A stretch of 34,893 bases of DNA from assembly GCA_013151235.1 (NCBI GenBank), contig JAADIO010000001.1:1-34893 (forward strand). The letters are read 5' to 3'. The stretch is from Deltaproteobacteria bacterium (GTDB lineage: Bacteria > CG2-30-53-67). Of this stretch, positions 1 to 34,893 are shown piece after piece. A model generated the notes under the pieces. That model had not been told where the DNA came from. It saw only the letters and a list, made by a program, of their open reading frames with translations, and did not search any database. Numbering within the stretch: position 1 is the stretch's first letter; every line of letters begins with the position of its first letter. A program made the translations under genes and the position numbers.

Positions 1-743
1 ATTTCCGTCGAAACGGCATGTGAGATCATCGCCTTCGCCATCGCCACATTCTGCCGGATAATCTGCAGCACCGCTTCGGCGTTGACATCGTCTTCCTCCT
101 CATGCCAGCAGTCGTAGTCGGTGGAAAGAGCAATCGTCGCATAACAAAGACCCGCCTCCCGTGCCAGTTTGGCCTCCGTGGCATTGGTCATTCCGATCAC
201 CTCCACGCCCCAGGAGCGATAAATCCCGGACTCCGCCCTCGTCGAAAACTGGGGCCCTTCAATACAGAGATAGGTCCCCCCCCGGTGTACCTTGGCGCCG
301 GCCTTTTTCCCGGCCTCTCCCAGCCGCTCGGCCAGAACCGGGCAGATCGGATCGGCCAGGGAGACATGCCCTACGATCCCCTGACCAAAGAATGTGGAGA
401 TTCGCTTCCGGGTATTGTCGTAGAACTGGTCGGGAATCACGATATCCCCCGGCGCAATTTCCTCCTTCATGCTCCCCACGGCGCTGACGGAGATGATCTG
501 TTCCACACCGAGTTTTTTCATCGCATAGATGTTTGCACGGAAATTTATTTCCGAGGGGAGAATCCGGTGACCTTTTCCATGCCGGGGAAGAAAGGCGACA
601 TCCACTCCGTTCAGTTTTCCCAGCGTCAACGGATCGGAAGGATCGCCGAACGGGGTCCGTACCACCGCCTGCTGAAGGTCTTTGATCCCTTCGATCTCGT
701 AGAGTCCGCTGCCGCCGATCACGCCGATTTGCGCTTTCCCCAT
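1..743 (-). CDS. mtnP: S-methyl-5'-thioadenosine phosphorylase (3' end outside window)
   Basis: The enzyme cleaves methylthioadenosine with phosphate into adenine and methylthioribose-1-phosphate in the cytoplasm. About 247 codons are visible and the C-terminus lies beyond the window edge. Reading from ATG 743, the protein opens with the phosphate-loop [10 protein letters not shown], followed by [26 protein letters not shown], the substrate region [26 protein letters not shown] and the STDYDCW motif. The Asp in the last motif is typical of adenine-specific MTA phosphorylases rather than guanine-specific purine nucleoside phosphorylases. A GGGAGG ribosome binding site precedes the start. It is divergent from an amidohydrolase that may act on the same class of thioadenosine nucleosides. 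Other members of the family include futalosine-type nucleosidases, but the motifs favour MTAP. Confidence 0.93.
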
Positions 744-767
744 GGTTCCTCCCTTGAAAACGGCGCT

Positions 768-796
768 ATCGTAACATCACCGGGAAAACCAGTCAA
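768..796 (-). promoter_or_regulatory. Sigma-70-like promoter of mtnP
   Basis: On the minus strand TTGACT (791-796) and TACGAT (768-773) are separated by exactly 17 bp and lie just upstream of the mtnP start. The -35 hexamer sits in the inverted repeat AGTCAA-5 nt-TTGACT (791-807), whose other arm could serve as a -35 for the divergent deaminase gene. Confidence 0.55.
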
Positions 797-884
797 GGAA
801 ATTGACTTTTTCTCCTTGATTTTCGTTGATGTTCTGATCGATAGTAAGCAGGGATTCCAAAACCTCACGGGAGGCCCCTGTAAA

Positions 885-2177
885 ATGACACCGGCCGGAA
901 CAAAAGACTGCATTCTCAGCGCCGACTGGCTTCTTCCCGTCACAGCGCCCCCGATCTCCGAAGGAGGCGTCGTCATCGTTGACGGGAAGATCCTCGCCAT
1001 CGGAAAAGGAGAAGAACTCTCCCGCCGCTTCTCCCCTCTTCCCTATCGGGCCTTCCCGGGATGCATCCTCATGCCGGGCCTGATCAATGCCCACACTCAT
1101 CTCGACCTGAGCCTTTTCCGGGACCGGCTTACTCTTCCCGCAGATTTCGTCTCCTGGCTCCTTGAGCTGATCCCCCTAAGACTTCAGATGGATGCGCGTC
1201 AATCCGGCGAGGCCCTCCGGCGGGGAGCCGGGGAAGCCGTTTTGAGTGGCACCACGACGATCGGAGACATCACCCGCTCCGGTGAGTCGATCCCGATTCT
1301 TCAGAAAATCGGATGCCGGGGCGTACTCTTCCGGGAAGTGATCGACCGATCCGTTCATGAAGCCTCCGCCTGGATCGAAGACCTGAAGGAGAAGATCTCT
1401 GCCATGAAAAGTGAGGCCGGAGGAAAAATCACCATCGGCATCTCTCCCCATACCCCCTATACCCTTTCGAAAGAGCGGATGGAGGCGCTGGCCGCCTTCC
1501 TGAGAGAAGTTCCCCTTCCTTGTACCATGCACATCGCCGAATCGGAAGCGGAACGGGACTATTTCCTGCACCATACGGGGGAGCTCAAGACCCGCCTCTT
1601 TCCCGCCGTCGGTTGGGGGAAAGCGCCGGACCCGGAGGAATTCGGAACCCCTTTGGAACAAGTCCGGAAACGGAGACTGCTCGACCGCCGGCTTGCCGTC
1701 ATTCACGGAGTCCACCTGACACCGCAGGATATCAAACACCTGCACAGAGCCGGCAGTTCCGTCATCCTCTGTCCCCGAAGCAATGACAATCTCCGGGTCG
1801 GGAGAGCGCCGATCCGGAAACTGCTCGAAGCGGAGATCCCGACGGCCCTCGGCACCGACAGCCTTGCCAGCAACAGATCCCTCTCCCTCTGGGACGAAAT
1901 GCGCTTCCTCCGGAAACGGTTCCCCCATGACGATCTTGTCACGCCGGAAAGACTGATCCGTATGGCGACCCTCGGCGGTGCAGAAGCGCTGGGCCTTTCC
2001 AATGAGACCGGTTCCATCGAAGCAGGGAAAGAAGCCGACATCATCGCCGTCAACTGCCGGATGGACGAACCGGGGCGTCTCGTCTCGACCTTGATTGCAG
2101 GAACCACCCCAGGGAAGATCCGGATGATCATGGTGGGAGGAGAGATGCTGCTCGAATCCTCGATCTCTTCCTCCTGA
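885..2177 (+). CDS. Amidohydrolase-family nucleoside deaminase (MtaD / aminofutalosine deaminase type)
   Basis: A 430-residue cytosolic metal-dependent amidohydrolase. The metal-binding motif AHTHLD is at residues 69-74 (H70, H72). Further on are the HTPYTLS motif, the MHIAESEAE segment with metal and acid residues, VIHGVHLT and the catalytic Asp motif GTDSLASN. This set matches the family that deaminates 5-methylthioadenosine, S-adenosylhomocysteine or aminofutalosine. I chose ATG 885 because a GGGAGG site precedes it and family homology begins there; the frame is open upstream to 102, but that stretch is antisense to mtnP. The divergent mtnP suggests methylthioadenosine metabolism. A role in futalosine-type menaquinone synthesis is an alternative. 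Substrate is not determined. Confidence 0.85.
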   Translation: MTPAGTKDCILSADWLLPVTAPPISEGGVVIVDGKILAIGKGEELSRRFSPLPYRAFPGCILMPGLINAHTHLDLSLFRDRLTLPADFVSWLLELIPLRLQMDARQSGEALRRGAGEAVLSGTTTIGDITRSGESIPILQKIGCRGVLFREVIDRSVHEASAWIEDLKEKISAMKSEAGGKITIGISPHTPYTLSKERMEALAAFLREVPLPCTMHIAESEAERDYFLHHTGELKTRLFPAVGWGKAPDPEEFGTPLEQVRKRRLLDRRLAVIHGVHLTPQDIKHLHRAGSSVILCPRSNDNLRVGRAPIRKLLEAEIPTALGTDSLASNRSLSLWDEMRFLRKRFPHDDLVTPERLIRMATLGGAEALGLSNETGSIEAGKEADIIAVNCRMDEPGRLVSTLIAGTTPGKIRMIMVGGEMLLESSISSS

Positions 2178-2305
2178 GGGAACCCTGGAGGATTGTTGTT
2201 CTTGACAAACATTAACGCTACGTCGCCGGCAAAAGGGGAGTTGTCAACAATAAAGATCCCCAAAATGCAGGAGCCGAAACAACATACCCCGCAAAGGAGC
2301 GCACG

Positions 2306-3691
2306 ATGACAATCGGCCCGGATCTCATCAAAGAGTTTCGCCGGATCGTCGGCAAGGATGATGTGGACAACTCTCCCGAAGGTCGCATCAGCTATGGCTA
2401 CGATGCCACACAGGTGCAACACCGGCCGGAGGTCATCCTCTACCCGTCGAACGCAGAGGAGGTCTCACGGATTCTTTCGATCTGCAATCGGGAGGGGATT
2501 CCTCTTTATCCCAGGGGTGCAGGATCGGGGTTTGCCGGAGGTGCAATCCCGGTGAAGGGCGGCGTCTCCCTGGCAATGACCCGGATGAACCGGATCAGAA
2601 AGATCGTGCCGGAGGATCTCTATGCCGTTGTTGAACCGGGCGTGATCAATGGTGCCCTGCAAAAGGCCGTGGAGAAGATGGGTCTCTTCTATCCGCCGGA
2701 TCCGGGGAGCATGGCTTTTTCCACCCTGGGAGGAAACGTGGCGACCGGCGCCGCCGGCCTTCGCTCACTGAAGTACGGTGTCACCCGGGATTATGTAATG
2801 GGACTGGAGGCGGTTCTTCCCAACGGAGAGATTATCCGTCCGGGGGTCAAGACCGTGAAGGGGGTTGTCGGGTATGACATGACGCGGCTCCTCGTCGGGT
2901 CCGAGGGGACCCTGGCGGTGGTCACGGAGATCACTCTGCGCTTGATCCCCAAACCGGAGACAAGCAGGACCGTCCTGGCGGTATTTGCAGATTATCGGGA
3001 TGCCGGCCGGACCGTTGCCCGAGTCATTGACGAAAAGATCATTCCGAGCGCCATGGAATTCATGGATGAAAACTGTGTGAATGCCGTGGAAGATCAGTTC
3101 CATCTGGACCTGCCCGCTCATGGTGCCGCTTACCTGTTGATTGAAGTTGACGGGAGGCCGGAAGAGACGGACCGGGAGATTGATCGGATCGACCGGATCT
3201 GCCGTCAGGAGGGGGCCGTCCATATGATGCGAGGTTCGGATCGTTCCGAAGAGGAACGTCTCTGGAAGGCCCGGCGCTCCATCTCTCAGGCGATCAACCG
3301 AATGGGATTGACCAAGGTGAACGAGGACATCGCCGTGCCGCGCAGCCGGATCCCGGAGATCCTTGACTACCTTCAGACGCTGGCACGGGAGAAGCGGATG
3401 CGAATCCTGACCTTCGGTCATGCCGGAGACGGAAACCTCCACGTCAACATCCTGATCAAAGCGGAACGACGACCGGAGGCGGAGGCGGTGGTGGAAGAGA
3501 TCTTTCGTGAGGTGTTGCGTCTGGAGGGTACGATCTCGGCCGAACACGGGATCGGGATGGTTAAATCAAGATTCATCGGGATGGAGATCGCCCCACCCCT
3601 CCTCTCCGCCATGAAGCGGATCAAGGAGGCCCTTGACCCGGCGGGTATTCTCAATCCCGGCAAGATCTTTCCGGTCGATCAATCCGGGTAG
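2306..3691 (+). CDS. glcD: FAD-linked oxidase, GlcD / D-lactate dehydrogenase type
   Basis: A 461-residue flavoprotein of the FAD-binding-4 / FAD-oxidase C-terminal family, which oxidises 2-hydroxy acids such as glycolate or D-lactate. The N-terminal PCMH-type FAD domain includes LYPRGAGSGFAGGA near residues 70-85 and the glycine-rich STLGGNVATGAAG region. The C-terminal domain has the conserved FGHAGDGNLHVNIL and AEHGIGMVKS motifs, and the protein ends with the usual LDPAGILNPGKIF. Its length fits GlcD. A strong AAGGAG site lies 7 nt before the ATG. No GlcE or iron-sulfur GlcF partner is adjacent, so the electron acceptor and exact substrate are open. It converges on ftsY with a gap of only about 20 bp. 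Confidence 0.88.
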   Translation: MTIGPDLIKEFRRIVGKDDVDNSPEGRISYGYDATQVQHRPEVILYPSNAEEVSRILSICNREGIPLYPRGAGSGFAGGAIPVKGGVSLAMTRMNRIRKIVPEDLYAVVEPGVINGALQKAVEKMGLFYPPDPGSMAFSTLGGNVATGAAGLRSLKYGVTRDYVMGLEAVLPNGEIIRPGVKTVKGVVGYDMTRLLVGSEGTLAVVTEITLRLIPKPETSRTVLAVFADYRDAGRTVARVIDEKIIPSAMEFMDENCVNAVEDQFHLDLPAHGAAYLLIEVDGRPEETDREIDRIDRICRQEGAVHMMRGSDRSEEERLWKARRSISQAINRMGLTKVNEDIAVPRSRIPEILDYLQTLAREKRMRILTFGHAGDGNLHVNILIKAERRPEAEAVVEEIFREVLRLEGTISAEHGIGMVKSRFIGMEIAPPLLSAMKRIKEALDPAGILNPGKIFPVDQSG

Positions 3692-3712
3692 GGGAACCGC
3701 CCCCCCTCCCGA

Positions 3713-5056
3713 TCAGTCGAATAAGGCGCTGACGAACTCCTCGGGGTGGAAGTCCCGCAGGTCTTCTATTCCTTCTCCGATCCCGATCAGTTTGACGGGA
3801 ATACCGAGTTCCGCCGTGATGGCGGTGACGATCCCTCCCCGGGCCGTGCCATCAAGTTTGGTAAGAACGATTCCGGTGACACCGATGGTCTCATGAAAAA
3901 TCCGGGCCTGCGACAGGGCATTCTGACCGGTGGTGGCATCGAGTACCAGAAGCACCTCGTGCGGCGCGCCGGGTACCACCTTGTCCATGACCCGTTTCAT
4001 CTTCTTCAACTCTTCCATCAGGTTGACCTGGGTATGCAGCCTCCCGGCCGTATCGGCGATCACGACGGGAATCTGCCGGGATTCGGCGGCCTTGAGAGCA
4101 TCGAAAACCACGGCCGAAGGATCGGCGCCATCCTGATGACGAATGACCTCCGCCCCGACCCGTTTCCCCCAGATCTCCAACTGTTCCGAGGCAGCCGCAC
4201 GGAAGGTATCCCCGGCGGCCAGCAACACACCTTCCCCCGCCTGTGTGAAGCGATGGGCGAGTTTGCCGATCGTCGTGGTCTTGCCGACACCGTTGACACC
4301 GATCATCATGATGACACAAGTGCCGTTCTCCGGTCGATTCAGGGAATAGCCCTGACCGGCAAGAACGCCGGTCAACTCCTCCCGGATACACTCTTTGATA
4401 ATTCGGGAATCCTTCAGTTCTTTCCGCCCGATCCGCTCCCGGATCTTCTCGATCAGGGCCAGGGCATTGCCGACGCCGATATCGGATTCGACCAGGATCT
4501 CTTCCAACTCTTCGAGGGTATCGGCATCGATCTTTTTCCCCATGGAAAAAAGCCGGTCGATCTTCCCGATCAGCCCTTCCCGGGTCCGGGAGAGCCCTGC
4601 ACGGAGCCGCTGGAAGAGGGAGGGTGTAACGGACGATTCAACCCCCTCCACCTCTTCGGGCCGGACTTCTTCCGTGAATTCCTCTACCACCTCAAGTGCC
4701 GGCCCTTCACTTTCCGCCTCTTCCAATACTTCCACCATCTCCACAGGCTTTTCCCCGTTTTTCATGATCGGGACTTCTTCCGGCTCGGGAAGGATCGCTG
4801 TGGGAATTTCTTCCAACAAATCGGTGTCCGGGGGTTCCACCGAAAGGCTTTTCGACGCTTCTTCTACCTGTACTTCGATCCTTGTGGGAGCGATTTCCTC
4901 CTCTTCGACTTCCGCTGCGCTCACCCCATCCGATCGAACCGGTGTTTGCTGTTTCAGGTCCTTTTCTTGCGGATGCTGTTCCTTCCGGTAAGACTCCGCC
5001 CAGGCGGTAATTTCATCAATCCGTTCATCTTTTTCTTTTCGTTTAAAAAATGCCAT
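3713..5056 (-). CDS. ftsY: Signal recognition particle receptor FtsY
   Basis: A 447-residue SRP-dependent GTPase that docks ribosome-nascent-chain-SRP complexes at the inner membrane. Residues 1-140 form a highly acidic, low-complexity A domain beginning with the short basic MAFFKRKEK. The N domain follows at about 145-240 and the G domain at about 245-447. The P-loop is GVNGVGKT (253-260), followed by the SRP-GTPase signatures DTFRAAA, DTAGR and TKLDGTARGG. The C-terminal GEGIEDLRDF is typical. It is the last gene of a minus-strand run phoH-pgpH-ybeY-ftsY and starts 36 bp after ybeY. The match is unambiguous. Confidence 0.97.
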   Translation of the reverse strand: MAFFKRKEKDERIDEITAWAESYRKEQHPQEKDLKQQTPVRSDGVSAAEVEEEEIAPTRIEVQVEEASKSLSVEPPDTDLLEEIPTAILPEPEEVPIMKNGEKPVEMVEVLEEAESEGPALEVVEEFTEEVRPEEVEGVESSVTPSLFQRLRAGLSRTREGLIGKIDRLFSMGKKIDADTLEELEEILVESDIGVGNALALIEKIRERIGRKELKDSRIIKECIREELTGVLAGQGYSLNRPENGTCVIMMIGVNGVGKTTTIGKLAHRFTQAGEGVLLAAGDTFRAAASEQLEIWGKRVGAEVIRHQDGADPSAVVFDALKAAESRQIPVVIADTAGRLHTQVNLMEELKKMKRVMDKVVPGAPHEVLLVLDATTGQNALSQARIFHETIGVTGIVLTKLDGTARGGIVTAITAELGIPVKLIGIGEGIEDLRDFHPEEFVSALFD

Positions 5057-5092
5057 TGCTCTTGATCGCTTCCTTTTTGTAATGATCTATTC

Positions 5093-5545
5093 TCAGGGCC
5101 GGACCAGCCCCTCTTTTTCGAGAGTCCTCAAAATCCCGGACTCCCGCTTTCGCATCCGCTCGGCCTCGTATTCTGTGGTTTCATGATCGTAACCGATCAG
5201 GTGGAGTGCTCCATGGATCAGCAGACGAGCCATCTCCGTCTCGAAGGAATGGCCGTAGGCCTCCGCCTGACGGAGGGCACACTCCACAGAGATGACGATA
5301 TCCCCCCACATCTCCGGTGCGGGATCCGGAAAGTCCCCCTCGTTCAGGGCGAAAGAAAGGACGTCGGTGGACCGGTCCCGGCCCCGATATTCCCGGTTGA
5401 GTTCCCGGATCGTCGGGTCATCGGTCAGCAGGAGGCTGACCTCACCCTCTTTGCGGACGATTTCGAAGACTTTTTTCAAGACTGATATCGCCGGCGTCCC
5501 TGGGTCCCTGGGGATTGTTCCCTGCCGGCTGAGCCGGATTTTCAT
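5093..5545 (-). CDS. ybeY: Endoribonuclease YbeY (16S rRNA maturation)
   Basis: A zinc-dependent endoribonuclease of about 150 residues involved in 16S rRNA 3'-end processing and ribosome quality control. Seen in the protein: LNREYRGRDRSTDVLSFAL, the common YbeY core, and the zinc motif HGALHLIGYDHE with three histidines. I chose ATG 5545 (MKIRLSRQG) because GGAGAA precedes it and YbeY homology starts there; the frame also has ATGs at 5563 and 5569. Even with the short start, the first 104 bp overlap the 3' end of the upstream pgpH-like gene in another frame, an unusually long overlap. Order phoH-pgpH-ybeY is common in bacteria. Confidence 0.94.
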   Translation of the reverse strand: MKIRLSRQGTIPRDPGTPAISVLKKVFEIVRKEGEVSLLLTDDPTIRELNREYRGRDRSTDVLSFALNEGDFPDPAPEMWGDIVISVECALRQAEAYGHSFETEMARLLIHGALHLIGYDHETTEYEAERMRKRESGILRTLEKEGLVRP

Positions 5546-7970
5546 CCTTGCGGTTTTCTCCATTCTCATCCGTCAGTTTCACGGAAGGATAATCGATCCT
5601 GTGGTGATGGATACTCGTCAGTATCGGCAGCAAACTCCGTTTGATCTCCCGGAGATCTTTCAAGGTCAGGTCGCATTCATCGAGCTGCCCGTCGAGGTAG
5701 ATCCGCTCCAGGATCTTGTTCACCACCATCCCCTCGATCCGGGAGGGATTGGGACCGGCTAGTACCCGGGAGGCCGCCTCCACGGCATCGGTAATCATAA
5801 CGATCGCCGCCTCCTTCGTCTGGGGTTTGGGACCCGGATAACGGAAATCCTCTTCCTTGACGGCATGGATGGAGGGATTCTCCTGATCTTTGGCTTTCTG
5901 AAAGAAATAGGTGATCAGACTCGATCCGTGATGTTGGCGGATAATATCGAGGATCGCAGGCGGAAGCTTGTTCTCCCGGGCCAGCTCCACTCCGTCCTTG
6001 ATATGAGAGATCAGGATCAGGGCGCTCATGCTCGGGATTAACTTGTCGTGACGGTTTTCCACGTTGATCTGGTTCTCTACGAAATACTCCGCCTTTTGAA
6101 TTTTGCCGATATCGTGATACAGAGAGCTGACCCGGGTGAGGAGGGAATTTGCACCAACCGCTTCGGCGGCTTCCTCGGCCAGGTTTCCGACCATCAGGGA
6201 ATGCTGATAGGTCCCCGGTGCATGCACCAGGAGATCTTTAAGCACCCTCTGGTTCGTATCGGAAAGTTCGAGCAGCCGGATGTCCGTGGTGATTTTAAAA
6301 AGGCTTTCCAGTAACGGAACGAGCGAGGAGACCAGAACGGAAACCAGGAGACCGCCGAAAAAAGCGAAGAGGGCATCATCCAGCCCCCGGGTCAAACTGA
6401 AATCATTGTGGAGAATCGTGATCGACAATGCCGTCAGGACGTTCGCTCCCCCCACGATCATCCCACCCCGCAACAGGGCACTCCGACGCCGACAGTTCTG
6501 CACCGTCAGCGCGGCAATCACATTGCCGACCAGGGCATAGAGGGTAAAGGAGAGATCTTCATGGATCATCATCCCGGAGAGAATACTGATCATCAGGATC
6601 GGGAAGATGAAGATCCGGATTTCAAAGAGAACGCCGATCATCATACCGCAGAAGGCAAAGGGAATTCCAAAAAGTATGGAGGAGGGCTCCACGAATTCCA
6701 GGTTCGCCATCACGATCTGGGCGATCCAGTAAAAGGCCTTGATCAGACCGAGAGATCCGACGATAATCAGGCCGAGGAGCGTCAGTTTTTGCAGATCCTG
6801 TGAAATCGGCTGTTTGAAACGACGAATATAGATCAGGAAGATCCCGAGAAGGATCGCGTTGAAGAAGACAAGGCCGATAAAGGTCTGGAAGAGATTGTTC
6901 TCTTTCTGCAGGGCATTTAAGGCATTGAGCTTGGCCATGTGCCGTTCCGTAATCCGATCCCCTTCCCGGACGATCATCTCGCCTTTCTGCACCTTGAAGT
7001 AGACCGTCTTGACGGCATCCCGTTCCTTCGCCTTACGCAGTTCCGTTTCATTCTTGTTGAAGGTCAGGTTGGGTACGATCAGAAGGGAGGCAATTTCCTT
7101 GACGGCCTTTGCCGTATCCCGCGGAAGAGATGCCAGGAAGGGGTCGGAATAGCGGGCAATCGCATCATGGGCCGATTTCAGATCGAGAAAAACATCAATA
7201 TCGGAGATCTTCTTCTCAAAGTTCTCCCCGATCCCCTTGATGGTAATGCCTTTATCCGCCTCTTTGAGCAAAAGATCGGGGCTGCTCACCACCCCCCGGT
7301 TCATAACCATTTTAACCAGCAGACCGACCTCGGAGGCGAGTTCAGGAGAGAATTCCTCCCGGTCGAGAATTCTCATCGTTCTCCGGGGCACCTTGATCTG
7401 CAGGATCTTTTCAAACTGCTGATGCCCCTCTTCCAGCAGTTCCTTTTCCGTACGCTGCGGTTCTTTCCCTTCCGAAGCGGGGGAGGAAGACTGCTGCCGG
7501 GCCACCGCCTTTTCCAGACCCTCATTCTCAGCCCGGAGACGTTTTCCCATGTAATAGCGGTTCATCAGGGTAAAGGCATCCTGAATCTCCTTGTCCAGAC
7601 GGGAAACCACGGCCAGGTCAAAATCATAGACCGAGAGGGTCTCTTCCGTCACCTGGCGGCGTTTCTCCTCCGTCGCCTTCAGGTCGGGGACATCCAGATC
7701 CCGCGGCGCCTTGATGTTTTTCGGGCTGATGGCCCCGATCTGATACCGGGAGGAGATAAACTCGATATCCGGCAGGAGGAGAAAACTGAGAGACAAAACA
7801 ATGCTGCAAACGAGCAGCCCCTTCAAGAACCAGTGCGTCCGGTAAAAGGGAACTCCCTCCACCCGGAAACCGGCCTGCAGAAATTTCCTGGACGCTTCCC
7901 ACCCGGACCGGACCCGGCCGGAAAGGGTCTTGTTTTTCTTCCGGCTTTCCTTCCCGTTACTCATCGGCAT
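5442..7970 (-). CDS. PgpH-type 7TM receptor with HD phosphohydrolase domain
   Basis: An 842-residue inner-membrane protein. A membrane anchor lies near residues 48-66. A large extracytoplasmic 7TMR-HDED domain follows to about 365, then seven transmembrane segments at about 366-560. The cytoplasmic HD domain holds YQHSLMVGNLAEEAA and LYHDIGK near 585-625. In characterised PgpH proteins this domain hydrolyses cyclic di-AMP; whether this one does is inferred from family membership. The start lies 3 bp after the phoH stop, with an alternative ATG at 7964. The last 34 residues, rich in Asn, Pro, Arg and Gly, are encoded in DNA that also codes for the YbeY N-terminus and look like a recent extension. 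Confidence 0.92.
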   Translation of the reverse strand: MPMSNGKESRKKNKTLSGRVRSGWEASRKFLQAGFRVEGVPFYRTHWFLKGLLVCSIVLSLSFLLLPDIEFISSRYQIGAISPKNIKAPRDLDVPDLKATEEKRRQVTEETLSVYDFDLAVVSRLDKEIQDAFTLMNRYYMGKRLRAENEGLEKAVARQQSSSPASEGKEPQRTEKELLEEGHQQFEKILQIKVPRRTMRILDREEFSPELASEVGLLVKMVMNRGVVSSPDLLLKEADKGITIKGIGENFEKKISDIDVFLDLKSAHDAIARYSDPFLASLPRDTAKAVKEIASLLIVPNLTFNKNETELRKAKERDAVKTVYFKVQKGEMIVREGDRITERHMAKLNALNALQKENNLFQTFIGLVFFNAILLGIFLIYIRRFKQPISQDLQKLTLLGLIIVGSLGLIKAFYWIAQIVMANLEFVEPSSILFGIPFAFCGMMIGVLFEIRIFIFPILMISILSGMMIHEDLSFTLYALVGNVIAALTVQNCRRRSALLRGGMIVGGANVLTALSITILHNDFSLTRGLDDALFAFFGGLLVSVLVSSLVPLLESLFKITTDIRLLELSDTNQRVLKDLLVHAPGTYQHSLMVGNLAEEAAEAVGANSLLTRVSSLYHDIGKIQKAEYFVENQINVENRHDKLIPSMSALILISHIKDGVELARENKLPPAILDIIRQHHGSSLITYFFQKAKDQENPSIHAVKEEDFRYPGPKPQTKEAAIVMITDAVEAASRVLAGPNPSRIEGMVVNKILERIYLDGQLDECDLTLKDLREIKRSLLPILTSIHHHRIDYPSVKLTDENGENRKDENPAQPAGNNPQGPRDAGDISLEKSLRNRPQRG

Positions 7971-7973
7971 CGC

Positions 7974-8987
7974 TCATTTCGTTTCCCTGTTTTTTTCATA
8001 TTTTTCATACGCCCGGATGATGTCCTGCACAAGTTTGTGACGAATGACATCTTTATTCGAGAAGAGGGAGATCCGGATTCCGGGAACCCCCTTCAGAATC
8101 TCTTTCGCATGGATCAGACCGGAGTGTTTCTCCTTGGGCAGATCAATCTGGGTGATATCCCCCGTCAGGACCACCCGTGAATTAAAACCGAGCCGGGTCA
8201 GAAACATCTTCATCTGTTCCCGGGTCGTGTTCTGCCCCTCATCAAGGATAATAAAAGAGTCGTTCAGGGTCCGGCCGCGCATATAGGCCAACGGCGCAAT
8301 CTCGATCGTTCCCCGTTCAATCAGCCGGTTCGCCCGGTCGGGCTCGATCATATCGTACAGTGCATCATAGAGCGGACGCAAATAAGGATGGATCTTCTGA
8401 TAAAGATCGCCGGGAAGAAAACCGAGATGCTCACCGGCCTCCACCGCCGGACGGGTCAGAATAATCCGTCCCACTTCCTGGTTCGAAAAAGCGGCGACGG
8501 CCATGGCCATGGCCAGATAGGTCTTGCCGGTCCCCGCCGGCCCGATCCCCAAGACCACATCGTGATGCCGGATCGCTTCAATGTACTTGGATTGCGCCGG
8601 GGTTTTAGGGAGGATCACCTTCTTGCGGGAAGGAACACGGATCCCCCCGCTGAGCAGTTCCGCCAGCACCACCCCGCCATGATCGGCCAACGCCCGGATG
8701 GCAAACCCCATATCTTCGGCCCGGACCGTCCCGTTGGAAAGAGAACGGTTCAATTCCTCCAGCGCCTTCCGGGCCTGATCCACCCTTCCGGACTCCCCGC
8801 GAAGTTCCATCTTCCTGCCCCGGGCGGAGATCCGGATCTGGAAAAGTTTCTCGATCAGATCAAGGTTCTCATCATTTTGCCCGTAGAGGAGCGGCATGTT
8901 AGCCGGATCGATACTCAAAAGGGCCTGCGCACGCTTTTCCGCCAAATCAGCTCCCGACAGGAAAACAATTTTTTGCAACGCCGTCAA
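7974..8987 (-). CDS. phoH: PhoH-like ATPase
   Basis: A cytosolic P-loop ATPase of the PhoH/YbeZ family, associated with YbeY and RNA metabolism. In the 337-residue reading the Walker A motif GPAGTGKT lies at 149-156, the Walker B-like IILDEGQN near 245, and the PhoH signature LTRPAVEAGEHLGFLPGDL between them. The N-terminal KH-like region precedes about residue 90. No ATG fits the start: TTG 8987 has AGGAG 5 nt upstream, whereas TTG 8945 has GGGAG 5 nt upstream and gives an N-terminus closer to YbeZ in length. A near-perfect promoter (8998-9026) would place the transcription start only a few bases before TTG 8987, which favours 8945. It is the first gene of the phoH-pgpH-ybeY-ftsY operon. Confidence 0.94.
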   Translation of the reverse strand: MTALQKIVFLSGADLAEKRAQALLSIDPANMPLLYGQNDENLDLIEKLFQIRISARGRKMELRGESGRVDQARKALEELNRSLSNGTVRAEDMGFAIRALADHGGVVLAELLSGGIRVPSRKKVILPKTPAQSKYIEAIRHHDVVLGIGPAGTGKTYLAMAMAVAAFSNQEVGRIILTRPAVEAGEHLGFLPGDLYQKIHPYLRPLYDALYDMIEPDRANRLIERGTIEIAPLAYMRGRTLNDSFIILDEGQNTTREQMKMFLTRLGFNSRVVLTGDITQIDLPKEKHSGLIHAKEILKGVPGIRISLFSNKDVIRHKLVQDIIRAYEKYEKNRETK

Positions 8988-8997
8988 ATTTGCTCCT

Positions 8998-9026
8998 ATT
9001 ATATCTTTGACTACAAGGGGTTACAA
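8998..9026 (-). promoter_or_regulatory. Promoter of the phoH-pgpH-ybeY-ftsY operon
   Basis: On the minus strand TTGTAA (9021-9026) and a perfect TATAAT (8998-9003) are separated by 17 bp. The predicted transcription start is near 8991, so the AGGAG before TTG 8987 would lie between -10 and +1 and would not be transcribed. Confidence 0.6.
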
Positions 9027-9043
9027 GAGAAGAATTCCCTGCC

Positions 9044-9072
9044 TTGCCGTTCCGGGAAATAGGTGGTAAAAT
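9044..9072 (+). promoter_or_regulatory. Promoter of the acyltransferase-hydrolase gene
   Basis: TTGCCG (9044-9049) and TAAAAT (9067-9072) are spaced by 17 bp on the plus strand. The predicted start is about 40 bp before the ATG at 9123. It is divergent from the phoH operon promoter. Confidence 0.45.
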
Positions 9073-9122
9073 AACAATGATTCCGGTAACTTAGGAATCC
9101 ACCCCGCAAAAGGATCCGCTTC

Positions 9123-11453
9123 ATGTTGTCGGAAAAGGACCTTAAGATCAATGAGAAGAGCTACAAGAGGACCCGGTTGGTCCTTGATGTTCTGCGCCGA
9201 TTTCTGAAGGTCAATATCAAACTTCATGACCTGGGGGACCAGTTCCGAAAAGGAGATATCTTCCTCTTCAACCATTTCGCCCGGTTCGAGACCTTTATTC
9301 CCCAATACCTCATCTATGACCAGACGGGATTCATGTGTCGTTCGCTGGCCGCCCCGGAACTCTTCAACGACGACACCTTCGGAAATTACCTTGCCGGAAT
9401 CGGTGCCATTCCGACGGACCTGGAAAATGTCATTCATTTCATGGCCTGCGAGATCAACCGGGGATACAAGGCGGTCATCTTCCCGGAAGGGGCGATGATC
9501 AAGAATCGACGGGTCCTCGGGCCGAAGGGACGATTCCGGATCTATTCCCGCGAAAAAGGAAAATATCGCAAGCCTCATACCGGCGCCGCCGTGATTGCCC
9601 TCTATGCCCAGCAGATCCGGGACCTCTTTCGCCTGGCCTATGCGCGGAAAAATCAAGCGAAGATGAAAGAGATCGCCGTCCTGTTTCATACCGAGGATCT
9701 CGAACGGGCGTTGGAGATCGCCTCCGAACCGGTCCGGATCGTCCCGGCCAACATCACCTTCTACCCTCTGCGGGGGGACGAAAACTTTCTGACCAAGGTG
9801 GCCGATCGTCTCGGGAAGATCCCTAATGAGCGAGTGGAAGAGGAATTGATCGTTGAGGGGAATATTCTTTTCAAGAACACGGACATGGACATCCGCATAG
9901 GCGATCCGATCGAAATCCGGGACTATTTCAAACGGACCGATCTCTCCCTGCTCCGTACACGATACTTTGTGGATCAACGGCGTATTCTCAAGAGCGCCGC
10001 CGCCCGTCTGCTCACCCGGATGGAGATCCTCCGTTCGGAGATCCAGTCCGAGCGGATCATGGTCGATTACATGCAGTCAATCTATTCCCTCGTTACCGTC
10101 AACCTCGGGCACCTCTGTGCGGAACTGATTTACGAACTGCTCCAGCATTACAAGCAGCATGAGGTCTCCCGGGAGTTCTTCGACCAGGCCCTTTATATGA
10201 CGATCAAGAAGGCACAGGAATCGGAGCGAATTTTTCTGCACCGCAGTCTGTTAAACCCGGATCGCTATGACTCCCTCCTGACCCACGACAACCGGGACAT
10301 CCGGGATATCCTGCTGCAGGCGGCCGCCGCCGATCTCATACGTATCCGGGAGGACCGCTACTTTTTTCTGCCTGCGCTGGAGGAGAATTACGATTTTGAC
10401 GAAATCCGGATCAAAAATTTCCTGAAGGTCCGCTACAATGAAGTGCGCCCCATCCCGGCCCTTCAGAAAGCCGTCCGGGAGGTGTTGACACATTTCGACA
10501 AACTCAACCGGCCCCGTGCCTGGACGGAAATGCTCCATGACGATGACCTGCGCAGTCATCAAAGAGACCGCATGATCTTCTGTACGGAAAAATACGACGA
10601 GATCAATCGACAGGAAACAAGGACTTACTCCGGCGCCCCCTTCTTCCTTTCCCCCACCGATGGCGGATCACAAGTCGGGGTCCTGCTGATTCACGGGTTC
10701 ACGGCCTCCCCCGCCGAGACCCGTCCTCTCGGTGAGTTTCTGACATCCCGGGGTTTTGTGACGTACGGCGTCCGTCTGAAAGGGCACGGCACCTCCCCCT
10801 GCGACCTTGACTTTCGGACCCTCGACGAGTGGTACCGTTCCACTCTCCGCGGGTGGAACATCCTGCGAAAGATTTGTGAAAAAATGGTCGTCGTCGGTTT
10901 TTCCATGGGAGGGAATCTGGCCCTGATGCTGGCCGAAGAAAAAGGAAACGCCGTGGACGGCCTTGTGACAATTTCCACGCCGCTGAAGATCCATGACAAG
11001 AACATCTTCTTTGCCGGCCTCATGCACCGGGTCAACCAACTGGTCGGTGTTCTTCCCTACCTTGACGGCATCAAACGTTTCACAAAGAGTGACCCGGAAA
11101 ACCCGGAGATCAATTACCGGAATATCCCGATCAGCGCCCTCCGGGAATTCCAGCATACCATGGAACGGACGATCGAGATCCTACCGGAGATCTTCTGCCC
11201 GACATTGATCCTCCAGGGAAAAGAAGACCCGACGGTCGATCCCGTCAGTGCAAAGATGATTTACGAAGGGATCGCCTCACCGGAAAAGAGGCTGGTGATG
11301 GTGGAGGCGGACCATCATGTCATCATCCGGGAAAAGGCCTCCGCCGTCCACCGGGAAGTGCTGCGGTTTCTCAATCAGTTCACCGGGTCTACTCGCCCTG
11401 AAGATTCACATGCAAAGCCGACAGAATATTCGGAAATGACCGGATCTCGTTGA
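9123..11453 (+). CDS. Fusion of a PlsB/PlsC-like acyltransferase and an alpha/beta-hydrolase lipase domain
   Basis: A 776-residue protein with two recognisable enzymatic parts. The N-terminal half resembles glycerolipid acyltransferases: FNHFARFE (49-56) is the H-x4-D motif with Glu in place of Asp, and VIFPEGAMIK (118-127) is the phosphate-binding block. Residues about 250-500 are mostly helical and unassigned, perhaps like the C-terminal part of PlsB. From about 505 the sequence is a lipase/esterase of the monoacylglycerol-lipase type: LLIHGFTASPAE (oxyanion loop), RLKGHGTSP, nucleophile elbow GFSMGG (Ser near 593), Asp in KEDPTVD (near 703) and His in ADHHVI (near 730). An AAGGA site precedes ATG 9123. 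The pairing suggests acyl transfer and release on the same lipid, perhaps in phospholipid remodelling; this is inference. Confidence 0.85.
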   Translation: MLSEKDLKINEKSYKRTRLVLDVLRRFLKVNIKLHDLGDQFRKGDIFLFNHFARFETFIPQYLIYDQTGFMCRSLAAPELFNDDTFGNYLAGIGAIPTDLENVIHFMACEINRGYKAVIFPEGAMIKNRRVLGPKGRFRIYSREKGKYRKPHTGAAVIALYAQQIRDLFRLAYARKNQAKMKEIAVLFHTEDLERALEIASEPVRIVPANITFYPLRGDENFLTKVADRLGKIPNERVEEELIVEGNILFKNTDMDIRIGDPIEIRDYFKRTDLSLLRTRYFVDQRRILKSAAARLLTRMEILRSEIQSERIMVDYMQSIYSLVTVNLGHLCAELIYELLQHYKQHEVSREFFDQALYMTIKKAQESERIFLHRSLLNPDRYDSLLTHDNRDIRDILLQAAAADLIRIREDRYFFLPALEENYDFDEIRIKNFLKVRYNEVRPIPALQKAVREVLTHFDKLNRPRAWTEMLHDDDLRSHQRDRMIFCTEKYDEINRQETRTYSGAPFFLSPTDGGSQVGVLLIHGFTASPAETRPLGEFLTSRGFVTYGVRLKGHGTSPCDLDFRTLDEWYRSTLRGWNILRKICEKMVVVGFSMGGNLALMLAEEKGNAVDGLVTISTPLKIHDKNIFFAGLMHRVNQLVGVLPYLDGIKRFTKSDPENPEINYRNIPISALREFQHTMERTIEILPEIFCPTLILQGKEDPTVDPVSAKMIYEGIASPEKRLVMVEADHHVIIREKASAVHREVLRFLNQFTGSTRPEDSHAKPTEYSEMTGSR

Positions 11454-12975
11454 GGACTTCGCCGGAAACGGCCGCGTCCACACAGAGCAGGGTAATCGCC
11501 TTTTCGCCCGCCGGATCCCGGCCGTTGTACATCCGGGCGATATTGATTCCGTTCCGGCCCAGCAATTCTCCGACATCGGCGATCACGCCCGGACGGTCCA
11601 GATTGAAGATCACGAGAAAATCCCCCTCCGGTACGGCCTCCAGATCAAAGCCGTCGATCCGGACAATTCGGGGGACACGATCATCAAAGAGAGTGCCGGA
11701 GATCTCCCCCTCTTCACGATCCGTGATCACTTTCACCGTCACCAGTTTCCGGTAATTTGCGCTCATACTTTCCCGCATTTCGGAAATCCGGACCCCCCGT
11801 TCTTCGGCCAAGCTCCGGGCATTGATCCGATTCACCCGCTCTCCCAACACCGGGCGCAAGAGTCCCGCCAGGATCGCATGCGTGAATGCGGAGAGGGCCG
11901 GCAGATCGTCTTCGCCTGCGCGCTGGACCGTTACTTCCCGGAGACCGGAGGGGTGGAGCTGACTGACAAACTGTCCCAGCGCTTCTCCGAGGTTGAGCCA
12001 GAGAGTATCGCCGGGCGTGCTCTTCTCCCCGCCGGGCAGGTTGACGGCATGAGTAATGATCGCCTGTTGCAGATAATCGATGACCGATTTCGCCAGCTCG
12101 ACGGACCCGCCGCTCAAGGCCTCCTCCGTATATGCGGAAAGAGCGGGGGCACAGATCACCCGGTCGGAAAGGTAGAGAGGATGGCGATCGAGCGGTTCCC
12201 GGCGGTGAAGATCAAGTGCAACCCCCCCGACCCGTTCTTTGATGACGGCATCATAGAGAGCGGTTTCATCGATCAGCTCCGGAGTGGAACCGTTCACCAG
12301 CAAGACCCCCCGTTTCATCCGGGCAAGCGCCTCGGTTCCGATCATCCCCCGCGTTTCGTCATTGAGCGGGGCATGGAGCGTAATCAGATCGGCGGACGCC
12401 AGTAATGCCGGAAGGTCCACGGACCGGAATCCCTGGCGTTCGATCATATCGGTGGACAAATAGGGATCACAGACGATCACTTCCATTTCCAGCCCGGCGG
12501 CACGGGAGGCCACCAGAGAACCGACGGAGCCGAAGCCGATCACGCCGAGGACTTTCTTCCGGAGTTCCATCCCTTTCAACGGCTGCCGTTCCCAGCTCCC
12601 CTTTTTGATCATCCCGTCGGCCATCGTCACCTTCCGGGCCAACCCGAAGATCAGGGCCAGGGCATGCTCTGCAACGGAAACGGTTACACTCTCCGGAGCA
12701 TTCAGGACCAGCACACCCCGTCGGGTTGCCGCTTCCACGTCCAGCGCCGGTCTGCCGACACCCAGCAGACCGATCACCCGAAGATCTTCACCCGCCGCAA
12801 GCACCTCACGATTTACGGGAGTACGGGTGCCGGCAATCAGGACCTCGGTCTTGACAATTGCCTGCCGTAATCTTTCAGCGGTACACACCGAAGAGGATAA
12901 GACCTCCACTTCCCCGACATCTTTCAGCAGGTCGAGACCTGCCGGATCGAGGGCTGCAGCAACCAGAATTTTCAT
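11389..12975 (-). CDS. SerA-like D-3-phosphoglycerate dehydrogenase homologue with altered catalytic residues
   Basis: A 528-residue protein with the long-form SerA architecture: split substrate domain, Rossmann NAD domain with GVIGFGSVG (144-152), an ASB-like insert (about 310-450) and a C-terminal ACT domain (about 455-528) beginning FLVIFNLDRPGVIADVGE. Key positions differ from active enzymes. The NxxRG segment carrying the catalytic/NAD-binding Arg reads NGSTPE (228-233). The TPHLGAST segment with the catalytic His reads APALSAYT (276-283), with Ala278 at the His position. The substrate loop GRAGVGVDNVD is replaced by GLLGVGRPALD (69-79). Glu260 is kept. I infer reduced or changed activity, possibly an amino-acid-sensing ACT protein. 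Its 3' end overlaps the convergent upstream gene by 65 bp. Confidence 0.85.
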   Translation of the reverse strand: MKILVAAALDPAGLDLLKDVGEVEVLSSSVCTAERLRQAIVKTEVLIAGTRTPVNREVLAAGEDLRVIGLLGVGRPALDVEAATRRGVLVLNAPESVTVSVAEHALALIFGLARKVTMADGMIKKGSWERQPLKGMELRKKVLGVIGFGSVGSLVASRAAGLEMEVIVCDPYLSTDMIERQGFRSVDLPALLASADLITLHAPLNDETRGMIGTEALARMKRGVLLVNGSTPELIDETALYDAVIKERVGGVALDLHRREPLDRHPLYLSDRVICAPALSAYTEEALSGGSVELAKSVIDYLQQAIITHAVNLPGGEKSTPGDTLWLNLGEALGQFVSQLHPSGLREVTVQRAGEDDLPALSAFTHAILAGLLRPVLGERVNRINARSLAEERGVRISEMRESMSANYRKLVTVKVITDREEGEISGTLFDDRVPRIVRIDGFDLEAVPEGDFLVIFNLDRPGVIADVGELLGRNGINIARMYNGRDPAGEKAITLLCVDAAVSGEVLNEIRSFPNILSALHVNLQGE

Positions 12976-13128
12976 CGCGACTCCTTCCCCTTCGGCTTCC
13001 GCTTCTATCTAATACAGTTACAGGGGAAATGTCAACGGTGAATGCCTCCCGAAAATGAGAGACCGTCCGGACGCTCTCTCAGCCCGGGATAAAAGACTTA
13101 CCTTGAATTCCGGCGGAACATTGGATAG

Positions 13129-13134
13129 TATAAT
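13129..13134 (+). promoter_or_regulatory. Possible -10 element of the ligase-M20 operon
   Basis: A perfect TATAAT lies about 75 bp before the ATG at 13209. No good -35 hexamer is seen at the right distance, so this is tentative. Confidence 0.25.
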
Positions 13135-13208
13135 AAAAATCTATCGATCACGACCACCAGGGATGTCCATTTCCATCCGGGAAGTGTTCTTCGATATAGA
13201 AGGTGCTG

Positions 13209-14321
13209 ATGACCCTTCCATTCAAGCGCTCCGATGAACCCACCATCGGCGCTGAAGTCGAAATGCAGATCGTAGACTTGAAGACCCGGCACCAGGCCTC
13301 CAGGGTCATGGAGATCCTGGACCGGGTTCCAAAGTCCCTGAAGGAACGGATCAAGCCGGAGTTCCTCCAGTCGACCCTGGAGGTGAACACGGAGATCTGC
13401 CATGATCCGGCACAGGTGGAAGCCAACCTCCGGGAGTTTTTTGCCCTGACGCACAGAATAGCGGGCAAGCTGGGACTCGGTCTCCTCTGTGCCTCAACGC
13501 ACCCCATCTCCTCCTGGAAGGAACAGATCGTTACCCCCGACCCGCGGTACCTGCGCCTGCAGGAGGAATTCCAATTCCTGGGACGACGCCTCAACATCTG
13601 CGGTTTTCATGTTCATATCGGGATAACGGACGGGGACAAAGCCGCGGCAATCCTGAATATTCTCCGCGGATATCTTCCGCACCTTCTGGCCCTCTCCACC
13701 AGTTCCCCCTTCTGGTCGGGATACAACACCGGCCTCTACTCCTCCCGGATCAACATCTTCCAGGTCCTCCCCACGGCGGGACTTCCCCCCCGGATCAAAA
13801 ACTGGCGGGAATTCGAAAAGCTTGTGGAGATTCTCATCTCGACGCGGACCATAGAAACCCCCCGGGAAATCTGGTGGGAGGCACGTCCGCACCCGCTCTT
13901 CGGGACCATTGAGGTCCGGGTCTGCGATTCTCCTTCGACGATTCAGGATATGCTGGTACTCACGGCATGTATCCAGGCCCTTGTCGTTCGGCTCTGCAAC
14001 CTGTATGATAAAAAGGAACTCCCGGAAATTCCTCTACGCCAATTAGTAGAAGAGAACCGATGGCAGGCAGCACGACACGGTTTCGAAGGCTATTTTATCG
14101 ATTATACTACGCACAAGACGATCCCCATCCATCGGGCCGTGAAAAATCTTCTGCAACGGCTCCGGCGTACGGCCGAACGCCTGGGAACCCTCTCCTATCT
14201 GGAACAGGTGGATCGGATTTTCTCAGAAGGAACGAGTGCGCATCAGCAACTCCGGGTTTTCAAAAGAACCGGCAGTCTCATTTCCGTGGTTGATGATCTG
14301 ATGGAGAAACTGAAATCATGA
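13209..14321 (+). CDS. YbdK-type carboxylate-amine ligase (GCS2 family)
   Basis: A protein of about 370 residues of the glutamate-cysteine ligase family 2. The N-terminal TIGAEVEMQIVD holds the conserved Glu residues for metal/ATP binding. RRLNICGFHVHIGI is the family HVHIG motif. PHPLFGTIEVRVCDSP carries the conserved Arg and Glu residues. Members join an amino acid amine to a carboxylate, and YbdK itself has weak gamma-glutamylcysteine synthetase activity; the substrate here is unknown. I chose ATG 13209 because AGAAGG lies 5 nt before it; GTG 13203 is in frame but overlaps that site. Its stop overlaps the next start as ATGA, so the ligase and M20 hydrolase are probably translationally coupled. 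Confidence 0.85.
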   Translation: MTLPFKRSDEPTIGAEVEMQIVDLKTRHQASRVMEILDRVPKSLKERIKPEFLQSTLEVNTEICHDPAQVEANLREFFALTHRIAGKLGLGLLCASTHPISSWKEQIVTPDPRYLRLQEEFQFLGRRLNICGFHVHIGITDGDKAAAILNILRGYLPHLLALSTSSPFWSGYNTGLYSSRINIFQVLPTAGLPPRIKNWREFEKLVEILISTRTIETPREIWWEARPHPLFGTIEVRVCDSPSTIQDMLVLTACIQALVVRLCNLYDKKELPEIPLRQLVEENRWQAARHGFEGYFIDYTTHKTIPIHRAVKNLLQRLRRTAERLGTLSYLEQVDRIFSEGTSAHQQLRVFKRTGSLISVVDDLMEKLKS

Positions 14322-15520
14322 TTACCGTTGATGAGATCAAGGAAAAGACCTATGCCATCAGAGAAGAACTGATTGCGCTTCGCAGACACCTCCATCGGCA
14401 TCCTGAGCTGGGCAACAAAGAGATTCAGACCTCCGAACTCCTCCGGAAACACCTTTCCGGGATGAACCTCGAAGTAAAAACCGGGCTTGCCGTCACCGGC
14501 ATCACGGCCCTGCTTCGCGGTGGGGCACCGGGAAGAACGATCGGTATCCGCTCCGACATGGATGCACTGCCGATCCAGGACAAGAAAAAGACCTCCTATC
14601 GATCCGAAGTCCCCGGGGTGATGCATGCCTGTGGACATGACCTCCATATGGCCACACTCATCGGTGCCGCCCGGGTCCTCTCGCAGTTTCAAGATCGATT
14701 GCCGGGGAATGTCAAGTTCATCTTTCAGCCCTGCGAGGAGCGAGTCCTGGGAGCAGATCGGATGATCGCCGCCGGCGTACTGGACAATCCCCCCGTCTCC
14801 GTCATGCTCGGTTTCCACAGTTATCCCCTTCTGCCGACCGGCGTGATCGGAATCAAGCAAGGGGTCATGATGGCCTCGGCGGATCTCTTCTCGATTCACC
14901 TCTACGGGAAAGCCGGTCATGCCGCCAAACCCCATCTGGCCGTCGATGCCATCGCCATCGCCGCCATGGTGATCCATGCCCTGCACCTGATTGTGAGCAG
15001 TCGGATCGATCCGGTTCATCCGGCCCTGGTCTCCATCGGCATGATCCGTGGGGGGACGGCGGAGAATATCGTCTGTGACCATGTAGAGTTGCGCGGAACG
15101 ATCCGGACCACCTCCAATAAGACCCGGAAACTGATCTTCGAAAAAATCGAGAAAAAAGTCCGGGGAATCACGGAAGGGATGGAAGGGCGCTACCGGCTGA
15201 ACATCGACCGCGGCTCCCCTCTCCTGAATAATCATCCGGTCATTACCCGGATCGTGGAAGAGTGTGCCACGGAGATCCTCGGCCCGGAGCGAGTACAGTC
15301 CCTGACGGAACCCTCCCTCGGCGGCGAAGACTTCTCTTCCTATATTGAAAAAGTGCCGGGAACCTACTTCCGGATCGGAACGGGAAACCCGGCCAAGGAT
15401 ACCTGCCATTACCTGCATAGTGATCTTTTTGACGTGGATGAGACGGCCATTCCCGAAGCAGTGCAAGTCCTCTGCTGGTCGGTGCTGCGCCTTCTCCAAA
15501 CCAACGACCTGGAAGAGTAG
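14318..15520 (+). CDS. M20 family amidohydrolase (aminoacylase / hippurate hydrolase type)
   Basis: A 400-residue cytosolic di-metal amidohydrolase of the M20D group, which removes acyl groups from N-acyl amino acids or hydrolyses amide conjugates. Seen motifs: LRRHLHRHPELGNKE, IGIRSDMDALPI, the metal motif GVMHACGHDLHMATLIGAA, and FQPCEER, where many relatives have FQPAEE. The dimerisation domain lies at about 185-300 and the last metal ligand region includes LGGEDFSSY. The gene starts inside the stop codon of the upstream ligase (ATGA). A ligase that makes an amide bond coupled to a hydrolase that breaks one suggests linked turnover of one small peptide-like metabolite; that link is inference. 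Confidence 0.9.
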   Translation: MITVDEIKEKTYAIREELIALRRHLHRHPELGNKEIQTSELLRKHLSGMNLEVKTGLAVTGITALLRGGAPGRTIGIRSDMDALPIQDKKKTSYRSEVPGVMHACGHDLHMATLIGAARVLSQFQDRLPGNVKFIFQPCEERVLGADRMIAAGVLDNPPVSVMLGFHSYPLLPTGVIGIKQGVMMASADLFSIHLYGKAGHAAKPHLAVDAIAIAAMVIHALHLIVSSRIDPVHPALVSIGMIRGGTAENIVCDHVELRGTIRTTSNKTRKLIFEKIEKKVRGITEGMEGRYRLNIDRGSPLLNNHPVITRIVEECATEILGPERVQSLTEPSLGGEDFSSYIEKVPGTYFRIGTGNPAKDTCHYLHSDLFDVDETAIPEAVQVLCWSVLRLLQTNDLEE

Positions 15521-15618
15521 ATGCCGTGCTTCGGGAACCGGAGACGGGTGAAATAGCGGGGCCGGAAAGTATCGGCAGAGAGGCGCAGCCATCACCGTTT
15601 GATCAGCTGCCCGATCTC

Positions 15619-15669
15619 AAAAAAAAACCCCGGCAACGGGCGGAAGAATAATTTTCCCGAATGCCGGGG
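15619..15669 (-). terminator. Intrinsic terminator of the minus-strand cytochrome/DsrE2 cluster
   Basis: CCCCGGCA (15662-15669 on the minus strand) pairs with TGCCGGGG (15628-15635), with an inner CGGG/CCCG pair, and is followed on the minus strand by a run of nine T (15619-15627). It lies 24 bp after the DsrE2-like stop. The hairpin could also slow transcripts from the plus-strand M20 gene. Confidence 0.85.
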
Positions 15670-15692
15670 CTTTAAAGTCGCATCAAAAAGAC

Positions 15693-16196
15693 TTATGTGA
15701 ACAAATTAATCTGCGCTTCACTCGCAATATCAAGATAGGAAGCCGCACCGACAAAATCAATACCATCGATAAACTCACTTTGATCAAAACCGAAAAGATC
15801 GACCGTCATCTGGCAGGCCATCATCCTGACGCCGGCATCCAAGCAGAGGCTCCTTAGTTCCTCCACGGAGGCAACACCGACATTGGCGATCGTCTTTTTC
15901 ATCAGTGTCGTAGCAACGGTCTCGTAACCGGGGATGTTGGCCTGAATGATGTTGGGGATATTCCAGTTGATTCCCCGAAACCACTTGGGACCCACGGGCA
16001 TTTTCATCGGCATGGCCGGGTTGCCGAGGGGACTGACTTGTGCCGTGATCTTCTTTTTCAGGAGGGTCAGTCCGTAAAAGGTGAAGAAAATCGTCACATC
16101 AAAATCAAGTGACGCTGCGGTGGAGCCGAGGATAAAAGGCGGATAGGCCCAATCAAGCGTTCCCTTTGTTGCAATGATTGTCATCTTTGTACCCAT
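15693..16196 (-). CDS. DsrE/DsrF/DsrH-like (DsrE2 family) sulfur-carrier protein
   Basis: A 167-residue protein of the DsrE2 group, linked in other bacteria to persulfide transfer with rhodanese and TusA proteins. It opens with MTIIATKGTLDWAYPPFIL, has the typical FFTFYGLTLLKK stretch, and carries the conserved Cys in RMMACQMTVDLFG near residue 130, with a second Cys in RSLCLDAG. A hydrophobic stretch around residues 15-45 may be membrane-associated. The ATG at 16196 follows GGAGGAG. A perfect palindrome sits just upstream of that ribosome binding site. It is the last gene of a minus-strand cluster with a cytochrome, although 232 bp separate it from the previous gene, so it may have its own promoter. 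Confidence 0.82.
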   Translation of the reverse strand: MGTKMTIIATKGTLDWAYPPFILGSTAASLDFDVTIFFTFYGLTLLKKKITAQVSPLGNPAMPMKMPVGPKWFRGINWNIPNIIQANIPGYETVATTLMKKTIANVGVASVEELRSLCLDAGVRMMACQMTVDLFGFDQSEFIDGIDFVGAASYLDIASEAQINLFT

Positions 16197-16216
16197 ACGA
16201 ATCTCCTCCTTACGGC

Positions 16217-16233
16217 CGAACGATCATCGTTCG
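16217..16233. promoter_or_regulatory. Perfect 8+8 palindrome upstream of the DsrE2-like gene
   Basis: CGAACGAT and ATCGTTCG surround one central base, 8 bp before the GGAGGAG ribosome binding site. It could be a repressor operator or, if transcribed, a stem near the leader. The rest of 16234-16428 shows no gene; a weak CCC/GGG hairpin followed by T-rich DNA after 16429 could end the upstream transcript. Confidence 0.4.
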
Positions 16234-16428
16234 CCTACGGTTAAGGTTTTCCCCGGCAAAGGGGCTGCGCGGTACACCCTTTGACGTTCGATCCCCCCCC
16301 ATGACCCTTAAAGGAATGTATGAGCGGACAAATCCGCAGGCCAAGGTGAATCGAAGAGGCAAAGATACTTTGAGATGGCTAACTTATCAGAAAGAAAACA
16401 AAAAGAAAAGAAAAAAATGACACCCGAT

Positions 16429-16905
16429 TCAGGGCATCTTGATCCCCCGCTGCACTTCCTGAATAAACATCGCCTGAAGCTGTTTCATCCGTGTTCCCAC
16501 AATTTCGGCGATGTTACGCATCAGGAAGAATCCGAAGTCCCTGTCGTCCCGGCAAATTTTCAGGAGGGAATCCCCATCCATGACAAGGACTTTCAACGAT
16601 TCCCGGCAGACACCCGCCAGGGTATAACAATGGGGGGGGACCAGCGCCGACCAGCCCACGGACTCACCCCTTCCCTTTGAATCGATCGTCAGTTCGCCTT
16701 CCACCTGACCGATCTTGAACCGAAAGGTGAGGTCCAGGACCCCTTCCCGTATCACATAAAGGACATCCGCTTTTTCCCCTTCCTCAAAGATTCGTGTACC
16801 GGGCGCGAAGACCACCTCTTCGGAAATCAACAATACCCGCTCGAGATTCAGTACTGAAATGTCCTGAAAAAGCCTGTTTCCCAATAGTTCATCCGTCGTT
16901 GCCAT
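16429..16905 (-). CDS. Stand-alone cyclic-nucleotide-binding (Crp-like) domain protein
   Basis: A 158-residue soluble protein consisting of one cNMP-binding beta-roll (about residues 10-125) and a C-terminal helix with GTRMKQLQAMFIQEV. Seen: FAPGTRIFEEGEKADVLYVI, the usual glycine and acidic pattern of the roll, and RGESVGWSALVPPHCYTLAG in the phosphate-binding cassette position. There is no helix-turn-helix domain after the long helix, so it is not a complete Crp/Fnr regulator. The ATG at 16905 has AGGAGGG just upstream; an in-frame ATG at 16929 adds eight residues but lacks such a site. The ligand and partner are unknown; the neighbours suggest a link to the cytochrome cluster. Confidence 0.8.
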   Translation of the reverse strand: MATTDELLGNRLFQDISVLNLERVLLISEEVVFAPGTRIFEEGEKADVLYVIREGVLDLTFRFKIGQVEGELTIDSKGRGESVGWSALVPPHCYTLAGVCRESLKVLVMDGDSLLKICRDDRDFGFFLMRNIAEIVGTRMKQLQAMFIQEVQRGIKMP

Positions 16906-17001
16906 GGCTCCCTCCTGTCCCTGCAGCACTGGACATGCTTCCCTCCGGAATCTCTCTACGATTCGGGAAGGCCATTGATTCAGGTCCGGCCCTCTCCCGA
17001 A

Positions 17002-17307
17002 CTAATCGGAAGCGTTCACCGGATGCCCGCTCTCCTCCTGCTCCCGCCCCCCGCCGCGCCCAAAGACCCTGGCCGTCTCATCGGTCAGCAAACCGCAGGC
17101 GATGTAATTCACAACCCAGAGAAGAACCGCGACAATCGGAATTGCGACAAAAGCGATTCCGCTGCCCGGCCCGGTTGATTCGTGAAGCTGGTGCGCGCTG
17201 TTGATCAAATAGAAAAACCAGCCGAAAAAACTCAGGATAAAAAGATTAAAACAGAAGACCATTGCAATTTGCACCAGGAGTACTGATTTACTTGGGGCTT
17301 TTTCCAT
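17002..17307 (-). CDS. Small two-helix membrane protein, function unknown
   Basis: A 101-residue protein with two hydrophobic segments (about 10-35 and 52-75) joined by a short polar loop and a basic, glycine/arginine-rich C-terminal tail. I do not recognise a family. A strong GGGAGGG site precedes the ATG. It begins 21 bp after the stop of the pentaheme cytochrome and is probably co-transcribed, so it may be a membrane accessory of that cytochrome. The coding call rests on the ribosome binding site, spacing and the clear membrane pattern. Confidence 0.65.
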   Translation of the reverse strand: MEKAPSKSVLLVQIAMVFCFNLFILSFFGWFFYLINSAHQLHESTGPGSGIAFVAIPIVAVLLWVVNYIACGLLTDETARVFGRGGGREQEESGHPVNASD

Positions 17308-17328
17308 TGTGGTTCCCTCCCATGATGT

Positions 17329-18489
17329 TCAGTTTTTCGTCGTACCGATGTGTACTTCATCCCCGCTCCCGTGAATCACCATCCTGGTCCTCCGCATCAG
17401 GACCGGTTGGTAAAGATAATTGACATAGGCACTGACCCGCAGTTCTTCCTTCGGCGCCACGAGAAATTTGAACTCTACCATCCGTCTTTCGCCCGGCAAC
17501 AGACGGTTGTCCTCCAGGACCCGCCCCGGTTTCAGAAAAAATCCGGCATCATCGGCAAATGCTTCTCCGCTTTCCTGCTCCACCAACCGTTTGCGAAAGA
17601 CCTTCGAGCGGGTAAGGCCCCTGCCAACGGCCCCCGTTTGCACTTCACAGATCAGCACCAGGCTCCGCGAGGGCATCCCGGTCGGGACGCAGTGCCCACA
17701 TCCGGTATTGAGGATCCGGACCCGGACGGTCAGATGGCCGTCTACCCGATCCACCCGGCTTATTCGCACACGTAATTCTCCCGTAGACTCCTGCAGATTC
17801 CCGGCCTCACCGGAACCTGTATCCGCCGAATTTCTTTTGCCGGGCCGGACCATCCGATGATCCCGTGGTGTCCCTTTTGAGGAGGCCATGTGACATCCCT
17901 GGCAAGAGGTGTTGTTCCCGGCAAAAGGACCGGCCTTCCACTCCGAATACGTTCCGAGGAGAGTCACTCCGTTTTCGGCGGTATATTCATGGCAGGCGGC
18001 ACAGAACCCGGATTGCCGGAGTGCATCGGGAATCCGCCGGTCATGAAAGGAGCGCCCCCGCAGCCAGTCGATCCCCTTGAGCATCTCCCGGTTGATAAAA
18101 AAAGGATTCTCAGGGTCCCCGAGATCGATACCGCTCACGGAATGACAGAAGTCGCAAGTCACTCCCTCATTCGTAATGGGAAGATGTTTCGAATAATCAC
18201 GCGTCAACAGAGTCGTCGGGGCATGACACCGCATGCAAAGTTTCTTCGCCTTCCCGCCGGAAGCAAGACAGGCCTGGGCGAGAGAGGTCTCAAAGATCGG
18301 GTCATCAGACGAATGTGCATGCATCGACTCTTTCCACATGGCATAGATCTGCGGGTGACATTTACCGCAGGCCTTGGCCGGGATGAATGCGTCCCGGTAA
18401 AGAGGATTTACGGGAAGCATCTTTTCCCCGGTACACTTTTCCACCGAGACGAGGAAGAAAAGGAAAAAGAAGATCGAAAGCCGGGTCAT
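17329..18489 (-). CDS. Periplasmic pentaheme c-type cytochrome with a C-terminal beta-rich domain
   Basis: A 386-residue exported protein with five CxxCH heme sites: CGKCH, CMRCH, CDFCH, CAACH and CQGCH, all in the first 220 residues. The pattern resembles the cytochrome c554-like family. The C-terminal 150 residues lack heme motifs and look beta-rich; a CGHC in this part lacks the following His. I chose ATG 18489 because it begins a clear signal peptide (MTRLSIFFFLFFLVSV); the frame extends to 18585, but a sigma-54 promoter at 18592-18607 would start transcription near 18581. It is first in a minus-strand cluster with a small membrane protein and a cNMP-domain protein. Redox partner unknown. 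Confidence 0.88.
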   Translation of the reverse strand: MTRLSIFFFLFFLVSVEKCTGEKMLPVNPLYRDAFIPAKACGKCHPQIYAMWKESMHAHSSDDPIFETSLAQACLASGGKAKKLCMRCHAPTTLLTRDYSKHLPITNEGVTCDFCHSVSGIDLGDPENPFFINREMLKGIDWLRGRSFHDRRIPDALRQSGFCAACHEYTAENGVTLLGTYSEWKAGPFAGNNTSCQGCHMASSKGTPRDHRMVRPGKRNSADTGSGEAGNLQESTGELRVRISRVDRVDGHLTVRVRILNTGCGHCVPTGMPSRSLVLICEVQTGAVGRGLTRSKVFRKRLVEQESGEAFADDAGFFLKPGRVLEDNRLLPGERRMVEFKFLVAPKEELRVSAYVNYLYQPVLMRRTRMVIHGSGDEVHIGTTKN

Positions 18490-18591
18490 GGAGATCACCG
18501 CCGCCTCGTTCCTGCCGGCGTCATGAAATATCCGTCGGTATCCACGGGCCCGCCCACCGGCAAGCCGCCCGCCAACTGCCTCCATAGGTAA

Positions 18592-18607
18592 TGCAACGGT
18601 TATGCCA
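18592..18607 (-). promoter_or_regulatory. Sigma-54 promoter of the leftward cytochrome cluster
   Basis: On the minus strand the sequence reads TGGCAT-N5-TTGCA, with GG and GC separated by 10 nt as in sigma-54 (-24/-12) promoters. The predicted start near 18581 leaves a leader of about 90 nt before ATG 18489. Confidence 0.65.
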
Positions 18608-18714
18608 TTCCGAATGTACGGAGAAGAAATATTTCAATCGACTGATTTTCCAAGGGTTTTTCTCTTTCCCCGTCTTCACACGGGCTGAACGGGATCCGGG
18701 CAGTGACCGATTAT

Positions 18715-18732
18715 GGGATCAACGCTGATCCC
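18715..18732. promoter_or_regulatory. Perfect inverted repeat, candidate activator site
   Basis: GGGATCA and TGATCCC are separated by four bases. The site lies about 130 bp from the leftward and 200 bp from the rightward sigma-54 start, a usual distance for an upstream activator sequence bound by an enhancer-binding protein. Confidence 0.5.
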
Positions 18733-18911
18733 TCATTCTTTCAAAGAGATAGGATGTTTTCGTATCGACCGGCGGTCGCGGGTGTATGGAAACCGGGCGC
18801 TTGATCCATCCTCATCCAGCGCCGAACCGCAAGAGAAAAAACTCCATGAATCAGGCGAAAAATCAAGGCGTTACATCGATCATTTTTTCGATCTGCAGGC
18901 GGTCATAACCT

Positions 18912-18928
18912 TTGGCACATCTTTTGCT
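18912..18928 (+). promoter_or_regulatory. Sigma-54 promoter of the Qrc/ACIII-like operon
   Basis: TTGGCAC-N5-TTGCT, with GG (18914-18915) and GC (18926-18927) separated by 10 nt, matches the -24/-12 consensus. The predicted start is near 18939, about 55 nt before ATG 18994. Confidence 0.7.
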
Positions 18929-18931
18929 TTT

Positions 18932-18951
18932 CAGAAGTCGGCAGAAGTCGG
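18932..18951 (+). repeat. Tandem 10-bp repeat at the transcription start
   Basis: CAGAAGTCGG occurs twice without a gap, overlapping the predicted sigma-54 transcription start. It could be a regulator site or a leader element; nothing further can be seen. Confidence 0.6.
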
Positions 18952-18993
18952 AACGATTCATGCCACCAAGGACTTTCAGGCAAGGAGCCCTGC

Positions 18994-19497
18994 ATGATGG
19001 ACAAAATATGGATGGTCAACGCCCCGGTTTTCTTCTCCCTCTCCTTCCTGCTTCTCTTCTCTGCGAAGGGATACGCCGTAGAACAGCCGATTCAGTTCAA
19101 TCATTACAAGCACACTCAGGAACTGGAACTGGAATGCGTGATGTGTCACATCGGTGTTCGAAACCGGGTTCGGGCGACGCTCCCTAGTGTCGAGATCTGC
19201 ATCGGTTGTCATGAGGAAGCCGTGACCGACAGTCCCGAGGAGGAAAAAATCCGGGAATACGATTCACGAGGGGAAGAAATCCCCTGGCAGCGGCTCTTCC
19301 GGGTTCCCCCCCACGTTTTCTTTTCGCATCGCCGCCATGTTACGGTTGCCGGACTCGACTGCACGAAATGTCACGGAGATATGGCCATGCGCAAAACACC
19401 CCCTCGAAAAGCACCGATGCGAATTTCCATGAGCTATTGCCTCTCCTGTCACCGGCAGTTGAAGGCCAGTACGGATTGCGTTTCCTGCCATCGTTGA
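18994..19497 (+). CDS. Pentaheme c-type cytochrome subunit (QrcA/ActA-like)
   Basis: A 167-residue exported cytochrome with a signal peptide ending near KGYA (about residue 28) and five CxxCH motifs: CVMCH, CIGCH, CTKCH, CLSCH and CVSCH. Additional His residues (FNHYKHT, FFSHRRH) are positioned like distal ligands of cytochrome c7/c3-type hemes. AAGGAG precedes ATG 18994; a second ATG follows at once. It is the first gene of a five-gene operon with MopB, ferredoxin, NrfD and a four-heme cytochrome. By analogy with QrcA or ActA it should pass electrons between soluble cytochromes and the membrane complex. QrcA has six hemes and ActA five; this protein has five. Confidence 0.9.
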   Translation: MMDKIWMVNAPVFFSLSFLLLFSAKGYAVEQPIQFNHYKHTQELELECVMCHIGVRNRVRATLPSVEICIGCHEEAVTDSPEEEKIREYDSRGEEIPWQRLFRVPPHVFFSHRRHVTVAGLDCTKCHGDMAMRKTPPRKAPMRISMSYCLSCHRQLKASTDCVSCHR

Positions 19498-19518
19498 TCA
19501 AGCGAGGGAAGAATAATT

Positions 19519-22002
19519 ATGAAAAGAAGAAAATTTATCAAGCTTTTAGGCGGTTCCACCACCTTCGCCCTGGCGTATGGATACGGTCTGTTTCCTCCCC
19601 CGAAAGGATTCGGGAAGGCGGAAGCACTCAAGATAGGGGAAGAGGATCTGTCTCTGCGTCCCCCTGAAGAGAAATGGGTTCCCACCGTCTGCCGACAATG
19701 TCAGGGCGGTTGCGGCATCCTGGTCAGGGTCATCGGCAACCGGGCCGTAAAGATCGACGGCAATCCCCTCCACCCGATCAACCGGGGAAGGCTCTGCGCC
19801 CGGGGGCAGTCCGGTCTGCAGTTCCTCTATGACCCGGATCGGATTCGGGGTCCCCTCATCCGGAAGGGTGAACGGGGAGAAGACCGATGGGAATCCGTCT
19901 CCTGGGACAAGGCACTGACAACCCTGCAGAAAAAATTAAAAATTTTGAGGAACAAGAAACGGCCGGAGTCTCTCGTGATGCTTTCCGGCATTCGGCAGGG
20001 ACTGGCAGGAAAAGCAACTTCCCGTTTCATGGAAGCTTACGGTTCTCCCAACCTGATTACCAGCCGGCCGGATCTCTCCAGGGGTTTCATCCCGGCGGTT
20101 GAACTCATGCAGGGGGCCGGGGCCGGCATCACCTATGATATCGAAAATGCAAACTACATCCTCTCCTTCAACAGCGGGCTCCTCGAAGATCATTGGTCTC
20201 CCGTGCAGATTTACCAGGCCTATGGAAAATTCCGAAGAGAACGAAAGGGGGTTCGCGGCAAACTGGTCCAGGTGGAGCCAAGACTCTCCGTCACCGCGGC
20301 CAAGGCCGATCAGTGGATCCCGGTCAAGCCCGGAACGGAAGGGGTTCTGGCCATGGGGATCGCGTCCGTCCTGATCATCGAAAGACGCTACGATGAATCC
20401 TTTCTCCGGAACAGGACCTTCGGCTTTGAGGACTGGGCGGATTCGGAAGGAACGATCCATCCGGGATTCAAAACCCTCGTGATCCAGGAATATCCACTGG
20501 ATCAGGTAGAAAAAACAACGGGGGTTCCCAGGGATACGATCGTCCGGATCGCCCGTGAATTTGCCGATCACGGTCCGGCGCTCGCCATCGGGAACGACGC
20601 CTTCGGCGTGGGCAATCCGGGGCTTTATAACCGAATGGCGATCCACGCCCTGAATGCCCTGGCCGGCAACATCCAGAAGGACGGCGGCATCCGTTCCAAT
20701 GCGAAGCAACCGGATCTCTCCTTGCCTCCACAGACCCCGGACGCCGTCGCCCGGCAGGGGCTTTCAAAACCGAGGATCGACGGCGCCGGTACCGGTCGTG
20801 ATTCCCTGACCGCCGATCTTCCGGAAAATATCCCGGATCGAATCCTGGAGCATACACCCTACCCCGTTGAGATTCTCCTTCTTCATCACGCAAACGCCCT
20901 CTACGACAGCACGGAACCGGACAAACTACAGGCCGCTCTTAAAGAGGTCCCCTTCATCGCGAGCTTCTCTTCCTTCCTGGATGAGACCACCCGATACGCC
21001 GATCTGATCCTGCCCGACTCCATCTACCTGGAAAAATGGGATCTGGATGCGACCTACACGCTCAAGGGGAATCCGGTGGTCAACCTGAGCCGCCCCGTCC
21101 TTCCACCCGTATTCAACACGCGCGACACCGTCGAAGTTCTTGCGGCTCTCTCCAGGAAGCTGGGTGGGAGTCCCGCCGAGGCCTTTCCCGCCTCCCATCC
21201 GGAAGGGATCATTCAGGCCGCCGTCAGGAAGCTGCATCGTACCGGTCAGGGCGAACCTTTCGGAGCCCCCTTGGAAGAACTCTGGACAAAATTACTGGAA
21301 CAGAGTGGATGGAAGGTCCGGAACAGGGAGACTTTCGACAACTTCTGGTCAAAACTTCGGGAACGGGGCGGCTGGTGGGACCCCGTCTACTATCCCTATG
21401 AATGGCGCCGGGTCTTCAGTACGCCCTCCGGCCGTTTTGAATTCTTCAGTCTGACGGTCAAGAAGTATCTCGAAGGCCTCGGGGCCACGGAAAGGGACCT
21501 TGCCCTGAATGCAATGCCGCAGACAGCAAACATGAAACGTGCCGATGCCGGCGCGCTACCCCACGGAAATACCGAAAAACCGGGGAGAAACGAAGAACGC
21601 TACCCTTTCGAGATCCATCCCTATGTCATCCCGATCCTCAGCCATCTGCATCATACCAATGAACCCTGGCTGCAGGACATTACCGGCTTCCATCTCTATC
21701 AGAGCTGGCATACCTGGGTGGAAATCAACCCGAAGGATGCGCACGAACAGGGCATCGGGAACGGGGAGTGGGTCACCGTAGAGTCTTCCCGGGGAAAGAT
21801 CCGGGCCCGGGCACGCCTCTTTGAAGGAGTAATGCCCCACGTCATCAATCTCCCCGTGGGCCTGGGCCACGAAGCAGGCGGACGGTGGACGGCGGGGATC
21901 GGAGAAAATGTCCCCCGGCTCCTGCAAACAAAACGGGAACCGGTAACGGGAAAAACTCGATACGCCCGGTCCCGTGCACGGCTGATCCGTAACCCGACCT
22001 GA
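19519..22002 (+). CDS. Molybdopterin-oxidoreductase-like (MopB) subunit of a Qrc/ACIII-like complex
   Basis: An 827-residue protein with a Tat signal (MKRRKFIKLLGG, twin Arg at 3-4), so it is exported folded to the periplasm. A [4Fe-4S] site is formed by C58, C61, C65 and C93. The MopB fold continues with GSPN (175-178) and ends in a molybdopterin-binding domain with HTWVEINPKDAHEQGI and INLPVGLGH. In catalytic relatives a Cys, Ser or Asp that binds Mo lies about eight residues after GSPN. Here that position reads SRPDLSRG, with Leu at the expected place, so a Mo-free structural role as in QrcB or ActB is plausible. An Asp one residue earlier leaves some doubt. It starts 21 bp after the cytochrome gene. 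Confidence 0.9.
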   Translation: MKRRKFIKLLGGSTTFALAYGYGLFPPPKGFGKAEALKIGEEDLSLRPPEEKWVPTVCRQCQGGCGILVRVIGNRAVKIDGNPLHPINRGRLCARGQSGLQFLYDPDRIRGPLIRKGERGEDRWESVSWDKALTTLQKKLKILRNKKRPESLVMLSGIRQGLAGKATSRFMEAYGSPNLITSRPDLSRGFIPAVELMQGAGAGITYDIENANYILSFNSGLLEDHWSPVQIYQAYGKFRRERKGVRGKLVQVEPRLSVTAAKADQWIPVKPGTEGVLAMGIASVLIIERRYDESFLRNRTFGFEDWADSEGTIHPGFKTLVIQEYPLDQVEKTTGVPRDTIVRIAREFADHGPALAIGNDAFGVGNPGLYNRMAIHALNALAGNIQKDGGIRSNAKQPDLSLPPQTPDAVARQGLSKPRIDGAGTGRDSLTADLPENIPDRILEHTPYPVEILLLHHANALYDSTEPDKLQAALKEVPFIASFSSFLDETTRYADLILPDSIYLEKWDLDATYTLKGNPVVNLSRPVLPPVFNTRDTVEVLAALSRKLGGSPAEAFPASHPEGIIQAAVRKLHRTGQGEPFGAPLEELWTKLLEQSGWKVRNRETFDNFWSKLRERGGWWDPVYYPYEWRRVFSTPSGRFEFFSLTVKKYLEGLGATERDLALNAMPQTANMKRADAGALPHGNTEKPGRNEERYPFEIHPYVIPILSHLHHTNEPWLQDITGFHLYQSWHTWVEINPKDAHEQGIGNGEWVTVESSRGKIRARARLFEGVMPHVINLPVGLGHEAGGRWTAGIGENVPRLLQTKREPVTGKTRYARSRARLIRNPT

Positions 22003-22033
22003 AAGAACAGTGTAATGGAGGAAGGAGAAGAAG

Positions 22034-22717
22034 ATGCCGAAATGGGGCATGGTCATTGACCTGGACAAATGTACGGCCTGTCAGGCCTGTGTCGTCGCCT
22101 GTCAGGCGGAGAATAATATCCCGAATGCAAACCCGGAAACCGCTGCCAAAGGACGCAACATCCACTGGATGGAGATGATCCCCTTTATCGAGGGAGAATT
22201 TCCCCACACCAAAATGCGGCTCCTCCCCCTCCCCTGCATGCACTGTGAGAACGCCCCCTGCACCAAGGTCTGCCCGGTCGGAGCCACCCAGATCAGTTCG
22301 GAAGGTATTGTAGGACAGATTTACCCCCGGTGCATCGGATGCCGCTACTGCACCACCGCCTGCCCTTATACCGTAAAATCTTTCAACTGGTTCAACCCGA
22401 CCTGGCCGAAAGGGATGGAGCGGTATCTCAACCCCGATGTCTCGGTTCGTTACGATGGTGTTGTGGAGAAATGTACCTTCTGCTCCCATCGTCTGCAGAA
22501 GGCCCGGGATCAGGCCCGATTTGAGGGAAGAGAACTGGGGCCGGATGATTACATTCCCGCCTGTGTACAGACCTGCCCGGCCGAGGCGATGTATTTCGGT
22601 GATCTCGACAACCCCAAATCAGTCGTCTCCATTCTTGCAAGAAGTAAACGTTCTTTCCGCCTGATGGAAGACTTGGGGACCCGTCCAAAAGTCATCTATT
22701 TAAGCGAAGGAGTCTGA
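22034..22717 (+). CDS. Periplasmic ferredoxin subunit with four [4Fe-4S] clusters
   Basis: A 227-residue iron-sulfur protein of the PsrB/QrcC/NrfC type. Four cysteine groups are seen: CTACQACVVAC, CMHCENAPCTKVC, CIGCRYCTTAC, and CTFC together with CVQTC. It has no signal peptide of its own; such subunits are usually exported with the Tat-bearing MopB partner. A long purine-rich GGAGGAAGGAG site precedes the ATG, which begins 31 bp after mopB. Its role would be to wire electrons between the MopB subunit, the cytochromes and the NrfD-type membrane subunit. Confidence 0.93.
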   Translation: MPKWGMVIDLDKCTACQACVVACQAENNIPNANPETAAKGRNIHWMEMIPFIEGEFPHTKMRLLPLPCMHCENAPCTKVCPVGATQISSEGIVGQIYPRCIGCRYCTTACPYTVKSFNWFNPTWPKGMERYLNPDVSVRYDGVVEKCTFCSHRLQKARDQARFEGRELGPDDYIPACVQTCPAEAMYFGDLDNPKSVVSILARSKRSFRLMEDLGTRPKVIYLSEGV

Positions 22718-22718
22718 A

Positions 22719-24113
22719 ATGGATCTGGCAAAGGTCTTGGAACAGGATGAAGAGATCCTCCTGAAACCGATTCAGGAATCCCACAGGAACTTTTACATTA
22801 CGGTTGTGCTCCTCTCCGCCGTCGTGGCCTGGTCCTTGGTCGCCTATTTCCACCAGTTGCGCAACGGCCTGGGCGTCACGGGGTTGAACCGGCCTGTCTA
22901 CTGGGGGTTCTATATCACGAACTTTGTTTTCTTTATCGGGATCAGCCATGCAGGGACCCTGATCTCCGCCATTCTCCGGATTGCACGGGCGGAGTGGCGC
23001 CGTGCGATCACACGTTCCGCCGAGGTAATTACCGTCATGGTCATCTTCTTCGGCGTCGCCAGCATTCTGATGGACCTGGGTCGCCCCGACCGGGTCCTCT
23101 ACATCATCAAGTTCGGACGTTTTCAATCCCCTCTTCTCTGGGACGTCACCAGTATCACGATCTATCTGACCGGCAGCACCGTTTATCTCTATCTTCCCCT
23201 GATCCCCGACATCGCCCTGATGCGGGACAAAGTGAAAAAACGGAAATGGTTTTACTCCGTCCTTGCCCTCGGCTGGAGGGGGACACCCAAGCAGTGGCAC
23301 CGCCTGGAGAAGGCCATTGCCGTTATGGCTATTCTCGTCATTCCCGTTGCCGTCTCCGTCCATACCGTGGTCTCCTACGTCTTTGGGATGACCGTCCAGC
23401 CGATGTGGCATTCCGCGATCTTCGGCCCTTACTTCGTCGTCGGTGCAATCTATTCCGGCATTGCCGCTCTGATTGTCGCCATGGCCTTAATCCGATGGGT
23501 CTATCACCTGGAGAACTATCTCAAAGATATTCACTTCCAGAATCTGGGAATTCTCCTTTTCGTCATGACCCTGCTCTGGACTTATTTCACCTTCTGCGAG
23601 TATCTGACAACCTTCTATGGAGCCGAACCTGCACACATGCAGGTCTTCTGGTCGAAGTTCACCGGGGAATACCGGCATGAGTTCTGGGGAATGGTTGTTT
23701 GCTGTTTCGTGATCCCCGTCATCTTCCTGAGCAACCGGAAGATGCGGACCATGACGGGAATGGTCTTCGCCTCCCTCGCGATTACCGTCGGAATGTGGCT
23801 GGAACGGTTCATTATCGTCGTGCCGACCCTGGCCAACCCCCGACTCCCCTACGAACGGGGAATCTACCACCCCAGTTGGGTCGAACTCTCTCTGCTCGCC
23901 GGCTGTTTTGCGGCCTTTATTCTCTGCTATGTACTCTTTACCAAGTTCTTTCCCATCGTCTCCGTCTGGGAAATTCAGGAAGGACGCAAGCATGCCGTAT
24001 CGGAAGTGGCGGCCCGTGTCAGGACCTATCTTCCGGGCAACCCGACCCCGGACAAAACGGATGCCGGCACCCCCGCCATCCCCAAGGTGGAACCCTTGAT
24101 CGGGGATTCATGA
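22719..24113 (+). CDS. NrfD/PsrC-type quinone-interacting membrane subunit (QrcD/ActC-like)
   Basis: A 464-residue integral membrane protein with about ten hydrophobic segments and short polar ends. SHAGTLISAILRI and GRPDRVLYIIKFGRFQ followed by SPLLWDV are close to the ActC/QrcD form of the NrfD family, which binds menaquinol on the periplasmic side. The ATG is 1 bp after the ferredoxin stop and has AAGGAG upstream, so the two are tightly coupled. Its own stop overlaps an ATG at 24110. In this operon it would link the quinone pool with the iron-sulfur and heme chain. Whether it conserves energy by proton movement cannot be read from the sequence. Confidence 0.92.
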   Translation: MDLAKVLEQDEEILLKPIQESHRNFYITVVLLSAVVAWSLVAYFHQLRNGLGVTGLNRPVYWGFYITNFVFFIGISHAGTLISAILRIARAEWRRAITRSAEVITVMVIFFGVASILMDLGRPDRVLYIIKFGRFQSPLLWDVTSITIYLTGSTVYLYLPLIPDIALMRDKVKKRKWFYSVLALGWRGTPKQWHRLEKAIAVMAILVIPVAVSVHTVVSYVFGMTVQPMWHSAIFGPYFVVGAIYSGIAALIVAMALIRWVYHLENYLKDIHFQNLGILLFVMTLLWTYFTFCEYLTTFYGAEPAHMQVFWSKFTGEYRHEFWGMVVCCFVIPVIFLSNRKMRTMTGMVFASLAITVGMWLERFIIVVPTLANPRLPYERGIYHPSWVELSLLAGCFAAFILCYVLFTKFFPIVSVWEIQEGRKHAVSEVAARVRTYLPGNPTPDKTDAGTPAIPKVEPLIGDS

Positions 24114-24145
24114 AGCATACGCTGATCAACAAGGAGGTGAGCGTT

Positions 24146-25390
24146 ATGAAACAAAAAGCAACGACTCAAACGCAAAGGAACATTCGATCAAGCTTGTCCT
24201 TTCTCCTTCTGTTTCTCTTCTGTGGAGAATTCTTTTTCATCCCCACAGTCGTAAACGCCGTTGAACGGGATGTCTCCTTCGTCTTCCCTGATGATGCCGG
24301 CCGCGGCTGGAAACTGTTCCTTTCCAAAAACTGTATTCACTGCCATGCCATCTGGGGACAGGGAGACGGGACCATCGGTCCCGACTTGGGACGGATCCAT
24401 ATCAGCCTCCTCTCGGAGGGGCAGCTCGCCACGAATATCGTGAACCACCTTCCCACCATGTGGGAAAAGATGCAGGAAGAAAGTATCCGTTACGAAAAGA
24501 TCAATAAAAAGGAAATGGGGAATCTTTTCTCTTTCCTCTACTTTATCCGCTATGTTGATGAACCGGGCGACCCGGTACAGGGAAAAGCGCTGCTCACGGC
24601 CAGGAATTGCACTACCTGCCACTCCATCCTCGGGAAAGGCGGATCGATCGGACCGGACCTGACGCGATGGGGAGTCTATATCAACCCGATCGTCTGGGCA
24701 CAGAAAATGTGGGTTCACGCCCCCCGAATGGAAGAAGAGATGCGAAAGAAGAATCTGCCCTGGCCGATTCTGAATGCCAAAGACATGGTCAACCTTGTCG
24801 CCTATATCCAAAGCATCAGCGGCAAGATCCAGGAAGAATATCACCTGGAGCCGGGCGCCCCCGTGGAAGGAAGAAAATTATTCAAGACAAAGGCCTGCAT
24901 CGAGTGCCACGCCATCGAGGGGAAAGGAAAACATGTGGGACCCGATTTCGGGAAGATCAAATTTCCCCGGACCCTGGCCGGCATGGCGGCCCTCATGTGG
25001 AACCATTCTCCGGAGATGATGAAAATGATGAAGATCCGCCGGATCCCCCGGAAGGATATCCGTCCCCAGGAAATGGCCGACATCATTGCCTATCTTTTTG
25101 CCGTCCGATATTTTGACCCCCCGGGGAATCCTTCCCGCGGCGAAAAGGTCTTTGAAGAAAAAAACTGCGTCATCTGCCATACCGTCGGCGCCGGTGGACG
25201 GGCCGGAACGATCGGTCCCAATTTGGCCCGGTTACCGAAGATCTCGGTGATCAGTCTGACACAGTCCATTTGGAATCACGGTCCGCAGATGATGAAGAAG
25301 ATGCGGGATTACGGATTTTCCTGGCCGGTACTCCACGGTACGGACATCAACGACATCGTTGCTTATCTGCAGTCGGTACACGTAAGATAG
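24146..25390 (+). CDS. Tetraheme cytochrome built of four tandem monoheme domains
   Basis: A 414-residue exported cytochrome. After a signal peptide ending PTVVNA (about residue 37) come four homologous units of about 90 residues with heme sites CIHCH (63), CTTCH (155), CIECH (251) and CVICH (341). Each is followed by a G(P)D/N-L/F motif, a WxH-PxM segment and a Met-rich helix, consistent with His/Met-ligated class I hemes. I chose ATG 24146 because of the strong AAGGAGGT at 24131-24138; ATG 24110 overlaps the nrfD stop but adds 12 non-signal residues. It is last in the operon and resembles the mono/diheme ActE role, multiplied. A strong terminator follows. Confidence 0.88.
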   Translation: MKQKATTQTQRNIRSSLSFLLLFLFCGEFFFIPTVVNAVERDVSFVFPDDAGRGWKLFLSKNCIHCHAIWGQGDGTIGPDLGRIHISLLSEGQLATNIVNHLPTMWEKMQEESIRYEKINKKEMGNLFSFLYFIRYVDEPGDPVQGKALLTARNCTTCHSILGKGGSIGPDLTRWGVYINPIVWAQKMWVHAPRMEEEMRKKNLPWPILNAKDMVNLVAYIQSISGKIQEEYHLEPGAPVEGRKLFKTKACIECHAIEGKGKHVGPDFGKIKFPRTLAGMAALMWNHSPEMMKMMKIRRIPRKDIRPQEMADIIAYLFAVRYFDPPGNPSRGEKVFEEKNCVICHTVGAGGRAGTIGPNLARLPKISVISLTQSIWNHGPQMMKKMRDYGFSWPVLHGTDINDIVAYLQSVHVR

Positions 25391-25423
25391 GCCATCCGAC
25401 CCGATTTCCGTCATCCGGAATTC

Positions 25424-25449
25424 AAAACGCCCCCAAAAGGGGGCGTTTT
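25424..25449. terminator. Bidirectional intrinsic terminator
   Basis: A perfect 11-bp stem AAAACGCCCCC / GGGGGCGTTTT with an AAAA loop lies between two convergent cytochrome operons. The flanking A and T runs allow it to act on both strands. Confidence 0.92.
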
Positions 25450-25474
25450 CGTTTGCGCACTGTGCGGAGCAAGA

Positions 25475-28126
25475 TCACCTCGCTTGATGACAGACGTTGC
25501 ATTCCGCACTGACCGTATAGCGGTAAGGAGACCCCCAGGTGACCGATGTCTGGTTCTGATGGCAGGCAACGTTGGTGCAGGTTTTCGTAGCAGGATCGAA
25601 GGAAGCGGTACTTAGATCCTGGGGGGTCTTCAGGGTCACCGGATCCGGCGTAAACACCACGTCTTTTGTGCCGTTGACATGCTTGGCCTTGTTGAATATA
25701 TCGACATTCTCGAAGGTCGTCTCCCCCTGTGCATCCTGGGTCCATGGAGCCTCATCCCGTACCGTATCGTAATGACAGGTCCGACACTGAAGTGGGCCGA
25801 ATCCCATATTCCAGGCATGAAGGCTGACGTCACCGTTTTGATCACGCCATCCGTGACTGTCACCGGCACCGGCGGAATCGACGGACGCATCATTGATGAT
25901 CGGGAAACCGTGACAGCCGTTGCAGCCGAACTGATCCACCCCCCATTGCGGGGTGCGGTAACGGCGGGTCTGAACAACGAGACTCTGCCAGGTCGGATCG
26001 TAGATCAATGGATAGATGATATTCCCGTCAACAACGGTCGGTTCCGGCACGGCGTCCGTCGTCGTCGTCACGGTTTCGCTGTGACAATAGACATTGCTGC
26101 AGGTCCCTTTCGTGTAGGTCAGGGGGATCCGGCCTCCATCATCGACAAAGACCTGAGTCCCCGGCGTGTAGGTCGCAGTCTTCGGGTTCTTCGCCTTGAG
26201 AGAGCCCGCCGGTGCATTCGGGCTATAAAGTTCAATCTCCGCCGAACCTCCGCCACTGTTTGCGACACCGTCCATATGTTTCAGGATATCCATGGGGTGG
26301 CAGTTCCCGCAGTTCATCAGGTAGACCGATGACTGGGAGATCACATCCTGTGCGATCTTCGTGCTTCCGTAAACCGCCTGGTCCACGCTCCCCCCGAAAT
26401 GAATCAGGTGGGTCCCCGTCTTCGGCGGAACCTCGTGGCAGGTGCCGCACTGAGGCTTCATTCCCTTGTCATGGGGATGACAGGCCATACAGTTCGCCCC
26501 GTCGTTATGCCCGACATAGTTCCCGTTAGAATCGAGGTCACCCGGCGCCTGTCCGTCATTGCGGTGATGATTGGTCCGGGTATGACAGATCTCGCAGATG
26601 TTCTCATCATGGGGCGCCCCGTCGGCGAAGGAGTCGGTCCCCGATGAAGCAGTGAGCGTGACCGTTCCCGTGAGGGTTTGGCCCGTCACGGTATTGTCAT
26701 AGGAAATGTTCCGCCGGAGCAGTTTCCCGTAGGAGGTGCCGAAAGCCCGGTTCTGCTCCTGGGTATGGGGATCGTGACAGGTCACACAATTCTTTGTGCC
26801 CATGTCCCAATTACCATACTTCGTCCCCACGACCTTCGAGGAATGGGTCTTGACAACCGGAGCAGAGCCAAAACCGTAGGGGAAAGCGTCGGGATAGGCC
26901 GCCTTCATAACGCCATTCAACGGGTCGGTGTCGTCCGGGTCGGAATGGCACCGCTGACACTTGTAACGCTGGTCATTGAAGAAATTGTTCCGGTCGTGGC
27001 ACTTCCCGCAGAGGAGTGCCGCATTATCGGAACGGATCGTGTCGTCGGGATTCTTCAACGGGGCGATATGAGGTGGATCGTACGGATGACAGGAGATCCC
27101 GTTCCGGTCGGGGGTATTGCACCCGACCTTGGCGATGCCGCCCAGAAGATCCGCTCCGTGGCACTTCGTACAATCCTGCGCGTCGGCAAGATAGCTCGGG
27201 CCGTGACTCCCCCCCTTGTCGGCAACATTGACCCATCCTTCCGGATGTCCGGTCTTGACCTCGGGTTTGAATCCTCCGTCATGGGTATGGCAATCGGTAC
27301 AGGGCCGGTCGGCGCCATGTTCAATCGGTTTACCATCGATGTCCAGGTCACCCGGCCCGCTCCCATCGTTGCGATGATGAATCGTCCGGGTATGACAAAC
27401 CTCGCAGATCGATTTCCCCGACGGGACCGACTCCCCCGTTAACGGTGTATCGGTCAGATCGTTCACCTGGACCTCACCGCCGACGGTTTCGCCGGTCACA
27501 TTGTTTGTATAGGTGATATCCTCGCGGAGGAGTTTCCCGAAATGCGTTCCCTTTGCCCGGTCCTGTTCCTGGGAATGGGGGTTATGACAGGTCACACAGT
27601 CGATGTGCCAGTTGCCATATTCCGTCCCGACATTCTCCGAAGAGTGACTCTCCACGACCGGGGCCGTACCGAACCCGTAAGGAAACGGTTCAGGATAGGC
27701 TTCCTTCATGACCCCGTTCAAGGGATCGCTGTGATCAGACGGATCGGAATGGCATCGCTGACACTTGAACCGCTGCTGATTGAAGAAGTCCTTCAGGTCA
27801 TGGCACTTCCCGCAGAGGAGCCTCGCATTGTCGGAACGGACCGTACCGTCGGAATTGATCAGGGTCTCAAGATGAGGCGGGTCGTTGGGATGGCAGGTAA
27901 TCCCGTTGCGGCTCGCCGTACTGCAGCTCACCTTGGCAAGCCCCCCCGTCAGTGCATCCCCGTGACATTTCGTGCATTGATCCGGGTCCTTTTCATAATG
28001 CTTTCCATGGACCTGCACCCAGTTCGAAGGGTGATCCGCACCTTCGGGACTGAAGACGCTCCCCGAATTCGGGCTACTACAGGCGGACATAAAAAGGAAC
28101 AAACAGAGGAGAGCGAGTCGCTTCAT
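25475..28126 (-). CDS. Outer-surface multiheme lipoprotein cytochrome with 17 CxxCH sites (up to 21 heme-like motifs)
   Basis: An 883-residue lipoprotein with a short signal peptide and lipobox MSAC (Cys16). I count 17 CxxCH motifs, two CxxxxCH motifs (CSNVYCH, CTNVACH) of the Geobacter CxxxxCH-CxxCH type, and two C-x9-CH motifs (CSTASRNGITCH, CNTPDRNGISCH). The first 560 residues are a tandem duplication of about 268 residues, each half with six CxxCH sites in the same order. The last third has five CxxCH and both CxxxxCH sites. ATG 28126 overlaps the upstream stop as ATGA; ATG 28135 adds three residues. It is last in the operon barrel, pentaheme lipoprotein, multiheme lipoprotein, so it is probably the outer-face cytochrome of a porin-cytochrome conduit for extracellular electron acceptors. 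Confidence 0.9.
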   Translation of the reverse strand: MKRLALLCLFLFMSACSSPNSGSVFSPEGADHPSNWVQVHGKHYEKDPDQCTKCHGDALTGGLAKVSCSTASRNGITCHPNDPPHLETLINSDGTVRSDNARLLCGKCHDLKDFFNQQRFKCQRCHSDPSDHSDPLNGVMKEAYPEPFPYGFGTAPVVESHSSENVGTEYGNWHIDCVTCHNPHSQEQDRAKGTHFGKLLREDITYTNNVTGETVGGEVQVNDLTDTPLTGESVPSGKSICEVCHTRTIHHRNDGSGPGDLDIDGKPIEHGADRPCTDCHTHDGGFKPEVKTGHPEGWVNVADKGGSHGPSYLADAQDCTKCHGADLLGGIAKVGCNTPDRNGISCHPYDPPHIAPLKNPDDTIRSDNAALLCGKCHDRNNFFNDQRYKCQRCHSDPDDTDPLNGVMKAAYPDAFPYGFGSAPVVKTHSSKVVGTKYGNWDMGTKNCVTCHDPHTQEQNRAFGTSYGKLLRRNISYDNTVTGQTLTGTVTLTASSGTDSFADGAPHDENICEICHTRTNHHRNDGQAPGDLDSNGNYVGHNDGANCMACHPHDKGMKPQCGTCHEVPPKTGTHLIHFGGSVDQAVYGSTKIAQDVISQSSVYLMNCGNCHPMDILKHMDGVANSGGGSAEIELYSPNAPAGSLKAKNPKTATYTPGTQVFVDDGGRIPLTYTKGTCSNVYCHSETVTTTTDAVPEPTVVDGNIIYPLIYDPTWQSLVVQTRRYRTPQWGVDQFGCNGCHGFPIINDASVDSAGAGDSHGWRDQNGDVSLHAWNMGFGPLQCRTCHYDTVRDEAPWTQDAQGETTFENVDIFNKAKHVNGTKDVVFTPDPVTLKTPQDLSTASFDPATKTCTNVACHQNQTSVTWGSPYRYTVSAECNVCHQAR
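26480..27976 (-). repeat. Tandem duplication inside the multiheme cytochrome gene
   Basis: Two copies (about 27281-27976 and 26480-27172) encode the same series CTKCH, C-x9-CH, CGKCH, CQRCH, CVTCH, CEVCH/CEICH, CTDCH/CMACH. Blocks such as HRNDG-PGDLD and YGFG-APVV recur at a period of about 268 residues. The copies are diverged at many positions, so the duplication is old. Confidence 0.8.
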
Positions 28127-28563
28127 TTGTGGCATGCCTTACACCTCTCGTTGTTGTTGCGGCCATGACATTTGAGACAGGGCGCCGGGTTAATCCGGCC
28201 GTCGATCCGGTGCTGTGTCAGGTAATCCCCCCGATGAGGGAGGAAACGATTCGGTTTATCCTTGAACTTGTCGCTCGGTTTGATTTCTTCCTTGTTGGCA
28301 TGGCAATCCTCGCAGAAGGATTCCTTGTGACAAAGGTCGCAGATCCGCTTCTGCTGCACGGCGTAGTATTTATGCCGCATGTCCCAATCGGAGGTGTGAC
28401 TGAAAGAAGCCCGAAAATCCTCATGACATTCGCTGCACATCGGCGGTTGCGTAAACTGTATCGGGTGCTCCCTGAGGATACTGTCCATGGTTGCACAGGC
28501 ATAAAGTCCTCCCGAAAAGAGGACCATAAAAATGAGCGTCAATTTCAGGGTCGTCCGGTTCAT
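28123..28563 (-). CDS. Pentaheme lipoprotein cytochrome of a porin-cytochrome conduit
   Basis: A 146-residue lipoprotein cytochrome. From ATG 28563 the signal peptide ends in the lipobox LYAC (Cys23). Five CxxCH sites follow: CSECH, CDLCH, CEDCH, CLKCH and CKACH. The frame extends to 28644, but ATG 28563 has AAAGGAG upstream, begins the signal peptide and overlaps the barrel-gene stop as ATGA. Its stop likewise overlaps the next start. The position between a beta-barrel and a large surface cytochrome suggests a periplasmic-side or barrel-plugging electron carrier, the role of OmaB/MtrA, although it is smaller and has fewer hemes than those. Confidence 0.87.
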   Translation of the reverse strand: MNRTTLKLTLIFMVLFSGGLYACATMDSILREHPIQFTQPPMCSECHEDFRASFSHTSDWDMRHKYYAVQQKRICDLCHKESFCEDCHANKEEIKPSDKFKDKPNRFLPHRGDYLTQHRIDGRINPAPCLKCHGRNNNERCKACHK

Positions 28564-29957
28564 TCCGTCTTCTCCTTTGTTGAATCGTCCGCCCCGGAAT
28601 CCGCGGAACCGTTGTCCTTTTTCCATGGGAAGGGAAACGTCCATGCCGGCAGATGAATATCCGACAATGCAAGCTTTGGCATTTTCATCTTCGGCATCTT
28701 CACCGGGGAGATATCGAAATTATGGATATACTTCACAAAGAGGCGGAGATCCGTGGAATAGGTCGGATTATCCCCATATTCGATATTCGCGGAGACGCGG
28801 CTGTTCTCTCCCAAGGCGTATCCACCGACGACCGAGAAAGAGAAAGCGTTGGAGTCACCGTTGATCGAGGCATCATAGTGGACGTTGAAAAGATCGAGGG
28901 TGACATCCGCCTTGTCGTATTTCTTGAAAGCGTAGACACGGAATTCATAGTAACGCCGGGCATCGCTCTGCCCGTCCATCCTGTAAAGAGAACAGCCGCC
29001 CCCCATTTCATCCTCGGACTGCCAAGTCAGTCCCGCCCCATAGTAGTTCGCATTGTCGGTCACACTGTAGTTGTAGTTTCGCAGGAGCGCAGTCAAAACC
29101 AGGTCGTCCCGGAGAGTGTATTCCCCCCGGAGACCGAGTTCCAGCATCTTCTCGTCGGGATCGAGGACACCGAGGCCCATATCGAAGACCCCGGTGGTAT
29201 GGGTGTCGACATCGGCAAAATAGTTCTTGTAATCGACGTCATCGAACTCCCCGATAAGCCGGAGTTCATCGAGAGGCACATAAGTGACCGTGTAGGAATG
29301 CTCCATCCATCCCGTGGTCTCCCCGTTGTAGGTCGACCGGCCGAAGACTTCAACTTTCTCCATGGGATGGACATGAAGATCGAGTCCCTCCTCCGTACGG
29401 AAATCGCTCCCGTTGTTTCGCTCCTTCAGGTAGGAAATTCCCACTTGGTACAGCCCCGGCTGCCGCCGGTAGACGCGGGCCCCGAATATCCTGTCGGAGC
29501 TTCGCGTATCGAAATCGGTCTCCACGGGGACCCCCCCGTAAGCCGCCGCGCCGAAACCGTGGAGAAAATCACTCCGAGCATAAAGACCGTCAACGCTTTC
29601 CGAAGCCACCCCTTCGTAGACCGGGACACGGCCAAAGTCAACAACGGTATTCGCCGTATCCCGGTGCAAGTCGACGTAGGCATACTGCAGGTCGAGATTC
29701 GCATTCCGCTCATCGAAACTCTTCTGATTGTTCAGGTCACGTCGGGCCCAGCCGCCGAAGTGGAAGGAATACTCATCTTTCGCGAAATCATTGAGGGAAA
29801 AGTCGAGATATTCAAAGAGAGGGAGATAGGTGTCACCATCGTAAGACTCCCGGCCCTGAAAATAGGTCCTGGAACTGCCGGTCATGTCAACGGCGAACAA
29901 CGGCGCCGGCACACAGAACAAAACCATCAGCAGCACGATCGTGCCTTCTTTGATCAT
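28560..29957 (-). CDS. Outer-membrane beta-barrel of a porin-cytochrome conduit
   Basis: A 465-residue exported protein with a signal peptide ending APLFA (residue 22). Most of the mature chain alternates polar and hydrophobic/aromatic residues, with repeated strand-turn patterns rich in Tyr, Asp, Asn and Gly, as in outer-membrane porins. Strands appear to end near residue 415. The rest is an unusual tail rich in Met, Pro and Lys (PVKMPKMKMPKLALSD) followed by a charged end. AAGGAGG precedes the ATG. The stop overlaps the start of the pentaheme lipoprotein gene (ATGA). No heme motif is present. By context it would hold the cytochrome wire across the outer membrane. I do not recognise it as a specific named porin. 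Confidence 0.8.
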   Translation of the reverse strand: MIKEGTIVLLMVLFCVPAPLFAVDMTGSSRTYFQGRESYDGDTYLPLFEYLDFSLNDFAKDEYSFHFGGWARRDLNNQKSFDERNANLDLQYAYVDLHRDTANTVVDFGRVPVYEGVASESVDGLYARSDFLHGFGAAAYGGVPVETDFDTRSSDRIFGARVYRRQPGLYQVGISYLKERNNGSDFRTEEGLDLHVHPMEKVEVFGRSTYNGETTGWMEHSYTVTYVPLDELRLIGEFDDVDYKNYFADVDTHTTGVFDMGLGVLDPDEKMLELGLRGEYTLRDDLVLTALLRNYNYSVTDNANYYGAGLTWQSEDEMGGGCSLYRMDGQSDARRYYEFRVYAFKKYDKADVTLDLFNVHYDASINGDSNAFSFSVVGGYALGENSRVSANIEYGDNPTYSTDLRLFVKYIHNFDISPVKMPKMKMPKLALSDIHLPAWTFPFPWKKDNGSADSGADDSTKEKTE

Positions 29958-30035
29958 ATCGCCTCCTTGAATTTATAGAAGGGCTCACAACAGGACCTCA
30001 ACGCAGCCCCGCCTCTCAATTATCTATTGCAGAAA

Positions 30036-30064
30036 ATAACAGAATCTTTTGTCGGGGGAAACAA
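30036..30064 (-). promoter_or_regulatory. Possible promoter of the porin-cytochrome operon
   Basis: On the minus strand TTGTTT (30059-30064) and TGTTAT (30036-30041) are 17 bp apart, about 80 bp before the barrel ATG. Each hexamer matches the consensus at about four of six positions. Confidence 0.35.
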
Positions 30065-30211
30065 CGAAGGGAAAATGGCAAACAGGCTGAGCCTACCCCC
30101 CCCTCCGTTGCGTGGGTCAACATACGTCATCAGAGAAAGGATTGCAAGGAAAATTTCAGGACGTATCCAGTCACGACAACAAAGATTCCGGCTGTGGCTT
30201 TTTTTTTCGGT

Positions 30212-30240
30212 TTGACACCGCTTTTGGTTAATGCTACATT
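30212..30240 (+). promoter_or_regulatory. Promoter of the HesB-like selenoprotein gene
   Basis: A perfect TTGACA (30212-30217) and TACATT (30235-30240) are separated by 17 bp. The predicted start is about 43 nt before the ATG at 30290, which has AAAGGAG upstream. Confidence 0.65.
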
Positions 30241-30289
30241 TTGCCACATGGTGAATTATGATTAAAGAACGAATCAAAGGAGATGTTCC

Positions 30290-30577
30290 ATGTTGTCCCT
30301 GACCGAAAAATGCATTGAGAAATTCAAGGAGATTCTGGAGGAGAGGAATACCGCCGACCAGGGGATCCGACTCTTCACCGCCCCCGGGGGCTGAGGCCCC
30401 TCTCTGGCGATGGATATTGCCAAGGACGCCCGTGACGGCGACCAAACTGTACCCTTCGGAGACCTAAAGGTCTTTCTGACCCCCGAGGCCAATGTCATGC
30501 TCATGAACTCCACCATTGATTTTTCAGAGACCCTCGGTTTTTCAATTACCGGAACACCGAAAAATTCCTGTTGCTGA
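30290..30577 (+). CDS. HesB/IscA-family selenoprotein (UGA-encoded selenocysteine at residue 35)
   Basis: A 95-residue protein of the HesB/IscA A-type iron-sulfur carrier family, readable only if the in-frame TGA at 30392-30394 encodes selenocysteine. Up to codon 34 it reads MLSLTEKCIEKFKEILEE and ends RLFTAPGG. After the TGA it continues GPSLAMDIAKDARDGD, then VFLTPEANVMLMNSTIDF, and ends ITGTPKNSCC. The TGA sits where IscA has its first cluster-binding Cys, and the C-terminal Cys pair matches the second site. Right after the TGA, GGCGAT and ATTGCC pair around a GGAT loop (30406-30421); the loop begins 17 nt after the TGA and starts with G, as bacterial SECIS elements do. AAAGGAG and a good promoter precede it. 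HesB-like selenoproteins are a known family; SelA/B/C/D lie outside this window. Confidence 0.85.
30406..30421 (+). promoter_or_regulatory. Bacterial SECIS-like hairpin
   Basis: A six-pair stem (GGCGAT with ATTGCC, one G-U) encloses the loop GGAT. It lies inside the coding region just downstream of the TGA, at the spacing bacterial SelB requires, and has G at the first loop positions. Confidence 0.75.
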
Positions 30578-30616
30578 CAATAAAATTTGACGGTGATAAC
30601 AAAGTGATCGTCTTTG

Positions 30617-30856
30617 ATGCAGCGTGGACGGCGCCTCCTCTGCATCTTCTCGCCCCCCCATTGAGGACGCCGGACAGCCGATGACATGATCAAAGGCGGC
30701 GACCCGGCGCCCCCCCCAATGGTCCACAAAGCCCTCGAATGGGTCCGCCGTTCCATGGAAAAGACCGGCCGTTACCGTGAAGATCGGAAACAGTTACGGA
30801 AGATTCTTAAATTTTCCCCTGAGATTCTGTGTCATGCGGACCGATCCAATGATTAA
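30617..30856 (+). pseudogene. Probable remnant or frameshifted small gene, unidentified
   Basis: The stretch after the selenoprotein gene has coding-like codon use but no intact frame. From 30686 a 56-codon frame reads MIKGGDPAPPPMVHKALEWV and continues with a charged helix, RRSMEKTGRYREDRK, ending at 30856. Upstream in the same frame there is a TGA at 30662 and an ATG at 30617 without a ribosome binding site. A second frame near 30582-30683 contains FDGDNKVIVFDAAW. Runs of seven and eight C (30653-30659 and near 30711-30718) could hide frameshifts. I cannot name a family. Confidence 0.3.
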
Positions 30857-30900
30857 GCGGGCAAAGAAGGATGAACCGTGAGGAGGTTAATTTTCCTGTT

Positions 30901-31629
30901 TTAACCGAGTCTCGAAAGTGACGGGAAAAGGTTCATGATCCAGCCGGAGAGGATCCCGAGACGGTTGGTCAGGATCAGGACCCCGATGATCATCAGAAGC
31001 CCCCCCGACGCGATCTCCACAACCTTGAAGTGTCTTTTCACACGTTCAAAAAAGTTCAGGAACCAACCGGTGGCCAGGCCGGTCAACAGGAAAGGAAGGC
31101 CCAGCCCCAAGGCGTAGACCGACAGAAGCAGCACCCCGAAGGAAACACTCTCCTGCGTCCCCGCCATCGAGAGGATCCCCGCCAGGATCGGGCCGATACA
31201 GGGAGTCCATCCGAAGGCGAAGGCGATCCCCATGAGAAAGGCCTGGAGATAGGAACTTTTCCCGGTTTTCAGATGGAGCCGTTTTTCGTAATTCAAAAAC
31301 CCGATCCGGTAAATCCCCATCGTGTGAAGGCCGAACACAATGAGAAGAAGTCCGGCCGCCTTGCGCAGAAGCCCCATCTGACTGCCGATAAGGCGGCCGA
31401 AGAAGGTCGCCGATGCCCCCAGGAGGACAAAGACAAGGGAAAATCCGGCCACAAAGAGCAGCGAGCTTAAAAAGACACCGGAGAGAATCGGGGCGGATTT
31501 CTCCTTCTCCACTAGTTTCTCCACGGAGACGCCTGAGATAAAAGAGATGTAGGCCGGAACGAGAGGAAGGACGCAGGGGGAAACAAAGGAGAGCAACCCG
31601 CCCAAGAAAGCGAAGAGTACCTGATCCAC
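30901..31629 (-). CDS. ccdA: CcdA/DsbD-type thiol-disulfide membrane transporter
   Basis: A 242-residue inner-membrane protein with six predicted helices. The conserved cysteines are in SFVSPCVLPLVPAYISF (helix 1) and FGWTPCIGPILAGI (helix 4), the hallmark of CcdA/DsbD cores that carry reducing equivalents from cytoplasmic thioredoxin to the periplasm. In bacteria rich in c-type cytochromes this keeps apocytochrome CxxCH thiols reduced for heme attachment, which fits this neighbourhood. The start is GTG 31629 with AGGAGG 7 nt upstream. It follows the lipoprotein gene by 48 bp and probably belongs to the ubiD-lipoprotein-ccdA operon. Confidence 0.9.
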   Translation of the reverse strand: MDQVLFAFLGGLLSFVSPCVLPLVPAYISFISGVSVEKLVEKEKSAPILSGVFLSSLLFVAGFSLVFVLLGASATFFGRLIGSQMGLLRKAAGLLLIVFGLHTMGIYRIGFLNYEKRLHLKTGKSSYLQAFLMGIAFAFGWTPCIGPILAGILSMAGTQESVSFGVLLLSVYALGLGLPFLLTGLATGWFLNFFERVKRHFKVVEIASGGLLMIIGVLILTNRLGILSGWIMNLFPSLSRLG

Positions 31630-31677
31630 AAGAAACCTCCTGACAAAAACCGTCCCGCCGGAAAACCGGACGGAGAA

Positions 31678-32421
31678 TTACGGAGCGGGCTGCACGCCGG
31701 GGAAGACCTTGACAACCTCCTTCACCGCCGCCCGCGCAAGTTCTTCCGCCGTCTGCCAGCGGAAGCGGATCCTGGAAGGATGGAAAAACCGCTGCGGTTC
31801 CTCGTTCAGCGGCCGCTGCGTTTCATCATAATCAACGCTGAAAATTTCCCGGCCGTCTTTGACCCGGTACAAAACCAGGCGGAAGGAAATGGAAGCCGGT
31901 TCCACCACCGAATAGCGCCCCCCCCGCCGTTCACGTACCCTCAGCACCTCGCCCACGACCAGGACATCGGCACCGAGTTCCCTGCCGAACCTCTTGATGA
32001 AGGTCAGATTCCTGTAGCGTTCCGGCGGGACTTTTTCCACGGCAAGCCGGAGATGAACCTTCTCGGGAGAGATCACCCTGTAGGGAGCCACCTTGCGCAG
32101 GTCTTCATACAGATAGGAGGAGATCCGTTCCCCCGCTTCGCGGAAATTACGGTGTTCCGCAACCGGCCTGCCGCAAAAGGAACAGAGCAGATCCTCCTTT
32201 TGCCGGTCAGCCTTCGCGATCGGCGGCGCGATCATCGGAAGCACGGCGATTGAACGGATCTCCGTCTTCTTCAGTTCGGGGGACCGCCGGACCTGCATAT
32301 ACCGTGGGAGCTCCACTCCCTTCATCAATTCCCGGACCATCCGGCAGGAGGGGATCAGCAAAAGAAAAAGCAGACCGGCCAGGACCCCGCCCAGGACCGT
32401 CATCCCTGATAATCTTCTCAT
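31678..32421 (-). CDS. Predicted lipoprotein, function unknown
   Basis: A 247-residue protein with a signal peptide and probable lipobox IPSC (Cys26). The mature part contains IRSIAVLPMIAP, a CSFCGRP motif that resembles half of a zinc ribbon, and ELGADVLVVGEVLRVRERRG. That block resembles CsgG- or GNA1162-like lipoproteins, which gather small beta-alpha domains in the periplasm, but the match is weak. I chose ATG 32421 because GGAGG lies 8 nt before it; two GTG codons precede it in frame. It starts 15 bp after ubiD and is followed by ccdA, so it is probably part of one transcript. Confidence 0.72.
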   Translation of the reverse strand: MRRLSGMTVLGGVLAGLLFLLLIPSCRMVRELMKGVELPRYMQVRRSPELKKTEIRSIAVLPMIAPPIAKADRQKEDLLCSFCGRPVAEHRNFREAGERISSYLYEDLRKVAPYRVISPEKVHLRLAVEKVPPERYRNLTFIKRFGRELGADVLVVGEVLRVRERRGGRYSVVEPASISFRLVLYRVKDGREIFSVDYDETQRPLNEEPQRFFHPSRIRFRWQTAEELARAAVKEVVKVFPGVQPAP

Positions 32422-32436
32422 CACCACCGCCTCCGG

Positions 32437-33879
32437 TTACAGACCGTATTCTTTCCACCGCTTTGTCACAAGATCCCGGATCTCCCCGCTCATGACGATA
32501 TCGCCGGGCCACTCCCGCAGGTGCCCTTCGGAAGGCCATTTCTTCGTCGCGTCGATACCGATCTTGGCGCCGTACCTGGGAAGGGGTGATGAATGATCGA
32601 GCGCATCGAGCGGACCTTCCACCACCTCTACATCCCGTTTCCAGTCGACGTTGTTCCCCAGCCTCCAGAGGACCTCGGAGGTGTCCTGGACGTTCACCTG
32701 GGCATCGACAATCACGATCATCTTGGTGAACATCATCTGCCCGGTCCCCCAGACGGCGTGCATCACCTTCCTGGCATGACCGGGATAACGCTTGTCGATG
32801 GAGAGAAAGGCGATGTTATGAAAGATCCCCTCCAGGGGGAGGTTCATATCGACCACTTCCGGAAGCTGCTTCTTCAGGAGGGGAAGAAAGATCCGCTCCG
32901 TCGCCTTGCCGAGGAAACAGTCCTCCATCGGGGGCTTTCCGACGATCGTCGCAGGATAGAGCGGCTCCCGCCTCCGTGTGATGCAGGTCAGGTGAAAAAC
33001 CGGATAGGCCTCGGCCAGTGAATAATAACCGGTATGGTCACCGAAAGGCCCCTCGGTCCGGGTCTCGCCGGGATCGACATACCCCTCGAGAACGATCTCG
33101 GCATGGGCCGGGACCTTGAGGTCGACCGTCTCGCAGGGGACCATCTCCACCGGTTCCCCCCGCAGAAACCCGGCGAAGAGCATCTCGTCGAAATCATCGG
33201 GAAGCGGCGCCGTCGCCGAATAGATCACCGCCGGATCCGCGCCGAGAGCCACCGCCACGGGAAGCCGTTTCCCCCGGCGCTGCGAATCCTGGTAATGTTT
33301 CGAGCCGTGCTTGTGGATGTGCCAGTGCATCCCCGTGGTCTGCTCATCATAAACATGCATCCGGTACATCCCGCAGTTCGTGTTGCCCGTAACCGGGTTT
33401 CTGGTGAAGACCAGCGGCAATGTAATGAATCTGCCGCCATCCCCGGGCCAGCACTGGAGGATCGGAAGGTCGGCGAGGGAAGGATGATCCTTCTCGATCA
33501 CCTCCTTCACGGGGCCGGTTTTGACCGTCTTGGGGATGAAGTTGGCCAGCCGTTTCAGCTTCGGCAACTGCTTCAGCTTACCGATGAGATTGAGAGGGAT
33601 CTCCGGTTCAATGATTTCGAGTATCCGGACGGCGATTGAATCCAGCGAGTCGACATCGAGCGCAAGGCAGATCCGCTCCATGCTCCCGAAGGCATTGATC
33701 AGAAGGGGCCAGGGAGAACCCTTGACCTTCTCGAAAAAGAGCGCCGGTCCGCCGGACTTGGAGACCCGGTCGGTGATCTCGGTAATCTCCAGGACCGGGT
33801 CGACCTCAACGGATATCCGTTTCAGAAGGGACCGTTCTTCCAGTATCCGAACAAATTCCCGAAGGTCCCTGTAGGCCAT
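32437..33879 (-). CDS. ubiD: UbiD-family decarboxylase
   Basis: A 480-residue decarboxylase of the UbiD family, which uses prenylated FMN on aromatic or alpha,beta-unsaturated acids. Family blocks include [40 protein letters not shown], the [15 protein letters not shown] segment with the conserved acid/base residues, and [13 protein letters not shown]. Length fits UbiD. I chose ATG 33879 (MAYRDLREF) because an AGGA site precedes it; the frame extends to 33909 without one. Possible roles are ubiquinone or menaquinone synthesis (including the futalosine-type decarboxylase) or aromatic degradation. The absence of ubiquinone genes here and the anaerobic setting favour menaquinone or aromatics, but this is inference. 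Confidence 0.92.
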
Positions 33880-33925
33880 GTTGAATGAAGTCCTGATCGA
33901 AGGGATCAAAAGCGGAAAAAGGTCA

Positions 33926-34000
33926 TGGAGCCGCTGAGAGGAATCGAACCTCCAACCTACGCATTACGAATGCGTTGCTCTACCGTTGAGCTACAGCGGC
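33926..34000 (-). tRNA. tRNA-Thr (CGT anticodon)
   Basis: A complete cloverleaf is visible on the minus strand: a 7-bp acceptor stem GCCGCTG/CAGCGGC, D stem GCTC/GAGC, anticodon stem ACGCA/TGCGT with loop TTCGTAA (anticodon CGT, codon ACG), T stem GGAGG/CCTCT with loop TTCGATT, and an encoded CCA end. It lies 47 bp upstream of ubiD on the same strand. Confidence 0.97.
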
Positions 34001-34240
34001 ACACAGAACCTTCCAACAAAATGAATGCATGTTTTTACCATTTTTCGGATAAACAGTCAAGATTTTCAAGCCGGGGAGTTCCGGCGGAATCCCGGTTGAA
34101 GGAAGGCGATACGTGTATAAAATAGGGACAGCGACCATTATTTGCCTTTTCGGGGCCTGCCCCTCCCCTTCGCCATCAAGTCTCGGAGAAAACAGGGACC
34201 CTCCGTCAAATGCGACCCCAAGCGTTAACTAAGTCTTTCA
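34001..34240. other. Intergenic stretch between the tRNA and the BrnTA island
   Basis: No gene is seen. It contains the left 65-bp direct repeat (34121-34185), after which a partial echo of the repeat start (AACAGGGACC near 34190) appears. Confidence 0.6.
34121..34185 (+). repeat. Left copy of a 65-bp direct repeat flanking BrnTA
   Basis: It begins AATAGGGACAGCGACCATTA and ends AAGTCTCG, with an internal GGGG-CCTG-CCCC hairpin. It matches the copy at 34804-34868 at 61 of 65 positions without gaps. Confidence 0.9.
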
Positions 34241-34453
34241 TTATGATGCCCACTTTAATTTTAATTTTTTTTGGGAATGCGCGCAATCCTGCAGGTATAA
34301 GTTTATGAGATTCTGATAGGGAACACCTGTTTCCTCGGAAAGCTTCTTGAAATAGTCGATAACATCAATCCCCAGGCGAAGTGTTACTTGCTTCTTAAGA
34401 TATTTCGCATAAGGATTCTTTCTTGATTTTGAAAAATCGTATTCTTTTCTCAT
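34241..34453 (-). CDS. brnA: BrnA-family antitoxin
   Basis: A 70-residue antitoxin of the BrnA / CopG-like type. The N-terminus is basic and flexible; the C-terminal part QVTLRLGIDVIDYFKK, then GVPYQNLINLYL, forms the ribbon-helix-helix DNA-binding fold. It starts at ATG 34453, overlapping the toxin stop as ATGA, so its synthesis is coupled to the toxin. The protein should neutralise BrnT and repress the shared promoter. The DNA is much more AT-rich than the neighbouring genes. Confidence 0.88.
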   Translation of the reverse strand: MRKEYDFSKSRKNPYAKYLKKQVTLRLGIDVIDYFKKLSEETGVPYQNLINLYLQDCAHSQKKLKLKWAS

Positions 34454-34743
34454 GATAAAAAACTCCCGTATTGTTTCTGTTCATTCCGGGTCGCCTTGCG
34501 GGCGGAAATGATTCTAATAATCATGTCATCTTGGCGATAACAATGGCATACAACAAGTAGCCTTAATCCGGAGCTTATTCCAAGGAGAATGAATCGCTCC
34601 TCATCAGTTGAATGCTCTGTGTCAAAAATCATTCTCGCATTTGGATCGGAAAAAACGGTTTTAGCCTCTTCAAAAGATATTTCATGTTTTTCAAGATTCT
34701 CCTTTGCCTTCTTTTTATCCCAAACAAACGATATTGAATTCAT
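34450..34743 (-). CDS. brnT: BrnT-family ribonuclease toxin
   Basis: A 97-residue RelE-like toxin of the BrnT family, which cleaves RNA and slows growth. Family features: FVWDKKKAKENLEKHEISFE at the N-terminus, EAKTVFSDPNARMIFD, ERFILLGISSGLRLLVVCH, and IIRIISARKATRNEQKQY near the C-terminus, with the conserved Arg and Ser-Ala-Arg residues. It is the first gene of the pair. The promoter at 34750-34778 would start transcription at or very near its ATG, and no ribosome binding site is visible, so it may be translated from a leaderless message. Confidence 0.9.
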   Translation of the reverse strand: MNSISFVWDKKKAKENLEKHEISFEEAKTVFSDPNARMIFDTEHSTDEERFILLGISSGLRLLVVCHCYRQDDMIIRIISARKATRNEQKQYGSFLS

Positions 34744-34749
34744 ATTTCT

Positions 34750-34778
34750 ATTATAATTATATTATCATTATAAGTCAA
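34750..34778 (-). promoter_or_regulatory. BrnTA promoter with overlapping operator
   Basis: On the minus strand TTGACT (34773-34778) and a perfect TATAAT (34750-34755) are 17 bp apart. Seven-base arms TTATAAT and ATTATAA (34751-34757, 34767-34773) fill the spacer, a suitable site for autorepression by BrnA. Confidence 0.6.
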
Positions 34779-34803
34779 GGTTTGGAGGGAAAATAGGAGG
34801 GGA

Positions 34804-34868
34804 AATAGGGACAGCGACCATTATTTACCTTTTCGGGGTCTGCCCCTCCCCTTCGACATTAAGTCTCG
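34804..34868 (+). repeat. Right copy of the 65-bp direct repeat flanking BrnTA
   Basis: Same orientation as the left copy, with four substitutions. Together they enclose the AT-rich toxin-antitoxin pair. Confidence 0.9.
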
Positions 34869-34893
34869 ACCAACGATCTTTCCTATCTTCCGA

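Follow-up and report, generated by a model that had tools for sequence, protein, structure and literature searches.

A compact porin–cytochrome operon from a candidate phylum, with a pentaheme cytochrome as its probable minimal wire

A three-gene operon in the 34,893-nucleotide stretch of DNA analyzed here (the window) appears from its sequence to be a further, unusually compact porin–cytochrome (Pcc) conduit, the products of which probably act together to pass electrons through the outer membrane. The reading that we favor, and hold with considerable confidence, is that its pentaheme cytochrome is a minimal wire running inside a predicted 22-strand barrel. The host belongs to a candidate phylum of the deep subsurface that has no cultured members, and the range of these conduits is now extended to it. 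Should the pentaheme prove to be the whole wire, it would be the shortest conduit cytochrome of its kind among those compared here, would be conveniently small for structural work and design, and would show where, in the larger conduits, the five membrane-crossing hemes lie.

Operon layout and conservation

The three genes, all on the reverse strand, encode a barrel, a pentaheme lipoprotein and a lipoprotein with 17 CxxCH motifs (Table 1). This arrangement, with its two overlapping junctions, had been described in an earlier note made from the window's letters, and it stands: both junctions read ATGA, and the CxxCH count of the large protein is exactly 17. Shuffling the large protein gives a mean of 0.12 such motifs and never more than 3; for the shuffled pentaheme the mean is 0.05 and the highest count 2.

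Table 1. Features of the operon, in positions of the window
Feature	Positions	Strand	Basis
Outer-membrane barrel, predicted conduit porin, 465 aa	28560..29957	-	ORF; AlphaFold2 model; homology to Pcc-type barrels
Disordered barrel tail, residues 420-465, presumably periplasmic	28563..28700	-	pLDDT under 50
ATGA overlap, porin stop / pentaheme start	28560..28563	-	Sequence
Pentaheme c-type cytochrome lipoprotein, 146 aa, proposed wire in barrel	28123..28563	-	5 CxxCH
ATGA overlap, pentaheme stop / surface cytochrome start	28123..28126	-	Sequence
Multiheme lipoprotein, 883 aa, proposed surface terminal	25475..28126	-	Pfam Cytochrome_C7, NCBIfam TIGR01904
Internal duplication, residues 41-305 vs 309-575, 59% identical	26402..28006	-	Self-comparison of surface cytochrome
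CX9CH motif 1, residues 68-79, where related modules have CxxCH	27890..27925	-	
CX9CH motif 2, residues 336-347	27086..27121	-	

The same gene order, with the barrel directly before and a multiheme gene directly after the pentaheme, is kept in 26 of 28 loci from Nitrospirae, Desulfuromonadales and Desulfobacterales; this count takes in all 28 pentaheme loci, and at the remaining two the contig is cut short (L047 without upstream, L035 without downstream sequence). The pentaheme directly follows the barrel in 27 of the 28, and the two are conserved as a pair: over 19 loci picked for all three genes being readable, the identity matrix of the porin correlates with that of the pentaheme at r 0.89, whereas their correlations with that of the surface protein reach only 0.38 (porin) and 0.33 (pentaheme). 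For the pentaheme alignment, 21 of the 28 loci were joined by the window, L018 and L020; L034, L035, L036, L051, L052, L053 and L057 stayed out because they are partial, identical or near-identical. Set A4 comprises the window and 22 of the 28 (L035, L036, L051, L052, L053 and L057 dropped). Nine further loci among the 37 retrieved (L061–L069) match partly, at 21–33% identity, and lie outside all pentaheme counts. In Geomonas genomes (L050, L093–L097) the same family is present in two to three copies, and in G386 two of them lie about 8 kb apart on one strand.

A convergent Qrc-like operon was considered as an obligatory partner of the conduit and set aside, because in G001, a genome of the same genus, other genes follow the surface cytochrome (L021).

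The barrel

The barrel nature of the first protein, which had been inferred from its sequence, gains support from AlphaFold2, which models it with 22 strands (residues 23–416, mean pLDDT 78.1, pTM 0.69). Structural alignment matches the model with TonB-dependent receptor barrels (best Z 19.7), and its Foldseek matches are ordinary porins, ushers and receptors; neither MtrB nor another conduit porin is among the matches listed, a result with no bearing on kinship. A sequence search of the porin against the PDB gave no significant match. The barrel profile recognizes neither of two controls but all 29 of the barrels compared from other Pcc-type clusters, and it scores 26–57 bits against the barrels of all nine omb-oma-omc-type clusters.

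Could the barrel then be an ordinary porin and the cytochromes periplasmic, with no single wire across the membrane? The Foldseek matches would agree with this, and the localization of all three proteins is predicted from sequence. We nevertheless regard it as highly improbable, given the co-conservation and close spacing of the genes in 26 of 28 loci, the fact that barrel and cytochrome have homologues in gene pairs arranged as in Pcc clusters, and the lipobox of the large cytochrome.

New here is a natural fusion in a sister genus, in two genomes of which (G003 and G005; L018 and L019) the C-terminus of the barrel continues into a class III tetraheme cytochrome c (E 9.5e-13 for the domain). 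The fused domain points to a periplasmic electron partner of the conduit. It exists free-standing in G001 at 54% identity, and searching the window's genome for an unfused relative of it reached only E 0.006. The fused cytochrome occupies the same end of the barrel as the disordered tail.

The pentaheme and its longer relatives

The CxxCH motifs of the pentaheme lie at residues 43, 75, 84, 129 and 141, and its lipobox reads GLYAC, with the cysteine at Cys23. All five motifs and five further histidines (H33, H56, H64, H110 and H118) are invariant in 24 of 24 relatives. The lipobox is present in 18 of these and is dispensable; lipidation was accordingly rejected as a defining feature of the protein, because 6 of the 24 are without it. 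An AlphaFold2 model of the pentaheme alone was poor (pLDDT 56, pTM 0.26) and was discarded. The pentaheme profile finds no significant sequence match among PDB chains, the best being NrfH at E 0.051, and the protein has no match at E 0.1 in NCBIfam, which includes ExtKL (NF040886); by this search it does not belong to the ExtKL family of ExtHIJKL.

The pentaheme is, by sequence comparison, the central five-heme block of conduit cytochromes with 7–14 hemes, stripped of their extensions, and this mapping of a core within the longer proteins is new here. In a set of 30 conduit cytochromes chosen from retrieved regions, the pentaheme profile scores above the maximum of 100 shuffles, with CxxCH motifs and all histidines kept in place, in 29, the exception being one longer cytochrome (L032); several of the long proteins match the profile only in part. 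Against nine proteins of about 231–259 residues from omb-oma-omc-type clusters the profile gives E 1e-21 to 1e-28, and in seven of nine eight- or nine-heme proteins from clusters of this type it covers hemes 1–5 exactly, the remainder being C-terminal. In the 13-heme protein of L025 the match leaves five hemes before it and three after.

An alternative places the pentaheme on the cell surface, as an ExtC-like cytochrome beside the 17-heme one, the wire being a longer periplasmic cytochrome encoded elsewhere. It draws on ExtC and ExtF, pentaheme lipoproteins beside a barrel, ExtC being placed outside in the published descriptions (PMC6148476, PMC8357294), and on the lipobox in 18 of 24 pentahemes. 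We judge it improbable, since the pentaheme shares homology with the eight-heme proteins that take the OmaB position and with the 7- to 14-heme conduit cytochromes, mostly over their central hemes, directly follows the barrel and co-varies with it, and in a quarter of its relatives has no lipobox; moreover, a pentaheme search of the window's genome gave one match, with no second, longer homologue.

Comparison with known conduits

The operon had been proposed to be a Geobacter-type porin–cytochrome conduit, and this assignment is well supported by the layout, by the homology that ombB/omaB-type pairs show to the barrel and the middle cytochrome, and by conservation across phyla. A porin-like barrel gene adjoins a multiheme cytochrome gene, both are homologous to their omb-oma-omc-type counterparts, and the cluster includes an outer-membrane multiheme cytochrome, as judged by its lipobox and 17 CxxCH motifs, with a predicted surface position. 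The five hemes of the middle cytochrome fall within the range of 5 to 14 given for Pcc middle cytochromes (PMC4245776).

A further suggestion, that the operon represents a distinct conduit class, does not hold as a novelty, because Pcc clusters with a five-heme periplasmic cytochrome were reported in 2014 in Geobacter sp. M18 (GM18_3461-3463 and GM18_3467-3469; PMC4245776). As that source describes them, they likewise unite a porin, a five-heme cytochrome and an outer-membrane cytochrome with atypical heme motifs; their surface cytochrome, however, has one typical and five atypical motifs in place of 17 CxxCH and an internal duplication, and the host here is of another phylum, the M18 comparison being one of published descriptions.

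The OmbB–OmaB–OmcB system of Geobacter sulfurreducens has the same gene order, and clusters arranged in this way (L126, L127, L129, L133, L135, L137 and L140) contain homologues of both the barrel and the middle cytochrome. Here the middle cytochrome, a protein with a lipobox, has five hemes rather than eight, the three missing ones being C-terminal. The claim that it is unlike OmaB is right as to size and wrong as to descent, for the pentaheme matches the five-heme core of that same cytochrome. With MtrCAB of Shewanella the operon would share a working plan of barrel, sheathed cytochrome and surface cytochrome, but MtrA has ten hemes (PMC7198977) against five here, so that the middle protein is not a decaheme MtrA; MtrB has 26 strands (PMC7198977), and 22 are predicted here.

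Pentaheme lipoproteins are also known from extABCD and extEFG of G. sulfurreducens (PMC6148476), where the barrel likewise adjoins such a protein and, in extABCD, a further multiheme lipoprotein; the likeness of the pentahemes is one of published description. The operon differs in having no periplasmic dodecaheme gene, and no ExtA-type dodecaheme gene was found among the proteins examined on either side of it. Since extA can lie elsewhere, and extBCD without extA is on record (PMC6148476), the operon might be an orthologue of extBCD with the same order of barrel, pentaheme lipoprotein and multiheme lipoprotein, a mechanism compatible with the one we favor. We consider such orthology unlikely, though less so than a surface pentaheme: in G394, G395 and G396, which have omb-oma-omc-type clusters and might lack extABCD, the eight-heme protein is all that the pentaheme profile detects. 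An ext cluster was not found in 400 kb of G396, nor in two contigs of G394 and G395 or two stretches of G395 contig 1, and a CxxCH codon pattern in G395 gave none among the matches listed. ExtC was found in 0 of 48 genomes by the exact pattern of a primer given in PMC8357294, and likewise in 0 of 48 by a degenerate pattern translated from another primer.

A possible mechanism

In the conduit that we favor, the barrel would sit in the outer membrane and hold a shortened OmaB-like cytochrome of which only the central five-heme block is left. The N-terminus of the pentaheme would face the periplasm, lipid-anchored in this lineage, and its hemes would connect a distinct cytochrome of the periplasm with the many-heme lipoprotein at the cell surface, passing electrons in either direction. 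Five hemes could just cross the membrane, because the ten hemes of MtrA span 80 Å and the membrane measures about 40 Å (PMC7198977); by proportion to MtrA, five would extend about 36 Å. This bare sufficiency, the poor model of the pentaheme alone and the presence of a lipobox count against a position inside the barrel, as do published assignments of ExtC and ExtF to a place in or on the outer membrane, with ExtC on the outside (PMC6148476, PMC8357294).

A broader idea, which we offer tentatively and think somewhat doubtful, is that one five-heme core is the actual membrane-crossing wire of all Pcc-type conduit cytochromes, the present pentaheme being that core alone. Pieces for periplasmic entry before it and for outer exit after it would be optional and replaceable by other proteins, such as the sister-genus cytochrome c3 fused to the periplasmic end of the barrel; ExtC, and perhaps ExtF, would also be wires; and the heme-site loop of the surface cytochromes would have grown from two to nine to twelve residues.

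The proposed surface lipoprotein

The large cytochrome spans 883 residues from the ATG at 28126 (886 in the list of open reading frames, from an upstream ATG), and matches Pfam Cytochrome_C7 (3.6e-24) and NCBIfam TIGR01904 (2.3e-12). Besides its CxxCH motifs it has two CX4CH and two CX9CH motifs and the lipobox MSAC. The surface lipoproteins contain a heme module, new here, in which CX2CH alternates with CX3-5CH, with CX9-12CH and in a single instance with CX15CH (92 of 93 cases). Whether CX>4CH motifs bind heme is a question posed in PMC4245776, and the alternating site, with its range from CX2CH to CX12CH, bears on it.

Conduit Operon and Known Systems

The earlier note had read from the DNA a barrel, a pentaheme lipoprotein and a lipoprotein with at least 17 CxxCH sites, joined by two ATGA overlaps; this layout is confirmed, the CxxCH count of the last protein being 17, as compared to a maximum of 3 in shuffled window cytochrome sequences. 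Pfam and NCBIfam searches return cytochrome c7 and CxxxxCH-CxxCH domains for the large protein, a single match under the Pfam cut-off for the pentaheme, and no match for the porin. The suggestion that the operon may represent a distinct conduit class is not borne out as something new. Five-heme porin-cytochrome conduit (Pcc) clusters of Geobacter sp. M18 are already published, in an account that puts the heme number of periplasmic Pcc cytochromes at 5 to 14 and makes the case that 5 + 6 are enough (PMC4245776), and ExtC and ExtF are described as pentaheme lipoproteins (PMC6148476); the operon thus belongs to a known kind. On electrodes, extB, extC and extD are each reported to be required, extA far less so (PMC8357294). 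Upstream of the operon, on the shared strand and across a gap of about 0.9 kb, lies a CcdA/DsbD-type gene.

Features of the conduit region and of related loci
Feature	Position	Strand	Remarks
Barrel gene	window 28560-29957	-	465 aa
Pentaheme lipoprotein gene	window 28123-28563	-	146 aa, five CxxCH
Multiheme lipoprotein gene	window 25475-28126	-	883 aa, 17 CxxCH + two CX4CH + two CX9CH
CcdA/DsbD-type transmembrane protein (cytochrome c biogenesis)	window 30901-31629	-	Pfam DsbD_TM 1.6e-19
Qrc-like operon	window 18994-25390	+	best NCBIfam matches of first three genes: QrcA, QrcB, QrcC
Cytochrome	window 17329-18585	-	418 aa, five CxxCH
Two cytochromes after conduit operon (window's genus)	L021 3184-5035	-	opposite strand to operon; each six CxxCH + two c7-type triheme stretches
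Barrel-class III tetraheme cytochrome c fusion	L018 8230-10512		long linker
Barrel-class III tetraheme cytochrome c fusion	L019 6394-8703		long linker

Host Lineage and Distribution

The window's lineage, whose phylum contributes 8 genomes to the search set, is probably the candidate phylum CG2-30-53-67 of PMC10591310, described there from deep groundwater and with dsrAB genes. A scan of named genomes yielded 37 loci, 28 of them with a pentaheme (one truncated by a contig end), from Nitrospirae and Desulfuromonadales MAGs, Geomonas isolates, Geobacteraceae and one Desulfobacterales MAG. Synteny is kept: the barrel gene lies directly 5′ of the pentaheme in 27 of the 28 and a multiheme gene 3′ of it, likewise, in 27, the exceptions (loci L047 and L035, respectively) falling at contig ends. 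Pentaheme matches at E 1e-8 or better occur in 23 of 386 genomes. Within the family of Geomonas, 40/47 genomes give matches at E 1e-3, which fall into three tiers. Two consist of pentahemes, one of the window's kind and one measuring about 157 aa; the third comprises proteins of about 231-260 aa with eight to nine hemes, flanked by a barrel and a multiheme lipoprotein (8-12 CxxCH) in the manner of ombB-omaB-omcB. These last are identified as OmaB by their layout, size and heme number rather than by a named G. sulfurreducens sequence. Geomonas genomes (L050, L093-L097) carry two to three pentaheme conduit copies each, and the surroundings of L050 encode lipoproteins of about 1040 aa with 10 hemes; these recall GM18_3465, which a 2014 report lists as a possible 10-heme porin.

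The Pentaheme as a Core of Longer Cytochromes

Five CxxCH motifs and five further histidines (H33, H56, H64, H110, H118) are invariant in 24 relatives, enough for a putative bis-His ligation of all five hemes. A profile of 23 pentahemes was scored against 100 shuffles of each protein in which CxxCH and every His were fixed. Nine oma-type proteins score 70-93 bits, their shuffled versions at most 62; in seven, the profile spans hemes 1-5 and leaves three C-terminal hemes over, the others being L137 (partial alignment) and L140b (four left over). In longer cytochromes from other phyla, the profile falls at the start, middle or end, with hemes before/in/after the match of 0/5/3 (L022), 5/5/3 (L025), 4/6/3 (L023), 6/4/3 (L026), 2/5/0 (L027), 3/5/0 (L029) and 7/5/0 (L031); L028, L030 and L032 align only partially. 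Overall, 29 of 30 proteins score above the best of their 100 shuffles, L032 being the one that does not. The pentaheme is a core of longer conduit cytochromes. That the middle protein is unlike OmaB, as previously claimed, holds for size (five hemes in 146 aa versus 8-9 hemes in ~231-260 aa) but not for descent, as the profile scores indicate homology.

By a PROSITE-like pattern, a lipobox is present in 18/24 pentahemes (absent from L040, L041, L043, L044, L045 and L060), 10/11 of the second pentaheme kind, 3/10 other long cytochromes and 0/9 oma-type proteins. Given the six pentahemes without it, lipidation is common but dispensable, as would probably be expected of an anchored plug rather than of a protein that has to be displayed on the surface.

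Barrel, Pairing and Fusion

The predicted barrel was obtained as a model of 22 strands (residues 23-416, mostly pLDDT >75 and much >90) with a disordered C-terminal tail. A second-look structural alignment ranks TonB-dependent receptor barrels first (5fp2_B, Z 19.7, rmsd 4.1, 337 aligned); OprD-type porins and ushers come just behind. TonB-dependent receptors have 22 strands and enclose a plug some 150 residues long, to be compared with about 123 residues for the mature window pentaheme. Of the barrels from other Pcc-type clusters, 29/29 match the barrel profile, at 17-479 bits; the two control proteins, unrelated ones from the window, do not.

Across 19 loci, the correlation between the identity matrices of barrel and pentaheme is 0.89, against 0.38 for barrel with surface protein and 0.33 for pentaheme with surface protein; shared ancestry adds to all three values, and surface proteins range over 203-883 aa, pentahemes over 144-161 aa. 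The same contrast is reported for Pcc clusters generally (PMC4245776).

In two sister-genus genomes (G003, G005), the barrel gene is longer by ~340 residues, which make up a linker and then a class III cytochrome c domain (Pfam E 9.5e-13; SPOR matches under cut-off), and the pentaheme gene comes next. The window porin matches residues 7-419 of the fusion at 46%. In the window's genus (G001), a separate 127-aa frame encodes the cytochrome domain on its own (54%), and the window genome has no clear free copy (best E 0.006). Such a barrel should have its C-terminus on the periplasmic side, which makes the fused domain a candidate for the point where electrons enter a wire without its own N-terminal hemes. 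A limited literature search found no published description of such a fusion. Other long proteins within the same family of genomes include relatives of part of the linker (about 482-592).

Possible Electron Route

Electrons most likely would pass between a periplasmic cytochrome, the pentaheme within the barrel and the surface lipoprotein; they may flow outward, to respire minerals, humics or partner cells, or inward, as uptake. MtrAB is described with an 80 A heme chain, a 26-strand barrel and an N-terminus-in orientation (PMC7198977). The convergent neighboring Qrc-like menaquinone complex could connect the conduit to the quinone pool. Its operon encodes, in order, a pentaheme c7-type protein, a molybdopterin-type subunit without CxxCH, an FeS protein, NrfD and a cytochrome in which four class I heme domains are present; its QrcA, QrcB and QrcC matches (96, 315 and 305.5 bits) are all under curated cut-offs, and the neighborhood is not kept in G001. 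The two six-CxxCH cytochromes at L021 are possible periplasmic partners. In the 418-aa window cytochrome, residues 179-395 resemble (seleno)protein ExtKL (53.5 bits, cut-off 250).

Proposed Surface Cytochrome and a Possible Variable Heme Site

Heme binding by CX>4CH motifs is stated to be unsettled (PMC4245776). Across the loci at hand, the module CxxCHG...GG...C(Xn)CH occurs as 93 different strings, not independent since part come from close relatives; CH is present in 92, as compared to 6.9% with shuffled tails, at n=2 (45), 3 (1), 4 (5), 5 (11), 9 (20), 10 (5), 11 (1), 12 (3) and 15 (1). The simplest reading is a single heme site with a loop of variable length, by which the window surface protein would hold 21 hemes. 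Its residues 41-305 and 309-575 are a duplication, 59% identical.

Follow-up and report, generated by a model that had tools for sequence, protein, structure and literature searches.

The window, a stretch of 34,893 nucleotides from a deltaproteobacterium (contig JAADIO010000001.1), very probably codes for a bona fide selenoprotein with the A-type fold at positions 30290-30577 of the forward strand, in which selenocysteine (Sec) 35 and the cysteines 94 and 95 would form a probable A-type site. Judged by sequence comparison, the gene belongs to a distinct and so far un-modelled branch of a selenoprotein family that is itself well known.

Translation of the gene yields 95 residues plus stop, reading MLSLTEKCIEKFKEILEERNTADQGIRLFTAPGG-U-GPSLAMDIAKDARDGDQTVPFGDLKVFLTPEANVMLMNSTIDFSETLGFSITGTPKNSCC, where U is residue 35 and corresponds to the TGA codon at 30392-30394. 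A preliminary description of the window had claimed that an IscA-family frame is continuous only through this TGA, and both the coordinates and the TGA proved to be exact. It had also placed the TGA at the first cluster-ligand Cys, and indeed Sec35 is aligned with the invariant first ligand Cys of A-type proteins. Sec35 and the neighboring pair Cys94-Cys95 (30569-30574) would make up the putative ligand set of the window protein, as opposed to the C...CxC of A-type carriers; the C-terminal pair is part of an SC(x)C motif common to the branch and is the counterpart of the IscA ligand cysteines, by analogy with which it is likely to act as a ligand. With the TGA read as Sec or Cys, the protein matches PF01521 with 30.2 bits (Pfam cut-off 26.3), and this model is matched by all of the 35 aligned members at E ≤ 0.001. 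The predicted structure (mean pLDDT 90) shows the IscA fold, with E. coli IscA (1s98, 1r94) among the best PDB matches found by Foldseek and SufA (2d2a) as a further match. The true stop of the gene is a second TGA at 30575-30577, since the frame of many relatives is closed at this very position by TAA or TAG; a second Sec at this C-terminal codon (SCC-TGA-CAA-TAA) was rejected for the same reason. Upstream of the gene we found the promoter and the ribosome-binding site that had been announced, namely a sigma-70-like TTGACA-17-TACATT at 30212-30240 on the same strand, which is a consensus match only (10 of 12 positions, with 0.6 such matches expected by chance in the region), and AAAGGAG at 30276-30282, read from the sequence 7 nt before the ATG.

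The putative SECIS apical hairpin is located at 30405-30422 (forward strand), with its arms at 30405-30411 and 30416-30422 and the loop GGAT at 30412-30415. The stem with a GGAT loop downstream of the TGA, as previously described, could be recovered, but its geometry had to be corrected: the stem comprises 7 pairs instead of six and starts 10 nt after the UGA, and the distance of 17 nt is that of the start of the loop. Taken by itself, the window hairpin is unremarkable, as it is matched by 9-12% of synonymous recodings, and the fold z-score of the single window sequence is only −0.75; Rfam did not return a match over 30200-30700. Since the single-sequence fold and the recoding tests are not significant on their own, the proof of the SECIS is comparative. 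An equally spaced stem with 6 or more pairs is present in 27 of 27 Sec genes of the branch, which is named PSLAMD here after its conserved motif, compared to 1/5 Cys genes of the branch and 0/20 other Cys genes. Across 26 distinct branch sequences, 99.5% of the cells of the stem are paired, versus 15-46% in slid registers, and two stem pairs are changed on both sides. In three relatives a G-C pair is replaced by A-U, so that pairing is kept even though both changes alter the protein (Ala to Thr and Ala to Val), and in the window a U-A pair is replaced by G-U via two synonymous changes (GCT to GCG and ATA to ATT). The Ile codon within the stem is ATA at 23 of 27 sites and is replaced by GTA at 3 more, with a background of about 28%, and the apical loop of the branch is GGAT or GGAC, with G in the loop. 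On the basis of this covariation, we regard the hairpin as a real SECIS across the PSLAMD branch.

The source genome (2.62 Mb, 99% complete) carries the respective decoding machinery. A tRNA-Sec gene (selC, ARAGORN anticodon tca) is present, SelB scored 422.6 bits (cut-off 242), and SelD is encoded at positions 1480-2430 of locus L017 on contig C43 with an in-frame TGA in its catalytic motif GAGUACK, which makes selD a second selenoprotein gene of this genome. Within 14 kb around selB, no selA was seen. UGA codon 35 would accordingly be decoded by tRNA-Sec and SelB, directed by the 7-bp hairpin 10 nt downstream.

In our genome-contig collection, only one near relative was found, a Nitrospirota gene (L028) with 55% identity and a TGA at the same codon as the window gene. 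A search of 396 genomes of this phylum then returned a large family, and 36 of the matches listed, L028 included, have a TGA in frame at the equivalent position. The TGA-bearing homologues have intact 3' parts, ribosome-binding sites and the covarying hairpin, and a relative in which a real stop is followed by a decayed 3' part, which the preliminary description had named as evidence against Sec, was not found among the homologues. With the Sec machinery, the TGA-bearing HesB-like relatives and the covarying hairpin, the initial assignment as a HesB/IscA-like selenoprotein with a bacterial SECIS is strongly supported. Viral contigs and phages contained no relatives, and five genomes of the genus or family of the window organism gave no match to the gene. 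This absence and the identity of 53-55% to the Nitrospirota copies suggest a horizontal origin of the window gene, which is only suggested because the tree leaves the point at which the window row joins open.

The tree (62 rows, 107 columns), in which many further forks were left open, separates the Nitrospirota proteins by a long and fully supported edge into the PSLAMD branch, which includes the window protein, and a PSYG branch, and requires at least 4 changes between Sec and Cys. The ligand motif is G-C-C-G-P-S in the Cys members and G-U-x-P-S in those with Sec, with U-S-T-S as an alternative Sec form in the PSYG branch. As the ligand loop of the Sec forms is one residue shorter, Sec stands where the Cys relatives have Cys-Cys; a Cys two residues after Sec is kept, among the Sec forms, only in a small UGCGPSYG group. 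This shorter loop could mean a changed binding preference. Several variants were encountered along the way. Two genomes harbor a Sec and a Cys copy of the same protein close together, each within one ars cluster. Four loci represent a second Sec variant of the hemB-associated clade, GG(G)UGCGPSYG, with a near-palindromic coding stem (TTCCTAT-GGA-ATAGGAA) and hemB following in 3 of 4, and six Nitrospirota loci encode the Sec variant GGUSTSYG directly upstream of hemB, with a less clear hairpin.

The two clades also differ in their genomic neighborhoods. Within 5 kb of the PSLAMD genes, ars genes occur in 16 of 30 loci (ArsC in 10, ACR3 in 7, ArsA in 5, ArsD in 5 and ArsR in 4) and a SufC homologue in 9 of 30, 7 of which have an SmsB/SufBD-like gene as well, and every one of these ars and suf neighbors is located on the same strand; 10 of the 30 loci, including the window, have neither ars genes nor the pair of SufC and SmsB-like genes. 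In the PSYG sister clade, hemB adjoins in 26 of 29 loci and none of the 29 contains ars genes, whereas the 30 PSLAMD genes never adjoin hemB. The difference in ars neighbors between the branch and its sister clade (Fisher p ~2e-6) is to be read as descriptive only, since the loci are related and were chosen by score. The neighbors were named by NCBIfam as ACR3 (459 bits), ArsD (121 bits), ArsR family, ArsC-type (169 bits, just below the cut-off), SufC (166 bits, below the cut-off) and SmsB/SufBD, which was the best match but far below its cut-off; ArsA and HemB were named from sequence alone. Cytochrome genes were not found as recurrent neighbors in the relatives. The earlier proposal of a tuning of iron-sulfur transfer by Sec in an organism rich in cytochromes is not supported in this form; the recurrent neighbors are genes of arsenic detoxification and SufC/SmsB-like genes.

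The window gene itself is solitary. A beta-barrel-like gene (28560-29957) diverges from it on one side, a CcdA-like gene (30901-31629) converges on it from the other, and no ars genes adjoin it. In the window genome, neither ACR3 nor the SufB/D core (PF01458) was found, and the neighborhood evidence consequently comes from other phyla. No other A-type carrier was detected in this genome, a result that is based on the NF038090 and A1 searches, because the PF01521 search of the genome returned nothing and missed even the window gene. In light of the solitary gene and the absence of ACR3, of the SufB/D core and of any other detected A-type protein, handling of iron or Fe-S clusters is more likely in the window organism than a dedicated role in arsenic metabolism. 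The protein is the only A-type carrier detected in this organism and is encoded by a single gene with its own putative promoter. Elsewhere in the window, a molybdopterin oxidoreductase, an Fe-S protein and an NrfD-like membrane protein (19519-24113) make up a Qrc/Phs/Arr-like complex, the Fe-S protein being QrcC-like (305 bits, cut-off 400), and a large multihaem cytochrome, a small cytochrome and the 465-aa beta-barrel-like protein (25475-29957, reverse strand) represent a possible porin-cytochrome cluster.

Within the A-type site, Sec35 would stand in the place of the first ligand. With Cys94/Cys95 it probably makes up a selenolate/thiolate site at which iron, an Fe-S cluster or some thiophilic metal(loid) would be held transiently, as can be expected from the IscA fold. 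Because genes of the branch lie either with SufC/SmsB-like genes or in ars operons, the most likely role, which we propose with middling confidence, would be to carry Fe-S clusters or to rebuild them when the cell faces metal(loid) or redox stress. Direct binding of As(III) by the protein appears possible, if rather doubtful. A role mainly as an As(III)/metalloid chaperone or sink of ars operons, which hands As(III) to ArsA or ACR3 or scavenges it, with Sec replacing the vicinal Cys-Cys as soft ligand and Fe-S chemistry being merely ancestral, is a tentative alternative to which we assign a clearly lower probability. It would account for the same-strand ars genes in more than half of the branch loci as compared to none in the sister clade, and for the vicinal CC of the Cys members, which is also found in ArsD. 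Moreover, when a Cys member was compared with plasmids, its best matches included HesB-like genes of Bacillota. In 4 of 4 cases inspected (Priestia, Cytobacillus, Niallia and Alicyclobacillus) these genes are part of an ars cluster or border on one, and their products share GCCGP; some of these genes are annotated as "adhesin", and they represent a recurrent ars component without a name. A HesB-like gene is also reported as orf7 of the ars1 operon of Bacillus CDB3 (PMC4562236) and as hesB in an ars operon of Exiguobacterium (PMC8779447), and the passages concerned assign no function to them; in the open-access literature, we found no report of a Sec-containing HesB protein in an ars operon. 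However, the fold and the conserved residues are those of an Fe-S carrier, the SufC/SmsB-like neighbors point to Fe-S clusters, the vicinal pair is lost in the Sec forms, and the window gene is solitary in a genome without a detectable ACR3.

It is unlikely that the gene simply belongs to the HesB-like selenoproteins already described, with nothing distinct about it. HesB-like proteins are a long-known selenoprotein family (PMC1794560, PMC5029168) and among the commoner ones in bacteria (PMC5029168); one has been labelled with 75Se in Methanococcus maripaludis (PMC11097638), a model with the motif UxGP exists (TIGR01911, PMC13188914), and their function is regarded as unclear (PMC11097638). 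The window protein belongs to the same superfamily and has Sec at the homologous ligand position, and the statement that such selenoproteins had already been described is correct as far as the family is concerned. On the other hand, the protein reached only 13.3 bits with TIGR01911 (curated cut-off 66.35) and 36.3 bits with NF038090 (IscA_HesB_Se, curated cut-off 85), stayed below every NCBIfam cut-off in a scan of the library, has one residue fewer between Sec and the conserved Pro-Ser and falls into a separate branch with its own neighbors. Even less credible, to the point of being negligible, is a pseudogene in which the TGA is a true stop that ends a 34-aa remnant followed by residual similarity, since the single in-frame TGA and the absence of the gene from the five same-family genomes, which could be taken in its favor, are set against the 36 listed homologues that share the TGA and the presence of selB, selC and selD.

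What is new is thus a Sec branch with its own ligand loop and neighbors, and what was already known is HesB-like selenoproteins as such. The branch provides this family with a repeated genomic setting, among genes for arsenic detoxification and for Fe-S assembly of the SufC/SmsB-like kind, and displays an unusual exchange of Cys-Cys for Sec; both are directly testable. Current curated models miss dozens of the Nitrospirota Sec genes, and gene callers are expected to truncate them. As a speculative extension, to which we give a rather low probability, the UxPSLAMD Sec proteins might be a so far overlooked part of the defence of bacteria against arsenic and metalloids. One Sec would then replace the vicinal Cys-Cys of the ars-operon HesB proteins and either bind As(III) or shield Fe-S assembly from it, and the window copy would have been captured and re-used as the only A-type carrier of its genome.

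Compared to known systems, the window protein resembles IscA, SufA and ErpA in its fold (TM scores of 0.74-0.78 against IscA/SufA of E. coli), the conserved first ligand position and the C-terminal cysteines, but has Sec in place of Cys, a shortened ligand loop and a short CC tail, and its gene lacks an isc or suf context. Among the Sec-related NCBIfam models, NF038090 is the best match with a nearly full-length alignment, yet its score is so far below the cut-off that the model does not capture the branch. The proteins described by TIGR01911 (HesB_rel_seleno) share the A-type fold superfamily, the small size and the lone Sec in the place of the first ligand Cys; they differ in that their UxGP is replaced by U-x-P-S-L-A-M-D (UGP/URP/USP) in the window branch, with a loop one residue shorter, and in that the relatives of the window gene have ars and SufC/SmsB-like neighbors. 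The HesB-like proteins of Bacillota ars clusters, including CDB3 ars1 orf7, are likewise A-type-like, but they carry Cys-Cys instead of Sec, are 20-30% identical to the window protein and have "PQ/PK" in place of "PSLAMD".
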